Assembly: GCF_021412625.1 (NCBI RefSeq)
Contig: NZ_JAKCFI010000002.1
Span: 372,001 to 436,000 of the forward strand
Direction: 5' to 3'
DNA: 64,000 bases
Origin: Myxococcus stipitatus
GTDB lineage: Bacteria; Myxococcota; Myxococcia; Myxococcales; Myxococcaceae
The notes under the pieces are model-generated. The model made no database searches, was not told where the DNA came from, and saw nothing but the letters and a program-made list of their open reading frames with translations. Below, one piece after another: positions 1 through 64,000 of this stretch. The translations under genes and the position numbers were made by a program. Numbering within the stretch: the stretch's first letter is position 1; the number at the start of each line of letters is the position of its first letter.

Positions 1-1566
1 CTGCTCAGCGTCGACATCCCGGAGGCCTATGGCGGCGTGGGCCTGGACAAGACGACGTCGCTGCTGCTCGCGGAGGCGATGAGCCTCAACGGCTCCTGGT
101 CCGTCACCTTCGGCGCGCACACGGGCATCGGCACGCTGCCCATCGTCTGGTTCGGCAACGCGGCCCAGAAGGCGAAGTACCTGCCGAAGCTGGCCACCGG
201 CGAGTGGGTGGCGGCGTACGCGCTCACGGAGCAGGGCAGCGGCAGCGACGCGCTGGGCGCGAAGACGCGCGCGGTGCGCTCGCCGGACGGCAAGCACTGG
301 CTCCTCAACGGCTCCAAGCTCTACATCACCAACGCGGCCTTCGCGGACGTGTTCATCGTCTTCGCCAAGGTGGACGGAGACCGCTTCACCGGCTTCATCG
401 TGGAGAAGGACACCCCGGGGCTCACCGTGGGGCCGGAGGAGCACAAGATGGGCATCCGTGGCTCGTCCACGTGCCCGCTGTACTTCGAGGACGCGCGCGT
501 GCCCGTGGAGAACCTGCTGGGCGAGGTGGGCAAGGGGCACAAGATCGCCTTCAACATCCTCAATTACGGCCGGCTCAAGCTGGGCGCGGGCGTCATCGGC
601 GGCATGAAGCTGCAGCTGCACAACGCGCTGAAGTTCACGCAGGAGCGCAAGCAGTTCGGCACGCCCATCGTCCGCTTCCCGCTGTCGCGCGAGAAGCTGG
701 CGCGCATGGCGTCGCTCGTCTACGCGCTGGAGAGCATGACGTACCGCACGGCGGGGCTCGTCGACGCGCGGCTGGCCGGCCGGGACAAGGCCGCGCCGGA
801 CCACGAGGGCCACCTGCTGGCCGCCGTCGAGGAGTACGCCATCGAGTCGTCCATCATGAAGGTGTACGGGTCGGAGGCGCTCGGGCAGGTCGTCGACGAC
901 GCGGTGCAGCTGCACGGCGGCGCGGGCTACATCGAGGAGTACCCCGTCGAGCGCGCCTACCGCGACGCGCGCATCAACCGCATCTTCGAGGGCACCAACG
1001 AAATCAACCGCATGCTCATCACCGGCATGCTCCTCAAGCGCGCGGTGAAGGGCGACCTGCCGCTGTTCGCCGTGGCGGGCAACATCGCGGAGGAGCTGGA
1101 CCGGGGCGAGCTGCCCCGCGCCCGGACCGGGGACGCGCTCGCGCCCCAGGAGGTGGCCGCGGAGGTGGCCAAGCGCCTGGCGCTGCATGGCCTGCGCGTG
1201 GCGGCGGAGACCTTCGGCGCGGAGCTGGAGAACCACCAGGAGGTGCTCGCCGCGCTCTCCGACGTGGTGATGGACGCCTTCGCGCTGGACTCGCTGGTGA
1301 CGCGCACCCGCCTGACGGCGAGGGACGGCGCGCTCGACCCGCTGCGGCTCGCGCTGGTGCGCCTGTACGCGTTCGACAGCATCCCGCGCGCCTACGACAG
1401 GACGCGCCGCGCGCTGTGCGCCACGCTCGGGGGCGCCGCGCTGGAGAAGGAGCTCAAGCGGCTCGGCGCGCTCGACGTCTTCACGCCGTACAACCCCGCC
1501 GAACTGCGCGAGACGGTGATGACGGCCCTGGAGGCCCGGGACGGCTACCCGGTGACGTGGGACTGA
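1..1566 (+). CDS. Acyl-CoA dehydrogenase, long form (5' end outside window)
   Basis: The frame is open from base 1, so the N-terminus is missing; 521 residues are visible. Acyl-CoA dehydrogenases put the 2,3 double bond into acyl-CoA using FAD in fatty acid beta-oxidation. Visible marks are PEAYGGVGLDKTT at the left edge, the FAD/substrate signature YALTEQGSGSDA, the arginine-rich segment around ERKQFGTPI, and FEGTNEINR, whose Glu (visible residue 330) matches the catalytic base position. About 180 extra C-terminal residues after the core match the longer FadE-like subgroup rather than the 380-residue short-chain enzymes. It is convergent with the PilZ gene, with a hairpin between them. Chain-length specificity cannot be read from the sequence. 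Confidence 0.93.
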   Translation: MLSVDIPEAYGGVGLDKTTSLLLAEAMSLNGSWSVTFGAHTGIGTLPIVWFGNAAQKAKYLPKLATGEWVAAYALTEQGSGSDALGAKTRAVRSPDGKHWLLNGSKLYITNAAFADVFIVFAKVDGDRFTGFIVEKDTPGLTVGPEEHKMGIRGSSTCPLYFEDARVPVENLLGEVGKGHKIAFNILNYGRLKLGAGVIGGMKLQLHNALKFTQERKQFGTPIVRFPLSREKLARMASLVYALESMTYRTAGLVDARLAGRDKAAPDHEGHLLAAVEEYAIESSIMKVYGSEALGQVVDDAVQLHGGAGYIEEYPVERAYRDARINRIFEGTNEINRMLITGMLLKRAVKGDLPLFAVAGNIAEELDRGELPRARTGDALAPQEVAAEVAKRLALHGLRVAAETFGAELENHQEVLAALSDVVMDAFALDSLVTRTRLTARDGALDPLRLALVRLYAFDSIPRAYDRTRRALCATLGGAALEKELKRLGALDVFTPYNPAELRETVMTALEARDGYPVTWD

Positions 1567-1573
1567 GGGCGCA

Positions 1574-1596
1574 CCGTCACGGCATCCGCGTGACGG
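1574..1596. terminator. Hairpin at convergent junction
   Basis: Perfect 8-bp inverted repeat CCGTCACG/CGTGACGG with a 7-base loop. It lies 7 bases after the acyl-CoA dehydrogenase stop, and the left arm contains the stop codon of the opposing PilZ gene. There is no U-tract on either strand. Confidence 0.5.
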
Positions 1597-2287
1597 CGTC
1601 CATCCCGAAGCTCACCCGCGCCTTCCAGGGCGCGGGGGGCAGGGACTCCAGGGCGAGCAGCGCCTCCAGCCGCCGCTGCATCTCCGGCCGCAGCCGCCCG
1701 AAGGTCGCGCCCAGCCCCGGCGTCACCGTGTTGGTGTTCTTCCGGGGCACCGACGAGGTCCACACCACCTCGCCGTGCAAGAGCAGCGCGCCCTCCGTCA
1801 GGTCCATCTCCAGCAGGAACGGCGTCCCCACCCGCACGTGGCGGGGCAGGGCGGCCGCCTGGACCTCCAGCCCCACGCCGCCCCGGGAGATGTCGCGCAC
1901 CACGAAGCCCGGCGCGAACGGCGCCGCCTCCAGCGCGCGCAGGTGCAGGGGCAGCCGCGGGAAGCGCCGCAGCCCCTCCCGCTCCTGGACGGAGAAGATG
2001 CGTTGGATCATCGCGTCCAGCGCGGTGCGGTCCTCGCCCGCCCCGTAGCGCACCGTGAGCAGGTAGCCCCGCTCCTCGCGGGGGGGTTGGACCTGCACCA
2101 CCTCGCCATGGACCTCCACGGGCCTGGAGACCCCCCGCGCATGCAGCTCGAAGGTGAAGCGCGTCCCCAGCGGCAGGCCCCGGCGCGTCTCCAACGTGAC
2201 GCCGCCTTGACCCACGCTGCGCGTGTACTCCCCCACCAGGGACTGTGGGCTCTGATAGGCCACTTTCAGTCGCACGTTCGTGTTCAC
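1577..2287 (-). CDS. PilZ-domain protein, two PilZ-like modules
   Basis: A 236-residue cytoplasmic protein with two PilZ-like halves. The C-terminal half carries the c-di-GMP binding signature, RRFPRLPL (RxxxR) followed by DISRGGVGLEV (D/NxSxxG). The N-terminal half keeps the fold-like SVGQGGVTLET segment but lacks a clear arginine motif, so it may be a non-binding YcgR-N-like module. PilZ proteins pass c-di-GMP signals to motility, polysaccharide or transcription machinery; the target here is unknown. The GTG at 2287 was chosen because homology-like sequence starts there and a GGAAGAG/AGAG purine stretch lies upstream. The frame stays open to an ATG near 2518, but that extension looks non-coding. 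Confidence 0.85.
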   Translation of the reverse strand: MNTNVRLKVAYQSPQSLVGEYTRSVGQGGVTLETRRGLPLGTRFTFELHARGVSRPVEVHGEVVQVQPPREERGYLLTVRYGAGEDRTALDAMIQRIFSVQEREGLRRFPRLPLHLRALEAAPFAPGFVVRDISRGGVGLEVQAAALPRHVRVGTPFLLEMDLTEGALLLHGEVVWTSSVPRKNTNTVTPGLGATFGRLRPEMQRRLEALLALESLPPAPWKARVSFGMDAVTRMP

Positions 2288-2366
2288 GCGACTGACACTC
2301 TGCGCTCTTCCAGGGGGGAGCTCAAGTTTACCCCAGCGCCATGGGTAGGACGCTGTGACGCGGCAA

Positions 2367-2386
2367 ACACCTGACCTTCCAGGTGT
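2367..2386. promoter_or_regulatory. 7-bp dyad between PilZ gene and mraZ promoter
   Basis: Perfect inverted repeat ACACCTG/CAGGTGT with a 6-base spacer, in the divergent intergenic region 80 bases upstream of the PilZ GTG and 60 bases upstream of the mraZ -35 box. It could be an operator or a small hairpin; nothing identifies the binding protein. Confidence 0.3.
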
Positions 2387-2445
2387 GACGGCCTGTCTGG
2401 ATGTCAGGGACCCACCGGCGGGGTGTTCCAGCCTGTTGCGCTTTC

Positions 2446-2475
2446 TTGACCCCCCCCGGGGGCCCGCGTATGAAT
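2446..2475 (+). promoter_or_regulatory. sigma-70-type promoter for the dcw cluster
   Basis: TTGACC at 2446-2451 and TATGAA at 2469-2474 are separated by exactly 17 bases. A start site is expected near 2481, giving a leader of about 70 bases before mraZ. This is the best promoter-like element in the 5' part of the window, where the mur/fts genes follow each other with few gaps. Confidence 0.7.
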
Positions 2476-2487
2476 GCCGCCCGAGAG

Positions 2488-2512
2488 TGGCAAGAAGTGG
2501 GAAGGAGTGGAG
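2488..2512 (+). promoter_or_regulatory. MraZ-binding repeats (three, 10-base period)
   Basis: TGGCA, TGGGA and TGGAG start at 2488, 2498 and 2508, each separated by 5 bases. MraZ is known to autoregulate dcw operons by binding TGGGN repeats with 5-base spacers upstream of its own gene. Here the repeats sit just downstream of the predicted start site, where binding would block transcription. Confidence 0.75.
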
Positions 2513-2551
2513 CTTCATCCCGTGGTTGGGTGAAAAGGTGGATCATCCCCC

Positions 2552-3004
2552 GTGTTCCGAGGCGTCTATGAGCACCAGATCGACGGGAAGGGGCGGACCA
2601 GCCTCCCGGCGAAGCTCCGGGAGACGCTGGTGGGGGCGTACGACGAGCGGCTCATCGTCACGACGGCGCTGGACCGGTGCCTGCACGCGTACCCGGTGCG
2701 GGAGTGGGAGGCGCTGGAGGCCTCACTCGCCCGGCGCAATCCCATGGAGCCCGGGGTGAAGACGCTGATGCGCCTGTACGTGGCCAGCGCCCAGGAGTGC
2801 CCGCTGGATCGGCTGGGGCGGTTGCTGATTCCCCCCTCGCTCCGGACCTACGCGGGGTTGGAGAAGGACGTGGTGTGGGCGGGGATGGTGAAGGTCATCG
2901 AACTCTGGAGCCGCGAGGGCTGGGCCAAGGCCCAGGAAGAGGCCCGCCAGGAGGCGGCCTCCGCGGACGTGATGAAGGTGCTCTCCGAGCTGCGGCATCA
3001 ATAG
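2552..3004 (+). CDS. mraZ: Transcriptional regulator MraZ
   Basis: A 150-residue protein with two AbrB-like MraZ domains. The first begins [20 protein letters not shown] and the second carries the conserved core around [16 protein letters not shown]. MraZ forms a ring-shaped oligomer that binds direct repeats upstream of its own gene and represses or tunes the dcw operon. The GTG start at 2552 has AGGTGG about 9 bases upstream. It is the first gene of the cluster, as in most bacteria, and is followed after 46 bases by the STAS gene rather than directly by rsmH. Confidence 0.96.
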
Positions 3005-3050
3005 CCGGAAAGTCGACAGAAGCAGGCAGTGCCAGGAGGGTGGCAAGCGT

Positions 3051-3437
3051 ATGAATCAGGTTCTGGAGGTGCGGCGAAGGGCGGCGAGCGCGCTGGCGGG
3101 TGCCGAGCGCGTGGAGACGCTGATGCTCGAGGGCGAGCTGAGCGAGCAGGACCTGCTGGACGTCTGCGACGACCTCACCCGGCGCATGCAGCGGGGCCTG
3201 CGCCAGGTGGTGGTGGACCTGTCCGACGTGGGGCACCTGAACTACAAGGGCGTCAAGCCGCTGATGACGCGCGCGGAGGCCTTCCGCCGCACCGGTGGCG
3301 ACCTGAAGCTGTCCGGGCTGTCGCCGTACCTGGCCGCCATCTTCCGCGCGGCCGGCGCGCACGACGCCTTCGAAATCTACCCGCATATGAACGACGCCCG
3401 CGCCGCCTTCGCCCTCGCGCGGGCTCCCTTCGTCTGA
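3051..3437 (+). CDS. STAS-domain protein in the dcw operon
   Basis: A 128-residue single STAS domain (anti-sigma-factor-antagonist fold). VVVDLSDVGHLNYKGVKPLM occupies the place where SpoIIAA-type proteins have D-L-S-x-V-x-F-I-D-S-S-G; the phosphorylatable Ser is replaced by Tyr/Lys. A strong ribosome site, AGGAGGG, precedes the ATG at 3051. It lies between mraZ and rsmH, and its stop codon abuts the rsmH GTG, so it is almost certainly cotranscribed and translationally coupled. Known STAS proteins act in partner-switching with anti-sigma kinases or as docking modules; without the Ser a constitutive binding role is more likely (inference). Confidence 0.85.
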   Translation: MNQVLEVRRRAASALAGAERVETLMLEGELSEQDLLDVCDDLTRRMQRGLRQVVVDLSDVGHLNYKGVKPLMTRAEAFRRTGGDLKLSGLSPYLAAIFRAAGAHDAFEIYPHMNDARAAFALARAPFV

Positions 3438-4358
3438 GTGCCAGTGGGGGACTTGGACTTCCAGCACCAGACGGTCCTTCTGCGTGAAGCGGTGGAGCTG
3501 CTGCAGCCGGGAGCGGGCAAGGTGATCATCGACGGCACACTGGGTGGTGGTGGCCACACGGAGGCGCTCCTGGCCCGGGGTGCGTCCGTGGTGGGCGTCG
3601 ACCGCGACCCGGTGGCGCTCGCCGCCGCCTCCGCCCGCGTGGGCCCCAGCGCCCGCTTCCAGCCGCGCCAGGGCAACTTCGCGGACCTGCCCCGCGTGGC
3701 CGCGGACCTGCTCCCGGTGGACGGCGTGCTGGTGGACCTGGGCGTCTCCTCGCCCCAGCTCGACGTGGCCGAGCGCGGCTTCTCCTTCAACAAGGACGGC
3801 CCGCTGGACATGCGCATGGGGCCGGACGGGCCCACCGCCGCGGAGCTCATCGCCACCACGGACGAGGCGGAGCTCGTGCGCATCCTCAAGGAGTACGGCG
3901 AGGAGCCCTTTGCGCGGCCCATCGCCCGCGAGCTCAAGCGCGCGCTGCCCACGCGCACGCTGGAGGCCGCGGAGGTGGTCAAGCGCGCGGTGCCGCGCAA
4001 GGCGTGGCCCACCCGCATCCACGTGGCCACCCGGACGTTCCAGGCGCTGCGCATGGCGGTCAACGGGGAGCTGGAGGCGCTGGACGCGCTGCTCTTCGCG
4101 CTGCCGGGCCTCCTCAAGGTGGGGGGGCGCGCCGCCGTCATCTCCTTCCATTCGCTGGAGGACCGGAAGGTGAAGGAGTCCTTCCGCGCGCTGGCGGGGC
4201 AGTGCACGTGCCCGCCCGGCCTGCCGGTGTGCGCCTGCCAGAGCGTGGGCGACTTCCAGGTGGTGACGAAGAAGGCCGTGGCCGCCTCGGAGGAAGAGGT
4301 GGAGGCCAACCCCCGCTCTCGAAGCGCGCACCTGCGCGTGGTGGAGAAAGTGCGATGA
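3438..4358 (+). CDS. rsmH: 16S rRNA m4C1402 methyltransferase RsmH (MraW)
   Basis: A 306-residue SAM-dependent methyltransferase that N4-methylates C1402 in the 16S rRNA decoding centre. Visible marks are the start [13 protein letters not shown], the SAM-binding motif [28 protein letters not shown], and the catalytic-region [13 protein letters not shown] near the end. The GTG start at 3438 directly follows the stop of the STAS gene; a second GTG at 3444 is possible. The stop overlaps the ATG of ftsL (ATGA), as expected for the coupled mraW-ftsL pair. Length is usual for the family. Confidence 0.97.
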
Positions 4359-4750
4359 GCAAGGCGTCGTCCCAGCGTGGCTCCGTGTCGGTGACCGGCG
4401 TGCTGCTGCACCTGCTGCCGGCTGTCCTCCTCTTCACGCTGTTCGCGGCGGTGGGCATCCTCCACGTCACCAGCCGCGTCATGGTGGTGGACATGGGCTA
4501 CCGCCTGTCGCGCGCGGAGGCGGAGAGCCGCACCCTCACCCGGGAGAACGACCGGCTGAAGCTGGAGCTGGCCACCCTCAAGGCGCCCACGCGCCTGGAG
4601 CGCGTCGCGCGCGAGCAGCTCGGCATGTCCATGCCCGCGGGCAGCGCGGTGGTGTCGCTGGGCGCGGACGCCCCGGCGCGCGCCAGCGCCTCCGCCAGCC
4701 CCGACAAGCCCGGCGTGCGCGTGGCCGGCCGTGGGGGCGCGGCCCGGTGA
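4355..4750 (+). CDS. ftsL: Cell division protein FtsL
   Basis: A 131-residue bitopic membrane protein with a short basic cytoplasmic tail, one membrane segment (about residues 15-36, [20 protein letters not shown]), then a periplasmic coiled coil (residues 50-75, [19 protein letters not shown]) and an [11 protein letters not shown] motif typical of FtsL. FtsL joins FtsQ and FtsB in the complex that activates FtsW-FtsI. The ATG overlaps the rsmH stop and the stop overlaps the ftsI GTG. The last 35 residues are Ala/Ser/Pro rich and look disordered. Identification rests on position and topology because FtsL sequences are poorly conserved. Confidence 0.9.
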
Positions 4751-6768
4751 GGGACTTCAAGGCGACCCGGGCCCCGGAGCCCAACGCGAAGTGGCTGAAG
4801 CTGCGGGTGAGGCTGCTGTTCGGGCTGTTCCTGCTGCTGCTGGGGGTCGCCTTCGGCCGGGCCGTGCAGCTGCAGGTCTTCGAACAGGAGAAGCTGCGGG
4901 GCCTGGCGCAGGACCAGTACGTCCGCCAGATTGAAATCCCCGCCCGCCGGGGCGACATCTTCGACCGGCGCGGCGCGCCGCTGGCCCAGAGCGTGGAGGT
5001 GGACTCCATCTGGGTGGACCCGTCCCTCCTGCCCGACGTGAAGCAGGCGTCGCGCGCCATGGCCAAGGCCCTGAAGGTGGACGCCGACGAGCTGTTCGCC
5101 CGGCTGACGCGCGCCAAGCGCTTCGCCTGGGTCAAGCGCCAGGCCAAGCCCGCGGAGGTCTCCGCCATCCAGGCCCTGGGGCTCCCCGGCCTGGGCTTCA
5201 CCAAGGAGCCCAAGCGCTTCTATCCGCAGCGCGAGCTGGGCGCGCACGTGGTGGGCATGGTGGGCATGGACGGCAAGGGCCTGGAGGGCCTGGAGCTGGC
5301 CTTCGAGGACGAGCTGTCCGGGCAGAACTCGCGCATGTCCGGCTTCCGCGACGCCAAGGGCCGCAAGCTGATGGTCCAGGGCGCCATGGATCCGCTGGAG
5401 CGCCAGGGCGCCGCCGTCACGCTGACGCTGGACCGCCACCTCCAGTACGTCGCGGAGAAGTCGCTCTCCAAGGCGGTGGAGGAGGCCCGGGGCATCGCCG
5501 GCATGGTGGTGGTGCTGGACCCCAAGACGGGCGAGCTGCTCGCCCTGGCCAACTACCCCCGCTTCAACCCCAACACCCCGGAGGCCAGCTCCCGGGCGGG
5601 CATGCGCAACCGCGCCGCGCTGGACACCTTCGAGCCGGGCTCCACCACCAAGCCCTTCGTGGTGGCCACCGCGCTGGACCAGAAGGCCATCACCGCGGAC
5701 AGCACCTTCTTCTGCGAGAACGGCGCCTGGCGCGTGGGCCGTCACGTCATCAACGACCACGGCTCCCATGGCTGGATGGCGCCTCGCGGCATCCTCCAGA
5801 CGTCCTCCAACATCTGCATGGCGAAGATCGCCCAGCAGCTGGGTCGCGAGAAGATGGTGGCCGGCTACCACGCCTTCGGCTTCGCCGAGCGCACCGGCCT
5901 GGCGCTGCCCGGCGAGGGCCGCGGCGTCATCCCCTTCCCCAAGGCGGAGATCTCCCTGGCGACGCAGTCCTTCGGCCAGGGCATGACCGCCACCGCCGTC
6001 CAGATTGCCGCCGCCTACGGCGCGCTGGCCAACGACGGCGTGCTGATGCGGCCCTACCTGGTGTCCAGGGTCGTCGACCCGGACGGGGTGGTGCTGCTGG
6101 AGAACCGCCCCACGGAGGTCCGCCGGGCGGTGTCCGCCAAGGTGGCCCGGGAGGTCGTGGGCATGCTCGAGAGCGTGGTGGTCAAGGGAGGCACCGCCAC
6201 GCGCGCCGCCATGGAGGAGTACCGGGTCGCCGGCAAGACGGGCACCGCCCAGAAGGCGGACCCGGTCGCCCGGGGGTACTCCGACAAGCGGATTGCTTCC
6301 TTCGCGGGTGTCGTACCAGCCGAGGATCCACGCGTGGTCATCCTCGTCGTGGTGGACGAACCCAAGACGGACGTGTACGGGGGGTTCGTGGCTGCCCCTG
6401 CTTTCAAGGAAATTGCGACCGCTGCCATGGCCCACCTGGCCGTGCCCCCGTCTCGGACGGTGGCACCCGGGGGGGCCGTGGCCGCCGTGTCCGCGACGCC
6501 CGCCGCGGCGAAGCCGGGGGCCACCAAGGCCCCCGAGCCCACCCGGCCGGCGCTCGAGGACGCGGTGACGGAGGCCCCGGAGCCTGGCACGGTGCGTGTG
6601 CCGGACGTCCAGGGTGCCGGCGGTCGTGAGGCCGTGGTGAAGCTTCTCGCCGCGGCGTTGGAGCCACAGGTATTGGGAAGTGGACGAGTGGTGTCTCAAA
6701 CCCCCGCCGCCGGCGCACTGGTGGAGAAGGGGGCCCGGGTGACGCTGGAGCTTGCCACGCGGCAATGA
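4747..6768 (+). CDS. ftsI: Septal peptidoglycan transpeptidase FtsI (PBP3-like) with PASTA domain
   Basis: A 673-residue class B penicillin-binding protein that cross-links septal peptidoglycan with FtsW. Order: cytoplasmic tail, one membrane anchor (about residues 25-45), PBP dimerisation domain with ARRGDIFDRRG, transpeptidase domain with the nucleophile in STTK (Ser299), SSN (353-355) and KTG (497-499), an Ala/Pro linker, and one C-terminal PASTA domain (about 618-673, starting VPDVQGAGGREAV). A PASTA domain on the division PBP is common in Gram-positives (SpoVD/PBP2x) and unusual in E. coli-type FtsI. The GTG start overlaps the ftsL stop. Confidence 0.95.
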   Translation: MRDFKATRAPEPNAKWLKLRVRLLFGLFLLLLGVAFGRAVQLQVFEQEKLRGLAQDQYVRQIEIPARRGDIFDRRGAPLAQSVEVDSIWVDPSLLPDVKQASRAMAKALKVDADELFARLTRAKRFAWVKRQAKPAEVSAIQALGLPGLGFTKEPKRFYPQRELGAHVVGMVGMDGKGLEGLELAFEDELSGQNSRMSGFRDAKGRKLMVQGAMDPLERQGAAVTLTLDRHLQYVAEKSLSKAVEEARGIAGMVVVLDPKTGELLALANYPRFNPNTPEASSRAGMRNRAALDTFEPGSTTKPFVVATALDQKAITADSTFFCENGAWRVGRHVINDHGSHGWMAPRGILQTSSNICMAKIAQQLGREKMVAGYHAFGFAERTGLALPGEGRGVIPFPKAEISLATQSFGQGMTATAVQIAAAYGALANDGVLMRPYLVSRVVDPDGVVLLENRPTEVRRAVSAKVAREVVGMLESVVVKGGTATRAAMEEYRVAGKTGTAQKADPVARGYSDKRIASFAGVVPAEDPRVVILVVVDEPKTDVYGGFVAAPAFKEIATAAMAHLAVPPSRTVAPGGAVAAVSATPAAAKPGATKAPEPTRPALEDAVTEAPEPGTVRVPDVQGAGGREAVVKLLAAALEPQVLGSGRVVSQTPAAGALVEKGARVTLELATRQ

Positions 6769-6819
6769 GGCCGCGCCCGCTCCAGGCCCCGCGCTTGCAA
6801 TGCGTGTGAAGGGGAAGAG

Positions 6820-8340
6820 ATGAAGCTGACGGATGTCCTCGCAGGGTGTGGTGCCGAGCAGACCTCGGGTGGTCGTTCCGCGGTCGACGTCACCGGTGTG
6901 ACCCAGGACTCGCGGCATGTGAAGCCCGGCGACCTCTTCGTCGCCATTCCGGGCACCAAGGAGGATGGTGCCCAGTTCATCGGAGAGGCCGTGTCGCGCG
7001 GCGCCGTGGCGGTGGTCTCCGAGCGGCCGGTTCCCTCCTCGCAGGTGCCTTTCTTCAAGGTGGGCAGCGCGCGCAAGGCGCTCGCCCTCATCGCCGCCAA
7101 CTTCCATGGCCGCCCGGCCGACAAGCTCACGTTGCTGGGCGTCACCGGCACCAACGGGAAGACGACGACCACGTACCTGCTGGAGGCGATGAGCACCGCG
7201 GCGTACGCGTCGACGGGTGTCATCGGCACGCTGGGCTACAAGTACGGCGGGCGCACGGTGTCGACGGCGAACACCACCCCGGATGCGCTGGAGCTGCACC
7301 GCATCTTCCGGGAGATGGTGGACGCGGGCGTGGAGACGGTGGTGATGGAGGTGTCCAGCCACGCGCTCGCGCAGGAGCGCGTGCACGGGCTCACCTTCAA
7401 GGCCGCGGGCTTCTCCAACCTGAGCCGGGACCACCTCGACTACCACAAGGACATGGAGGACTACTTCCAGTCCAAGCGCAAGCTCTTCGCGGAGTGCCTG
7501 TCCGCCACGGGCGTGGCCGTGGTCAACGGTGACGACACCTACGCCAGCCGCATCTACAACGAGCTGCGCGGCCAGAAGCGCATGGCGTGGAAGTTCTCGC
7601 GCCTGGGCAACGGGGAGATCTCCGCCGCGGACGTGAGCTTCACGCTCGGCGGCATCAAGGGCACGCTGAAGACGCCCGCGGGCGACATCCCGCTCAAGAG
7701 CCGGCTGCTCGGGCCCCACAACCTGGAGAACATCCTCCTGGCGGCGGGCATCGGCCTGGGCGCGGGCTTCTCCCGGCGCGAGGTGCAGGAGGGCATCGAG
7801 CGCATGACGCCGGTGGCCGGCCGCATGGAGCGCGTGGAGAACTACGGCCCCGGCGGCGCCCCCGCGGTGCTGGTGGACTACGCGCACACGGACGACGCGC
7901 TCAAGCGCGCGCTGGAGGCCTCGCGGGCGCTGGCCAAGGGCCGCGTCATCGTCGTCTTCGGCTGCGGCGGCGACCGCGACAAGGGCAAGCGCCCGCTGAT
8001 GGGCGCGGTGGCCGCGGAGGCCGCGGACCTGGCCGTCGTCACCAGCGACAACCCGCGCACGGAGGACCCGGACGAGATCATCGGCCAGGTGACGCCGGGC
8101 CTGGAGAAGGGCGGCCTGCGCCGCATCTCCGCGGGCAAGGCCAAGTCCGGCGAGAAGGGCTACCTGGTGGACGCGGACCGCCGCGCCGCCATCGAGCAGG
8201 CCATTGGCCTGGCGACGGGCGACGACGTCGTCCTCATCGCCGGCAAGGGCCACGAGACGTACCAGCAGGTGGGCCAGGAGAAGCTCAACTTCGACGACCG
8301 CAAGGTGGCCGAGAAGGCGCTCGCGAGCCGGACTCCCTGA
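6820..8340 (+). CDS. murE: UDP-MurNAc-L-Ala-D-Glu:meso-diaminopimelate ligase MurE
   Basis: A 506-residue ATP-dependent cytoplasmic Mur ligase adding the third residue of the stem peptide. It shows the Mur ligase P-loop GVTGTNGKTT (107-116), the central-domain HALAQERVHGL segment, and DNPR (410-413), the motif that binds meso-diaminopimelate, so the cell wall should be DAP type. A GGGGAAGAG ribosome site precedes the ATG, 51 bases after ftsI. Length and domain order match the family. Confidence 0.97.
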   Translation: MKLTDVLAGCGAEQTSGGRSAVDVTGVTQDSRHVKPGDLFVAIPGTKEDGAQFIGEAVSRGAVAVVSERPVPSSQVPFFKVGSARKALALIAANFHGRPADKLTLLGVTGTNGKTTTTYLLEAMSTAAYASTGVIGTLGYKYGGRTVSTANTTPDALELHRIFREMVDAGVETVVMEVSSHALAQERVHGLTFKAAGFSNLSRDHLDYHKDMEDYFQSKRKLFAECLSATGVAVVNGDDTYASRIYNELRGQKRMAWKFSRLGNGEISAADVSFTLGGIKGTLKTPAGDIPLKSRLLGPHNLENILLAAGIGLGAGFSRREVQEGIERMTPVAGRMERVENYGPGGAPAVLVDYAHTDDALKRALEASRALAKGRVIVVFGCGGDRDKGKRPLMGAVAAEAADLAVVTSDNPRTEDPDEIIGQVTPGLEKGGLRRISAGKAKSGEKGYLVDADRRAAIEQAIGLATGDDVVLIAGKGHETYQQVGQEKLNFDDRKVAEKALASRTP

Positions 8341-8377
8341 GCACGGCGGCGCTCGGGCGAGGACGCCCCACACCCCT

Positions 8378-9781
8378 ATGGCAGCTCGATTCAGCGACGA
8401 TGAGGTGGTGCAGGCGACCGGGGCGACCCGGCGTGGCGGCCCGGCCCCGGCCGCCTTCGACGCCGTCTGCACCGACACGCGGGCGCTCACCCCGGGCTGT
8501 CTCTTCGTGGCGCTGGTGGGCGAGCGCTTCGACGCGCACGCCTTCGTGGACGCCGCGGCGAAGGGCGGCGCCACGGGGGCGGTGGTGGGGCGGGGCCGGC
8601 CCCTGCCCGCGCTGCCGGACGGCTTCGTGCTGTACGAGGTCGACGACACGCTCCGGGCCCTGGGGGCGCTGGGGCGTCACCACCGCTCGCGCTTCCGCAT
8701 CCCGGTGTGCGCGGTGGGGGGCTCCAACGGGAAGACGACCACCAAGGAGATGGTGGGCGCCATCCTCGCCACGCGGGGCCCCGCGCTGAAGACGGAGGGC
8801 AACTTCAACAACGAGGTGGGCGTCCCCCTGACGCTGTTCCGGCTGGAGCCCCAGCACGTGGCGGCGGTCATCGAGGTGGGGATGAACCAGCCGGGTGAAA
8901 TCGAGCGGCTCACCCGCGTGGTGCGGCCCGACGCGGGCGTCATCACCGTGGTGCAGCCCGAGCACCTGGAGGGCCTGGGCAGCCTGGAGGGCGTGGCCCG
9001 GGCCGAGGGCGAGATGTTCCGGGAGATGGGGCCGGGCACCACCATCGTCGTCAACGTGGACGACGCGCTCATCCCCGCCCAGGCGGCGCAGAGCACCGCG
9101 AACACGCTGACCTTCGGCCGCTCGGAGGCGGCGGACGTGCGGCTGGTGGCCGTGCGGACGCTGGGCCGCGAGGGCATGGTGGCCACGGTGCGGCACCTGG
9201 GCCGCGAGTGGCCGGTGACGCTCCACTTCATCGGGCCGCACAACGCGCAGAACGCCACGGCGGCCTTCGCGGTGGCGCTGGCGCTGGGCTACACGCCGGA
9301 GGAGTGCGTGCGCGGCCTGGAGGCGGCGCGGCCGTACGCGCGGCGCCTCAACGTGCTGGACGGGCGGGGCGGGGTGACGGTGATCGACGACTGCTACAAC
9401 GCCAACCCCGCCTCCATGGAGGCCGCGCTGGAGACGCTGGGCACGCTGGTGCCCGAGGGCGGGCGCGCGGTGGCGGTGCTGGGCGACATGCTGGAGCTGG
9501 GCCCGGGAGAGCTGGAGGAGCACGCCAAGCTGGGCGCGCTCGTCGCCTCCAGGGCCGCGCTGGTCGCGTTCTTCGGGCCGCGCTCGGCCCGGGGGCTGGA
9601 GGCCGCGAAGCTGGGTGAGGCGGCGGCGCACTTCACGCAGGTGGAGCCGCTGGTGGCCTGGCTGTCGCCCCGGCTGCGCCCCCAGGACGTGGTGTTGGTG
9701 AAGGCCAGCCGCGGGATGCGGCTGGAGCGGGTGGTGGCCGCGCTGACGGGCGCCGCCGCGCCCTCCGGAGGAAGCCACTAG
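8378..9781 (+). CDS. murF: UDP-MurNAc-tripeptide:D-Ala-D-Ala ligase MurF
   Basis: A 467-residue Mur ligase that adds D-Ala-D-Ala to complete the UDP-MurNAc-pentapeptide. Visible: the N-terminal domain with CTDTRALTPGCLFVAL, the P-loop GGSNGKTT (114-121), NEVGVPLTL, and the C-terminal DDCYNANPASMEAAL motif. The ATG at 8378 begins the conserved N-terminus, although the frame is open upstream; the ribosome site is weak (GAGGA at about 13 bases). Its stop TAG shares the G with the GTG of mraY. Confidence 0.96.
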   Translation: MAARFSDDEVVQATGATRRGGPAPAAFDAVCTDTRALTPGCLFVALVGERFDAHAFVDAAAKGGATGAVVGRGRPLPALPDGFVLYEVDDTLRALGALGRHHRSRFRIPVCAVGGSNGKTTTKEMVGAILATRGPALKTEGNFNNEVGVPLTLFRLEPQHVAAVIEVGMNQPGEIERLTRVVRPDAGVITVVQPEHLEGLGSLEGVARAEGEMFREMGPGTTIVVNVDDALIPAQAAQSTANTLTFGRSEAADVRLVAVRTLGREGMVATVRHLGREWPVTLHFIGPHNAQNATAAFAVALALGYTPEECVRGLEAARPYARRLNVLDGRGGVTVIDDCYNANPASMEAALETLGTLVPEGGRAVAVLGDMLELGPGELEEHAKLGALVASRAALVAFFGPRSARGLEAAKLGEAAAHFTQVEPLVAWLSPRLRPQDVVLVKASRGMRLERVVAALTGAAAPSGGSH

Positions 9782-10959
9782 TGCTGTATCTGCTCTACGA
9801 GCTCATCCAGAGCACGGACGCAGGCCGTATCCTCAACTTCCTGCGCTACCCCACCTTCCGCATCATCGCCGCGGGCGTCTTCGCGCTGGTGCTGGGCATG
9901 CTCATCGGGCCGCGGCTCATCGCGCGGCTGCGGCTGACGCAGCACGGGCAGAGCAACGTCCGCGAGGACACGCCCGACTCGCACCAGAAGAAGAAGGGCA
10001 CGCCCACCATGGGCGGCTCGCTCATCCTCATCTGCATCGCGGCGGGCACGCTCCTGTTCGCGGACCTGCAGAGCCGCCCCGTCTGGGTGGTGCTGCTGCT
10101 CACCTTCGGCTACGGCTTCATCGGCTTCCTGGACGACTGGCTCAAGCTGTCCAAGCGCAACTCCAAGGGGCTGGCCGGGCGCAAGAAGATGGCGCTGCAG
10201 ACGCTGTTCTACCTCGTCGCGGTGTTCGGCCTGCTGACGACGTGGACGAAGGCGGACGGCTCCTTCGGGCCCACGCTGCTCATCGACACGCGGCTGACGC
10301 TGCCCTTCATCCCCACCCACTGGTTCAACCTGGACCTGGGCTGGTTCTACGTCGTCTTCGCGTGGGTCGTCGTGGTGGGCACCTCCAACGCGGTCAACCT
10401 CACGGACGGCCTGGACGGGCTGGCCATCGTCCCCACCATCGTCTCCGCGATTACGTTCGCCGTGCTCTGCTACGTGGCGGGCACGACGCTGAGCATCGCG
10501 GACTCGGTGACGGCGGGGGGCACGACGAAGCTGGTGGCCACGCCGCTGTACCAGTACCTGGGCATCCTCCAGGTGCCCGGGGGCGCGGAGCTGGCCGTCT
10601 TCTGCGCCTCCATCGTGGGCGCGGGCATCTCCTTCCTCTGGTTCAACACCTACCCGGCGTCCGTCTTCATGGGGGACATCGGCTCGCTGGCGCTGGGCGG
10701 GGCCCTGGGCGGGCTGGCGGTGCTGTCCAAGAACGAGGTCGTCTCCGCCATCATCCACGGCATCTTCTTCGCGGAGGCCCTGAGCGTGATGATTCAGGTG
10801 GCCTCGTTCAAGATGACTGGAAAGCGCGTCTTCAAGATGGCGCCCGTCCATCACCACTTCGAGCTCAAGGGGCTGGCCGAGCCGAAGATCATCGTCCGTT
10901 TCTGGATCGTCTCCATCCTCTGTGGTGGCGTGGCGCTCCTGTCCCTCAAGCTGCGCTGA
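9781..10959 (+). CDS. mraY: Phospho-MurNAc-pentapeptide translocase MraY
   Basis: A 392-residue polytopic inner-membrane enzyme that transfers phospho-MurNAc-pentapeptide to undecaprenyl phosphate, making lipid I. About ten hydrophobic helices alternate with conserved cytoplasmic loops. GTPTMGG and FLDDWLKL contain catalytic-loop Asp residues, NLTDGLDGLA holds the substrate-binding Asp pair, and APVHHHFE is the conserved histidine loop. The GTG start overlaps the murF stop by one base, indicating coupled translation. Confidence 0.97.
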   Translation: MLYLLYELIQSTDAGRILNFLRYPTFRIIAAGVFALVLGMLIGPRLIARLRLTQHGQSNVREDTPDSHQKKKGTPTMGGSLILICIAAGTLLFADLQSRPVWVVLLLTFGYGFIGFLDDWLKLSKRNSKGLAGRKKMALQTLFYLVAVFGLLTTWTKADGSFGPTLLIDTRLTLPFIPTHWFNLDLGWFYVVFAWVVVVGTSNAVNLTDGLDGLAIVPTIVSAITFAVLCYVAGTTLSIADSVTAGGTTKLVATPLYQYLGILQVPGGAELAVFCASIVGAGISFLWFNTYPASVFMGDIGSLALGGALGGLAVLSKNEVVSAIIHGIFFAEALSVMIQVASFKMTGKRVFKMAPVHHHFELKGLAEPKIIVRFWIVSILCGGVALLSLKLR

Positions 10960-10980
10960 GTCGCAGGGGGTGCCACTTCC

Positions 10981-12348
10981 ATGACGTTCGCGCTGTCCGG
11001 GCAGAAGGTGCTGGTTTACGGGCTCGCGAAGAGCGGCGTGGCGGCGCTGCGCCTTCTTCGCCAGCAGGGCGCCCAGGTGACGGCGCTGGACGCCCGGGGC
11101 GAGGACGCCCTGGGGGACGTGGCCCGCGAGGTGAAGTCGCTGGGCGCCACGCTCGTCACGGGAGCGTGCCCACCGGGCCTGCTGGAGTCGCGGGCGCTGG
11201 TGGTGGTGAGCCCCGGCGTGCCGCTGGCGCTGCCGGAGCTCGTGGCCGCGCGCGCCGCCGGCGTCCCCGTGTGGGGCGAGGTGGAGCTGGCGTGGCGCTC
11301 CCTGGAGGCGGTGCCGCTGTTCGGCATCACCGGGACCAACGGGAAGAGCACCACCACGGCGCTCACCGGGGAGCTGTTCGCGCGCGGCGGCGGGCGCACC
11401 TTCGTGGGCGGCAACCTGGGCCGGCCCTTCAGCGAGGCCGCCCTGACGCCCGGCGACTGGGACGCGCTGGTGGTGGAGCTGTCCAGCTTCCAGCTCGAGG
11501 GAATCGCCTCGCTGCGCCCGCGCGGCGCGGCCATCCTCAACCTGACGCCGGACCACATCGACCGGTACGCGAGCCACGCGGAGTACGGCGAGGCCAAGGC
11601 CCGCATCTTCCACCACCAGTCCCCGGAGGACTTCGCGGTGGTGAACGCGGACGACGCGCACGTGCTGGGGCTGGCCCGGCAGGCGCGCGGGCCGGTGTAC
11701 GGCTTCAGCGTCACGGGCCGGCCGGTGGCGGACGCGCCCCGGCTGGCGGGCCTCGCGGTGGCGGAGGAGGGCGGCTTCCGGCTGGACTTCAACGGCGAGC
11801 GCTACCGGCTGGCGAACCGCGCCCTGCGGGGCGCGCACAACGCTCAGAACGCCATGGCGGCCACGCTGCTGGCGCGGCTGGGCGGCGTGCCGGCCAAGGC
11901 CGTGCAGGCGGGGTTGGATGGCTATCCGGGGCTGCCGCACCGGCTGGAGAGCGTGCGGGTGCTCGAGGGCGTGGAGTGGGTGAACGACTCGAAGGCCACC
12001 AACGTGGACTCGGTGCTGGTGGCGCTGCGCGCCTTCCCGGGCGACGTGTGGCTGATTGCCGGCGGCAAGGGCAAGGGGGCGCCCTACGCGCCCATGGTGG
12101 AGGCGGGGCGGGGGAAGGTGAAGGGCGTGCTCACCATCGGCCAGGACGCGCCGCTGCTCGCCCAGGCGTATGCGGGGCAGGCGGCGGTGCATGCGTGCGG
12201 GACGCTGGCCGGGGCGGTGACGAAGGCTCGGGAATTGGCGAAGGCGGGCGACACGGTGCTCTTGTCGCCCGCGTGTGCGTCGTACGATCAGTTCAAGAAC
12301 TTCGAGGACCGGGGCGACAGCTTCAAGCGCCTGGTCGGAGCGCTGTGA
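10981..12348 (+). CDS. murD: UDP-MurNAc-L-alanine:D-glutamate ligase MurD
   Basis: A 455-residue cytoplasmic Mur ligase adding D-Glu, the second stem-peptide residue. It has an N-terminal Rossmann-like domain (KVLVYGLAKSGVAAL), the P-loop GITGTNGKST (115-124), NLTPDHIDRY in the central domain, and LPHRLE with NDSKATNVDS at the start of the C-terminal domain, all diagnostic for MurD. A GGGGG purine stretch lies before the ATG, 21 bases downstream of mraY. Usual family length. Confidence 0.97.
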   Translation: MTFALSGQKVLVYGLAKSGVAALRLLRQQGAQVTALDARGEDALGDVAREVKSLGATLVTGACPPGLLESRALVVVSPGVPLALPELVAARAAGVPVWGEVELAWRSLEAVPLFGITGTNGKSTTTALTGELFARGGGRTFVGGNLGRPFSEAALTPGDWDALVVELSSFQLEGIASLRPRGAAILNLTPDHIDRYASHAEYGEAKARIFHHQSPEDFAVVNADDAHVLGLARQARGPVYGFSVTGRPVADAPRLAGLAVAEEGGFRLDFNGERYRLANRALRGAHNAQNAMAATLLARLGGVPAKAVQAGLDGYPGLPHRLESVRVLEGVEWVNDSKATNVDSVLVALRAFPGDVWLIAGGKGKGAPYAPMVEAGRGKVKGVLTIGQDAPLLAQAYAGQAAVHACGTLAGAVTKARELAKAGDTVLLSPACASYDQFKNFEDRGDSFKRLVGAL

Positions 12349-12352
12349 CGGC

Positions 12353-13516
12353 ATGAAGACCTCCCCTCCGTCGGCCGCTCCGGTGCGGTTCGACCCCTTG
12401 CTGTTGTGTGCCGTGCTGGCCCTCGTCACGCTGGGGCTGGTGATGGTGTATTCGGCGAGCGCGGTGCTGGCGCAGGACAAGCTCGGCGACAGCCTGTACT
12501 TCCTCAAGCGCCAGCTCACCGCCGCCTGCATGGGGTTGGTGGCCATGGCGGTGGCGATGAAGGTGGGCTGGCGCAAGCTGGCGCGCTGGGCCTATCCGCT
12601 GCTGCTGGCGGCCATCGTCCTCTTGGTGCTGGTGGCCATCCCCGGCGTCGGCTCCACGGCGGGCGGCGCGCGCCGGTGGATCCGCCTGCCGGGCTTCAGC
12701 CTCCAGCCCGCGGAGGTCGCGAAGTTCGCCTGGGTCGTCTACCTGTCCTACTCGCTGGCGAAGAAGCGCGAGAAGGTGGCGACGTTCTCCGTGGGCTTCC
12801 TCCCGCACCTGGCGCTGTGCGGCATCCTGGTGATGCTCTGCATGCTCCAGCCGGACTTCGGCAGCAGCGTGCTGCTGGTGTTCATGCTGTTCGTCCTGCT
12901 GTTCGCCGCCGGGGCCAAGCTGAGCTACCTGGTGGGCTCCGTGCTGCTGGCGCTGCCGCTGGCCTACGTGGCCATCGCCTCCAGCCCGTACCGCATGAAG
13001 CGCATCCTGGCCTTCCTCGACCCGTGGGCGCACCGGCACGACGTGGGCTACCAGGTGGCCGAATCGCTCATGTCCATCGGCTCCGGCGGCGTGTCCGGCC
13101 TGGGGCTGGGGGACGGGCGGCAGAAGCTCTTCTTCCTGCCGGAGGCCCACACCGACTTCATCTTCTCCATCCTCGGGGAGGAGACGGGGCTGATTGGCGT
13201 GGGGATGCTGGTGCTGCTGTACGCCATCGTCCTGTGGCGCGGCGTGCGCGCCAGCCTGGCCGCGGGCGAGACGTTCGGCACGTACCTGGGCCTGGGCTTC
13301 ACGTCCATCATCGCGTTCCAGGCCACGGTGAACATGTGCGTGGCCATGGGGCTGTTGCCGACGAAGGGGCTGACCCTGCCCTTCGTCTCCTACGGCGGCA
13401 CGTCGCTGGTGGTGCTGATGGGCGCGGCGGGCGTGCTCCTGTCGCTGAGCGCCAGCGCCCAACCGGCCGCGCGCGGCGCGCGAGGCAACTCGGAGTTGAG
13501 AGAGGTGGCGGCGTGA
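12353..13516 (+). CDS. ftsW: Septal peptidoglycan glycosyltransferase FtsW
   Basis: A 387-residue SEDS-family membrane protein with about ten helices that polymerises lipid II at the septum together with FtsI. Family marks: [12 protein letters not shown] in the first helix, GGARRWIRL followed by [10 protein letters not shown], the PDFGSSVLL catalytic-region Asp, and the terminal [12 protein letters not shown]. The ATG at 12353 lies 5 bases after the murD stop; an upstream extension of the frame is not conserved-looking. The stop overlaps the murG GTG. Confidence 0.96.
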
Positions 13517-14658
13517 AGGTGCTCATCGCGGGAGGCGGAACCGGCGGTCATCTCTTCCCGGGCATCGCCCTGGCGGAAGAGGTCGTCACGCGTCACCACG
13601 CCAACGAGGTCGTCTTCGTGGGCACGGAGCGGGGCCTGGAGGCGCGCGTCGTCCCGCGCGAGGGCTATCCGCTGGAGCTGGTGAAGGTGCAGGGCCTGAA
13701 GGGCAAGGGCTTCGTGGCCTTCATCAAGGCCCTGTTCGCGCTGCCGCTGGCCTTCATCGAGTCCTTCCGCATCCTCTCCCGGCAGAAGCCGGACGTGGTG
13801 GTGGGCGTGGGCGGCTACGCCAGCGGGCCGGTGGTGCTCGCCGCGTGGCTGATGGGGGTTCCCACCGCCATCCAGGAGCAGAACGCGCTGCCGGGCTTCA
13901 CCAACAAGGTGCTGGGCAAGGTGGTGCGCGTGGTGTTCATCGCCTTCGAGGAGGCGCGCCGCTTCTTCCCGGAGAAGAAGGTCCAGCTCATCGGCAACCC
14001 CATCCGCCGCAAGCTGATGGACAACTACCTGCGCAGCCACGTGGCGCACGAGGACTTCTCCGTGCTCGTGTTCGGCGGGAGCCTGGGCGCGCGCGGCATC
14101 AACCAGCGCATGCTGGAGGCGCTCGACGCCCTGGGCGACCTCAAGGACGGCCTGCGCTTCGTGCACCAGACGGGCAAGAACGACCTGGAGATGGTGCGCC
14201 AGGGGTACGCGGCGAAGGGCTTCACCGCGGACGTGGTGGAGTTCATCGACGACATGTCGGGTGCCTACGCCAAGGCGGACCTGGTCATCTGTCGCGCCGG
14301 CGCGACGACGCTGGCGGAGCTGACCGTCTGCAAGAAGGCGAGCATCCTGATTCCCTTCCCGCACGCCACGGACGACCACCAGGCCGTCAACGCGCGGGCG
14401 CTGGTGGACGCGGGCGCGGCGCTGATGTTCCGCGAGTCCGAGCTGACGGGAAAGAAGCTGGCGGACACGCTGCGCGAGCTGAAGGCGCACCCGGAGCGGC
14501 TCAAGGGCATGGAGAAGAAGGCGGCCCTGCTGGGCCGACCGGAGGCCGCCAAGGAGCTGGCGGACGTGTGTGTGGACCTGATGGTGCAGACCTGGGGCCC
14601 GTCGGGCCGCGAGCGCGCCACCCCCGAAGAGAAGAAGGCCCCCAGGAGCGAGTCGTGA
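13513..14658 (+). CDS. murG: UDP-GlcNAc:lipid I GlcNAc transferase MurG
   Basis: A 381-residue GT-B glycosyltransferase, peripheral on the cytoplasmic face of the membrane, converting lipid I to lipid II. The N-terminal Gly-rich loop [11 protein letters not shown] (7-17), [26 protein letters not shown], the [10 protein letters not shown] loop of the C-domain, and the UDP-GlcNAc binding region [11 protein letters not shown] with [10 protein letters not shown] are all present. The GTG start overlaps the ftsW stop (GTGA), and the stop overlaps the murC GTG. A charged Glu/Lys tail of about 25 residues extends past the core. Confidence 0.97.
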
Positions 14659-16073
14659 CGCGCAACAAGCCCCCCAGTCTCTTCAAGACGCGGCACGCCG
14701 CGCAGGTCCACTTCGTGGGCATTGGCGGCATCGGCATGAGCGGCATCGCGGAGGTCCTGCTCAACCTGGGCTACCGCGTCTCCGGCTCCGACCTGAAGGA
14801 GAGCGACACCACGCGCCGGCTCGCGCGCATGGGCGCCACCATCTTCGAGGGCCACCGCGCGCAGAACCTGGTCCAGGCGGACGTGGTGGTCATCTCCTCC
14901 GCGGTGCGCAAGGACAACCCGGAGGTCGTCACCGCGCGCCAGCGGAAGATTCCCGTCATCCCTCGCGCGGAGATGCTCGCGGAGCTGATGCGCCTGAAGT
15001 ACGCCGTCGCCGTGGCGGGCAGCCACGGGAAGACGACCACCACGTCCATGGTGGCCACGGTGCTGAGCGCCGCGGGCCTGGACCCGACGGCGGTGGTGGG
15101 CGGCAAGGTGAACGTGCTCGACTCCAACGCCAAGCTGGGCAAGAGCGAGCTGATGGTGGTGGAGGCGGACGAGAGCGACGGCAGCTTCCTCAAGCTGCAC
15201 CCGTCCATCTCCATCGTCACCAACATCGACCCGGAGCACATGGACCACTACGGCACGCTGGACGCGCTCCAGTCCGCCTTCGTGGAGTTCTGCAACCGGG
15301 TGCCGTTCTACGGCCTCAACGTGCTGTGCCTGGACAACCCCAACGTCCAGGCGCTCCTGCCGCGCATCGAGAAGCGCTTCGTCACCTACGGCAGCTCGCA
15401 CATGGCGGACTACCGCCTGGAGAGCATCGCCCTGGACGGGTTCACCACCACCTTCCAGGCGTTCCGCCGCGAGGAGGCGCTGGGCGAGTTCCGCGTGCGC
15501 ATGGTGGGCGCGCACAACGCCTTCAACGCGCTGGCGGTCATCGCCGTGGCGGAGGAGATGGACATCCCGCTGGAGACGGTGCGCTCGGCGCTGGCCGAGT
15601 TCGGCGGCGTGCAGCGGCGCTTCACCGTCAAGGGCGAGGCCCGGGGAATCACCGTGGTGGACGACTACGGCCATCACCCCACGGAGGTGCAGGCCACCCT
15701 CGCGGGCGCCCGCCGCGCGTTCGGCCGGCGCGTCGTCGTGGCTTTTCAGCCACACCGCTACACCCGCACACACGACCTGATGAAGGAATTCACCACGTCG
15801 TTCAACGACGCGGACGTGCTCTTCGTCTCCAATGTCTACGCCGCGGGAGAGGAGCCGATTCCGGGCGCCACCGGCGATGCGTTGGCGGACGCCATCCGCG
15901 CCCACGGCCACCGCGACGTCACCTTCGTGGCGAAGCGGACGGACCTGGCGCGAGAGTTGCTACCCCGGCTGCGTGAGGGCGACCTGGTGCTGACGTTGGG
16001 CGCCGGTGACATCACCCAGGTGGGGCCGGAGCTGCTGTCGCTCCTGAATGGCTCGGCCCCGGCGAAGGGGTAG
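14655..16073 (+). CDS. murC: UDP-MurNAc:L-alanine ligase MurC
   Basis: A 472-residue Mur ligase adding L-Ala to UDP-MurNAc, the first stem-peptide residue. The Rossmann motif [14 protein letters not shown] (22-35), the P-loop GSHGKTTTT (122-130), [10 protein letters not shown] and [10 protein letters not shown] are typical MurC signatures. The GTG at 14655 overlaps the murG stop. The order murG-murC-murB-ddl matches the canonical dcw cluster. Confidence 0.97.
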
Positions 16074-16078
16074 CAACC

Positions 16079-17014
16079 ATGGTGGAAGTGGGCGTGACGA
16101 CGGCGCTGGCCAGGCGCGTGGCACAGCTGGCGGGGTGCGAGGTGAAGCCGGGAGCGCCGCTCGCGCCGCTCATCAGCGTGCGCGTGGGAGGCGCGGCGGA
16201 GGCGCTGGTGCGTCCCCGTTCGCCGGACGCGCTGGTGGCGCTCCTGAAGCTGGCGCGGGACGAGGGTGTGCCGGTGGCCATCCTCGGCGGTGGCGCCAAC
16301 ACGCTGGTGGGAGATGGGGGCGTCGCGGGCGTCACCGTGAAGCTGCCGGGTGACATGTTCGCGGAGCAGGTGGAGCTGGGCGCGGACGAGGGGCGGGTGA
16401 CGCTCGGGGCCGGGGCGGCCATCGTGAAGCTCGTCAACCTGATGCGGGGCAACGGGCTGGTGGGCGCGGAGTTCCTCGCCGGCATCCCTGGCACGCTGGG
16501 CGGCGCGGTGGCGATGAACGCCGGCACCAAGAACGGCGAGGCGTTCCGCGTCATCGAGGCGGTGGAGGTGGCCACGGCCGACGGGGTGGGGTGGTTGACG
16601 AAGGCCCAGGTCCCCCATGCGTACCGGCACTCGGAGCTGCCGGCGGGCGGCGTGGTGACGCGGGTGCGCTTCCTCCTGCCCAAGGGCGACGTGGCGGCGT
16701 CCAAGGTGGTGATGGACGCGGACCTGGGCTACCGCAAGCGCACGCAGCCGCTGAGCCAGCCCAACTTCGGCAGCGTCTTCACCAACCCGCCGGGCGACCA
16801 CGCGGGCCGGTTGATTGAAAAAGTGGGCCTCAAGGGGCACACCCTGGGGCGCGCGCAGATTTCGACGTTGCACGCCAATTGGATCGTCAACCTGGGCGGG
16901 GCCACCGCCCGGGACGTGCTGGGGCTCGTGACGCTGATGCAGACGCGCGTGCGCGAGGAGACCGGCGTGGACATGAAACCCGAAGTCAAACGCATGGGAG
17001 CGTTCCTGCCATGA
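16079..17014 (+). CDS. murB: UDP-N-acetylenolpyruvoylglucosamine reductase MurB
   Basis: A 311-residue FAD/NADPH enzyme that reduces UDP-GlcNAc-enolpyruvate to UDP-MurNAc. The FAD-binding region contains ILGGGANTLVGDGGVAG and GIPGTLGGAVAMNAG; the substrate domain has the AYRHSELP segment and SQPNFGSVFTNP, whose Ser is the proton donor. The type resembles the shorter MurB form lacking the E. coli insert. The ATG lies 5 bases after murC, and the stop overlaps the ddl ATG (ATGA). Confidence 0.96.
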   Translation: MVEVGVTTALARRVAQLAGCEVKPGAPLAPLISVRVGGAAEALVRPRSPDALVALLKLARDEGVPVAILGGGANTLVGDGGVAGVTVKLPGDMFAEQVELGADEGRVTLGAGAAIVKLVNLMRGNGLVGAEFLAGIPGTLGGAVAMNAGTKNGEAFRVIEAVEVATADGVGWLTKAQVPHAYRHSELPAGGVVTRVRFLLPKGDVAASKVVMDADLGYRKRTQPLSQPNFGSVFTNPPGDHAGRLIEKVGLKGHTLGRAQISTLHANWIVNLGGATARDVLGLVTLMQTRVREETGVDMKPEVKRMGAFLP

Positions 17015-17967
17015 CAGCCATTCGCGGTGCCTTCACGAAGGAAGAGCTGCGCTCCAAGCGCGTGGGCGTGCTGTTCGGCGGCCTGTCCGCCGAGCGCGAG
17101 GTGTCCCTGCGCACCGGCGCGGCCGTGTCCGGCGCGCTGCGCTCGCTGGGCTACGACGTGGTGGACATCGACGTGGGCAGGGACCTGCCCGCGCGGCTCG
17201 TCGCGGAGAAGGTGGACGTGGCGTGGCTGGCGGTGCACGGGCGCTACGGCGAGGACGGCAGCCTCCAGGGGCTGCTGGAGTCCATGTTCATCCCGTACAC
17301 GGGCAGCGGCGTGCTGGCCTCGGCGCTGGGCATGGACAAGGTCTACGCCAAGCAGGTCTTCATCGCGCACGGCATCCCCACGCCGCCCTATCGCGCGTTC
17401 CGTGACGAGGCCTCCGCGCTGGCGGCGAAGGACTCCCTGCCGTTCCCCTTCCCGGTGGTGGTGAAGCCCAGCCGCGAGGGCAGCAGCGTGGGCGTGCACA
17501 TCTGCAAGACGCCCGACGCCTACGAGGCCGCGGTGCGGGACGCCGCGAAGTACGCGGGCACCCTGCTGGTGGAGCAGTTCATCAAGGGGCGTGAGGTGCA
17601 GGGCGGCGTCCTGGACGACGAGGCGCTGGGTGTCATCGAGGTCCGCGCCGCGCGAGAGTTCTACGACTACGACGCGAAGTACAAGGCGGGCACGGGGACC
17701 CAGTACCTCTTCCCGGCGCCCCTGCCTCCGGAGCAGTACACGCGGGTGAACGAGGTGTGCCTGGGCGCGCACCGCGCGCTGGGCTGCGCCGGTGGCTCGC
17801 GCTCGGACGTCATCGTCACGGAGAGCGGCGACGTGTACCTGCTGGAGACCAACACGCTGCCGGGCATGACGGCGACCAGCCTGCTGCCGAAGATCGCCGC
17901 GGGGCGTGGCATCGACTTCCCGGCGCTGTGCGAGCGGCTCCTGCTGGGCGCGTCGCTGAAGTCCTGA
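17011..17967 (+). CDS. ddl: D-alanine:D-alanine ligase Ddl
   Basis: A 318-residue ATP-grasp enzyme making the D-Ala-D-Ala dipeptide used by MurF. Visible marks: VGVLFGGLSAEREVSLRTG at the N-terminus, HGRYGEDGSLQGLLE, the ATP-grasp KPSREGSSVGV loop, and LLETNTLPGMTATSLLPK with metal/ATP ligands. The ATG overlaps the murB stop. It ends the first block of the dcw cluster; a decayed second copy of the same gene lies at 20777-21090, next to ftsQ. Confidence 0.96.
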   Translation: MTAIRGAFTKEELRSKRVGVLFGGLSAEREVSLRTGAAVSGALRSLGYDVVDIDVGRDLPARLVAEKVDVAWLAVHGRYGEDGSLQGLLESMFIPYTGSGVLASALGMDKVYAKQVFIAHGIPTPPYRAFRDEASALAAKDSLPFPFPVVVKPSREGSSVGVHICKTPDAYEAAVRDAAKYAGTLLVEQFIKGREVQGGVLDDEALGVIEVRAAREFYDYDAKYKAGTGTQYLFPAPLPPEQYTRVNEVCLGAHRALGCAGGSRSDVIVTESGDVYLLETNTLPGMTATSLLPKIAAGRGIDFPALCERLLLGASLKS

Positions 17968-17991
17968 GACGCCGGTTCCGTCCGGTCGAGA

Positions 17992-18015
17992 TGCGGCCCG
18001 GGGAACCGGGCCGCA
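17992..18015. terminator. Hairpin at ddl / Cys-rich gene junction
   Basis: Perfect 10-bp stem TGCGGCCCGG/CCGGGCCGCA with a GGAA tetraloop, 24 bases after the ddl stop and 28 bases after the stop of the opposing small gene. No U-tract follows on either strand. It probably ends or protects both transcripts. Confidence 0.6.
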
Positions 18016-18043
18016 CGAGGTGAGTGCCCGCCGTCTTCCTGTA

Positions 18044-18301
18044 TCAGTTGAGGGGAGGGCCGTAGTCGCAGTGCCGGTAGCAAATCCGGAGGACGTTCTC
18101 GCAGCGGCTGATGCACGCGTCGTCCTCCGCGCACCCTTCGGTGCAATTCAGAAAGGCACTGTCGCAGTCATCGCAGAGCACCCCCGCGACGTCCGCCCCA
18201 TTGCCCTCGGCCGCCTCGCCATCACCGCGGGCCTCGGCTGCGACGGCAGCACCTGCTCCGAGGCAAAGCCCCACGACTGCCGCCAGGATTGTCTTTTTCA
18301 A
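18044..18301 (-). CDS. Small secreted Cys-rich protein
   Basis: An 85-residue precursor with a signal peptide (LKKTILAAVVGLCLGAGAAVA, cleavage after about residue 22). The mature region has eight cysteines spaced as CxxC then three CxxxC pairs (CTEGC, CISRC, CYRHC), suggesting a compact disulphide-bonded or metal-binding fold. I do not recognise a family. The TTG at 18301 is chosen because it starts the signal peptide and has GGGGGG upstream; an ATG at 18349 would add 16 residues that do not look like part of a signal. It runs against the dcw cluster and is convergent with ddl. Confidence 0.65.
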   Translation of the reverse strand: MKKTILAAVVGLCLGAGAAVAAEARGDGEAAEGNGADVAGVLCDDCDSAFLNCTEGCAEDDACISRCENVLRICYRHCDYGPPLN

Positions 18302-18941
18302 GTGACCCCCCAATGTATGGATTCGGCTCCACCTGGCGTTTGCCCTCATGGCGATCCACCAGGCTCAGGTGAGACGCCGAGTGCGGCATTTCTTGTCGGG
18401 GCCTTTCTTCGACGAGCGTGCAGTGGGTGCCCCTGGCGGGCAGGGAGGAGCACGGCGCGAGCAACTGGGGCCTCGGCATCGTCGCCATGATTCATGCGGG
18501 CTGACGCGCCCCGGAAGGTCGGGCCTCGAGGTGAACGAGGCGCGCCTGGGGCTCTCTCGGAAGCGTGCAAAGAAGGGTTGATGGCGCGCGAGGAGCACAC
18601 GGCCTTCCCGCGCGACTCGGAGGGGGCGTGAGGGCGCGAAGGCGTCACGGGGGCGGCACAGGCAGCGGCGGGTGAGGAGGGCCGCGCAGGCTTTGCATGA
18701 CTTCCGGCTTCGAGCCGGGGGCACTCGGCCTCGCGTTCGCTCGCTGTCCAGGGCGCGGCATGCGGGCCGCTCCACGTGCAAACGAGAAACCAGCGGAGCC
18801 TCGAGCGCGCCCTTCTCCACCGCGCGCGCCCCGTTCTCCTCCATGGAGCAAGGGGTCCTGTGCGCCGCGCGAATTCGAGCGAGCAGCCTCCTTGATAGGA
18901 GTGCCCGCACTCTCGCGTGGCGTCACCTCCATGAGGTCTCG
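18302..18941. other. 640-base stretch without a convincing gene
   Basis: Open frames here have poor codon bias and no recognisable domain. One + frame ending at a TGA near 18503 reads NWGLGIVAMIHAG before the stop, which might be the tail of a decayed gene, but upstream it does not stay coherent. A 6-bp hairpin CCGGCT/AGCCGG sits at 18704-18718. The promoters of the small Cys-rich gene (-) and the LVIVD lipoprotein gene (+) must lie inside. Confidence 0.4.
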
Positions 18942-20681
18942 ATGCTGTCCCTGTCCCCCCCTCGCTCGTCCTGGGTCGCCTTCGTGGCCTGGGGCCTGCT
19001 GCTCTCCACGGCTCCTGGCTGCCGCGACTCGTCCCCCTCCACCTCCGATGCGGGCGTCTCCGATGATTCGGGCACACCCGACGCGGGGGCGCCCGACTCC
19101 GGGACGCCTCCCTGGGATGGCACGTACACGGTGCTGGAGGAGCGGGGCGACGGCACGGGCGACCCTGGCGTGCTCTCGCGCTGCGCGCTCGTGCCGCAGG
19201 TGGGCGAGAGCCCTGCTGGCGGCTGCTTCGACCCGTCCATCTTCGACCTGTCCTCCTGCGACACCTCGACGCTCGCCAACGTCCCGACGAACGGCATCTA
19301 CCAGGTGCGGTTGCGGGAGGAGCACGCGCTGGCGGATGGCGGCGTGGGGGGCTCGTATTACACCGTGACGATGGGCCTGCGCGGCGACGGCGGCACCAGC
19401 ACGTTCTACTACCGGCCCGTCAGCCATGATGCGCGCGACACGGACAGCCTGCTCGTCGGCACCACCGTCCCCGTCCGGGACGGAGGCGTCACCTACACCC
19501 TGGCGGGATGCGAGGCGCCCAACGACCATTACTTCACGGGATGCTTCGTCCGGTGCACCAATGGCCGGGTGGTGGAGCGGGCCACCGCGGACGCCCACCG
19601 CATGGTGTGGCGCGAAGGCGAGGCGGAGTCCTCGGGTGGCCTCGAGCTCGTGTCGGAAACGTACGTCCCGCAGGGCACCCCGCTGGACGTCTATGTCGCG
19701 AAGAACCACGCCTTCGTGGTCTCCGCCAACGCCTACCTCCGCCCGGGCAAGCCCGGAGGCCTCTCCATCTACGACGTGACGGACCGGCGCCACCCCGTGT
19801 TGAAGAAGGTCATCAGCCTCCCCGACGACCAGCTCTGGAACAGCGTGTGGACCAAGGGGGACGCGCTCTACGTCGCCAGCCAGGACACCGGCATCGTCGT
19901 CTTCGACATCACCAACCCGGTGGACCCGCAGCTCGTGCGCCGCGTGCCCACCAGCGCCCCCCTGGCCGTGCACACCGTGCTGGTGGACGGGGACCGCCTC
20001 TACGGCATGGGCCTGTGGCCCTCGAACAACACGCTCGTGTTCGACGTGTCCAAGCCGCTGGAGCCCATGCTGCTCCAGCGCCTCTCGTTCCCCCTGGTGG
20101 ACACCTACGACGCGCCCCATGACGCCTTCGCCTACCAGGGCCGGCTCTACATCAGCCACATGCAGTCCGGCCTCCACGTCGTCGACGTCGAGAACCCGAA
20201 CGACATGAAGCTGCTGGGGACCTACGCGTACCCGAACAGCACCGCCCATCACAACGCGGTGGGCACGTTCGCCGGGCGCACCATCGCCTTCGAGGGCGGC
20301 GAGAACCACGGCGCCCACCTGCGCGTGCTGGACGTCACCGACCCGACGCACATCGTGAAGATTGGCGAGTTCCAGCTCCGGCCCACCGTCTCCATCCACA
20401 ACATCCTCCTGGTGGGCACGCGCCTCTACATCACCTGGTATCAGGAGGGCGTGCGCGTGCTGGACGTGTCCAATCCCACGAAGCCCCGGCAGATTGCCCA
20501 CTTCAACACCCACCGCGAGACGGACCCGGAGCGCACCGATGACGTCTTCGAGGGCGCCATCGGCATCCGCGTGCCCGGCGACGGCTACGTGTACGTCGTC
20601 GACACCTCGCGCGGACTGCTCATCATGAACGAGCTCCCGCTCGACACCCAGGCGGGAGGCGCCCCCAAGACGGCCCCCTAG
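18942..20681 (+). CDS. LVIVD-repeat lipoprotein
   Basis: A 579-residue predicted lipoprotein. The lipobox region ends APGC with Cys27 after a hydrophobic segment, followed by a Ser/Asp/Gly/Pro-rich linker (DAGVSDDSGTPDAGAPDSG). The C-terminal two thirds holds about six LVIVD-type beta-propeller blades, seen as LSIYDVTDRRHP, IVVFDITNPVDP, LVFDVSKPLEP, LHVVDVENPND, LRVLDVTDPTH and VRVLDVSNPTKP. Such proteins are exported beta-propellers common in myxobacteria with no defined reaction. The ATG at 18942 has GAGGT 7 bases upstream. It interrupts the dcw cluster between ddl and ftsQ; no link to division is visible. Confidence 0.88.
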   Translation: MLSLSPPRSSWVAFVAWGLLLSTAPGCRDSSPSTSDAGVSDDSGTPDAGAPDSGTPPWDGTYTVLEERGDGTGDPGVLSRCALVPQVGESPAGGCFDPSIFDLSSCDTSTLANVPTNGIYQVRLREEHALADGGVGGSYYTVTMGLRGDGGTSTFYYRPVSHDARDTDSLLVGTTVPVRDGGVTYTLAGCEAPNDHYFTGCFVRCTNGRVVERATADAHRMVWREGEAESSGGLELVSETYVPQGTPLDVYVAKNHAFVVSANAYLRPGKPGGLSIYDVTDRRHPVLKKVISLPDDQLWNSVWTKGDALYVASQDTGIVVFDITNPVDPQLVRRVPTSAPLAVHTVLVDGDRLYGMGLWPSNNTLVFDVSKPLEPMLLQRLSFPLVDTYDAPHDAFAYQGRLYISHMQSGLHVVDVENPNDMKLLGTYAYPNSTAHHNAVGTFAGRTIAFEGGENHGAHLRVLDVTDPTHIVKIGEFQLRPTVSIHNILLVGTRLYITWYQEGVRVLDVSNPTKPRQIAHFNTHRETDPERTDDVFEGAIGIRVPGDGYVYVVDTSRGLLIMNELPLDTQAGGAPKTAP

Positions 20682-20776
20682 CGCTGGAGGAGCTCTCCGG
20701 GGAGCGGTGGAGGTGTCGCCATTCCTCGGAGAGGGGTCTCGCACGCGCTGGGCCCTTCCGCTCGCCCGGCGCGTGA

Positions 20777-21090
20777 GTCGCTCGATGGCTCGCGGCCCTC
20801 GGCCGATACGAGGAGCGGGTTTCGGGCACCAGGCCGCGTCTTCCTTGGAGAAGGAAGACGTGGCCTGTCGGTGCACGGCCGCCCGGCGAGGACGGCGGCC
20901 TCCAGGCGTGCTCGAGGGCCAGGTGCATCCGGGCACGCGCGGCGCCGCGTGGACTTCGGAGCCGGGCACCATCGAGGTCCGCTCCGCGTGCCGCGCGCTC
21001 GGCCGTCATCGTCACGGAGCGTGGTGACACAGCCCCGCTGTCGAGTCGCGACACGCAGGACTTCCCGCGCCGTGAAGCCTCGCCCAGGAG
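20777..21090 (+). pseudogene. Decayed second copy of ddl
   Basis: This stretch aligns collinearly with ddl at 17130-17930 in blocks. Bases 20849-20965 match 17205-17322, sharing CGGTGCACGG, GGCGAGGACGGC and GCCTCCAGG. The sequence around 20970-20990 matches 17632-17650 (CATCGAGGTCCGC). Bases 20994-21019 match 17798-17823 with one mismatch in 26. A weaker match continues through GACTTCCCG at 21059. Between blocks several hundred bases are deleted and frames are broken, so no Ddl product is possible. The edges are approximate. Its place directly before ftsQ is the usual position of ddl in dcw clusters. Confidence 0.72.
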
Positions 21091-21382
21091 CTCCACTCAT
21101 GCGGGCCGCCTGGGGCGGGAGCCCTCGTTTCACACGGGGCGACGCTGGCAACTCCCGGCCGTTCTGGTCAGAGAATCCAGTCCATCCTGGGAAACCTGCC
21201 TCCACATCCGATGAGCGTCCTCCGCGGTCCCTTCGCCTTCGTTCCCACCCGGCCAAGACGCGGAGCGTCAGACTCGCGCGGTGATGAAGGGGCGCGGGGC
21301 TGGCGACGCGCGCTCCTCCTGCGGGGACCCGTGCTTCTCCTGGGAAGAATGGCCTTGAAATTCAGGCGCTTGAGGATCAAGG

Positions 21383-21420
21383 TCCGCGCCCCCTCGCCGG
21401 GGGGCACCAGGGGGCGCGGA
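21383..21420. repeat. 12-bp perfect inverted repeat upstream of ftsQ
   Basis: TCCGCGCCCCCT/AGGGGGCGCGGA with a 14-base loop, 107 bases before the ftsQ ATG. No U-tract is present on either side. It could be a terminator for transcription from the accessory genes, an RNA structure in the ftsQ leader, or the scar of an insertion. Confidence 0.6.
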
Positions 21421-21526
21421 TGCCCTGGTTCCTCGTCGTGGGGCGCTCGCTACAGCGACGTGCCTGTAGCCAAAAACTGGCCAGGAGATCCATCCGCGCG
21501 CAGCATGCGAGTCCACCGTACCCACC

Positions 21527-22381
21527 ATGGCCTTTGGTCGAAGCAAGAACCGCCGCCGTCAGGACTCCGCCCAGCGAAACGAGGCGGTGAAGAGCGCGGT
21601 GCGCGTGAAGGGCCCGGGCGTGGTGAAGGTGCTGGCGCTGACGCTGGTGACGGGGCTGATGGTCTGGGGTGGGGTGGAGCTGCGGGCGTGGGCGCTGTCC
21701 TCGCCGCGCTTCGGGCTGGCGGCGGTGTCCTTCACGGGGCTGCAGCGGGCCTCGCGGGTGGAGCTGTTGCGGTTGGCGGGGCTGACGAAGGGGCAGAACC
21801 TCTGGACGTTGGAGGCGGGCGCGCTGGAGCGGGCCATGCACCAGCACCCGTGGGTGAAGCGCGTGGTGGTGACGCGCCGCTTCCCCGACCGCGTCTCGGT
21901 GGAGGTGACCGAGCACGTGCCGGAGGCGATGGCGGTGTTGGGCGAGCTGTACGTCCTGGACGAGGAGGGCGAGCCCTTCAAGCGGGTGACGCCCGGCGAC
22001 GGGCTGGACCTGCCGCTGGTGACGGGGGTGGACCGGGAGGGCTACGTGGCGGACCCGGCGGCGGCGCGGGAGCGGTTCCGGACGGCGCTGGCGGTGGCAC
22101 GGGCCTACGCCGAGCAGTCCCCGGGCAAGACGGAGCGGCTGAGCGAGGTGCGCCTGGTCGCGCGCGACGTGACGCTCGTGGCCGCGTCCGGCCAGGAAGT
22201 GCGCCTGGGAGAAGGAGATTCCGAGGTCAAGCTGCAGCGACTGGCCCGTGTTCGTCGCGAACTGGGCGCCAGGGGGCTTGCAGCGGAGATCATTCACCTG
22301 GATAACCGGGCCCGGCCCGGTTGGGTGGCGGTGAAGCTTTCGAACTCCGCGTCCGAGAGGAGCGGGGTTTCGATGCAGTAA
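21527..22381 (+). CDS. ftsQ: Cell division protein FtsQ (DivIB)
   Basis: A 284-residue bitopic protein. A basic cytoplasmic tail (KNRRRQ) precedes one membrane segment (about 31-52). A POTRA domain follows (about 58-130) with VSFTGLQRASRVELLRLAGL and HPWVKRVVVTRRFPDRVSVEV, then the FtsQ beta domain with LYVLDEEGEPF and LPLVTG. FtsQ scaffolds FtsL/FtsB at the septum. The ATG at 21527 begins a typical basic tail; the upstream in-frame sequence is not conserved-looking. ftsA follows after 44 bases. Confidence 0.93.
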   Translation: MAFGRSKNRRRQDSAQRNEAVKSAVRVKGPGVVKVLALTLVTGLMVWGGVELRAWALSSPRFGLAAVSFTGLQRASRVELLRLAGLTKGQNLWTLEAGALERAMHQHPWVKRVVVTRRFPDRVSVEVTEHVPEAMAVLGELYVLDEEGEPFKRVTPGDGLDLPLVTGVDREGYVADPAAARERFRTALAVARAYAEQSPGKTERLSEVRLVARDVTLVAASGQEVRLGEGDSEVKLQRLARVRRELGARGLAAEIIHLDNRARPGWVAVKLSNSASERSGVSMQ

Positions 22382-22425
22382 GAGGATGCCTCTTTCACGA
22401 AAGTGGGGGGCCTGGGAGGGTTGTC

Positions 22426-23658
22426 ATGGCGAAGCAGAAGTCGGGGGAGATCATTGTCGGCCTCGACATCGGCACGACGAAGATTTGCGCCATCGTCGGG
22501 GAGCTGACCGACAGCGGTATCGACATCATCGGTATCGGGACGCATCCGTCGAAGGGGCTGCGCAAGGGCGTGGTGGTGAACATCGAGGCGACCGTCTCCT
22601 CCATCCGCCGAGCAATCGAAGAAGCGGAGCTGATGGCGGGCGCGGAGATTTCGCACGTCTACACGGGCATCGCCGGTGGCCACATCAAGGGGTTCAATTC
22701 CCAGGGCATCGTGGCGGTGAAGGACAAGGAGGTCCGCGAGGCGGACATCGCGCGCGTCATCGACGCGGCGAAGGCGGTGGCCATCCCGTTGGACCGGGAG
22801 GTCATCCACGTCCTGCCCCAGGAGTTCATCATCGACGACCAGGGCGGCATCAAGGAGCCCCTGGGCATGGCGGGCGTCCGCCTGGAGGCCAAGGTCCACA
22901 TCGTGACCGGGGCCGTGTCGAGCGCGCAGAACATCGTCAAGTGCGCCAACCGCACGGGGCTCAACGTCTCCGACATCGTCCTCCAGCCGCTGGCGAGCGC
23001 CGAGGCGGTGCTGGGCGAGGACGAGAAGGAGCTGGGCGTGTGCCTCGTCGACATCGGCGGCGGCACGACGGACATCGCCATCTTCTCCGGCGGCTCCATC
23101 GTCCACACGGCGGTGATTGCGCTGGGCGGCAACAACCTGACGAGCGACATCGCCATCGGCCTGCGCACGCCCGCGCACGAGGCCGAGCGCATCAAGCAGA
23201 AGTACGGCTGCGCGCTGGCGTCGCTCATCAACAAGGACGACACCCTCGAGGTGCCCAGCGTGGGGGGCCGTCAGCCCCGCGTGCTCGGGCGGCAGATCCT
23301 CTGCGAGATCCTCGAGCCGCGCGTGGAGGAGATCTTCCAGCTCGTCCACCGTGAAATCCAGAAGTGCGGCTACGAGGACCTGCTGGCCTCGGGCGTGGTG
23401 ATTACGGGCGGCTCCACGCTGCTGGCGGGCATGCCGGAGCTGGCGGAAGAGGTGCTCGGGCTGCCGGTGCGCCGGGGCATGCCGCGCGGCATCGGCGGGC
23501 TGGTCGACGTGGTGAAGAGCCCCATGTACGCCACGGGCGTGGGCCTGGTGGTCTACGGCGCCAAGCACCTGGACCGGCGGATGTTCCGCATCCGCGAGGA
23601 GAACGTGTACAAGAAGGTCAAGGGCCGCATGCGCGAGTGGCTCGAGGAAATCTTCTAG
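22426..23658 (+). CDS. ftsA: Cell division protein FtsA
   Basis: A 410-residue actin-like ATPase that tethers FtsZ to the membrane and recruits later divisome proteins. The phosphate-1 motif GLDIGTTKICAIVGE, the SHUT/1C domain region with HVLPQEFIID, the phosphate-2 motif VDIGGGTTDIAIF, VITGGSTLLAGM, and a C-terminal amphipathic helix (KGRMREWLEEIF) for membrane binding are present. GGGAGGG precedes the ATG. In most genomes ftsZ follows directly; here an 8.1 kb gene separates them. Confidence 0.97.
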   Translation: MAKQKSGEIIVGLDIGTTKICAIVGELTDSGIDIIGIGTHPSKGLRKGVVVNIEATVSSIRRAIEEAELMAGAEISHVYTGIAGGHIKGFNSQGIVAVKDKEVREADIARVIDAAKAVAIPLDREVIHVLPQEFIIDDQGGIKEPLGMAGVRLEAKVHIVTGAVSSAQNIVKCANRTGLNVSDIVLQPLASAEAVLGEDEKELGVCLVDIGGGTTDIAIFSGGSIVHTAVIALGGNNLTSDIAIGLRTPAHEAERIKQKYGCALASLINKDDTLEVPSVGGRQPRVLGRQILCEILEPRVEEIFQLVHREIQKCGYEDLLASGVVITGGSTLLAGMPELAEEVLGLPVRRGMPRGIGGLVDVVKSPMYATGVGLVVYGAKHLDRRMFRIREENVYKKVKGRMREWLEEIF

Positions 23659-23975
23659 CGACCCGGGCCTCGAGGCCCGTCGCGCAACGAGGGGCTCTCC
23701 GGGAGGGGGGCCCCTTTCGCGTTCCTGGCGACCCGCGTCACGCGGCGGGTAGGGGCCCCGGCCGCGTCCGGAGGGGACGCTGACGCGTCAGGCGCATGCG
23801 GGGATCCGCCGGCTGACGAGTCAATCCGGGCCTGCGAGGAGGCCCTGGCGGTCTGGTTTCCAGAATCCGGATCCACGATTCGGATCCGCTCCCCCGAGGG
23901 GAGGACGGCCCGGGTTGGAACCCCTTGTAAAAGGGGTGGGACAGGAAGTGGACGGAGCGTGGCGCCTGGATTGCT
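23659..23975. other. 317-base ftsA to giant-gene spacer
   Basis: Non-coding spacer with three inverted repeats: the palindrome at 23664-23679, CGGATCC/GGATCCG at 23868-23888 and ACCCCTT/AAGGGGT at 23920-23937. The last lies 38 bases before the predicted start of the giant gene and may end ftsA transcription or shape the leader. I see no convincing -35/-10 pair. Confidence 0.5.
23664..23679. terminator. Hairpin after ftsA
   Basis: A 16-base perfect palindrome (CGGGCCTCGAGGCCCG), 5 bases past the ftsA stop, foldable as a 6-bp stem with a TCGA loop. No U-tract. It is likely a transcript 3'-end or attenuating structure. Confidence 0.4.
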
Positions 23976-32054
<8,079 letters not shown>

Positions 32055-32067
32055 GACACGTGAAACA

Positions 32068-32160
32068 CCCGGAGCGTCCACCGCGGCGCTCCGGGCCTGA
32101 AGCCCCGGATTGAGAACGAGGGTGGCTCCGGACGGGATGTCGGGGCCACCCTCGGTTTTT
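32068..32160 (+). terminator. Tandem hairpins with U-tract after the giant gene
   Basis: First hairpin CCCGGAGCG/CGCTCCGGG (32068-32095, perfect 9 bp). Second: a 14-bp stem with one G-U pair (32117-32130 with 32141-32154) and a 10-base loop, followed at once by GTTTTT. The second is a classical intrinsic terminator, the clearest one in the window, and implies that ftsZ is transcribed from its own promoter. Confidence 0.88.
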
Positions 32161-32238
32161 CTGGAGAGTCCGGGACGCCGCCCCGCGTCCTGTCGCGGGG
32201 TCTTCAAGGAGGACCTCGGGCGTGTGTCGCGAAGGTGT

Positions 32239-32266
32239 TTGAAGTCGGACGCCCCCGAGGTATCAC
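32239..32266 (+). promoter_or_regulatory. Possible ftsZ promoter
   Basis: TTGAAG (32239-32244) and TATCAC (32261-32266) with a 16-base spacer, downstream of the terminator and 227 bases before ftsZ. A weaker candidate, TTGCCA at 32409 with ATGATT 17 bases later, lies closer to the gene. The 438-base spacer 32055-32492 contains no gene. Confidence 0.35.
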
Positions 32267-32492
32267 GACCTCCCGGGGTACACGTCCTCCGCGAGTCAAG
32301 AGGGGGGACGCGCGGTCCGCGCGGCGTTGCCCGCGTTCCAGGGCGTCACGTAAGTCCGCGTCAGGACTCGGCGGCGCAGCATCCCGCTACAGGTGCGTAG
32401 CGGAATACTTGCCAAAGAGTGGGACTTGCTGATGATTGTGGAGGTTGGAGGCCCGCGCGCTGCGTCGCGCGACGCCTGCCGAAAGGACCGCC

Positions 32493-33716
32493 ATGGACCA
32501 GTTCGACCAGAACAAGCAGGCCGCCAAGATTCGGGTGGTGGGGGCAGGTGGGGCCGGCTGCAACGCGGTCAACACGATGATTCTGTCCAAGTTGGACCGG
32601 GTGGACTTCATCGCGGCCAACACGGATATCCAGGCGCTCGCCGCCAGCAAGGCGCCCACGCGGCTGCAGCTGGGCCAGACGCTGACCAAGGGCCTGGGCG
32701 CGGGCGCCAACCCGGAGATGGGCCGCGAGGCCGCCCTGGAGTCCCGGGACCAGATTGCCGCCGTGCTCGAGGGCGCGGACATGGTGTTCGTCACCGCCGG
32801 CATGGGGGGCGGCACGGGCACGGGCGCCGCGCCCATCATCGCGGACATCGCCAAGAGCCTGGGCTGCCTCACGGTGGGCGTCGTCACCAAGCCCTTCCTC
32901 TTCGAGGGCAACAAGCGCCGCAAGCAGGCCGAGCAGGGCATCGTCGAGCTCAAGGCCGCGGTGGACACCCTCATCACCATACCGAACCAGCGCCTGCTGT
33001 CGCTCTCCAACGCGCCCATGCCGCTGCTGGAGACCTTCAAGCGCGCGGACGAGGTCCTGCTCAACGCCGTGCAGGGCATCAGCGACCTCATCCAGTACCA
33101 CGGCTACATCAACGTCGACTTCGCCGACGTGAAGACCATCATGAGCGACAAGGGCCTGGCGCTCATGGGCACCGGCCATTCGTCGGGTGAGAAGCGCGCG
33201 CTCACCGCCATGCAGCAGGCCATCGCCAGCCCGCTGCTGGAGGACGTGTCCATCGACGGTGCCACGGGCCTGCTCATCAACATCACCGGCGGCCGGGACA
33301 TGACGCTCCAGGAGGTCAACGAGGCGTTGACCCTGGTGCACGACGCGGCGGACAGCGAGGCGGAGATCATCTTCGGCTCGCTCATCGACGAGAACATCCA
33401 GGACGAGGTGAAGATCACCATCATCGCCACCGGCTTCGTGCACCGGGACGCCCCGAAGGTGCGGCCCGTGGCGCCGGTGGTGCAGGTCCCCCTGGCGCGT
33501 CCGCCGCAGCAGTCCATGCTGGTGGGCACGCGCGAGGAGGTCGCAAGCCTGGTGCCCGCGAAGGGTGGGGCGCCGCGTCCGCTCGCCGCGGTGGACAACA
33601 GCAAGGCCGTCAGCAACCGCACCGCGGTCGTGAAAGACGCCGCGCTGCCGCTGGACGAGGATCAGTTCGACATCCCCACGTTCCTGCGTCGCCAGGGACA
33701 GACGGAGCTGCCGTAG
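32493..33716 (+). CDS. ftsZ: Cell division GTPase FtsZ
   Basis: A 407-residue tubulin homologue forming the Z-ring. Visible: [12 protein letters not shown], the GTP-binding signature GGGTGTG (105-111), the T7-loop region [12 protein letters not shown] with the catalytic Asp, a variable linker (about 320-390), and the C-terminal FtsA/ZipA-binding peptide [16 protein letters not shown] lies 5 bases before the ATG at 32493; the in-frame upstream part lacks conservation. It is separated from ftsA by the giant gene and its terminator, so it can be regulated apart from the rest of the cluster. Confidence 0.98.
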
Positions 33717-33729
33717 TAGTCGTCCGCGG

Positions 33730-33747
33730 GGCCGTCCCTGGACGGCC
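33730..33747. terminator. Hairpin after ftsZ
   Basis: Perfect 7-bp stem GGCCGTC/GACGGCC with a CCTG loop, lying exactly between the ftsZ stop and the first base of the opposing gene's stop codon. No U-tract. Confidence 0.55.
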
Positions 33748-34140
33748 TCAGCGCGCGGGGAGCCGGGCCACGCTGGCCTCGTCGCGGCCGGAGAGCCTGT
33801 CCGCCCGGGCGAAGAGCCCGTCCAGCTCCTCGTAGAGGGCGTCGATGCGCTCCTGCTTGCGCGGCGCCGGAATCACGCCGCCGCCGGTCAGCTCCTCCAG
33901 TCGGGCGCTGGCGCGCTGGAGCAGCTGCAGGGCCTTGAGCAGCGACAATCCGCGCCGCGTGCCCTCGTCGGTGAAGAGGGTGCCGCTCTGCGTGAGGGCC
34001 TCGAGCGTGCCACGGACGCTGCGGACCCGGTCCGCGTGGCGGGTGCGGTAGAGGTCCAGCCTGCGTGCGCGGCGCGCGCCGTGGAGGTCCACGACGGCCA
34101 CATCGGTGCCTGGGGAAGAGGGAGGCTTCACGTGGGACAA
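33748..34140 (-). CDS. Conserved-looking small protein of unknown function
   Basis: A 130-residue soluble protein, rich in Arg/Leu/Glu, predicted mostly helical (coiled-coil-like RSVRGTLEALTQ and LLKALQLLQRASARLEEL). No signal peptide, membrane segment or known domain. Codon bias is typical of the genome, supporting a real gene. Starts are TTG at 34140 or GTG at 34131; neither has a strong ribosome site. It is convergent with ftsZ and divergent from the crotonase gene. I do not recognise a family. Confidence 0.6.
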   Translation of the reverse strand: MSHVKPPSSPGTDVAVVDLHGARRARRLDLYRTRHADRVRSVRGTLEALTQSGTLFTDEGTRRGLSLLKALQLLQRASARLEELTGGGVIPAPRKQERIDALYEELDGLFARADRLSGRDEASVARLPAR

Positions 34141-34389
34141 GGTACGCCATGCCCTCGCAAGGTCGCAAATTTACGGGATTGTAGGGACCTGTTGCACGAC
34201 TGCCCGCGGGCCCGGCGAGGCGCCGTGCCGCCAGGCTTCCGTCCGCGGGAGATGGCGCCTGGGGCTGTGCTTCCGGGTGCTTGACGCGGCACGGCGCCAT
34301 GGCGGACGTTGCCCGCGCCGCTTCTTGCCCCGGGTGGGCGAGGCGGGGATGCGGCCTGGATTGGGACAGGCCCGAAGAGGGAGTCGCTG

Positions 34390-35160
34390 GTGGAGCCGTC
34401 GCTGGAGGTGGAGGACCGGGAGGGAGGTGTCCGGGTCCTGACGCTGTCGAACCCCGCGCGCCGCAACGCGCTCGATGACGGGCTGCTGGGCCGCCTGGAC
34501 GCCGCGCTGGAGCCGTCGCCGCGCGTGCGGGCGCTGCTGCTGCGCAGCGTGGGCGGCACCTTCTGCGCGGGCTACGACCTGACGCACCTGGGGCCGCCGC
34601 GCGAGGACGGGCGGCTCCCCGACGACGCGCTCGTGGCGTGCCTGCTCAAGCTGGAGTCGCACCCGGCGCCCAGCGTGGCGCTGGTGCAGGGCGCGGCGGT
34701 GGGGGCGGGCTTCGACCTGGCGGCCTCCTGCGACTTCCGGGTGGGGACACCCGAGGCGCTGTTCCTCATGCCTCCCGCGCGGCTCGGCATCGTCTACTCG
34801 CCGGAGGGGCTGGCGAGGGCCACGCGCCTGGTGGGGATCTCCCGGGCCAAGCAGCTGTTCCTCACCGCGCGCAAGCTGTCCGCGCCGGAGGCGCTCGACT
34901 GGGGCCTGTTGGACGAGTGCCTGCCGTTGGCCGAGGCGAGTGAGCGCGCGCTGGCGTTGTGCGAGACGCTCGCGGGGCACGCGCCCGGGGCGGTGGCGGG
35001 GATGAAGGAGTCCTTCGTGCTGCTGTCGCGAGCGCCGCTCGGCGAGGCGGAGCGGGCGAGGCTCCGGGCGCTTCGCGCGACGGCGTTCGGCAGCGAGGAC
35101 GCGAAGGAGGGGCGGGCGGCCTTCCTCGAGAAGCGTCCGCCCCGCTTCACCGGCCGCTAG
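34390..35160 (+). CDS. Enoyl-CoA hydratase/isomerase (crotonase) family protein
   Basis: A 256-residue crotonase fold. The oxyanion-hole segments are GTFCAGYDL and GAAVGAGFDLA, with the family pattern RLGIVYSPEGLARATRLVG after it. Of the two catalytic glutamates of classical hydratase, the first position is Asp (GFDLA) and the second is Pro (in FLMPPARLG), so simple enoyl-CoA hydration is doubtful; other crotonase reactions such as isomerisation or hydrolysis are possible. The GTG at 34390 has AGAGGGA 6-8 bases upstream. Nothing nearby names a pathway. Confidence 0.85.
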   Translation: MEPSLEVEDREGGVRVLTLSNPARRNALDDGLLGRLDAALEPSPRVRALLLRSVGGTFCAGYDLTHLGPPREDGRLPDDALVACLLKLESHPAPSVALVQGAAVGAGFDLAASCDFRVGTPEALFLMPPARLGIVYSPEGLARATRLVGISRAKQLFLTARKLSAPEALDWGLLDECLPLAEASERALALCETLAGHAPGAVAGMKESFVLLSRAPLGEAERARLRALRATAFGSEDAKEGRAAFLEKRPPRFTGR

Positions 35161-35173
35161 TCACGGCGGCCGG
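35150..35173. terminator. Hairpin around the crotonase stop codon
   Basis: Perfect 8-bp stem CCGGCCGC/GCGGCCGG whose 8-base loop contains the TAG stop of the crotonase gene. The stop of the opposing regulator gene follows at 35192. No U-tract. Confidence 0.55.
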
Positions 35174-35191
35174 CGAGGCGGTGTCGGGGCA

Positions 35192-35785
35192 TCAGGTATC
35201 GCCGAACAGCTCGCCCATGCGCAGCTGCAGCGCCGAGGCGATCTTGTACAGCGAGGAGATCGACGCGGAGGACTCCGCGCGTTCGATCTGCGAGAGCAGC
35301 GACACGGACAGGCCCGTGCGCCGCGCGAGCTGCTTGAGGGTCAGCTCTTGCGTCTTGCGAGCGTCGCGGATGGTGCGACCGATGGCCCGGTGCAGGTCCG
35401 CCTCCGGGTCCTGCGACAGCCCCTTCTTCTGGAGGGCGTTGCGGACCGCGGTGATGAACTGCTCCGGCTCCATGGGCTTCTTGACGTAGTCCGAAGCCTG
35501 GGCCTTGAGCGAAGCGACCGCGGTGTCCACCGTGGGGTAGGCGGTGGCGACGATGACGGCGACGTCCGTATCGTACTTGCGGATCTGCTCGAGCACCTCG
35601 GTCCCCGACATCTGCGGCATCATCATGTCGAGGATGACGAGGTGGAAGTCGGAGCCACGGAGGATCTCCACCGTCTGCGTGGGGTCCGTCGTGGTCACGA
35701 CCTCATAGCCTTCGCGGGTCAGCACCAGCTTGAGGTAGTCGCAGTTGTCCTGCTCGTCATCAACTACCAGGATGCGAATCTGCAC
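35192..35785 (-). CDS. Response regulator with XRE-type DNA-binding domain
   Basis: A 197-residue two-domain regulator. The N-terminal receiver (1-120) begins IRILVVDDEQD with phospho-acceptor Asp53 (VILDMMMPQMSG) and DYVKKPME with the conserved Lys. The C-terminal Cro/CI-type helix-turn-helix (about 130-195) includes LTLKQLARRTGLSVSLLSQIERAESSAS. Most receivers pair with OmpR, NarL or Fis-type outputs; an XRE output is less common and is known from myxobacteria. GTG at 35785 is chosen for its GGAG ribosome site and because the receiver begins there. No partner histidine kinase lies in the window. Confidence 0.9.
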   Translation of the reverse strand: MQIRILVVDDEQDNCDYLKLVLTREGYEVVTTTDPTQTVEILRGSDFHLVILDMMMPQMSGTEVLEQIRKYDTDVAVIVATAYPTVDTAVASLKAQASDYVKKPMEPEQFITAVRNALQKKGLSQDPEADLHRAIGRTIRDARKTQELTLKQLARRTGLSVSLLSQIERAESSASISSLYKIASALQLRMGELFGDT

Positions 35786-35825
35786 AGCGTCTCCTCGCTG
35801 CAGGTGAACAGCAATCCGGCCAGCA

Positions 35826-35852
35826 CGGGCTCTTTGAGGGGTGGAGAGCCCG
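35826..35852 (-). terminator. Hairpin between FHA gene and response regulator gene
   Basis: Perfect 8-bp stem CGGGCTCT/AGAGCCCG with an 11-base loop, 35 bases downstream (on the - strand) of the FHA gene stop and 41 bases upstream of the regulator start. It suggests that the two - strand genes are not one transcript. Confidence 0.5.
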
Positions 35853-35886
35853 GTGGCACAACACCACCGCATACCATTGTCTGCTG

Positions 35887-37644
35887 CTACTTCCGGCCTT
35901 TCTCGTATTCTTCCAAGTATCCCTTCACGGTTTGGTATCTGGGATGAGTGGGAGGAGCGAGTTCAAGGAAGCTGTTGTAATACTTCGCGCCCTCGGCCGG
36001 CTTGCCATCGCGTGCCAGCGCAGAGCCCAGATAGACGTGGCAGTCCACGTACTTCGGGTTGAGTTCGAGGCACCGTTTGAAGCTCTGTACGGCTTCGCTG
36101 TACTTCTTCTCTCCCAGCCGGGCCTTGCCCTCGTTGAGCGCGGCTTCAACGGGGCTCTCGGCCGCCTTCTCAGTGGGCGCCGGCTTCGGCGAGGCGGTGG
36201 CGACAGGGGGGGCGGCGACGGGCTGGGCAGCCGCCTTGGCCTCGTCCTCTTTCTTCTTGAGCTCCGCGAGCAGCACCCTGCGCTCGCCCTGGAGCCGCTG
36301 CGTCTTGGCCGCACCCTCCAGTGATTCACGCGCTTCGGCGAGCTCGTTGTTCGCGAGCGCGGTCCGGGCGGTGGCCAGCAGCTCCTTGTAGCTCGCCTCG
36401 TTCGTCGCCTCGTTGAAGAGACGCTCCGCTTCCGGGGCCTTGATGCCCTCCAGGGTCGTCTTGGCGCCCTGGAAGTCCCCGCTCTTCATCTCGGCTTCGG
36501 CCTTCGCGAGGAGCTTGGGCACGTCCGGACCCGGAGGCGTGGCCGGCTTCTCCGGCTCTGGCGGAGTCTCCACCGTCTCGGCGGTTTGCGTCGGCGCGGC
36601 CTTGACCTCTTCGGCGGGCGAGGGCTTCGGCTTCTCGACCGGAGGCGCGGGCGGCGTCTCCGCCGGCGGCGTCACCGCGACGACGGGATGGCCCGGCTGC
36701 GTCGCGCCCTGCTCCTGGTGGTTCATCCACCAGACCACGCCTCCGCCACCCAGGAGGACGGCGGCGAGGCTGGCGACGACGAGCAGCTTCGACACGCCGC
36801 CCCCCTCGTTGGCCCCGACATCGTCCGTGGAGTCACCCGCGGCCACGAACCGCAGCTTGACGTGGCCCAGCTCGATGATGTCGCCGCTGTTCAGGGTGGC
36901 CTGGGCGTAGCTCTCGCCGTTGACCGTCATCCCGTTGGCGGACTGCATGTCGATGACGCGCCACTCGCCGGCGTCCTCGCGCACCAGCTTCGCGTGCGTG
37001 CGCGACAGCGAGCGATGATCCAACGTGATGTCGTTGTCATCCGTGCGGCCGATGCGCAGCTCCGTGCGGATGCAGGAGAACTGCTGACCACGCAGCTCGT
37101 CCGGCGTCAGCACCACCAGCTGGGGGGCCTCCTTCTCGTCGAGGTCCACCACCTTGCGGGGGCGATCCGCCTCGACGTGGTCCAACCGGATGATGGAGGT
37201 GGAGTTGCGACGCTTGTCCGCCGAGGCCGGCGTGTGGTCGTTCTCCTGTCCGGGCGCCTCCTCGTCCTGGGTGCTCTCGGACTCGGATTCAGGCTCCGGC
37301 TCCTGTCGGCGCGCCGGGACCTTGGTGGTGATGGCGCCCACCGCGTTCGCGGCGCCTTCGGCCTGGAGCGCCAGGTCGTAGTCGCCGATCTGGATCAGAT
37401 CGCCCTCGTTGAGGGGCGACTGTCCCGCGATGCGCTCGCCGTTGATCCGGGTGCCGTTGTAGCTACCCAGGTCCTCCACTACGACATGGCCGTTCAACCG
37501 CACCAGTCGTGCGTGACGACGAGAGACGTTCCGTTCCGTCAGGCGGATGGTGTTTCCCTCCTGACGGCCAATGGTGATCTCGTCGCGCACGAAGGGAACA
37601 ACGGTCTTGCGCCCCTCGTCGTCTTCGATGATGAGCTTCAGCAC
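35887..37644 (-). CDS. Double FHA-domain membrane protein with TPR tail
   Basis: 585 residues. Two FHA phosphothreonine-binding domains: the first near the N-terminus (ITIGRQEGN, NVSRRHARL, SYNGTRING), the second after a charged linker (LRIGRTDDNDITL, LSRTHAKL, SANGMTVNG). One membrane segment follows (LLVVASLAAVLLGGGGVVWW), then a Pro-rich stretch, helices, and a C-terminal TPR pair (about 500-585). It probably links Ser/Thr kinase signalling to a membrane assembly (inference). The GTG at 37644 is preferred because the FHA domain starts there; ATG 37701 or TTG 37710 would overlap the start of the divergent rhomboid gene. Confidence 0.88.
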   Translation of the reverse strand: MLKLIIEDDEGRKTVVPFVRDEITIGRQEGNTIRLTERNVSRRHARLVRLNGHVVVEDLGSYNGTRINGERIAGQSPLNEGDLIQIGDYDLALQAEGAANAVGAITTKVPARRQEPEPESESESTQDEEAPGQENDHTPASADKRRNSTSIIRLDHVEADRPRKVVDLDEKEAPQLVVLTPDELRGQQFSCIRTELRIGRTDDNDITLDHRSLSRTHAKLVREDAGEWRVIDMQSANGMTVNGESYAQATLNSGDIIELGHVKLRFVAAGDSTDDVGANEGGGVSKLLVVASLAAVLLGGGGVVWWMNHQEQGATQPGHPVVAVTPPAETPPAPPVEKPKPSPAEEVKAAPTQTAETVETPPEPEKPATPPGPDVPKLLAKAEAEMKSGDFQGAKTTLEGIKAPEAERLFNEATNEASYKELLATARTALANNELAEARESLEGAAKTQRLQGERRVLLAELKKKEDEAKAAAQPVAAPPVATASPKPAPTEKAAESPVEAALNEGKARLGEKKYSEAVQSFKRCLELNPKYVDCHVYLGSALARDGKPAEGAKYYNSFLELAPPTHPRYQTVKGYLEEYEKGRK

Positions 37645-37695
37645 GGGTCCGATCCGCGTACAGTCATAGCAGAACGGCCTTTCAACGTACAAGTC

Positions 37696-39321
37696 ATGCA
37701 TCCCCCTCAAAAGACAGGGATTTCTCCCCAGGAGGCGGGACAGGGGGGCCTGTTGTCCATCGGTCGATCGGCCGGACAGGGCGGATCACGTGTATGGCCA
37801 TGGATCACCTTGACCCTCATTTCAGGGCTGGGGGCCATCCATGGGGCGCTGATGACACGGGGCGCGGTGGACGCGGACGCCCTGGTGCGCTGGGGGGCGA
37901 AGGCGGGGCCGCTCATCCTGGAGGTGGGGCAGGGGTGGCGGCTCTTGACGGCCAACCTGCTGCACCGGGACGGGCTCCACCTGGCGCTCAACCTGCTGGT
38001 GCTGGCCGCGGCGGGCGTGGTGCTCGAGCGCACGTGTCGACGGTGGGACTACGTGGCGCTGCTGTGCGTGTCGGGGCTGGCGACCATGTCGGGCTCGCTC
38101 GCCTGGTCTGGCGCCGTGAGCGTGGGGGCCTCGGGACTCGTCTACGGCTGCATCGGCGCGCTGCTCGTGCTGGGGCGGAGGCACCGGCTCGAGCGCGCGT
38201 CGAGGTTGCGCGGGTTCTCGGGGGAGAGCGCGCTGCCCACGGTCCTCGTCTTCCTGTGGATGGGCTGGACGTCGGTGGGGGTCGACAACGCGGGACATCT
38301 GGGCGGGCTGGTGGCGGGGCTGCTGATGGGTTTGTTCCTGGAGCCGCGCGGCGCCGCGTCCCAGGCCCACTCCCTGGCGGGAAGGCCGCTGGTGAGCGTG
38401 GGCGTGGCGCTGGGCGTGGCCGCGCTCGTGGTGGTCGAGCGCTCCGGCTGGCGGGTGGAGCGGGACGACGGCTTCGGGGTCTCCGTGGCGATGCCTCAGG
38501 GCTGGCGCGGGGAACTGGACGGGCAGGGCCGCAGGACGTTCTCCAATGGCCTGGTGGGGCTGGGGCGCGCCACCTTCTCGGCGGAGGCCATCGAGACGGG
38601 CGAGGCGGGGGACGGGCTGTCACAGGCCCGTCACTTCGTGGAGGAGTCGCTCCCGCTCGGCGCGCCGGGGCCGGAGGGGCGGGCGGTGTCGGTGCTGGGG
38701 CCGTCGACCACGCGCGTGGGCGGGCGGGTCGCGCAGCGCCTGCGCGCCGAACTGGCGTCACCCGAGGGGCCCAGGCACCTGCTCGCGCTCTTCGTGCCTC
38801 GGGGCGAGTGGGTGTACCGGCTCGTCTTCACGTGGCCCGCCGAGTGGCCCGAATACCAGGACATCGTCTCGCGCATGGTCGCGGAGCTGCGCTTCGACGA
38901 GCCCTCCGTGCTGCGCGAGGCGCGAGGCCGCGCGCTGTTGACGCCCGGGGCCGCGGGCCCGCAGCGGGAGCTGGGCGGGGTGCTGCGGCGGTTGGGACAG
39001 CCGCGCGAGGCCGTCCTCCCGCTGGCCGAGTCCGTGCGGTTGGCGCCGTCGCACGTGGGCACGCGCGTGGAGCTGGCCCGGGCGCTGCTCGATTCGGGGC
39101 GGGTGGAGGAGGGCTGCCACGCGGCGGACGAGGCCTCGCTCTATGGCCCCTCGGACACGGGCGCGCTGGAGGCGGGCGTGCGCTGCGAGCTGGCCCGGGG
39201 CAGGCTGACCCGGGCCCTGGAGCGGCTGGAGGAAGCGCGCCGCGTGGACCCCCAGGACGCGCGGCTGCGCGCGGCGGAGGCCGCGCTGCGTGGAGTGATG
39301 GAGGCCTCGCGGCGCGAGTAG
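37696..39321 (+). CDS. Rhomboid intramembrane serine protease with TPR C-terminus
   Basis: 541 residues. An N-terminal rhomboid domain with about six membrane helices (42-225) contains the nucleophile Ser146 in VGASGLVYG and His201 in NAGHLGGLVAG, so it should be catalytically active, plus the conserved HLALNLLVL segment. A soluble beta-rich middle region follows (255-415), then TPR-like repeats (420-541). The substrate is unknown. The ATG at 37696 lies in an ATGCAT palindrome shared with a possible start of the divergent FHA gene; a TTG at 37753 with AGGGGGG upstream is an attractive alternative start that shortens the protein by 19 residues. Confidence 0.85.
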   Translation: MHPPQKTGISPQEAGQGGLLSIGRSAGQGGSRVWPWITLTLISGLGAIHGALMTRGAVDADALVRWGAKAGPLILEVGQGWRLLTANLLHRDGLHLALNLLVLAAAGVVLERTCRRWDYVALLCVSGLATMSGSLAWSGAVSVGASGLVYGCIGALLVLGRRHRLERASRLRGFSGESALPTVLVFLWMGWTSVGVDNAGHLGGLVAGLLMGLFLEPRGAASQAHSLAGRPLVSVGVALGVAALVVVERSGWRVERDDGFGVSVAMPQGWRGELDGQGRRTFSNGLVGLGRATFSAEAIETGEAGDGLSQARHFVEESLPLGAPGPEGRAVSVLGPSTTRVGGRVAQRLRAELASPEGPRHLLALFVPRGEWVYRLVFTWPAEWPEYQDIVSRMVAELRFDEPSVLREARGRALLTPGAAGPQRELGGVLRRLGQPREAVLPLAESVRLAPSHVGTRVELARALLDSGRVEEGCHAADEASLYGPSDTGALEAGVRCELARGRLTRALERLEEARRVDPQDARLRAAEAALRGVMEASRRE

Positions 39322-39361
39322 CGGAGGCCGGACGCTCGCGGTGGGGGCGCCCGGCTCCGCT
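39320..39361. terminator. Hairpin spanning both stop codons of a convergent pair
   Basis: Arms AGCGGAGGCCGG (39320-39331) and CCGGCTCCGCT (39351-39361) pair over 11 bp with one bulged G and a 19-base loop. The left arm starts inside the rhomboid stop and the right arm ends in the RNA ligase stop. No U-tract. Confidence 0.5.
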
Positions 39362-40359
39362 CAGTCCTCGTCCTTCAGCAGGAAGTCGTTGTTGATGACC
39401 TTGAACGACAGCCTGCCGCCCAGGGTGGGCGAGTGCCGCTCGACGAGCGGGCGGATGACGATGCCCTCCTTGCGGCTCCGCGTCCCCGCGTAGACGCCCT
39501 GGGCGAGCTCCAGGTAGCGCGCCAGCGTGTGGGGGAACGCGCGCGCCGCCTCCCCCGTGACGACGTGCTCCACCGGCACCGTGCGCAGCCCGTGCCGCGC
39601 GCAGAACGCGATGAAGTCCGCGTGGTCCAGGAAGCGGCCGGTGCGCGTGTCGTGGACGCTGAACACGAACAGGTCCGTCTCCCCGAGCCCCAGCCGGTTC
39701 TTCTGGATGCCCGGGCCGCACAGCTCCCCCTGGATGGCGAAGCCCGGGGGCAGCACCGTGTCCAGCGCGTAGCGCTCCACCATCCGCCACACCGGGTTCG
39801 GCCCCGGCTTCAGCGCCCAGTTGCGCGAGCACGCGACGAGCGGCCCCTCCAGCGGCCGGAAGTACGTCGCGGAGCTCCCATCGAGCTTCGTCGTCACGAA
39901 GAAGTCGTGGCCCCGCAGCTCCTCGAGGACGCCGAGCATCGACTGCAACCGGATTTCGTCCGTCTTCGGCACCGCTCCGGGGAACGGCCCGGCCACGTCG
40001 CGCGCGTCGGAGGGCGTCGGCTCGAACTTCACCACGCCCAGCCGCTCCCGCACGTCCGTGCCCACCGGCGGCGTGTCGCCGTCGAGGATGGACGTCGGCA
40101 GCGCGAGCCCCTGGGACAATACGCCCCTCAGCCTCGCCGTCTTCACGCGGAAGCCCCGGGGCCGGAGGAACTCCGCCCACGGCGCGCCCTCCGGCAGCTG
40201 GCTGTCGATCTCGAAGAAGACGCACGCGTCGCCGGGCGCGAAGTCGCCCTTCGACACCACCACGTCCCAGCCCATCACCCGCGCCTTCTGGATGTTGTCG
40301 GCTCCGGGGATGGGCTCCACGTGGTCGATGTGCTGGATCGAGACGAGCTTTCTCTCCAT
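39361..40359 (-). CDS. ATP-dependent RNA ligase, DraRnl (Rnl5) type
   Basis: A 332-residue nucleotidyltransferase-superfamily ligase. An N-terminal OB-like domain (1-120) precedes the adenylyltransferase domain with motif I KLDG (Lys158 nucleophile), RNW, QGELCGPGIQ, motif III FVFSVHD (231-237), motif IV EGIVIR (298-303) and motif V FKVINN (319-324). The N-terminal OB domain and the length match the Deinococcus RNA ligase group, which seals 3'-OH/5'-phosphate nicks in RNA-containing duplexes and is linked to RNA repair. Start ATG 40359; the first residues MERKLVSIQHIDHVEPIPGA match the typical family start. It is flanked by hairpins and is probably monocistronic. Confidence 0.9.
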   Translation of the reverse strand: MERKLVSIQHIDHVEPIPGADNIQKARVMGWDVVVSKGDFAPGDACVFFEIDSQLPEGAPWAEFLRPRGFRVKTARLRGVLSQGLALPTSILDGDTPPVGTDVRERLGVVKFEPTPSDARDVAGPFPGAVPKTDEIRLQSMLGVLEELRGHDFFVTTKLDGSSATYFRPLEGPLVACSRNWALKPGPNPVWRMVERYALDTVLPPGFAIQGELCGPGIQKNRLGLGETDLFVFSVHDTRTGRFLDHADFIAFCARHGLRTVPVEHVVTGEAARAFPHTLARYLELAQGVYAGTRSRKEGIVIRPLVERHSPTLGGRLSFKVINNDFLLKDED

Positions 40360-40374
40360 GGGACCTGCCTCCTC

Positions 40375-40393
40375 GCCCCGGTGACGCCGGGGC
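40375..40393 (-). terminator. Hairpin downstream of the outer-membrane operon
   Basis: Perfect 7-bp stem GCCCCGG/CCGGGGC with a 5-base loop, about 100 bases past the stop of the - strand gene ending at 40496 and 15 bases upstream of the RNA ligase start. It probably insulates the ligase gene from its neighbour. Confidence 0.45.
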
Positions 40394-40495
40394 TTCCCCG
40401 AGACGTCCCCTGGACTCCGGCCTGACAGCGCGTGGCCGGGGTGACCGTCTCCAGGTCAGCGTGGCAGAGCACCATCCCCCTCGGACAGGTGGTGC

Positions 40496-41374
40496 TCACC
40501 ACCGCGCGCTGAAGGCGCGCACCACGAGCCCCACGCCCACGGTCCACTCGTCCAGTCGCTTCAGCCCGGCGTCGCCGTGGACGTAGGCGCCGGAGAGCCT
40601 CACGGCGATGGGTTGGTCCGCCACCGCGACGAGGATGCGCTCCAGGCTGGCGTCGCCGCGCGCGCGGAACGTCAGGCCTTTCTCCTCCACGTCGCGGCTC
40701 CACCCCGCGAGGCCCGTGGCGCGCAGGGCCCACAAGCCGTCCTCCGTCTCCAGCCCCAGGTCGAACATCATCGACGAGAAGGGCGACAGCTCGTGCGTGG
40801 TGCCTTCGGCCGAGTGGCGCAGCGTGTGGCTCGCCACCGGGCCCAGGCCCAACCACTTCCTCCCCGAGGACGAGCGCAGCGGGTCCACCAGCAACCCCAC
40901 GCGCCCCGTCTCCAGCGTCCAGCCCGGGCCCTCCCACGGCCGGCGCTCCAGGTGCGCCGCGCGCAGCGCGATGGACACGTCGAACGGGAAGGGGATGCGC
41001 ACCGGGCGGGAGGTGGGGACCAGGATGAAGCCCTCCTCCAGGTGGCGGCGCAGCAGGCCGTCGTAGGCGGTGAGGGTGAAGCCCCGCCGGGCTCCGTCCC
41101 ACAGCTCCACCGCGGCCAGCCGGTGGTTGTTGTACCAGGGCGTGGCCTTGCTCTGGCTCGTGCGCCCGGTGCGCAGGTCTAGGCCCGCGCGCAGCGACAG
41201 GGCGCGGTGGCCCTGGCTCATGCGCGTGCCCAGCCCCACCACCAGCCCGTCGCCCGGGTCGAAGCAGGTGGGGAACGACAGCGCGTGGGCGTCCCGGGCC
41301 AGACAGGGCTGCTCGGGCGCGGGGGGCTGCGCGGCCGTCGTGGCCAGCGCCAAGGCGAGTCCGAGCGCGAGCAC
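40496..41374 (-). CDS. Exported beta-rich protein, probable outer-membrane barrel
   Basis: 292 residues with an N-terminal signal peptide (MLALGLALALATTAAQ, start GTG). The mature part alternates short amphipathic strands and turns ending ...RLDEWTVGVGLVVRAFSARW, with an aromatic C-terminal residue as in outer-membrane barrels. Two early Cys may form a disulphide. I do not recognise a family. It starts 3 bases after the stop of the upstream gene, so the two are an operon and may work together. Confidence 0.7.
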   Translation of the reverse strand: MLALGLALALATTAAQPPAPEQPCLARDAHALSFPTCFDPGDGLVVGLGTRMSQGHRALSLRAGLDLRTGRTSQSKATPWYNNHRLAAVELWDGARRGFTLTAYDGLLRRHLEEGFILVPTSRPVRIPFPFDVSIALRAAHLERRPWEGPGWTLETGRVGLLVDPLRSSSGRKWLGLGPVASHTLRHSAEGTTHELSPFSSMMFDLGLETEDGLWALRATGLAGWSRDVEEKGLTFRARGDASLERILVAVADQPIAVRLSGAYVHGDAGLKRLDEWTVGVGLVVRAFSARW

Positions 41375-41377
41375 GGC

Positions 41378-42844
41378 CTAGTCCTTCGCCCGGTCGGCCA
41401 GGGGCGCGTCGCGGCGTGGAGGGGCCCAGAGCGAGAAGCGCAGCCCCGCGGAGGCGGACCACTCCCAGCGGTGGGGCAGCCCCGGGATGTCGTTGCGCCA
41501 CGTGCCCCGCCCGTCCACCACCAGGCTCAGGGGCTGGTCGTTGATGGCCAGCAGGATGAGCTCGTAGCCCGCCTGCACACGCAGTCGCTCGGGCTGGTCG
41601 GGGCGCCCCGCGATTCCGCGCGACAGCAGGAGCTTCTCGGCCTTGGTGGAGAAGCGCAGGTGGTGGAAGCCGTCCCGGTCCAACGTCAGGTCCGCCTCCA
41701 GCACGGCGCCCGGCACGAGCAGGGCGTCGTCGTTCAGGTAGTCGCGCTCCATGCCGGCGCCCGCGCGCAGCCGGACGTAGGAGACCAGGTCCCGCGAGTG
41801 CCACAGATCCAGGGTGCCATGCACCGTGCCCCAGGTGATGAAGCCCGCCTCGATGTCCTCTCGCTCCAGTTGCTCGACGCGCAGCAGTTCGAACCACATG
41901 CCCAGGTTGAGGAAGATGTCGTGCCGCCGGGGCTCGCCGAGGAACGTGGTGATGCGGAACGCCGGGTCGTCGCGCTCGATGCTGAAGTCATAGCGCGCCA
42001 TCGTGAGGTCCACGGACGGCTCTCCCAGCGACACCTCCGTCTCCAGGAAGCGCAGCCGGTGCAGGGTGTTCTCGTTGGAGACGTCCAGCGCGATTCCGAA
42101 GTCCAGGCGCGCGCGGTCCCTCCTTCCCGCGCCGCTGACGGCCGGTGACAGCGGGCTCCAGGCGCCCCCCAGCCAGATGCGCCGGTTCAAGTCGAAGTTG
42201 AACTGCATCACCCTGCCGCGCTCGTCGCGGTACCAGCCCGGCGGAGACTCCGCGATGGCCGCCACGAGCCGGTACGTCCGCAGGAGGTCAGCGGGGACGG
42301 GCGACATGGCCTCCGAGACACAGGCGGAGGTCCGCTCCAGGCGACGGCTCGACTCGACGCCGTCGATGTCCAGCTCCCGGTCCGGCGCGACCAGACAGGT
42401 CCTCGTGGCCTCGTCGCACTGCGCGCGCCACCGTCCGGAGGGGACCTCCGCCGTGGGAGCCAACCGGAGGCACACCGTCGCCTTCGACCAGTTCTGCATC
42501 GGCAGCTCTCCGGAGGCCCCGGACAGGGAGGGCGGGACCGGCAGCGGGAGCTCGGGACGGGGCTCGGGGGGGACCGGCTCGGTCGGGGTCTCCGCCTGCT
42601 GGGCCGGCGGTGATGACTCCGCGGTGGCGCCTGTCGGAGCGCTCTCCTCGTCCTGGTCCGCCAGGGGCACGTCCGAGGGTGGGGTGGCCTCGCCGGGGGG
42701 CTCCTGGGGGAGCCAGCGGCCCAGGCCCGACCGGGGTGTCTCGGAGGGCTGGAAGGCTTCGGCGGGGATGGGCTGGGGGGCCTCCGGGCCCGGCGTCTGG
42801 GCGAGCAGGAGGGCGCACCCAAGGGCCACTGCGGGAACGAGCAT
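41378..42844 (-). CDS. Exported protein with Pro-rich linker and beta-barrel-like C-terminus
   Basis: 488 residues: signal peptide (MLVPAVALGCALLLAQ), a Pro/Glu-rich low-complexity segment (about 18-105), a small two-Cys domain (CLRLAPT...CDEATRTCLVA), then about 300 residues of alternating beta strands ending LRFSLWAPPRRD. GGAGG lies 6 bases before the ATG at 42844. A weak promoter, GGGACA-17-TGTACT, lies upstream on the same strand. It is probably an outer-membrane or periplasmic protein; no family recognised. Its C-terminal half (SASAGLRFSLWA) and that of the next gene (VGVGLVVRAFSARW) end alike, suggesting related barrels. Confidence 0.7.
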   Translation of the reverse strand: MLVPAVALGCALLLAQTPGPEAPQPIPAEAFQPSETPRSGLGRWLPQEPPGEATPPSDVPLADQDEESAPTGATAESSPPAQQAETPTEPVPPEPRPELPLPVPPSLSGASGELPMQNWSKATVCLRLAPTAEVPSGRWRAQCDEATRTCLVAPDRELDIDGVESSRRLERTSACVSEAMSPVPADLLRTYRLVAAIAESPPGWYRDERGRVMQFNFDLNRRIWLGGAWSPLSPAVSGAGRRDRARLDFGIALDVSNENTLHRLRFLETEVSLGEPSVDLTMARYDFSIERDDPAFRITTFLGEPRRHDIFLNLGMWFELLRVEQLEREDIEAGFITWGTVHGTLDLWHSRDLVSYVRLRAGAGMERDYLNDDALLVPGAVLEADLTLDRDGFHHLRFSTKAEKLLLSRGIAGRPDQPERLRVQAGYELILLAINDQPLSLVVDGRGTWRNDIPGLPHRWEWSASAGLRFSLWAPPRRDAPLADRAKD

Positions 42845-42992
42845 GTTGCCTCCGAAACGGGACGGAGGCGGCCAGTACAAGGCCCGTGCCCTCGCCTGTC
42901 CCTCGGGCTTTCGCGGGGTTGGGCGCCACGGGCGTGCAGGCTCCTGCACAATGGCGCGCACCCTTCCTCACGCGCGGGGCCTCTGGCGGAGG

Positions 42993-43021
42993 TCGACCGG
43001 AGGGGGTGGCGGGGGTATAAG
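42993..43021 (+). promoter_or_regulatory. Promoter of glycosyltransferase/ABC operon
   Basis: TCGACC (42993-42998), a 17-base spacer and TATAAG (43016-43021), 63 bases before the GTG at 43084. It is well placed to drive the three coupled genes up to 47113. Confidence 0.5.
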
Positions 43022-43083
43022 GCCGCGTCCTGCCCTCGACACGCAGGCCATCCGCCCGAACCGATTCAAGGAGCCCTCAACCC

Positions 43084-45396
43084 GTGGCGAGCGACGGCGA
43101 ACAGCAGCAGCGCGAAGAGACCTTCACGGAGGCCATTCTCGGGAAGGAGACGTTGTCGTCGCGGTGGGCGCAGCGCTGGCTGGCACTGCCCCTCACCCTG
43201 AGGGTGGTGCTCTCCACGGCGGGGTTCGCGGCCCTGGTCTTCCTGCCCTACCTGGGCGCGGTCGGCCTGTGGGACTGCTGGGAGACGCACTACGGCGAAG
43301 TGGCGCGGATGATGATCGTCCGCCGCGACTACGTGTTCCCCTACTGGGAGAACGCGTGGTTCTTCTCCAAACCGCCGCTCACCATGTGGATGCAGGCGCT
43401 GGGCATGCAGGTGGTGGGCGCGGTGCGCGAGTCCGGCGCCATGGGCCTGTACACCGAGTGGGGCATGCGCGTCCCCTTCGCGCTCCTGAGCATCACCGCC
43501 GTGGCGCTCCTGTCGCTGGCGGTGTCGCGCGTGGTGAGCCTGCGCGCGGGCCTGGCCACGGGCTTCATCCTGGTCACCATGCCGCTGTACTTCCTGCTCA
43601 CGCGGCAGACGGTGACGGACACGCCGTTCGTCACGACGCTCATCTGCGCCATGTCGTGCGCGCTCATCGGTCAGCTCGACGAGAAGACGAAGCACCGCTC
43701 GGCGTGGTGGTACGGCTTCTACGTCTTCGCGGGCCTGGGCGCCCTGGCCAAGGGCATCCTGGGCGTGGGCCTGCCGGCGGTCATCCTGCTCCTCTACGCC
43801 ATCCTCTGCGTCATCCCCTGGGACGGCGCGAGCCTCGACGCGCACCTGCGCTGGCTGGTGGACGGGGGCTTCCGCAAGGACGTGCGCGAGGGCCGTCAGC
43901 CCATGCCGGTGCTCTGGGGGCAGATGTACCGGATGCGCCTGGGCTCGGGCATCCTCGTCTTCTTCGCGGTGGCGGCGCCCTGGTACGTGGTGCTGTCGCT
44001 CTTCAAGGGCCTGGACGACGAGAACAAGCTGTTCTGGTACCGCTTCTTCGTCCACGACCACTTGAACCGCCTCACCGCGGGCGTCTTCACGACCACGCCG
44101 GGCGGCACGTTCATCTACTTCATCGAGCAGGGCGGCTTCGCCATCTTCCCCTGGGTGGCGCTGCTGCCGGGCGCCTTCGCCGTGGTGTCGCGGCTGAAGC
44201 TGCGCTCGAAGAGCAACGCGGACCACCTGGCCGCCATCGCCGCGCTGTGGGTGGCCTTCTCCTTCGTGCTGCTGGCCTCCAGCGCCACCAAGTTCCACCA
44301 CTACGTCTTCCCGGTGCTGCCCGGCCTGGCCATCCTGCTGGCCCTGTTCGCCGACAGGCTGTGGGAGGACGGCATCTCCGAGCACGGGGTGAGCCTCATC
44401 TTCGGCCTCGTCCTCTTCATCCTCGTGGGCAAGGACCTGTCGGAGAACCCGAAGCACTTCACCGACCTGTTCGTCTTCAACTATGAGCGCCCCTATCCGC
44501 AGGAACTGGTGACGAAGCCCATCTCGTTCTTCGCCACGCGCCCGCTGTGGGCCGGGGACCTGGTCACCCTGGTGCTGCTGGGCTTCGGCGTCTATCTCTC
44601 CTTCGAGGCCTTCTCCCCGCGGACGAAGGACAAGGAGAAGGCGACGCCGGGCTCTCGCGTGGTGGCGCTGTTGATGGTGCTGGGCGGTCTGGCGACGCTG
44701 GGGGCGGTGGCCTCGGGCGGGAAGGTGTCCGCGTCGGCCCTCGTGGGCGTGGCGGTGGGCGCGACCGGAGCGTTCGCCGGCTGGCAGTCGCTGCGCGCGG
44801 ACAAGGACTCCCGCTCTTCGCTCCAGGTCATGGCCGCCGCGCTGGTCCTGGTGGGCGTGGCCCTGGCGGTGCGTGGCTTGCGTCATCCCGCGGGCGAGGA
44901 CTCGCTGCTGCGCTCGCTGTCCCAGGACATCAACGTCAAGGGCGCGCTGGGCTTCGTCTTCTCCGTCGCGGGCGTCATGGCCGTGGTGGCGGCGCTGATG
45001 CGCGCCCGGGTGATGCTCTTCAGCACCTTCTGGGTGCTGGCCGCGGGCTTCGCGCTCTGGTTCAACTGGAACCACTGGGTGGACCTGTCCCACCACTGGA
45101 CGCAGCGCGACCTGTTCTGGCGCTACTACGCCCAGCGCAAGGAGGGGGAGCCCATCGTCGCGTTCCTGATGAACTGGCGCGGCGAGACGTTCTACTCGCA
45201 GAACACCGTGGAGCAGTACCGCAGCGGTGACTACAACGCGAAGATGCGCTCGCTGGCCAACCGCCCCGGCCGCGAGTGGGTGCTGGTGGAGCACAACCGC
45301 CTGGGCGTGCTGCGCAGCGCGGTGGGCGCCGACAAGGTCGTCACCCCCGTGGACAAGGACATCAACAACAAGTTCGTCCTGGTGACCGTCGATTGA
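43084..45396 (+). CDS. ArnT/PMT-type membrane glycosyltransferase
   Basis: A 770-residue polytopic protein of the GT-C fold, with more than ten hydrophobic helices. The first periplasmic loop carries acidic residues in GLWDCWETHYGEVARMM, the place of the catalytic Asp/Glu in ArnT and protein mannosyltransferases, and FFSKPPLTMWMQAL matches the conserved KPPL segment of the ArnT group. Such enzymes move a sugar from a polyprenyl phosphate to lipid A, protein or another acceptor in the periplasm; the sugar and acceptor are unknown here. AAGGAG precedes the GTG. Its stop overlaps the TTG of the ABC ATPase gene. Confidence 0.88.
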   Translation: MASDGEQQQREETFTEAILGKETLSSRWAQRWLALPLTLRVVLSTAGFAALVFLPYLGAVGLWDCWETHYGEVARMMIVRRDYVFPYWENAWFFSKPPLTMWMQALGMQVVGAVRESGAMGLYTEWGMRVPFALLSITAVALLSLAVSRVVSLRAGLATGFILVTMPLYFLLTRQTVTDTPFVTTLICAMSCALIGQLDEKTKHRSAWWYGFYVFAGLGALAKGILGVGLPAVILLLYAILCVIPWDGASLDAHLRWLVDGGFRKDVREGRQPMPVLWGQMYRMRLGSGILVFFAVAAPWYVVLSLFKGLDDENKLFWYRFFVHDHLNRLTAGVFTTTPGGTFIYFIEQGGFAIFPWVALLPGAFAVVSRLKLRSKSNADHLAAIAALWVAFSFVLLASSATKFHHYVFPVLPGLAILLALFADRLWEDGISEHGVSLIFGLVLFILVGKDLSENPKHFTDLFVFNYERPYPQELVTKPISFFATRPLWAGDLVTLVLLGFGVYLSFEAFSPRTKDKEKATPGSRVVALLMVLGGLATLGAVASGGKVSASALVGVAVGATGAFAGWQSLRADKDSRSSLQVMAAALVLVGVALAVRGLRHPAGEDSLLRSLSQDINVKGALGFVFSVAGVMAVVAALMRARVMLFSTFWVLAAGFALWFNWNHWVDLSHHWTQRDLFWRYYAQRKEGEPIVAFLMNWRGETFYSQNTVEQYRSGDYNAKMRSLANRPGREWVLVEHNRLGVLRSAVGADKVVTPVDKDINNKFVLVTVD

Positions 45397-46310
45397 GCGG
45401 CATCCAGGTCCAGGGGTTGGGCAAGCGCTTCGGCGACCGCGTCGCCGTGGAGGCGCTCGACTTCCACGTGCGGCCCGGTGAGGTGTTCGGGCTGCTGGGG
45501 CCCAACGGCGCCGGGAAGACGACGACGGTGCGCATGCTCACCGGCCTGCTGCGCCCCAGCGAGGGCGCGGCGACGGTGTGGGGCCACCGCGTGGACCGCG
45601 ACGGCGAGTCGCTGCGCAAGGTGGTGGGGCTGCTCACCGAACAGCCCGGCCTCTACGACCGGCTCACGGCGAAGGAGAACCTGCGCTTCTTCATGAAGCT
45701 GCACGAGCTGGACGAGTCCCTCGCCTGGCCTCGCGTGCTGCACTACTTGAAGCGCTTCGGCCTGGACGGGCGCGAGGCGGAGCCCATCGGAGGCTTCTCC
45801 AAGGGCATGCGCCAGAAGCTGGCCATCGTCCGCACGCTGGTGCACGACCCGCGCGTCATCTTCCTCGACGAGCCGACCAGCGGGCTGGACCCGGAGTCCG
45901 CGCGCACCGTGCGGGACGCGGTGGCGGAGCTCGCCTCCGAGGGGCGCACCATCGTCCTGTGCTCGCACAACCTCGCGGAGGTGGAGCGGCTGTGCGAGCG
46001 CGTCGCGGTGGTGAAGCGGAGGCTGCTCCTCATGGGGCCCGTGCGCGAGCTGCGGCGCACCGGGCAGGCGCTGGACGTGCGCGTGGAGGGCGAGGCGGAG
46101 CGCTTCCGCGACGCGCTGGCCCTGCTGCCCTTCGCCACCAACGTGCTGGCGGAGGGCCGGAGCCTGCGCGTCATGCTGGCGGACGAGGCGCACGCGCCCG
46201 ACGTGGTGGCGTGCCTGGTGGGCGCCGGGGCGCGCGTGCACAGCGCCGTGCCCGCGCAGCGCCCGCTCGAAGAGGTGTACCTGGACCTGCTGCGCGAGGG
46301 GAGGGGGTAG
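45393..46310 (+). CDS. ABC transporter ATP-binding protein
   Basis: A 305-residue ATPase subunit. Walker A GPNGAGKT (36-43), signature FSKGMRQKLAI in place of LSGGQ, Walker B VIFLDEPTSGLDPE and the switch His in LCSHNLAEVE. The C-terminal 80 residues form the extra domain seen in Nat/CcmA-like exporters. The TTG at 45393 overlaps the upstream stop (TTGA), which supports translational coupling, and no better start lies inside the conserved region. It pairs with the permease that begins 2 bases downstream. Confidence 0.93.
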   Translation: MSGIQVQGLGKRFGDRVAVEALDFHVRPGEVFGLLGPNGAGKTTTVRMLTGLLRPSEGAATVWGHRVDRDGESLRKVVGLLTEQPGLYDRLTAKENLRFFMKLHELDESLAWPRVLHYLKRFGLDGREAEPIGGFSKGMRQKLAIVRTLVHDPRVIFLDEPTSGLDPESARTVRDAVAELASEGRTIVLCSHNLAEVERLCERVAVVKRRLLLMGPVRELRRTGQALDVRVEGEAERFRDALALLPFATNVLAEGRSLRVMLADEAHAPDVVACLVGAGARVHSAVPAQRPLEEVYLDLLREGRG

Positions 46311-46312
46311 CC

Positions 46313-47113
46313 ATGGCGTTCCGTCCCCGCAGGGCCCTGGCCGTGTTCTGGAAGGACTTCCTGGACCTGCGCAAGAACCTGGGCCTGCTGGCGTCCATGG
46401 CGGTGCTGCCCACGGTGATGGTGCTGGTGCCCATCGGCGTGGTGTGGAGCTACGTGCGCGCGCCCGACCACGCGGACCTGCGCAGCGTGGCGTTGTTCTA
46501 CGACCCGTCGCTGCCCCTGGGGGCGAGCGCGGCGCGCTTCCTCATCGACAAGACGCTCATCGACTGGTTCGGCATGTTCCTGGTGATGCCCGTCTTCGTC
46601 CCCATCCTCATCGCCTCGCAGAGCGTCGCGGGGGAGAAGGAGCGGCGCACGCTGGAGCCGCTGCTCGCCACGCCCATCACCGCGGCGGAGCTGGTCGCGG
46701 GCAAGAGCCTGGCGGCGCTGGTGCCCGCGGTGGCCATCACCTGGGTGGCCTTCGTCGTCTTCTGCGTGGGCGTGGACCTGGTGGCGTGGCCGCTGGTGAA
46801 GATGCCCCTCATGCCGGACGCGCTGTGGACCTTCGGCGTGCTGGTCATCGCGCCGCTGTTCGCCTTCTTCGGCAACGGCGTCGCCGTGCTCATCTCCGCT
46901 CGGGCGGGGGATGCCCGCATGGCGCAGCAGCTGTCCGCCCTGGTGGTGCTGCCGCTGGTGGGCATGGTGGGCGGCCAGGTCGCGGGCTTCCTCAAGGCCG
47001 GGCTGGTCTACTACGCGCTGCAGGGCGCGGTGGTGCTGGTGCTCGACGTGGTGCTGCTGTGGGCCAGCATCCGCCTGCTGGACCGCGAGCGGTTGATCAG
47101 CCGCTGGGGCTGA
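46313..47113 (+). CDS. ABC-2 type transporter permease
   Basis: A 266-residue membrane protein with about six helices. The N-terminus (FWKDFLDLRKNLGLLASM) and the middle SQSVAGEKERRTLEPLLATPI are typical of ABC-2 permeases of the NatB/GldF kind. With the preceding ATPase it forms an exporter; the cargo is unknown. Coupling to a polyprenyl-sugar glycosyltransferase gene suggests, but does not prove, a surface-lipid or glycan role. The ribosome site GAGGGGG overlaps the end of the ATPase gene. Confidence 0.9.
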   Translation: MAFRPRRALAVFWKDFLDLRKNLGLLASMAVLPTVMVLVPIGVVWSYVRAPDHADLRSVALFYDPSLPLGASAARFLIDKTLIDWFGMFLVMPVFVPILIASQSVAGEKERRTLEPLLATPITAAELVAGKSLAALVPAVAITWVAFVVFCVGVDLVAWPLVKMPLMPDALWTFGVLVIAPLFAFFGNGVAVLISARAGDARMAQQLSALVVLPLVGMVGGQVAGFLKAGLVYYALQGAVVLVLDVVLLWASIRLLDRERLISRWG

Positions 47114-47307
47114 GCCAGGCCGTTTCGCTGGCGCTCGCCCGGAGGGCGGACGGCTAGGCAATGGCCAGTGAAAATGGCATGTTGCAGGCAGGGTGCCAGG
47201 CGAAGGCGAGCGCGCTTTCGCGGCGGGTGCCATGCTTTTAAGAAGGTTGGTTGGTGGTGCGGATTGACCGGCCGCCACACGGCGGCCACGGAGGCGCTGA
47301 CAAGGAC

Positions 47308-48354
47308 ATGGGTATCTTCGACACCATCAAGGGCGAGGCGAAGCGCAACTTCATCGCGCGCGCGGACTCGGCGAAGGGCGAGATCATCTACAAGTATCCG
47401 GAGAACAACATCCGGATGCTGACCCAGCTCACCGTCGACGCCGACGAGGTCGCCCTGTTCGTGAAGGACGGCAAGGTGGAGGGCAAGCTGGGCCCTGGCC
47501 GCCACCAGCTCGACTCGAACAACATCCCGTTCCTGTCGCGGCTGCTCGAGAAGTTCACCGGCGGCAACCTCTTCATCGCGGAGGTCTTCTTCGTCTCCGT
47601 CCGTGAGTTCGCGGGCGTGAAGTTCGGCGGGCCCATCGGCGACGTGAGGGATCCGGAGACGGGCCTGGGCATCGGCACCATGGTCTACGGCGACTTCTCC
47701 ATCCGCGTGACGGACGCGGAGAAGCTCGTGGTGGGCCTGGTGGGCATGGGCCGCTCCAACAACGACGCGCTCCTGGGCTGGTTCAAGAACCAGGTGCTCA
47801 AGGTCACGCGCGACCGCATCGCGGAGCTGCTGGTCAAGAAGCGCTGGCCGCTGCTGGACGTGACGAGCGGCGCGTACACGGAGGAGATCGAAACCGAGGT
47901 CATCTCCGGCCTCAAGCCGCACGTGGACGACTACGGGCTCACCGTGGTGCGGATGGGCAACTTCCACGTCAGCATCAAGGAGGAGGACGAGGCGACGCTG
48001 AAGAAGCTGTCGAAGGACGTCGCCTACTCCCGGCTGGCGGGTGGCTTCCAGCAGTACGCGCAGGGCCAGGCGATGCTGGGCGCCGCCGAGGGCATGGCCA
48101 AGGGCGGTGACGGCAGCGGCAACGCGCTGGGCGGCATGGGCATGGGCATGGGCTTCGGCATGGCCCAGCAGTTCATGAACATGAACAACCAGCAGCAGCA
48201 GCGCGCGCCGGAGCCGCCTCCCCAGGCCGCGCCCCCCGCCGACACGCGCAGCCCCGCGCAGCGCCTGAAGGAGATCAAGGAGCTGAAGGACGCGGGCGTC
48301 CTCTCCGACGAGGAGTACAACGCCAAGCGCGCGGAGCTGATGAAGCTCCTGTAG
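47308..48354 (+). CDS. SPFH-domain protein with C-terminal SHOCT motif
   Basis: 348 residues. The N-terminal two thirds match the YdjI-like SPFH group (virion-core-like) with GIFDTIKGEAKRNFIARAD and FFVSVREFAGVKFGGP. A Gly/Met-rich stretch (GGMGMGMGFGMAQQFMNMNN) and a Gln/Pro linker follow, then a SHOCT-like helix pair at the end (QRLKEIKELKDAGVLSDEEY). SPFH proteins scaffold membrane microdomains; YdjI of Bacillus belongs to a membrane-stress system, but the other members of that system are not nearby. The ATG at 47308 starts the conserved region; an ATG/GTG at 47251 would add unlikely sequence. Confidence 0.85.
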   Translation: MGIFDTIKGEAKRNFIARADSAKGEIIYKYPENNIRMLTQLTVDADEVALFVKDGKVEGKLGPGRHQLDSNNIPFLSRLLEKFTGGNLFIAEVFFVSVREFAGVKFGGPIGDVRDPETGLGIGTMVYGDFSIRVTDAEKLVVGLVGMGRSNNDALLGWFKNQVLKVTRDRIAELLVKKRWPLLDVTSGAYTEEIETEVISGLKPHVDDYGLTVVRMGNFHVSIKEEDEATLKKLSKDVAYSRLAGGFQQYAQGQAMLGAAEGMAKGGDGSGNALGGMGMGMGFGMAQQFMNMNNQQQQRAPEPPPQAAPPADTRSPAQRLKEIKELKDAGVLSDEEYNAKRAELMKLL

Positions 48355-48368
48355 TCCCCCTCGCTCCC

Positions 48369-48394
48369 GCGCCTCGGAGTCTCCTCCGAGGCGC
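48369..48394. terminator. Hairpin at SPFH / metallopeptidase junction
   Basis: Perfect 11-bp stem GCGCCTCGGAG/CTCCGAGGCGC with a TCTC loop, 14 bases after the SPFH gene stop. It is the longest perfect stem with a tetraloop in the window, but there is no U-tract. The rest of 48355-48574 shows nothing else. Confidence 0.6.
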
Positions 48395-48574
48395 TCGCAC
48401 CAGGGCCTCCGTTCCTCCGTGGGACGGGGGCCCTCGTCGTTCTGGGGCCGCTGGCCGTCCTGTGCGCGGCGATTCATGGGGGCTCATGGCCGCGCGTGGG
48501 CATCCCGGTGCCGCGGCCGCTGTCCGTCCCGGGCGCGGCGGTCCGTTCCGGAGGCCGCGTCGTGGGCAGCGGCG

Positions 48575-50308
48575 TCAGGGCCCTTCGCTGGTGCTCGCGG
48601 TGGGCGCGGCGGGCGGAGTGGGGAGGCCCTCCGGACCGGGGGCGGTGGGGCCGGGCGTGTCCTCGGTGCCCTGGAGGTCCAGGCGCATGGGGACCTGGAG
48701 CGTCGTGCCCAGGCGCAGGAGGAGCACGTCCGGCTCGATGCCCTTCTCGCCGATGGCCTCGGCCACCTCCTTGGCGGACAGCGCGTTGCCGCGCGCCCAC
48801 AGCCCCTTGAGGAACTCCCCGGCCTGCGGCGCGCGCCACCACGCCGGGCCGAAGCGGGCCTTGAGCTGTGCCTGGAGCTGGCCGGCGAGGAACCAGGCGC
48901 GGAAGCTGTCCGCGGACTGGAAGAAGTCCTCCTGATCGACGAGGTAGCGCGCGGCGTCCTCGTCGCGCATGGGGATGTCGTCCGTGCGTGACATCACCTC
49001 GCGGTACAGCGCGCGCGCGTCCACGTCCGGGCGCCGGTGCAGCTCCAGCTGGTACAGCAGCCGGCCCGCCGCGTGGCGGATGAGGTACAGCTTGTGCGCG
49101 CTCGAGGTGGCGAGGAACTGCGCGCGCTGCTCGCCGCTGATGCCCGCGTGCTCCTCCAGCCAGACCGGGTCCTCCAGCAGGTCCTCGAAGAGGGACGAGT
49201 AGGCCTCGCCCACGGTGGGGTTGCCCAGCCGCGACAGCTCGAAGCGCGTCTCCCGCGTGAAGGCCAGGTGCAGCGCGTGCCCGAACTCGTGCAGCACGCG
49301 CGCCTGGTGCAGCGCGCCCGAGCCCGGCTTGAAGGAGAAGCGCACGTCGTCCGGCACCTTCACCGCCAGCGCCAGGGGACGCGCGCTCTTGCGAGGCAGA
49401 TCCCGCGAGTCCACCTGGAGGTTCTTCATGTCCCCCAACGCCAGGTTCATGCCGGCCAGGGTGGCCTGCGCCTTGAGCAGGGACTCGCCCTTGGGGAACG
49501 CGTCCTCCACCTCGCGCGAGCGGAACAGCCGGGGGATGTCCGCGCGGGTGATGTCCTTGAAGGCCAGGCCCAGCTCGCGCTGGCTCAGCCGCTCCATCAC
49601 CACCCGGTACGGCGCCTGCGTGGCCTGGAGGATCTCCTCCGCCAGCACGCTCAACCGGCCCAGGTCCGCCTGGCGCAGCTCGCCGCCGAACGCCTCGTAC
49701 GAGGCGAAGCCCAGCTCGCGCACCAGCTCCCGCGCGCGCTCCTCCTTGCGCCGCAGCGTCTGGTTGAGCCGCTCCAGCGCGGGCGTGGCCTCCGTATAGA
49801 GGGCGCGCCGCTTCGCCGCGTTGCGCTCGTTGGCCAACAGCCGCTCCAAATCCCTGTAGCGCAGCTCCCTGCCGTCCACCGTGAAGGTGAGCGACGCCTC
49901 CAGGTTCGCGGACGCGTCGTTGGACTCGGCCAGCGCGTGCGCCAGGTACTCCCCGGCGAAGTGCGAGTGCAGCGCGGTGAGGGCGCGCACCTCGCGCGGG
50001 TCCTGCGTCAGCTGCCGCAGCCGGTCGATCTTCCGGATGTGGTCGAGGCTGAACAGGTCCTCCTGTCCCGCGTACGTGCCCGCCACGTCGACGTGACGCC
50101 CCTCCGTCCAGAACACCCAGACGAGCCGGTGCTGCTCCTCCAGCAACGCCTCCGCGCGCCGGGCGAGCGCGCCGACCTCCACGGAGAGCTGCTGCTCCTC
50201 GCTGGGGACCTGCTGGGCCGGGGTGGGGAGCGCCTTGGGGGCGCAGGCGCCGAGAGAGCAGGCGAGGGCGAGGACGAGGGGAATCCTTGGGTGCATGCGG
50301 ACGCGCAT
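48575..50308 (-). CDS. M3-like zinc metallopeptidase lipoprotein
   Basis: 577 residues. A lipoprotein signal (MRVRMHPRIPLVLALACSLGAC) with Cys22 as the lipidation site. The largely helical body carries HEFGH (340-344, HExxH zinc motif) followed by NPTVGEAYSSLFEDLLEDP, where the third zinc ligand Glu of gluzincins of the M3/M2 type is expected. GGAAG lies 5 bases before the ATG at 50308. It should be an envelope-anchored oligopeptidase; substrate unknown. The gene is divergent from epmA with only 18 bases between starts. Confidence 0.88.
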   Translation of the reverse strand: MRVRMHPRIPLVLALACSLGACAPKALPTPAQQVPSEEQQLSVEVGALARRAEALLEEQHRLVWVFWTEGRHVDVAGTYAGQEDLFSLDHIRKIDRLRQLTQDPREVRALTALHSHFAGEYLAHALAESNDASANLEASLTFTVDGRELRYRDLERLLANERNAAKRRALYTEATPALERLNQTLRRKEERARELVRELGFASYEAFGGELRQADLGRLSVLAEEILQATQAPYRVVMERLSQRELGLAFKDITRADIPRLFRSREVEDAFPKGESLLKAQATLAGMNLALGDMKNLQVDSRDLPRKSARPLALAVKVPDDVRFSFKPGSGALHQARVLHEFGHALHLAFTRETRFELSRLGNPTVGEAYSSLFEDLLEDPVWLEEHAGISGEQRAQFLATSSAHKLYLIRHAAGRLLYQLELHRRPDVDARALYREVMSRTDDIPMRDEDAARYLVDQEDFFQSADSFRAWFLAGQLQAQLKARFGPAWWRAPQAGEFLKGLWARGNALSAKEVAEAIGEKGIEPDVLLLRLGTTLQVPMRLDLQGTEDTPGPTAPGPEGLPTPPAAPTASTSEGP

Positions 50309-50326
50309 GTTACTTCCGTGTCGCCC

Positions 50327-51331
50327 ATGCCCAACCTTTCTCAATGGCGGGCCGCGCGCGGACGCCAGGCGCTCTACGCCGCCCTTCGTCGCTTCTTCGC
50401 CAACCTCGGATACCTGGAGGTGGAGACGCCCCTGCTCATCCCCGCTCCCGGCATGGAGCCCCACATCAATCCCTTCGAGGCGGGCTTCGTCCCGGAGACG
50501 GACGTGGGCACCGCCCGCCCGCTCTACCTGCACACCAGCCCCGAATACGCCATGAAGCGCCTGCTCGCCGACGGCGCCGGGCCGCTGTTCCAGCTCTGCA
50601 AGGTGTTCCGGAATGGGGAGGTCTCACCCACGCACAATCCGGAATTCACGATGCTGGAGTTCTACCGGCCCCAGGCGGACTACCACGCCATCATGGATGA
50701 CCTGGAAGGCGCGCTCGCGGAGGCCGGTCGCCACGCCACCGAGGGCGAGCCCGGGGCCGACCCGGCCTTCTTCACCCGCACGCCCTACGAGCGGCTCACG
50801 GTGCGGGACGCGGTGCTGCGCGCCACGGGCGTGGACATCCGGGTGCACTCGGATGGGCCCTCGCTCAAGCGCGCCGCGGAGGCCATTGGCGTGCGCACCG
50901 GCGACGCGGAGAGCTTCGACGACGTCTTCTTCCACCTCTTCCTCCAGCGCGTGGAGCTGGGGCTGGGCCACGAGCGGCCCACCTTCCTCATCGAGTACCC
51001 CGCCTCCATGGCCGCGCTGTCGCGGTTGAAGCCCGGGGACCCGACGGTCGCCGAGCGGGTGGAGCTGTACGCCAAGGGACTGGAGCTGGCGAACGGCTTC
51101 TCCGAGTTGACGGACCCGGTGGAGCAGCGCGCGCGGCTCGTGGAGGAACAGGAGCTCAGGCGTAGACTGGGGCGTCCGGTGTATCCTCTGGACGAGCGGT
51201 TCCTTGACGCGGTAGGTCGCATGCCCCCCTCGGCCGGCATCGCCGTGGGGCTCGATAGAATCCTGATGCTGCTGCTCGGGGTCCAGCGCATCTCGGAGGT
51301 GCTCCTGTTCCCCGCCCACGAGTTCGTGTGA
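50327..51331 (+). CDS. epmA: EF-P beta-lysylation-type ligase EpmA (GenX/PoxA)
   Basis: A 334-residue class II lysyl-tRNA-synthetase paralogue without the anticodon-binding domain. Motif 2 (FQLCKVFRNGEVSPTHNPEFTMLEFY) and motif 3 (GIAVGLDRILMLLLG) are intact, so adenylate formation should work. EpmA attaches beta-lysine to elongation factor P; the aminomutase EpmB and EF-P are not in this window. The ATG at 50327 is chosen; a GTG 9 bases upstream is possible. The stop overlaps the plsC-like GTG, making a three-gene operon with the acyltransferase and pyrophosphatase. Confidence 0.9.
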   Translation: MPNLSQWRAARGRQALYAALRRFFANLGYLEVETPLLIPAPGMEPHINPFEAGFVPETDVGTARPLYLHTSPEYAMKRLLADGAGPLFQLCKVFRNGEVSPTHNPEFTMLEFYRPQADYHAIMDDLEGALAEAGRHATEGEPGADPAFFTRTPYERLTVRDAVLRATGVDIRVHSDGPSLKRAAEAIGVRTGDAESFDDVFFHLFLQRVELGLGHERPTFLIEYPASMAALSRLKPGDPTVAERVELYAKGLELANGFSELTDPVEQRARLVEEQELRRRLGRPVYPLDERFLDAVGRMPPSAGIAVGLDRILMLLLGVQRISEVLLFPAHEFV

Positions 51332-52071
51332 TTCGCAACGTCCTTCAGACAGCGTTCGCGGGCGTGTCGGCGGTGGGGCTCACGGGCGTCTTCTCGACGG
51401 TGATTTCGGCGCTCTCCGTGGCGAACGCCCACCGGGAGGCGGACAAGGCGCTGCGGGTGTGGGCGCGGGGCGTGCTCTCCTCGGCGGGCGTGCGTCACGA
51501 GGCGGTGGGGCTGGAGCACATCCCGGCCGAGGGCCACGTCGTGTTCGTGTGCAACCACCAGTCGCACTACGACGCGCCGGTGCAGCTGGCGTACATCACC
51601 AAGCACACCCGCTACGTGGCCAAGGCGGAGCTGTTCAAGATTCCGGTGTTCGGCGCGGCGATGCGGCGCGCGGGCAACATCCCCGTGGAGCGTTCGGGGA
51701 GCGGGGGAGACCGCGCTCGCATGTCCGAGGCGGTGACGGCGCTGCGCGAGCGGGTGAGCGTGCTCTTCTACGCCGAGGGCACGCGCAGCGAGGACGGTCG
51801 CCTGCGGCCGTTCAAGAAGGGCGCCGCGACGCTGGCCATCCAGGCGGGCGTGCCGGTGGTCCCCATGGCGGTATCGGGGACGCGGCTCATCCTCCCCAAG
51901 GGGGGACGGGCGGTCCGATGGGGCCAGCGCGTGGCGCTGGTGGTGGGGGAGCCCATCCTTACGAAGGACCTGACACTCGACGACCGCGACGCGCTCACGC
52001 GCAGGCTCGAGGACGCGGTCGCGCAACTCTATACCGAGGCGTGCAAGCGCTCGGGAGACGTACCTACATGA
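51328..52071 (+). CDS. plsC: 1-acyl-sn-glycerol-3-phosphate acyltransferase (PlsC family)
   Basis: 247 residues with an N-terminal hydrophobic segment. The HX4D active site is CNHQSHYDAP, followed by the substrate-binding GNIPVERSG and FYAEGTRSEDGRLRPFKKG (EGTRS block) and VPVVPMAVSG. It converts lysophosphatidic acid to phosphatidic acid at the inner membrane. Both ends are coupled by overlap (GTGA with epmA, ATGA with the pyrophosphatase). Other PlsC-fold acyltransferases cannot be excluded. Confidence 0.9.
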   Translation: MIRNVLQTAFAGVSAVGLTGVFSTVISALSVANAHREADKALRVWARGVLSSAGVRHEAVGLEHIPAEGHVVFVCNHQSHYDAPVQLAYITKHTRYVAKAELFKIPVFGAAMRRAGNIPVERSGSGGDRARMSEAVTALRERVSVLFYAEGTRSEDGRLRPFKKGAATLAIQAGVPVVPMAVSGTRLILPKGGRAVRWGQRVALVVGEPILTKDLTLDDRDALTRRLEDAVAQLYTEACKRSGDVPT

Positions 52072-52760
52072 AGAAGACGGCACCTCTGACGACGTTCACC
52101 GCGCACCCCTGGCATGGCGTCACGCCGGGGGCGGAAGCGCCCGAAACCATCACCGCGTACATCGAAATCGTCCCCACGGACGCCGTGAAGTACGAACTGG
52201 ACAAGGAGTCGGGCATCCTGATGCTCGACCGCCCGCAGCGCTTCAGCAGCCAGTGCCCCTCGCTCTACGGCTTCATCCCGCGCACCTACTGCGGCGAGCT
52301 GGTGGCGAAGCGCTGCGCCGAGCGCACGGGCCTCAAGGACATCCAGGGCGATGGGGACCCCATCGACGTGTGCGTGCTGACGGAGAAGGTGGTCAGCAAC
52401 GGCAACCTGCTGGTGCACGCGGTGCCGGTGGGCGGCTTCCGCATGGTCGACGGCAACGAGGCCGACGACAAGATCATCGCGGTGCTGGAGTCGGACCTGG
52501 TGTACGGCGAGCTGCAGCACATCGCGCAGCTGCCCCGGCCGCTGCTCGACCGCCTCAAGCACTACTTCCTCACCTACAAGCAGATTCCGGGAGAGGGGAA
52601 GCGCAGCGTGGAGATCGCCGAGGTCTACGACCGCCCCGAGGCGCTCGAGGTCATCCGCCGCAGCATGAAGGACTACGACCGGGAGTTCGGACAGCAGGCC
52701 GCGACGCCGGTGCGCAGCCGCGCGCGCCGTCCCGCCGGTCGCAAGGCCCGCGCCTCCTGA
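52068..52760 (+). CDS. ppa: Inorganic pyrophosphatase, family I
   Basis: 230 residues. The metal-binding signature GDGDPIDVCVL (Asp95, Asp97, Asp100) and the start of the fold, FIEIVP-like YIEIVPTDAVKYELDKESG, identify a soluble family I enzyme hydrolysing PPi to phosphate. It is somewhat longer than the 175-residue E. coli enzyme, with an N-terminal extension and a basic Arg/Lys/Ala tail (RSRARRPAGRKARAS). The ATG overlaps the plsC stop. Confidence 0.94.
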   Translation: MKKTAPLTTFTAHPWHGVTPGAEAPETITAYIEIVPTDAVKYELDKESGILMLDRPQRFSSQCPSLYGFIPRTYCGELVAKRCAERTGLKDIQGDGDPIDVCVLTEKVVSNGNLLVHAVPVGGFRMVDGNEADDKIIAVLESDLVYGELQHIAQLPRPLLDRLKHYFLTYKQIPGEGKRSVEIAEVYDRPEALEVIRRSMKDYDREFGQQAATPVRSRARRPAGRKARAS

Positions 52761-52773
52761 GCCGCTGACGGCG

Positions 52774-52801
52774 CGGAGGCGGCCGTCCCACGCCGCCTCC
52801 G
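52774..52801. terminator. Hairpin after pyrophosphatase gene
   Basis: Perfect 10-bp stem CGGAGGCGGC/GCCGCCTCCG with an 8-base loop, midway between the pyrophosphatase stop (52760) and the stop of the opposing lipoprotein gene (52824). No U-tract. Confidence 0.58.
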
Positions 52802-52823
52802 TGCGTCGCGCCCGCCACCTTCG

Positions 52824-53891
52824 TCAGGGCTGGTTCGGGTCCGCGCCGATGCCCTTGAAGGGGTTGAAGGTGTAGGTCGTGGAGAACTGCGACGCGGGGC
52901 TGAAGTAGTACGCGACGAGCTTCGCCGGGTCGTTCGCGATCTCGCCCCGCAGGATGGGGCCGTCGTTCTGGTCGTCCCAGCCCCAGGGCGCGTTGGCGGA
53001 GTTCGACGAGCAGTTGCCCGCGACCAGGCCGCAGCCTCCGCTGGTGTCACCCCGGAACGTGCCCGCCGAGGCGAACAGCGAGGACAACTCACGGCGGGGC
53101 CAGAGGCCGTCCGCGCCATAGAGGTCGAGCAGCTTGTAGCGCACGTCCGCGTCCGTGGGCGAGGAGGGCTGCTCCGCGAGCGTCAGCGACGGGAAGTACT
53201 TCACGCCATCCCCGACGATGTCGTAGGCGGGCCACGCCTTGAGGCCGTGGCCCTTGGCCTCCTGCGCGGTGATGGGGTGGAGCTCTCCCTCGAACAGGGC
53301 CAGCGACAGGCTGCCGTCGATGCTCTCGGAGCCCGAGGCGAGCGGACTGCCCGAGGGCACGAACGAGAAGAAGTCCTTGTGGGCCACCGTCACCGCGCCC
53401 ACGAGCGCGCCGTACTCGCTGCCGTCGCGCTGGACGACGAGGAGCACGCCCTCGCCGTCGTTCTCGTGCTCCGACTCGAAGATGTTGTCGGACCAGTCAC
53501 GCGGGTGGAAGAACGTGTAGAGCAGGTACCAGTGCGTGGAGGTCTCCACCACCGAGTGGTACGCGTGCGCGGCGAGCGCGTAACCGCCGGTGTTGTCCCA
53601 GTTGTTCGCGCCGTTCCAGTCGCCGTCGAAGTCCACGCGGCTGATGTAGTCGGACCGGCCGCCGAGCGAGTGCGAGCCCGTCACGTCCGTGTCCTGGTAG
53701 TGGATGGGCGCCCAGCGTCGGGCCAGCGCCGCGCGCGCCGCCGTCGAGCCCACGCCGCCGATGAGCGCCCCCGCGGACTCGCCGAACGGCTCATCGCCCA
53801 TGCCCTCACCACAGCCAGACAGCAACGTCAGGGTCGCCGTGACGACCGCCAGGACCAGGACTTCAGGGGAGCGACGAACGCTTCGATACAT
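52824..53891 (-). CDS. Lipoprotein of unknown function
   Basis: 355 residues with a lipobox LLSGC (Cys27). The mature part is rich in Asp, Trp and Tyr with segments such as RWAPIHYQDTD, DFDGDWNGANNWDN and THWYLLYTFFHPRDW, a pattern I loosely associate with Vps62-like or necrosis-inducing-like extracellular domains; this is a weak resemblance, not an assignment. A single Cys pair (GGCGLVAGNC) near the C-terminus may form a disulphide. The ATG at 53891 follows a GGCGGG purine stretch. Confidence 0.75.
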   Translation of the reverse strand: MYRSVRRSPEVLVLAVVTATLTLLSGCGEGMGDEPFGESAGALIGGVGSTAARAALARRWAPIHYQDTDVTGSHSLGGRSDYISRVDFDGDWNGANNWDNTGGYALAAHAYHSVVETSTHWYLLYTFFHPRDWSDNIFESEHENDGEGVLLVVQRDGSEYGALVGAVTVAHKDFFSFVPSGSPLASGSESIDGSLSLALFEGELHPITAQEAKGHGLKAWPAYDIVGDGVKYFPSLTLAEQPSSPTDADVRYKLLDLYGADGLWPRRELSSLFASAGTFRGDTSGGCGLVAGNCSSNSANAPWGWDDQNDGPILRGEIANDPAKLVAYYFSPASQFSTTYTFNPFKGIGADPNQP

Positions 53892-54060
53892 GGTGGCCCG
53901 CCTTTCTGGGCGGTGCATCAGATGGGTCCATGAAAATATTGTGAAGCTTGTTTTGTGTGAAATTCCGGCAAATGCGCGTGGCGCCGGAATGCGCCGCCGG
54001 CCCAACGAGTCCTGGGTGTCCCCGTTCGCGGCGTGAGGCCGCGGGGCCAGGTTCGCGGCC

Positions 54061-54533
54061 ATGGATTCAGGACCCGCGACGTCCGATGTGACCCTCATCG
54101 TCTACCGCGACGTCTCGAGCGGGGCGGGGATGCTGGGGCTTGGCGTGCTCGCGCTCGTGGCCATCCTCGTCTCGAGTGTGCTCGACGTGGACCTGGAAGC
54201 GCTGGGCGTGATTGCGTACGGCGCGCGGGGCTGGTTCTCCTCGTTCGGCCCGGAGGGGACGAGGCTCGTGGACTTATTCGAGGCCACCCGTGGCAGGGCG
54301 CGGTCCGAGGCTCGAACGTGCTCGAACGGCTCGTGGCCTCCTTCCGCTTTCCAGCGGGTGTGTGTGTCGGGTGTCGTCGCGGGGCCACCACCACCGTGGC
54401 GTTCGAGGCGAGCTCGGGAAGGGACCTCGTCCTCGCCTCGTGGGGGCGCGACGCCGCGGGTGTGATGCGTCCGGTGCTTCGCGGGCCAGGTCGCCCGGGT
54501 CAGCGGAGCTCGACGAGCCGCACGCGCTTGTAG
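54061..54533 (+). pseudogene. Small membrane protein gene with an apparent frameshift
   Basis: From ATG 54061 the frame encodes a plausible protein with one membrane segment (MLGLGVLALVAILVSSVLDV) up to LVDLFEATRG near 54290. Beyond that, codon bias and sensible sequence move to another frame (NVLERLVASFRFPAGVCVGC, then TTTVAFEASSGRDLVLASWG) ending at 54533. The original frame instead reads Pro/Arg-rich nonsense to a stop at 54465. A single indel between about 54285 and 54310 would restore one protein of roughly 155 residues. It is either a recent pseudogene or a sequence error. The restored 3' end would overlap the opposing TonB-like gene by 34 bases. Confidence 0.5.
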
Positions 54534-56092
54534 ATGCGCTTGTCGAGCGGCAGGCGTGTGTCGACGAAGCCGAGCGCCTCGTCGAACTCGAAGGTGAAGG
54601 TGGGGATGGGCGGGCTGATGGAGAGGATGAGCTCGAACTGCCAGAGGCTGGTGATGCGCTCCTGCCCGCCAACGGCCTCGGGAGGTGGGGCGGGCAGTCG
54701 CTCGGCGGCGGCGCGGACGTCCTTCACGGCCTCGCGGTCCACCTCCGGTTGATGGCTGGGGGCGACGAGCGCCACGTCGAGCAAGCGCCCCTGTCGGTCC
54801 TGGACGACGCGGATGAGGGCGCGGCGTGTGGCCCGGAACTCCTCGCGCATCTTCTCGCGCAGCTCCCGGTTCATCCGCAGGTCGGCGTTGCCCGAGGCGC
54901 TCGTGGGGCGGCGACGGTCATCCTCGGGGGCGTTCCTCGCGCCGAAGGCACCCGAGGCGCCGTAGTGCGCGGCGCGCTCGCTCCAGACCTGGGCGAAGGC
55001 ACGACTGCGCTCCAGGCCCATGTCGAAGTAGCCCTGCAGGCCGTGCTCCTTCACGGAGCGGTCCGCGTCCCACGTGGCCAGGAGCCGCTTGCCCAGCTCG
55101 CTGAAGTAGGGATGGACGAGCCCCCGGTCCACCTTGCCGCGCCCGATGCTCTCGGAGACGAGGTCCTCGACGAGCCTCTGCGGCGTGGGGCCCTCCACGC
55201 GCCTGGAGATTCCTCCGCCCGACACGGCCGCGAGCGTCCCAGGGCGCGCGTGGGGCGTGCCCGCGTCTTCCGGTCCACGTGCGCCCGTTCCATCCGCCGT
55301 GTCGGGATGGGCACGCTCGACGGCCACCGTGCCCGGTCCGGGCGTGAGCACCCAGGCCGCGCTCGCGAGCCCCGATGGAGTCCGCGCCACGCGCGGCGCA
55401 TCCTCGGGGATGCGCGGGGCTTCACGAGGCGTACCCTCGGGGATGCGCGAGGCTTCGCGTGGCGCCTCCTTGGGGACGCGCGGTGCGTCGCGTGGTGCCT
55501 CCGGTTCCGGTGGATTCGATGTCGGGCCCGCGAGCAAATCCTGGAGCGGAGCGCGGTCGCTCGGAGTGGACGCGGGCGGTGGACTCACGACGGGAGCGGG
55601 CGGGGCCCTGCGAGGTGCCTCCGCGCGTGGCGTGGCCGCGGCGTGTGTCGAGGATGGCGCGTCGGAGGGCTCCGCCTCGGGACGCGGCCCCACGTTGGCG
55701 GTGGCATCAAGCGGCGCGCGTGTCGAGGATGGTGCGTCGGAGGGCTCCTCCTCGGGATGAGGCTCCACGTTGGCGGTAGCGCGAGGAAGCGTGTGTGCGG
55801 AGGACTCGGCGGTTCCGACGCTCGCGGGACGGGGTGCCTCGCCCTCTCGCGGACCTGGGTCGTCGCGCCGGTCGCCTTCCGTCGACGATGCGACGGTGGC
55901 TTTCGCCGTCACGGCCGAGGTGTCCACTTCTATGTCCACCCACTCGAGGGTCGAAGCCTGGAGCGGCGTCGCGGCGGGAGCCCTCGTCGTGCCCGGTCGC
56001 GCCGGGCGCTCCTCCAGCACCCACCACGCGAGCCCGTGCACGCCAAGGCTGGCGATGAGCGGGACGAGCAGGCGGGGGCGGCCCAGCGACAT
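54500..56092 (-). CDS. TonB-like protein with long Pro-rich repeats
   Basis: 530 residues. An N-terminal membrane anchor (LLVPLIASLGVHGLAWWVL) of the TonB type precedes a long Pro/Glu/Ala/Arg-rich spacer (about 30-265) with two kinds of internal repeats: two copies of ATANV-x-P-x-PE-x-EPSDAPSST and four 8-10-residue APREA-x-RIPE units. The C-terminal domain contains LIRVVQDRQGRLLDVALVAP and VDREAVKDVRAAAERLPAPP, resembling the TonB C-terminal fold. It probably transmits membrane energy to an outer-membrane receptor, but no receptor or ExbBD gene is present nearby. Confidence 0.78.
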   Translation of the reverse strand: MSLGRPRLLVPLIASLGVHGLAWWVLEERPARPGTTRAPAATPLQASTLEWVDIEVDTSAVTAKATVASSTEGDRRDDPGPREGEAPRPASVGTAESSAHTLPRATANVEPHPEEEPSDAPSSTRAPLDATANVGPRPEAEPSDAPSSTHAAATPRAEAPRRAPPAPVVSPPPASTPSDRAPLQDLLAGPTSNPPEPEAPRDAPRVPKEAPREASRIPEGTPREAPRIPEDAPRVARTPSGLASAAWVLTPGPGTVAVERAHPDTADGTGARGPEDAGTPHARPGTLAAVSGGGISRRVEGPTPQRLVEDLVSESIGRGKVDRGLVHPYFSELGKRLLATWDADRSVKEHGLQGYFDMGLERSRAFAQVWSERAAHYGASGAFGARNAPEDDRRRPTSASGNADLRMNRELREKMREEFRATRRALIRVVQDRQGRLLDVALVAPSHQPEVDREAVKDVRAAAERLPAPPPEAVGGQERITSLWQFELILSISPPIPTFTFEFDEALGFVDTRLPLDKRIYKRVRLVELR

Positions 56093-56206
56093 GGAATCCA
56101 GGTCTAAATCATGTTCTCGCGGCTCGCTCGGGAAAGCGCGAGTGGAGGGTAGGAAACACTCGCTGGCGCGCGTAGGCTCGGGAGCCTTCGGAGGATGACA
56201 CCCAGG

Positions 56207-57652
56207 ATGGCGACCTCGCTGCTCGCGACGGATGGCTACAAGTTCAGCATGGCGGAGGCGGGTTGGCCCCTGCGCAAGGAGACGTTCTATTACGCGCACC
56301 GCAAGGGAGGGCTCCAGGTCATGCCGCTGGACCTGGCAGCCTTCGTGCGCTCGCTCATCCCGGAGCCCCGTCCCGAGGACTACGAATATCTCGCGCGCTA
56401 CGACTACGAGATGGGCGTGGGCTTCAGGGCCGCCATCCTCCGCAAGGAGAAGCTGGTCGTGCGCGCCATCCCCCGGGGGGCCATCTTCTTCGCGCGCGAG
56501 CCCATCCTCACGCTCACCGGGCCCTCGGCGCTCATCTCCTGGGTGGAGCCGCTACTGCTCCAGCTCAACTTCCGCATCCAGGTCGCCACCCAGGCGCTGA
56601 CGGACCGCGAGGGACTGTCGCGCGCGTTGGCCACCGTCACCTGCGAGGAGCAGAAGCGCATCGCCCTCGAGACGCTCGAGGCGGTGGGCGTCAAGCCCGT
56701 CCCCATCACCGTCGACACGGAGGGCTATGCCCGGCGGGTCCGCGAGACGGTGAAGGAGCTCATCGAGGCGGTGGAGGACCCGGCGCGCATCTTCGAGGTG
56801 GGCCTGCGCGCGGCCACCTGTCTGGAGCAGCACCTCATCGCCCTGCGCGCCTGCAAGGACGCGGGCGTGGAGCGCACGAGCAACGTGGAGGGCGCGCGTC
56901 AGCTCGGGATGATTCCCGTGGGCACCATGGGCCACGAGCACATCCAGCGTTACGGTTCGGACGACGCGGCCTTCCGCGCGATGCGCGAGCGCAGGCCCCA
57001 GCGCTCCAGCTACCTGCTGGACACCTTCGACACGCTCACCTCCGGCATCCCCGCCGCCTTCCAGCTCATCCGCGAGGACCCGGGCGCGGGCGACTCCATC
57101 CGCTTCGACTCGGGCAACAAGAAGCTCCAGTACCTCTACGCCGTGACGCGCGCGAGGGACCTGGGCATCCGCCCGGTCAACATCCTGGAGGACGGGCTGG
57201 ACGCGGAGGCCACGCGCGAGTTCGAGGAGCTGCGGCGCCAGGTGGGCTGGGAGCCCTCCGCGCAGTTCTACGGGTACGGTGGCCACATCGTCGCGCGCAC
57301 CATGACGTGTCCCTTCACGAGGGATCGCGTCGCCGCCATCTACAAGCTGTCGCAGACGGGCGCGCAGCCAGTGATGAAGTTCGGCAACGAGCTGGCCGAG
57401 GGCAAGCAGAGCATCCCGGGCGTACCGGTCCTCTTCCGCCGTCGTCACGGCGACGGCCCCATCGGGCTCGTCGGGCAGGAGGGCGAGGAGGTGCCGGAGG
57501 GCTACTTCCCCCTCATGGACGCGGAGGCGGAGACGCCCTCGCTCGTCGGCGCGCAGGAGGCCTCGGCGGCGCAGGCCCGCGTCGCCCAGACCCCCGCCAC
57601 GCGAGCGCTCGTCGAGGAGCTGACGCGCAAGCACTTCCCGAAGGGGCGCTGA
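56207..57652 (+). CDS. pncB: Nicotinate phosphoribosyltransferase
   Basis: 481 residues. It makes nicotinate mononucleotide from nicotinate and PRPP in the NAD salvage (Preiss-Handler) route. LLATDGYKFSMAEAGWP is the family N-terminus; GTMGHEHIQRYG holds the conserved His; LLDTFDTLTSG, IRFDSGN and FGNELAEGKQSIPG form the PRPP/substrate site. The ATG at 56207 is preferred since the GGAGG at 56190 directly abuts the alternative ATG 56195. The next gene, 46 bases downstream, encodes a nicotinamidase-like enzyme, consistent with one salvage pathway. Confidence 0.93.
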   Translation: MATSLLATDGYKFSMAEAGWPLRKETFYYAHRKGGLQVMPLDLAAFVRSLIPEPRPEDYEYLARYDYEMGVGFRAAILRKEKLVVRAIPRGAIFFAREPILTLTGPSALISWVEPLLLQLNFRIQVATQALTDREGLSRALATVTCEEQKRIALETLEAVGVKPVPITVDTEGYARRVRETVKELIEAVEDPARIFEVGLRAATCLEQHLIALRACKDAGVERTSNVEGARQLGMIPVGTMGHEHIQRYGSDDAAFRAMRERRPQRSSYLLDTFDTLTSGIPAAFQLIREDPGAGDSIRFDSGNKKLQYLYAVTRARDLGIRPVNILEDGLDAEATREFEELRRQVGWEPSAQFYGYGGHIVARTMTCPFTRDRVAAIYKLSQTGAQPVMKFGNELAEGKQSIPGVPVLFRRRHGDGPIGLVGQEGEEVPEGYFPLMDAEAETPSLVGAQEASAAQARVAQTPATRALVEELTRKHFPKGR

Positions 57653-57698
57653 ACATCCCTTCCAGAGCGGTCCGCTCGACAGAACCCTGGAGGACGCC

Positions 57699-58670
57699 AT
57701 GTCATTGCCACTGCCACGCTTCCACGAGGATGCCCGCGCGGGGCAGCTCTACCTGGAGCGCACCGCCGAGGTCGCCGAGGAGGCCCGGCGCTTCGTCACC
57801 GAGCACCACGTCCGTCCGGCCCGCGAGGACGCGGTCCGTGTCGCCGCCTTCGGCATCGACGTGCAGGTGGCGTTCTGCGCCCCGGGCGCCAGCCTCTTCG
57901 TGCCCGGCGCCGTGGAGGACACCCAGCGCGCGCTGCGCTGGCTCTACACGAACCTGGACCGGGTGACGGAGCTGGTGTTCTCGCTCGACACGCATCGCGT
58001 GTTCCAGATCTTCCACCCGGCCTGGTGGCACGACGCGCAAGGGCGGCACCCCGCGCCGCTCTCGCAAATCACCGCGGCGGACGTGCGCGCGGGGCGCTGG
58101 CGGGCCACGCGCTTCCCGGAGGAGAGCCTGGAGTATTGCGAGCGGCTGGAGGCCAGCGGGCGCTACGTGCTCACGGTCTGGCCGTACCACGCGCTGCTCG
58201 GAGGGCTCAGCCACGCGCTCGTGCCCGCCATGTACGAGGCGAGCGTGTTCCATGCCCTCGCGCGCGACACGCCCACCCACTTCGAGATGAAGGGCGAGAA
58301 CCCGCTCACGGAGAACTACTCCGTGCTCGTCCCAGAGGTGACGGAGGTGAAGGGCCAGCGCGTGGGCGCCTTCAACACGCGCTTGTTCGAGAAGCTGATG
58401 ACGTACGACCGGGTCTACGTCTTCGGGCAGGCCAAGTCGCACTGCGTGCTGTCGACCCTGCGAGACCTGCGTGAGCACATCGAGCGCACCGACCGCTCGA
58501 AGATGGGGCGCATCCACATCCTGGTCGACGCGATGAGCCCCGTGCCCGCGCCGCCCCTGGAGCCGCTGCCGCCCTCGCTCGACTTCCCCCGGGTGGCGGA
58601 GGCCGCCATCGAGGAGCTGCGTCAGGCGGGGATGCGGGTGGTGCGCACGACGGACGCCCTGGACCTCTGA
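57699..58670 (+). CDS. Isochorismatase-fold amidase, probable nicotinamidase
   Basis: 323 residues, about 100 longer than typical PncA. The triad can be placed as Asp54 (FGIDVQVAFC), Lys198 (HFEMKGENPLTENYSV) and Cys249 (FGQAKSHCVLS), with metal ligands Asp97, His99 and His106 (SLDTHRVFQIFHPAWW). Nicotinamidases convert nicotinamide to nicotinate, the substrate of the pncB product encoded just upstream, so the pair forms a coherent NAD salvage unit (inference). GGAGG lies 6 bases before the ATG. Another cysteine-hydrolase specificity remains possible. Confidence 0.85.
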   Translation: MSLPLPRFHEDARAGQLYLERTAEVAEEARRFVTEHHVRPAREDAVRVAAFGIDVQVAFCAPGASLFVPGAVEDTQRALRWLYTNLDRVTELVFSLDTHRVFQIFHPAWWHDAQGRHPAPLSQITAADVRAGRWRATRFPEESLEYCERLEASGRYVLTVWPYHALLGGLSHALVPAMYEASVFHALARDTPTHFEMKGENPLTENYSVLVPEVTEVKGQRVGAFNTRLFEKLMTYDRVYVFGQAKSHCVLSTLRDLREHIERTDRSKMGRIHILVDAMSPVPAPPLEPLPPSLDFPRVAEAAIEELRQAGMRVVRTTDALDL

Positions 58671-58725
58671 AGGGGCGAGTCTCGACGCCTCTCGTGAAAC
58701 CGGAGTCCGGTGCGACGCCTCCGAT

Positions 58726-58763
58726 GAGGGTCAACGCGGGCGGACCGCTCGCGTCAACCCTCG
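58726..58763. terminator. Imperfect hairpin at amidase / glycerate kinase junction
   Basis: Arms GAGGGTCAACGCGGGCGG and CCGCTCGCGTCAACCCTC can pair over 18 positions with three mismatches. The right arm includes the stop codon of the opposing glycerate kinase gene. No U-tract. Confidence 0.42.
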
Positions 58764-59872
58764 GACTTCAGGCGCGCCGCCGTCCAGCGCGCCACCGCCT
58801 CGGTCAGGGTCTCCATCGCGGAGGCACCGGGCCGGGCCTGCGTGCTCAGGTCCACCACCGTGTGGAACAGGTCCAGCTCGATGCCGCCGTCGCGGCTCAC
58901 GCTGCCCGCGAAGAGCTCCACGGGCGTGCCGTGCTCGCGCGCCAGTCGGGCCAGGCCCCCAGGGCCCTTGCCCAGGGACGTCTGCCGGTCGAAGCGCCCC
59001 TCGCCGGTGAGCACCACCTCCGCGAGCAGCACGCGCCGCTCCAGCCCCAGCGCGCGGGAGACCAGCTCGTAGCCGGGGACGAGCCGCGCGCCCGCGAGCG
59101 CCACCAGGCCGAAGCCGAAGCCGCCCGCCGCACCGGTGCCGGGCCAGCCCGCGGCCATGTCGCCCACCACCGTGGCGAAGTGCGCCAGCGCCGCCTCCAA
59201 CTGTTCCACCGTCTGGGCGTCCGCGCCCTTCTGGGGGCCGAAGAGCCGCGCGGCCCCGTCCGTCCCCAGCAGCGGCGACGTCACGTCCGTGGCGCCCAGC
59301 AGCTCCACCTGTCCGAGCCGCGGGTGCCGACTGCTCGCGTCCACGCGCTCCAGCGCGGCCAGCGCCGCGCCACCCGGGGGCAGCGGGTTGCCGTGGCGGT
59401 CCATGAAGCGGTAGCCCAGCGCGCTGAGCGCGCCCGTGCCGCCATCCGTGGTCGCGCTGCCGCCCATGCCCACGATGAGTCGCTCGCAGCCGGCGTCCAG
59501 CGCCGCGCGCATCAGCTCGCCGGTGCCGTAGGTGGACGCGCGCCGCGCGTCGCGCTGCTCCGCGTCCACCAGCGTCAGCCCGGACGCCGCCGCCATCTCC
59601 ACCACCGCGGTGCGCCCGTCCTCCAGCAGCGCCCACGAGGCGTCCACCGGATGCCCCAAGGGCCCATGCACCCGGCACACCCGCCGCTCCCCGCGCGTGC
59701 CCGCCAGCAGCGCGTCCACCGTCCCAGGGCCCCCATCCGCCAGCGGGGCGATGTCCAGCACCACGTCGGCGGAGACCTGACGCACGCCCCGCGCCATCGC
59801 CTCCGCGGCCTCTCCCGCGGTGAGGGTGCCCTTGAACTCCTGCGGCGCGACGAGCCAACGCGGCGAAATCAC
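58754..59872 (-). CDS. Glycerate kinase (GlxK/GarK family)
   Basis: 372 residues. The start PRWLVAPQEFKGTLTAGEAAEAMARG, PLADGGPGTVDALL, GMGGSATTDGGTGAL and LTGEGRFDRQTSLGKGP are the conserved blocks of type II glycerate kinases, which phosphorylate D-glycerate with ATP in glyoxylate/serine metabolism. The GTG at 59872 starts the conserved region and has a GGTGGGGG purine run upstream; in-frame extension upstream has no family match. It is convergent with the amidase gene. Confidence 0.93.
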   Translation of the reverse strand: MISPRWLVAPQEFKGTLTAGEAAEAMARGVRQVSADVVLDIAPLADGGPGTVDALLAGTRGERRVCRVHGPLGHPVDASWALLEDGRTAVVEMAAASGLTLVDAEQRDARRASTYGTGELMRAALDAGCERLIVGMGGSATTDGGTGALSALGYRFMDRHGNPLPPGGAALAALERVDASSRHPRLGQVELLGATDVTSPLLGTDGAARLFGPQKGADAQTVEQLEAALAHFATVVGDMAAGWPGTGAAGGFGFGLVALAGARLVPGYELVSRALGLERRVLLAEVVLTGEGRFDRQTSLGKGPGGLARLAREHGTPVELFAGSVSRDGGIELDLFHTVVDLSTQARPGASAMETLTEAVARWTAARLKSEG

Positions 59873-60258
59873 GGCGCCCCCACCCGCCTCGCGGGGACAT
59901 GGCTCCGCCGAGGCACTCCCGGGATGGTCGAACACCGATACCCAACCCACCGCATCATCCCGCTCCCACGCAAGGCCACGCCTCGACATACCATCGAAGG
60001 TGCGAGCCGTGCCCCTCTCCTGGCTGACATTCCGGTTGAGACATGCCCCGAGGGTTCGCGTCCGGTCACGTTCCCCGGAAGTCGTGGAAGATGAGGAGCG
60101 GGATTCAGGGGATACCCGGGTGCGGGATGACGCGTGGAGTCTCGTGGCGAGGTGCTCGGGAGCGGCCCGTGTCACATGCTCGACATGTTTCATCCGGCTG
60201 TCAGCGATTGGTGTTCCCGCGCGCTGGCGCGCGGCGAGGGAGGGATTGAGGTGGACCC
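59873..60258. other. 386-base spacer
   Basis: No gene seen. It contains a perfect 7-bp hairpin CCGCGCG/CGCGCGG at 60217-60234, 25 bases downstream (on the - strand) of the YkgJ-type gene, probably that gene's transcript end. The promoter of the glycerate kinase gene should lie in the lower half but I cannot place it. Confidence 0.45.
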
Positions 60259-60756
60259 TCAGGCGTCCTCGTCACCGGCCCGCGCGAGCGCCTGGGCGTG
60301 CCACTCCAACAAGGGACGTGGGGCTTTCAGGGCCGGGGCCACGCGCTGGGACACACGCTCGAGTCGCTCCAGGAGCGCGCCCACGGTCTCCGCGGGCTGG
60401 CGCGCGGGGCCGCGAATCCTCGCGCAGAAGAAGGTGCGGCAGCCGAAGGGCCGGTCCGCGTACACCGTGCAGCGCAGGCCCGCGGCGTCGAGGTAGGGAC
60501 AGCCTCCGTCCGCGCGGGGCGGGGGCAGGGGGCGGCCCCGGGACAACAGCTCCCACTCGGGCTGCCACAGCCAGGGCTGTCGTCCGGTGCGGGACAGCTG
60601 ACAGCACTCGCCGCTGGCCGGACAGGAGAAGGGCGCATAGGCGGCGTCCGCCTGACGGTAGACGGAGCGGACCTCCTTCAGCGCGCGCTCCCGCTCCCGG
60701 GTGCCCCCCAGGGGGAGCGCGTCCTCGCCCTCGTCGTCCCAGTCCCGGCGGCTCAT
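60259..60756 (-). CDS. YkgJ-type Cys-cluster protein
   Basis: 165 residues. The spacing CPASGECCQLSR, then CPYLDAAGLRC, then YADRPFGCRTFFC is the YkgJ (UPF0153) pattern of eight cysteines thought to bind zinc or an iron-sulphur cluster. The function of the family is unclear. The N-terminal 30 residues are acidic and probably disordered. The start is the ATG at 60756; the - strand rRNA methyltransferase gene ends 50 bases upstream, so the two may be cotranscribed. Confidence 0.87.
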   Translation of the reverse strand: MSRRDWDDEGEDALPLGGTRERERALKEVRSVYRQADAAYAPFSCPASGECCQLSRTGRQPWLWQPEWELLSRGRPLPPPRADGGCPYLDAAGLRCTVYADRPFGCRTFFCARIRGPARQPAETVGALLERLERVSQRVAPALKAPRPLLEWHAQALARAGDEDA

Positions 60757-60805
60757 GTCCGCGCCATGCTCCCCTGGCCATCGGGCCGTGTGTCCCGCGA
60801 CACCA

Positions 60806-62110
60806 TCACAGTACGCGCAGGACGAAACACTTCAGGTAGCGCGTCTCGCGCAGGTTCAGCAGCACGGGGTGGTCCTTGCCCGCACCGCGCCGCTCGATGA
60901 TCTGCATGCGCCGGCGCGCGTCCGCCGCGGCCGAGGCGAGCATGTCCTCGAAGGCCTGCTCGTCGACGTGGTACGTGCAGCTGGCGGAGATGAGGATGCC
61001 GCCCGGCCGCAACAGCTGCATGGCGCGCAGGTTGATCTCCTTGTACCCGCGCACCGCCGCGGCGATGGCGTCCTTGTTCTTCGCGAACGAGGGCGGGTCC
61101 AGGACGATGGTGTCGAAGCGCCGCCCCTCGTCCACCGCGTCGCGCAGGAAGTCGAAGGCGTTGGCCACCACCACCTCGACGTTGCCGAGCTTGTTGGCGG
61201 CGGCGTTGTCGCGCAGCTGGGCCGCGGCCGCGTCCGAAATCTCCACCGCGGTGACGCGCTGGGCGCGCGTGGCCAGCTGGAGCGCGAAGCCGCCGACATA
61301 GGAGAAGCAGTCCAGCGCCTCGCCCGTGGCGTACTGCGCGGCCACGACGTGATTCTCTCGCTGGTCCAGGAAGGCGCCCGTCTTCTGGCCCTCCAGCAGG
61401 TCCGCGCGCACGCGCACCAGGCCCTCGTCGAACGACACGGGACCGGGGGGCAGGGCGCCGCGCAGCAGGCCCTTCTCCGGGGTGAGCCCCTCCAGGTTGC
61501 GCACGCCCACGTCCGAGCGGTTGACGATGCCGCGCGGCTTGAACTGGGCCTCCAGCAGGTCCGCGATGAGCGCCTTGCGCTGCTCCATCGCGGGCACCAG
61601 GAACTGCACGCTCAGGTAGTCGCCGTAGCGGTCCACGACGAGGCCGGGCAGGCCGTCCGCCTCGCCGTGCACCAGCCGGTATGTCGTCTCACCTGGCAGG
61701 GCGAGCCGGCGCAGCGCTTCGGCCGCCTGGAGGCGCTCGCGGAAGAAGCCGGCGTCGACGGGGACGTCGTCGTACGTGAGCCAGCGCAGGGAGATCTTGG
61801 ACTGGCGCGAATAGAACGCCTTGCCGATGAACCAGCCGCGCCCGTCCGTGACGCGCACGACCTCGCCGCCGGAGAGGGCCGGGTCGCCGTTGAGGTCCGC
61901 GCGGTAGATCCACGGGTGGCCCGCCTGCCAGCGCTCCACGCCGCGGCGCAGCAGGGAGACCTGGGGCAGGCCGTCCGGGCCCAGCTCGGGGGTGGTGCGG
62001 TCCGGGGCGGGCTTCTCCGGGCGGGCAGGGGGACGGCCCCGGCCCTGGGGCGGGGAGGAAGGCCTGCCACCACGATGGGGGCCGGAAGATGACTTGGGAG
62101 GAGTCGGCAT
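60806..62110 (-). CDS. RlmI-like 23S rRNA (cytosine-5) methyltransferase
   Basis: 434 residues. A Pro/Arg/Gly-rich basic N-terminal tail (1-45, likely disordered) precedes a PUA domain with LLRRGVERWQAGHPWIYRAD, then the Rossmann methyltransferase with ALDCFSYVGGFALQLA (SAM binding) and the LDPPSFAK motif, plus SCTYHV with the catalytic-type Cys. This matches RlmI/RlmK-type enzymes; E. coli RlmI makes m5C1962 in 23S rRNA. The long basic tail is absent from E. coli RlmI. Start ATG 62110, only 30 bases from the divergent GTG at 62141. Confidence 0.9.
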   Translation of the reverse strand: MPTPPKSSSGPHRGGRPSSPPQGRGRPPARPEKPAPDRTTPELGPDGLPQVSLLRRGVERWQAGHPWIYRADLNGDPALSGGEVVRVTDGRGWFIGKAFYSRQSKISLRWLTYDDVPVDAGFFRERLQAAEALRRLALPGETTYRLVHGEADGLPGLVVDRYGDYLSVQFLVPAMEQRKALIADLLEAQFKPRGIVNRSDVGVRNLEGLTPEKGLLRGALPPGPVSFDEGLVRVRADLLEGQKTGAFLDQRENHVVAAQYATGEALDCFSYVGGFALQLATRAQRVTAVEISDAAAAQLRDNAAANKLGNVEVVVANAFDFLRDAVDEGRRFDTIVLDPPSFAKNKDAIAAAVRGYKEINLRAMQLLRPGGILISASCTYHVDEQAFEDMLASAAADARRRMQIIERRGAGKDHPVLLNLRETRYLKCFVLRVL

Positions 62111-62124
62111 GGCGATGGGCGGCG

Positions 62125-62130
62125 TATACT
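62125..62130 (+). promoter_or_regulatory. Possible -10 box very close to a start codon
   Basis: TATACT lies 10 bases before the GTG at 62141. If used, transcription would begin 3-5 bases before the start codon, giving a near-leaderless mRNA. No good -35 is present at 17 bases, so the evidence is limited. Confidence 0.3.
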
Positions 62131-62140
62131 CGCAACCCGC

Positions 62141-62674
62141 GTGAGATACGAGTTGCTCCTACAGACGATGACGCCGGGCACGCCCTACGAGGCGGCGCGG
62201 GTGGATGGCCTCCTCTCGGAGCGGCGGCTCACCGTCCGCTCGGATGGGGCGCGGCTGTGGACCCTGAAGCACGGCGACGTGGAGGTCGGCGAGCTGCGCG
62301 AGGGCGGCCACGTGGTGGCCACGGAGCTGCGCATCCCCCTGGGCGAGCAGCCGGACCTCATCCGGGAGGTGCTGACGGAGGCGGCGGGGCTGGCCCGCGC
62401 GGCGGAGGTCCGTTTGATGGACCCCCAGCTGGGGCGCGCCATCGTCGGCACGGATGACGTCGGGGTGGTGGACCAGTACCTGCGCACCGCCCGCTACGCC
62501 AGCGACGTGACCGGCCTCTCCGGAGGGCTGTCCGGCGGCGCGTATGCGACCCCGTCCTCGACGGAGCCCCCCGGCTTCCGGCCGGGCGTGCGCTTCCTCG
62601 CCATCGTCATCGGCGTCTTCATCGCCCTGTACCTCGTCATCGACTCGATGCTGTCGAGCCTCGGCAGCGGGTAG
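62141..62674 (+). CDS. C-terminally membrane-anchored protein of unknown function
   Basis: 177 residues. A soluble alpha/beta N-terminal domain (about 1-120) with no recognised signature, a Gly/Ser/Pro linker, and one C-terminal membrane helix (VRFLAIVIGVFIALYLVIDS) with a short tail, so it is probably tail-anchored in the inner membrane. Start GTG 62141; no ribosome site is visible, in line with a leaderless transcript. Codon bias supports a real gene. No family recognised. Confidence 0.75.
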   Translation: MRYELLLQTMTPGTPYEAARVDGLLSERRLTVRSDGARLWTLKHGDVEVGELREGGHVVATELRIPLGEQPDLIREVLTEAAGLARAAEVRLMDPQLGRAIVGTDDVGVVDQYLRTARYASDVTGLSGGLSGGAYATPSSTEPPGFRPGVRFLAIVIGVFIALYLVIDSMLSSLGSG

Positions 62675-62751
62675 GGCGGACGGGCGGAGCGGCGCATGCC
62701 CGAGGGGCGGGTTCCCCGGCGCGAGCGGGCGGTCCGGGTTAGGTTCAGGAG

Positions 62752-63318
62752 GTGTTCAAGTACCTCCTCCTCGCCTTCATCGTCGTCCCCTTGCTGGAGC
62801 TGTACCTGCTCGTGATGCTGGGGCGTCACCTCGGCTTCGCTCCCACGCTGGGCGTGGTGCTGTTCTCGGCGCTGCTGGGCTCGTGGCTCGCGCGCCGCGA
62901 GGGCAGCCGGGTGACGCGCCGCTGGCGTGAGGCCATGGCGCGGGGCCAGGTGCCCGAGGAGGGCCTCTTCAGCGGCGCGCTGGTCTTCGCGGGCGGTGTG
63001 CTGCTCGTGATTCCAGGCCTCCTCACGGACGTGGTGGGGCTGTCGCTCCTGCTGCCTCCCACCCGCCGCGTCATCACCCGGCACCTGCGCCGCGCCGTCG
63101 AGCGCCGCATGCGCGACGGCTCCCTTCGCGTCACCACGTTCGGCGGCGTGGGCTTTCCGCCCATGGACCCCGCGGCGGGCAACCCCTTCGCCCGCAGGTC
63201 CTCCCCCGAGTTCCCGACGGAGGTCGAGCCGGAGGACGCCGCCGCCCGCCGTCCGCGCCGGGGCCCCACGGCGGAGGTGGACGCGGAGTTCACGGAGGAG
63301 GAGCCCCCGCGTCACTGA
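62752..63318 (+). CDS. fxsA: FxsA family membrane protein
   Basis: 188 residues. It has the FxsA pattern: FKYLLLAFIVVPLLELYLLVMLG, then LGVVLFSALLGSWLARREG, then a third hydrophobic stretch (FAGGVLLVIPGLLTDVVGLSLLLP) and a charged, probably cytoplasmic tail of about 70 residues. In E. coli FxsA overproduction counters phage T7 F-exclusion; its normal role is unknown. The GTG at 62752 is fixed by homology, although AGGAG directly abuts it. Confidence 0.92.
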   Translation: MFKYLLLAFIVVPLLELYLLVMLGRHLGFAPTLGVVLFSALLGSWLARREGSRVTRRWREAMARGQVPEEGLFSGALVFAGGVLLVIPGLLTDVVGLSLLLPPTRRVITRHLRRAVERRMRDGSLRVTTFGGVGFPPMDPAAGNPFARRSSPEFPTEVEPEDAAARRPRRGPTAEVDAEFTEEEPPRH

Positions 63319-63326
63319 CGCGGGGG
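63304..63326. terminator. Hairpin around the fxsA stop codon
   Basis: Perfect 10-bp stem CCCCCGCGTC/GACGCGGGGG with a 3-base loop; the TGA stop of fxsA spans loop and stem (63316-63318). The opposing gene's stop is 17 bases further on. No U-tract. Confidence 0.6.
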
Positions 63327-63342
63327 GCGGGGCGCCAAGGCT

Positions 63343-64000
63343 TCAGATGCGCTGGCTGACGCGCGAGCCGCTGAGGCTCGCCTCCAGCGTGGTGGAGCCC
63401 GCGCGCCAGGGGCGGGCCTGATCGAGCAGCCAGCGGCCCACCCTGGCCACGAGGGCGCACACGAGCAGCAGCCCCACGCCCACGCCGACCGCCGCGGGGA
63501 GGCCCAGGCGCGGGCCCACGCGGTGCGCGAGCCCGGCGATGTCCGCCCAGCCGTACACGACGGGCAGGTGCAGGACGTAGATCCACAGCGACATCCGCCC
63601 GAAGGGCGCCAGGATTCGGCTGACCCGGGTGGGGGCCAGGTTGACGGCGCCGAGCACGAGCAGCCCCTGCGCCACGCGGTAGGCCACCATCCACGCGCTC
63701 GTGGGCGCCCAGTCGGCCTCCACCAGCCGCGTCAGGCCCACGAGCCCGAAGCCCACCGCCAGCAGGGCGAGCCCCTGGGGCCAGCCGGGCTTGATGAGGT
63801 TGAGCACGTAGGCGGCGAAGGCGCCCGCGAAGAAGAAGCCCGCCCACGGGAAGAAGGGGAAGCGGCTGCCCTCGGCGCTCCCGAGCAGTTGCTGCACGGG
63901 GCCGGGGAGCCCCACGCCGAAGCGCCACGCCGCGGCGCTCGCCAGGGGGATTCCCACCGCGAGGGTGAGCAGCACCAGCGGACGCCCCCACCGGGCGGGC
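63343..64000 (-). CDS. Polytopic membrane acyltransferase (DUF1624/HGSNAT-like), 5' part outside window
   Basis: The frame is open through the right edge (PARWGRPLVLLTLAVGIP at the visible N-terminal end), so only about the last 218 residues are seen. At least five hydrophobic helices and the segment SAEGSRFPFFPWAGFFFAGA resemble DUF1624/heparan-alpha-glucosaminide N-acetyltransferase-like or acyltransferase-3-like membrane proteins; SLWIYVLHLPVVYG is also typical of that group. The acyl acceptor cannot be predicted. Confidence 0.7.
   Translation of the reverse strand, partial: PARWGRPLVLLTLAVGIPLASAAAWRFGVGLPGPVQQLLGSAEGSRFPFFPWAGFFFAGAFAAYVLNLIKPGWPQGLALLAVGFGLVGLTRLVEADWAPTSAWMVAYRVAQGLLVLGAVNLAPTRVSRILAPFGRMSLWIYVLHLPVVYGWADIAGLAHRVGPRLGLPAAVGVGVGLLLVCALVARVGRWLLDQARPWRAGSTTLEASLSGSRVSQRI

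Follow-up and report, generated by a model that had tools for sequence, protein, structure and literature searches.

A predicted ddl pseudogene beside inserted accessory genes upstream of ftsQ in Myxococcus stipitatus

RESULTS

The DNA upstream of ftsQ in Myxococcus stipitatus contains what we predict to be a noncoding pseudogene, a decayed second copy of ddl, whose true extent is about positions 20836 to 21028 of the window (the whole 64,000-nucleotide stretch analyzed here). We favor, with a probability of about 0.72, the reading that a lipoprotein gene entered the ddl-ftsQ junction before the split between the genome of this window (G000) and its closest relative among the compared genomes (G002), that ddl was duplicated as direct repeats around the insert, and that the extra copies decayed.

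The functional copy has been kept. Intact ddl, encoding a 318-residue D-alanine–D-alanine ligase (17011 to 17967, plus strand; Pfam Dala_Dala_lig_C, 4e-53), is complete; it overlaps the stop of murB with its start, as seen in relatives, and it occupies its native position adjoining murB in all relatives compared. On the other side of the junction, ftsQ (21527 to 22381, plus strand), whose orthologues adjoin ddl across the family, is preceded by a leader (21345 to 21526, plus strand) that represents the native ftsQ side of the junction and that an alignment of ddl-ftsQ intergenic regions shows to be partly common to relatives. No high-copy repeat was found when the leader was checked for a repeat element.

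BLASTN comparison of positions 20682 to 21526 with ddl (17012 to 17967) returned three plus-strand blocks in the same order as in the intact gene ∼3 kb upstream. Block 1 (20847 to 20968) corresponds to ddl positions 195 to 322 (76% identity over 129 columns; E, 1e-18), the collinear block 2 (20970 to 20988) to ddl 624 to 642 (18 of 19 bases; E, 7e-4), and block 3 (20988 to 21028) to ddl 782 to 822 (85% identity; E, 2e-9). The last of these contains most of a 25-of-26 match between remnant and ddl, CGCGCTCGG(C/A)CGTCATCGTCACGGAG. The remnant spans ddl ∼195 to 822, with losses relative to ddl of ∼301 and ∼139 bp between blocks. Block 1 carries seven small indels (4, 1, 1, 1, 1, 1, and 1 bases), most of which break the frame, and the open reading frames over the region do not form one continuous Ddl frame; an intact reading frame is absent. 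The remnant is predicted to yield no Ddl fragment and is probably without function. These data bear out the preliminary description of a decayed second ddl upstream of ftsQ.

The similarity also withstands correction for base composition, a check named in that description. With an nhmmer profile built from 26 Myxococcus-genus ddl genes, the composition-corrected E value was 4.4e-8 for positions 20836 to 20916, which stretches block 1 leftward to 20836, and 0.023 for block 3. Control windows were real sequence of equal length taken elsewhere in the 64 kb, on both strands. The core scored 134 against a control mean of 66 and maximum of 106, and none of the 2,224 control windows reached the core score. 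In a whole-genome search, the best match of positions 20770 to 21100 besides itself was the intact ddl (6e-15).

The remnant had initially been drawn from 20777 to 21090. Its core stands, but the outer ends (20777 to 20835 and 21030 to 21090) were rejected as background: 193 of 2,226 control windows matched as well as 20682 to 20835, and 171 of 2,234 matched as well as 21030 to 21110. Smith-Waterman comparison of ddl with the entire 845-bp interval gave a long alignment with many gaps, which was likewise discarded. It scored 405 compared with 299 ± 13 for shuffles, but one unrelated control window scored 387, so we limit our trust to the tight blocks.

A strong hairpin (20826 to 20874, plus strand; 16 contiguous pairs plus 5) lies at the left end of the pseudogene, its right arm within block 1. 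Folding of positions 20815 to 20880 gave −42.3 kcal/mol (z, −5.0), and none of 200 shuffles was as stable. The left arm seems to be a copy of the right arm, of the kind that template switching at a quasi-palindrome produces, and the hairpin could serve as a terminator. Rfam returned nothing above curated thresholds in positions 15500 to 23000. Just upstream of ftsQ, at ∼21450 to 21475, there is an inverted repeat, GCTACAG-N8-CTGTAGC, inside a block that all aligned genus genomes conserve; its right arm varies in some of them, and it is a possible operator. The ftsQ leader also includes an extra ∼100 to 170 bp that is common to G005, G006, G003, and G000/G002 and absent from G009 and G012, which are close relatives of G003.

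We next consider the ddl-ftsQ junction in the 70 Myxococcaceae genomes in which both genes lie on one contig. The gap between them has a median of 140 bp and is no longer than 200 bp in 58 of the 70; a short gap is thus the state of most related species at the interval where the preliminary description had suggested looking. Longer gaps occur in G000 (3,562 bp), G002 (4,784 bp), G006, G013, G024, G003, G005, and five more distant genomes. Named relatives among the matches are Myxococcus and Corallococcus. The inserts comprise an LVIVD lipoprotein gene in G000 and G002, at this junction in these two only among the genomes compared, together with a gene for a Cys-rich protein in G000 and for an RCC1-repeat protein in G002. 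G006 carries a Big_5 protein, and G024 a protein weakly matching M10 peptidases, in an interval that is 97% identical in G013. No clear ddl remnant was found at the other insertions (G006, G013/G024, G068, G070, and G082), clear remnants being restricted to G000 and G002 among the compared genomes; insertion at this junction therefore does not need duplication. In G040 and G041, both genomes of their genus, ddl and ftsQ lie on different contigs, which suggests that the cluster is broken between the two genes. Farther along the division cluster of the window, between ftsA and ftsZ (ftsZ frame, 32436 to 33716), another large gene (23976 to 32054) encodes a 2,692-residue repetitive surface-type protein with an OmpA-like C terminus, as judged by eye.

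The two accessory genes in the window differ in their distribution. The Cys-rich protein (18044 to 18301, minus strand; 85 residues with a signal-peptide-like start) belongs to no Pfam family and has weak relatives (37 to 47% identity) elsewhere in eight other genus genomes. Its gene was not found in G002, so it probably arrived separately from the lipoprotein gene. The latter (18942 to 20681, plus strand) encodes an LVIVD-repeat beta-propeller lipoprotein (PF08309, 3e-18) and has close relatives at unrelated places in other Myxococcus-genus species, with homology confined to ∼1.9 kb. At its site in G005/G006, its stop codon abuts the end of the next gene, and the neighbors are uninterrupted in G003, G009, and G008, an empty-site comparison made at the G005 site only. 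Given the unrelated locations, the ∼1.9-kb limit of homology, and the empty neighbors, the lipoprotein gene appears to relocate as a single-gene unit, independently of ddl. Neither a recognized transposase nor an obvious target-site duplication was seen with it. No integrase or recombinase was found in the inserts of G000 and G002, in which the Cys-rich, LVIVD, and RCC1-repeat proteins were the only ones recognized.

Comparison of G000 with G002 revealed a second remnant. The two genomes are 88% identical across the lipoprotein gene region and 81% across the ftsQ leader; between these, G000 has 240 bp containing the pseudo-ddl versus ∼30 bp in G002. Upstream of its lipoprotein gene, G002 instead carries a 95-bp piece from the 3′ end of ddl, stop codon included, at 77% identity (nhmmer, 8e-6; 0 of 2,230 controls scored as high). 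In G000, the inserts lie between the intact ddl upstream and the pseudo-ddl downstream; in G002, the lipoprotein gene has a remnant on its upstream side and no copy downstream. A candidate ddl 3′-end remnant in G000 (18640 to 18745, plus strand) lies at the position of the G002 remnant; its signal is weak, with 6 of 500 shuffles and 57 of 2,230 real windows as high. There is one sure remnant per genome, on opposite sides of the lipoprotein insert, and ddl remnants flank the insert on both sides only when G000 and G002 are taken together.

Phylogenetic placement bears on the origin and age of the copies. Trees of murB, ddl, ftsQ, and ftsA all put G000 and G002 together inside one clade; the ddl tree pairs them with G005 and G006 (0.976), in mild discordance with the trees of neighboring genes. 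FastTree placed both remnants, ∼72 to 77% identical to ddl, inside the (G000, G002) ddl clade with support of 1.0. Within it, the G000 remnant groups weakly with the ddl of G002 (0.82) and the G002 remnant with that of G000 (0.96), on short alignments (177 and 97 sites, respectively) with very long branches. Shared rare alleles agree with these placements, and the substitutions private to each genome are not shared, as a group, by the remnant found there. The placements suggest that the duplicate was copied from this lineage's own ddl before G000 and G002 split, and, since neither remnant groups by its own genome's private substitutions, the duplication probably predates that split. Third-position identity between the two genomes is 85 to 95% in these four genes. 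The event had earlier been called fairly recent, which is not supported here; with a probable date before the separation of species that differ at 5 to 15% of third positions, "recent" holds only in a relative sense.

DISCUSSION

The observations to be explained are a lipoprotein insert shared by two species, one ddl remnant in each, and none in other relatives. We propose that in the common ancestor of G000 and G002 an insertion placed the LVIVD lipoprotein gene between ddl and ftsQ and a duplication of ddl sequence arose, both in what we infer to be one linked event. The likeliest mechanism would be insertion-duplication, in which incoming DNA that bore both the lipoprotein gene and a stretch homologous to ddl was joined to the chromosomal ddl through a single crossover. 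The product would read ddl-insert-ddl-ftsQ; the copy overlapping murB would stay functional, and redundant copies would lose large pieces through deletion and frameshift. A repeated single crossover would give the order in G002, ddl-RCC1 gene-ddl 3′ end-lipoprotein gene-ftsQ. No donor, crossover point, or product of such an event was seen in the compared genomes. The preliminary description had likewise suggested that a ddl duplication flanked the incoming genes. That idea is broadly supported for the lipoprotein gene, since its insertion at this junction and the additional pieces of ddl occur in G000 and G002 only, but it is not supported for the Cys-rich gene, which is absent from G002.

The main competing explanation, which we regard as a serious if less probable one, is that a tandem ddl duplication arose first, by replication slippage or unequal exchange, and that accessory genes later settled between or beside the redundant copies, where they did no harm. 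The single-gene insertions without ddl duplication at this junction in other genomes indicate that the two events are separable, and the movement of the lipoprotein gene to unrelated places as ∼1.9 kb without ddl points the same way. Against this order of events, the duplication and the lipoprotein insertion fall on the same branch, and no genome was found with the duplication but without the insert.

Each remnant is certain in one genome only, as would be the case if two partial duplications had occurred independently, one in G000 that left an internal part of ddl downstream of the lipoprotein gene and one in G002 that left the ddl 3′ end on the upstream side of that gene. The tree placements make this rather unlikely: the G002 remnant goes with G000 ddl (0.96) and the G000 remnant weakly with G002 ddl (0.82), a pattern that would follow from copies older than the split. 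Somewhat more doubtful still is an extension of the crossover idea in which the ddl-ftsQ junction of Myxococcus has received single accessory genes, mostly lipoprotein genes, time and again, with ddl as the repeatedly used homology and older ddl copies displaced downstream each time. If this were true, the stacked remnants, ddl-RCC1 gene-ddl 3′ end-LVIVD gene-ddl piece-ftsQ, would be a record of insertion order.

The preliminary description had offered, as another option, that the original ddl lay beside ftsQ and fell into decay once a copy had taken over; in the form considered here, that copy would be an incoming ddl lying upstream. The pairing of G000 and G002 with G005 and G006 in the ddl tree does leave room for some homologous exchange in ddl, but the intact gene overlaps murB as it does in relatives and remains in its expected clade, and no outside lineage lies nearer to the pseudo-copy; we consider such a takeover improbable. 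Chance similarity of GC-rich, coding-like DNA, for which one could cite the many short GC-rich matches to ddl in the genome, can be dismissed in view of the three ordered blocks, the composition-corrected profile E value of 4e-8, and the 0 of 2,224 control windows as high.

Returning to the reading of one pre-split insertion with duplication, several known systems offer comparisons. As in a decayed redundant bacterial duplicate, one copy is intact and the other, nearby and in the same orientation, has frameshifts and large deletions. Nothing fundamental differs; here, unrelated single genes separate the copies, and the G002 remnant lies across the lipoprotein gene. Single-crossover (Campbell-type) integration likewise leaves direct repeats of a host gene on either side of the insert, a likeness that we infer here, with no mobility genes seen any more than a donor or crossover point. 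Elements that rebuild the 3′ end of their target gene would resemble G002, where a displaced 3′ end of ddl lies on the far side of the insert; they differ in that the G002 remnant is 95 bp at ∼77% identity and the G000 remnant is internal ddl sequence. An integrative element with its attachment site in ddl was rejected, there being no integrase and no identical core repeat at both ends (the remnants are ∼72 to 77% identical). Judged by titles and abstracts, the literature retrieved on Myxococcus pseudogenes and duplication held nothing bearing on ddl, and that on the Myxococcus dcw cluster and ftsQ yielded only a Streptomyces paper.

We conclude that the pseudo-ddl is a real pseudogene of an ordinary kind, a product of ordinary genome evolution in an instructive context. 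Although no functional consequence is evident, the remnant would be a fossil of the event that opened the junction, placed on the branch leading to two species, and it suggests that a conserved junction of murein and division genes can open by accessory gene insertion along with duplication of an essential gene.
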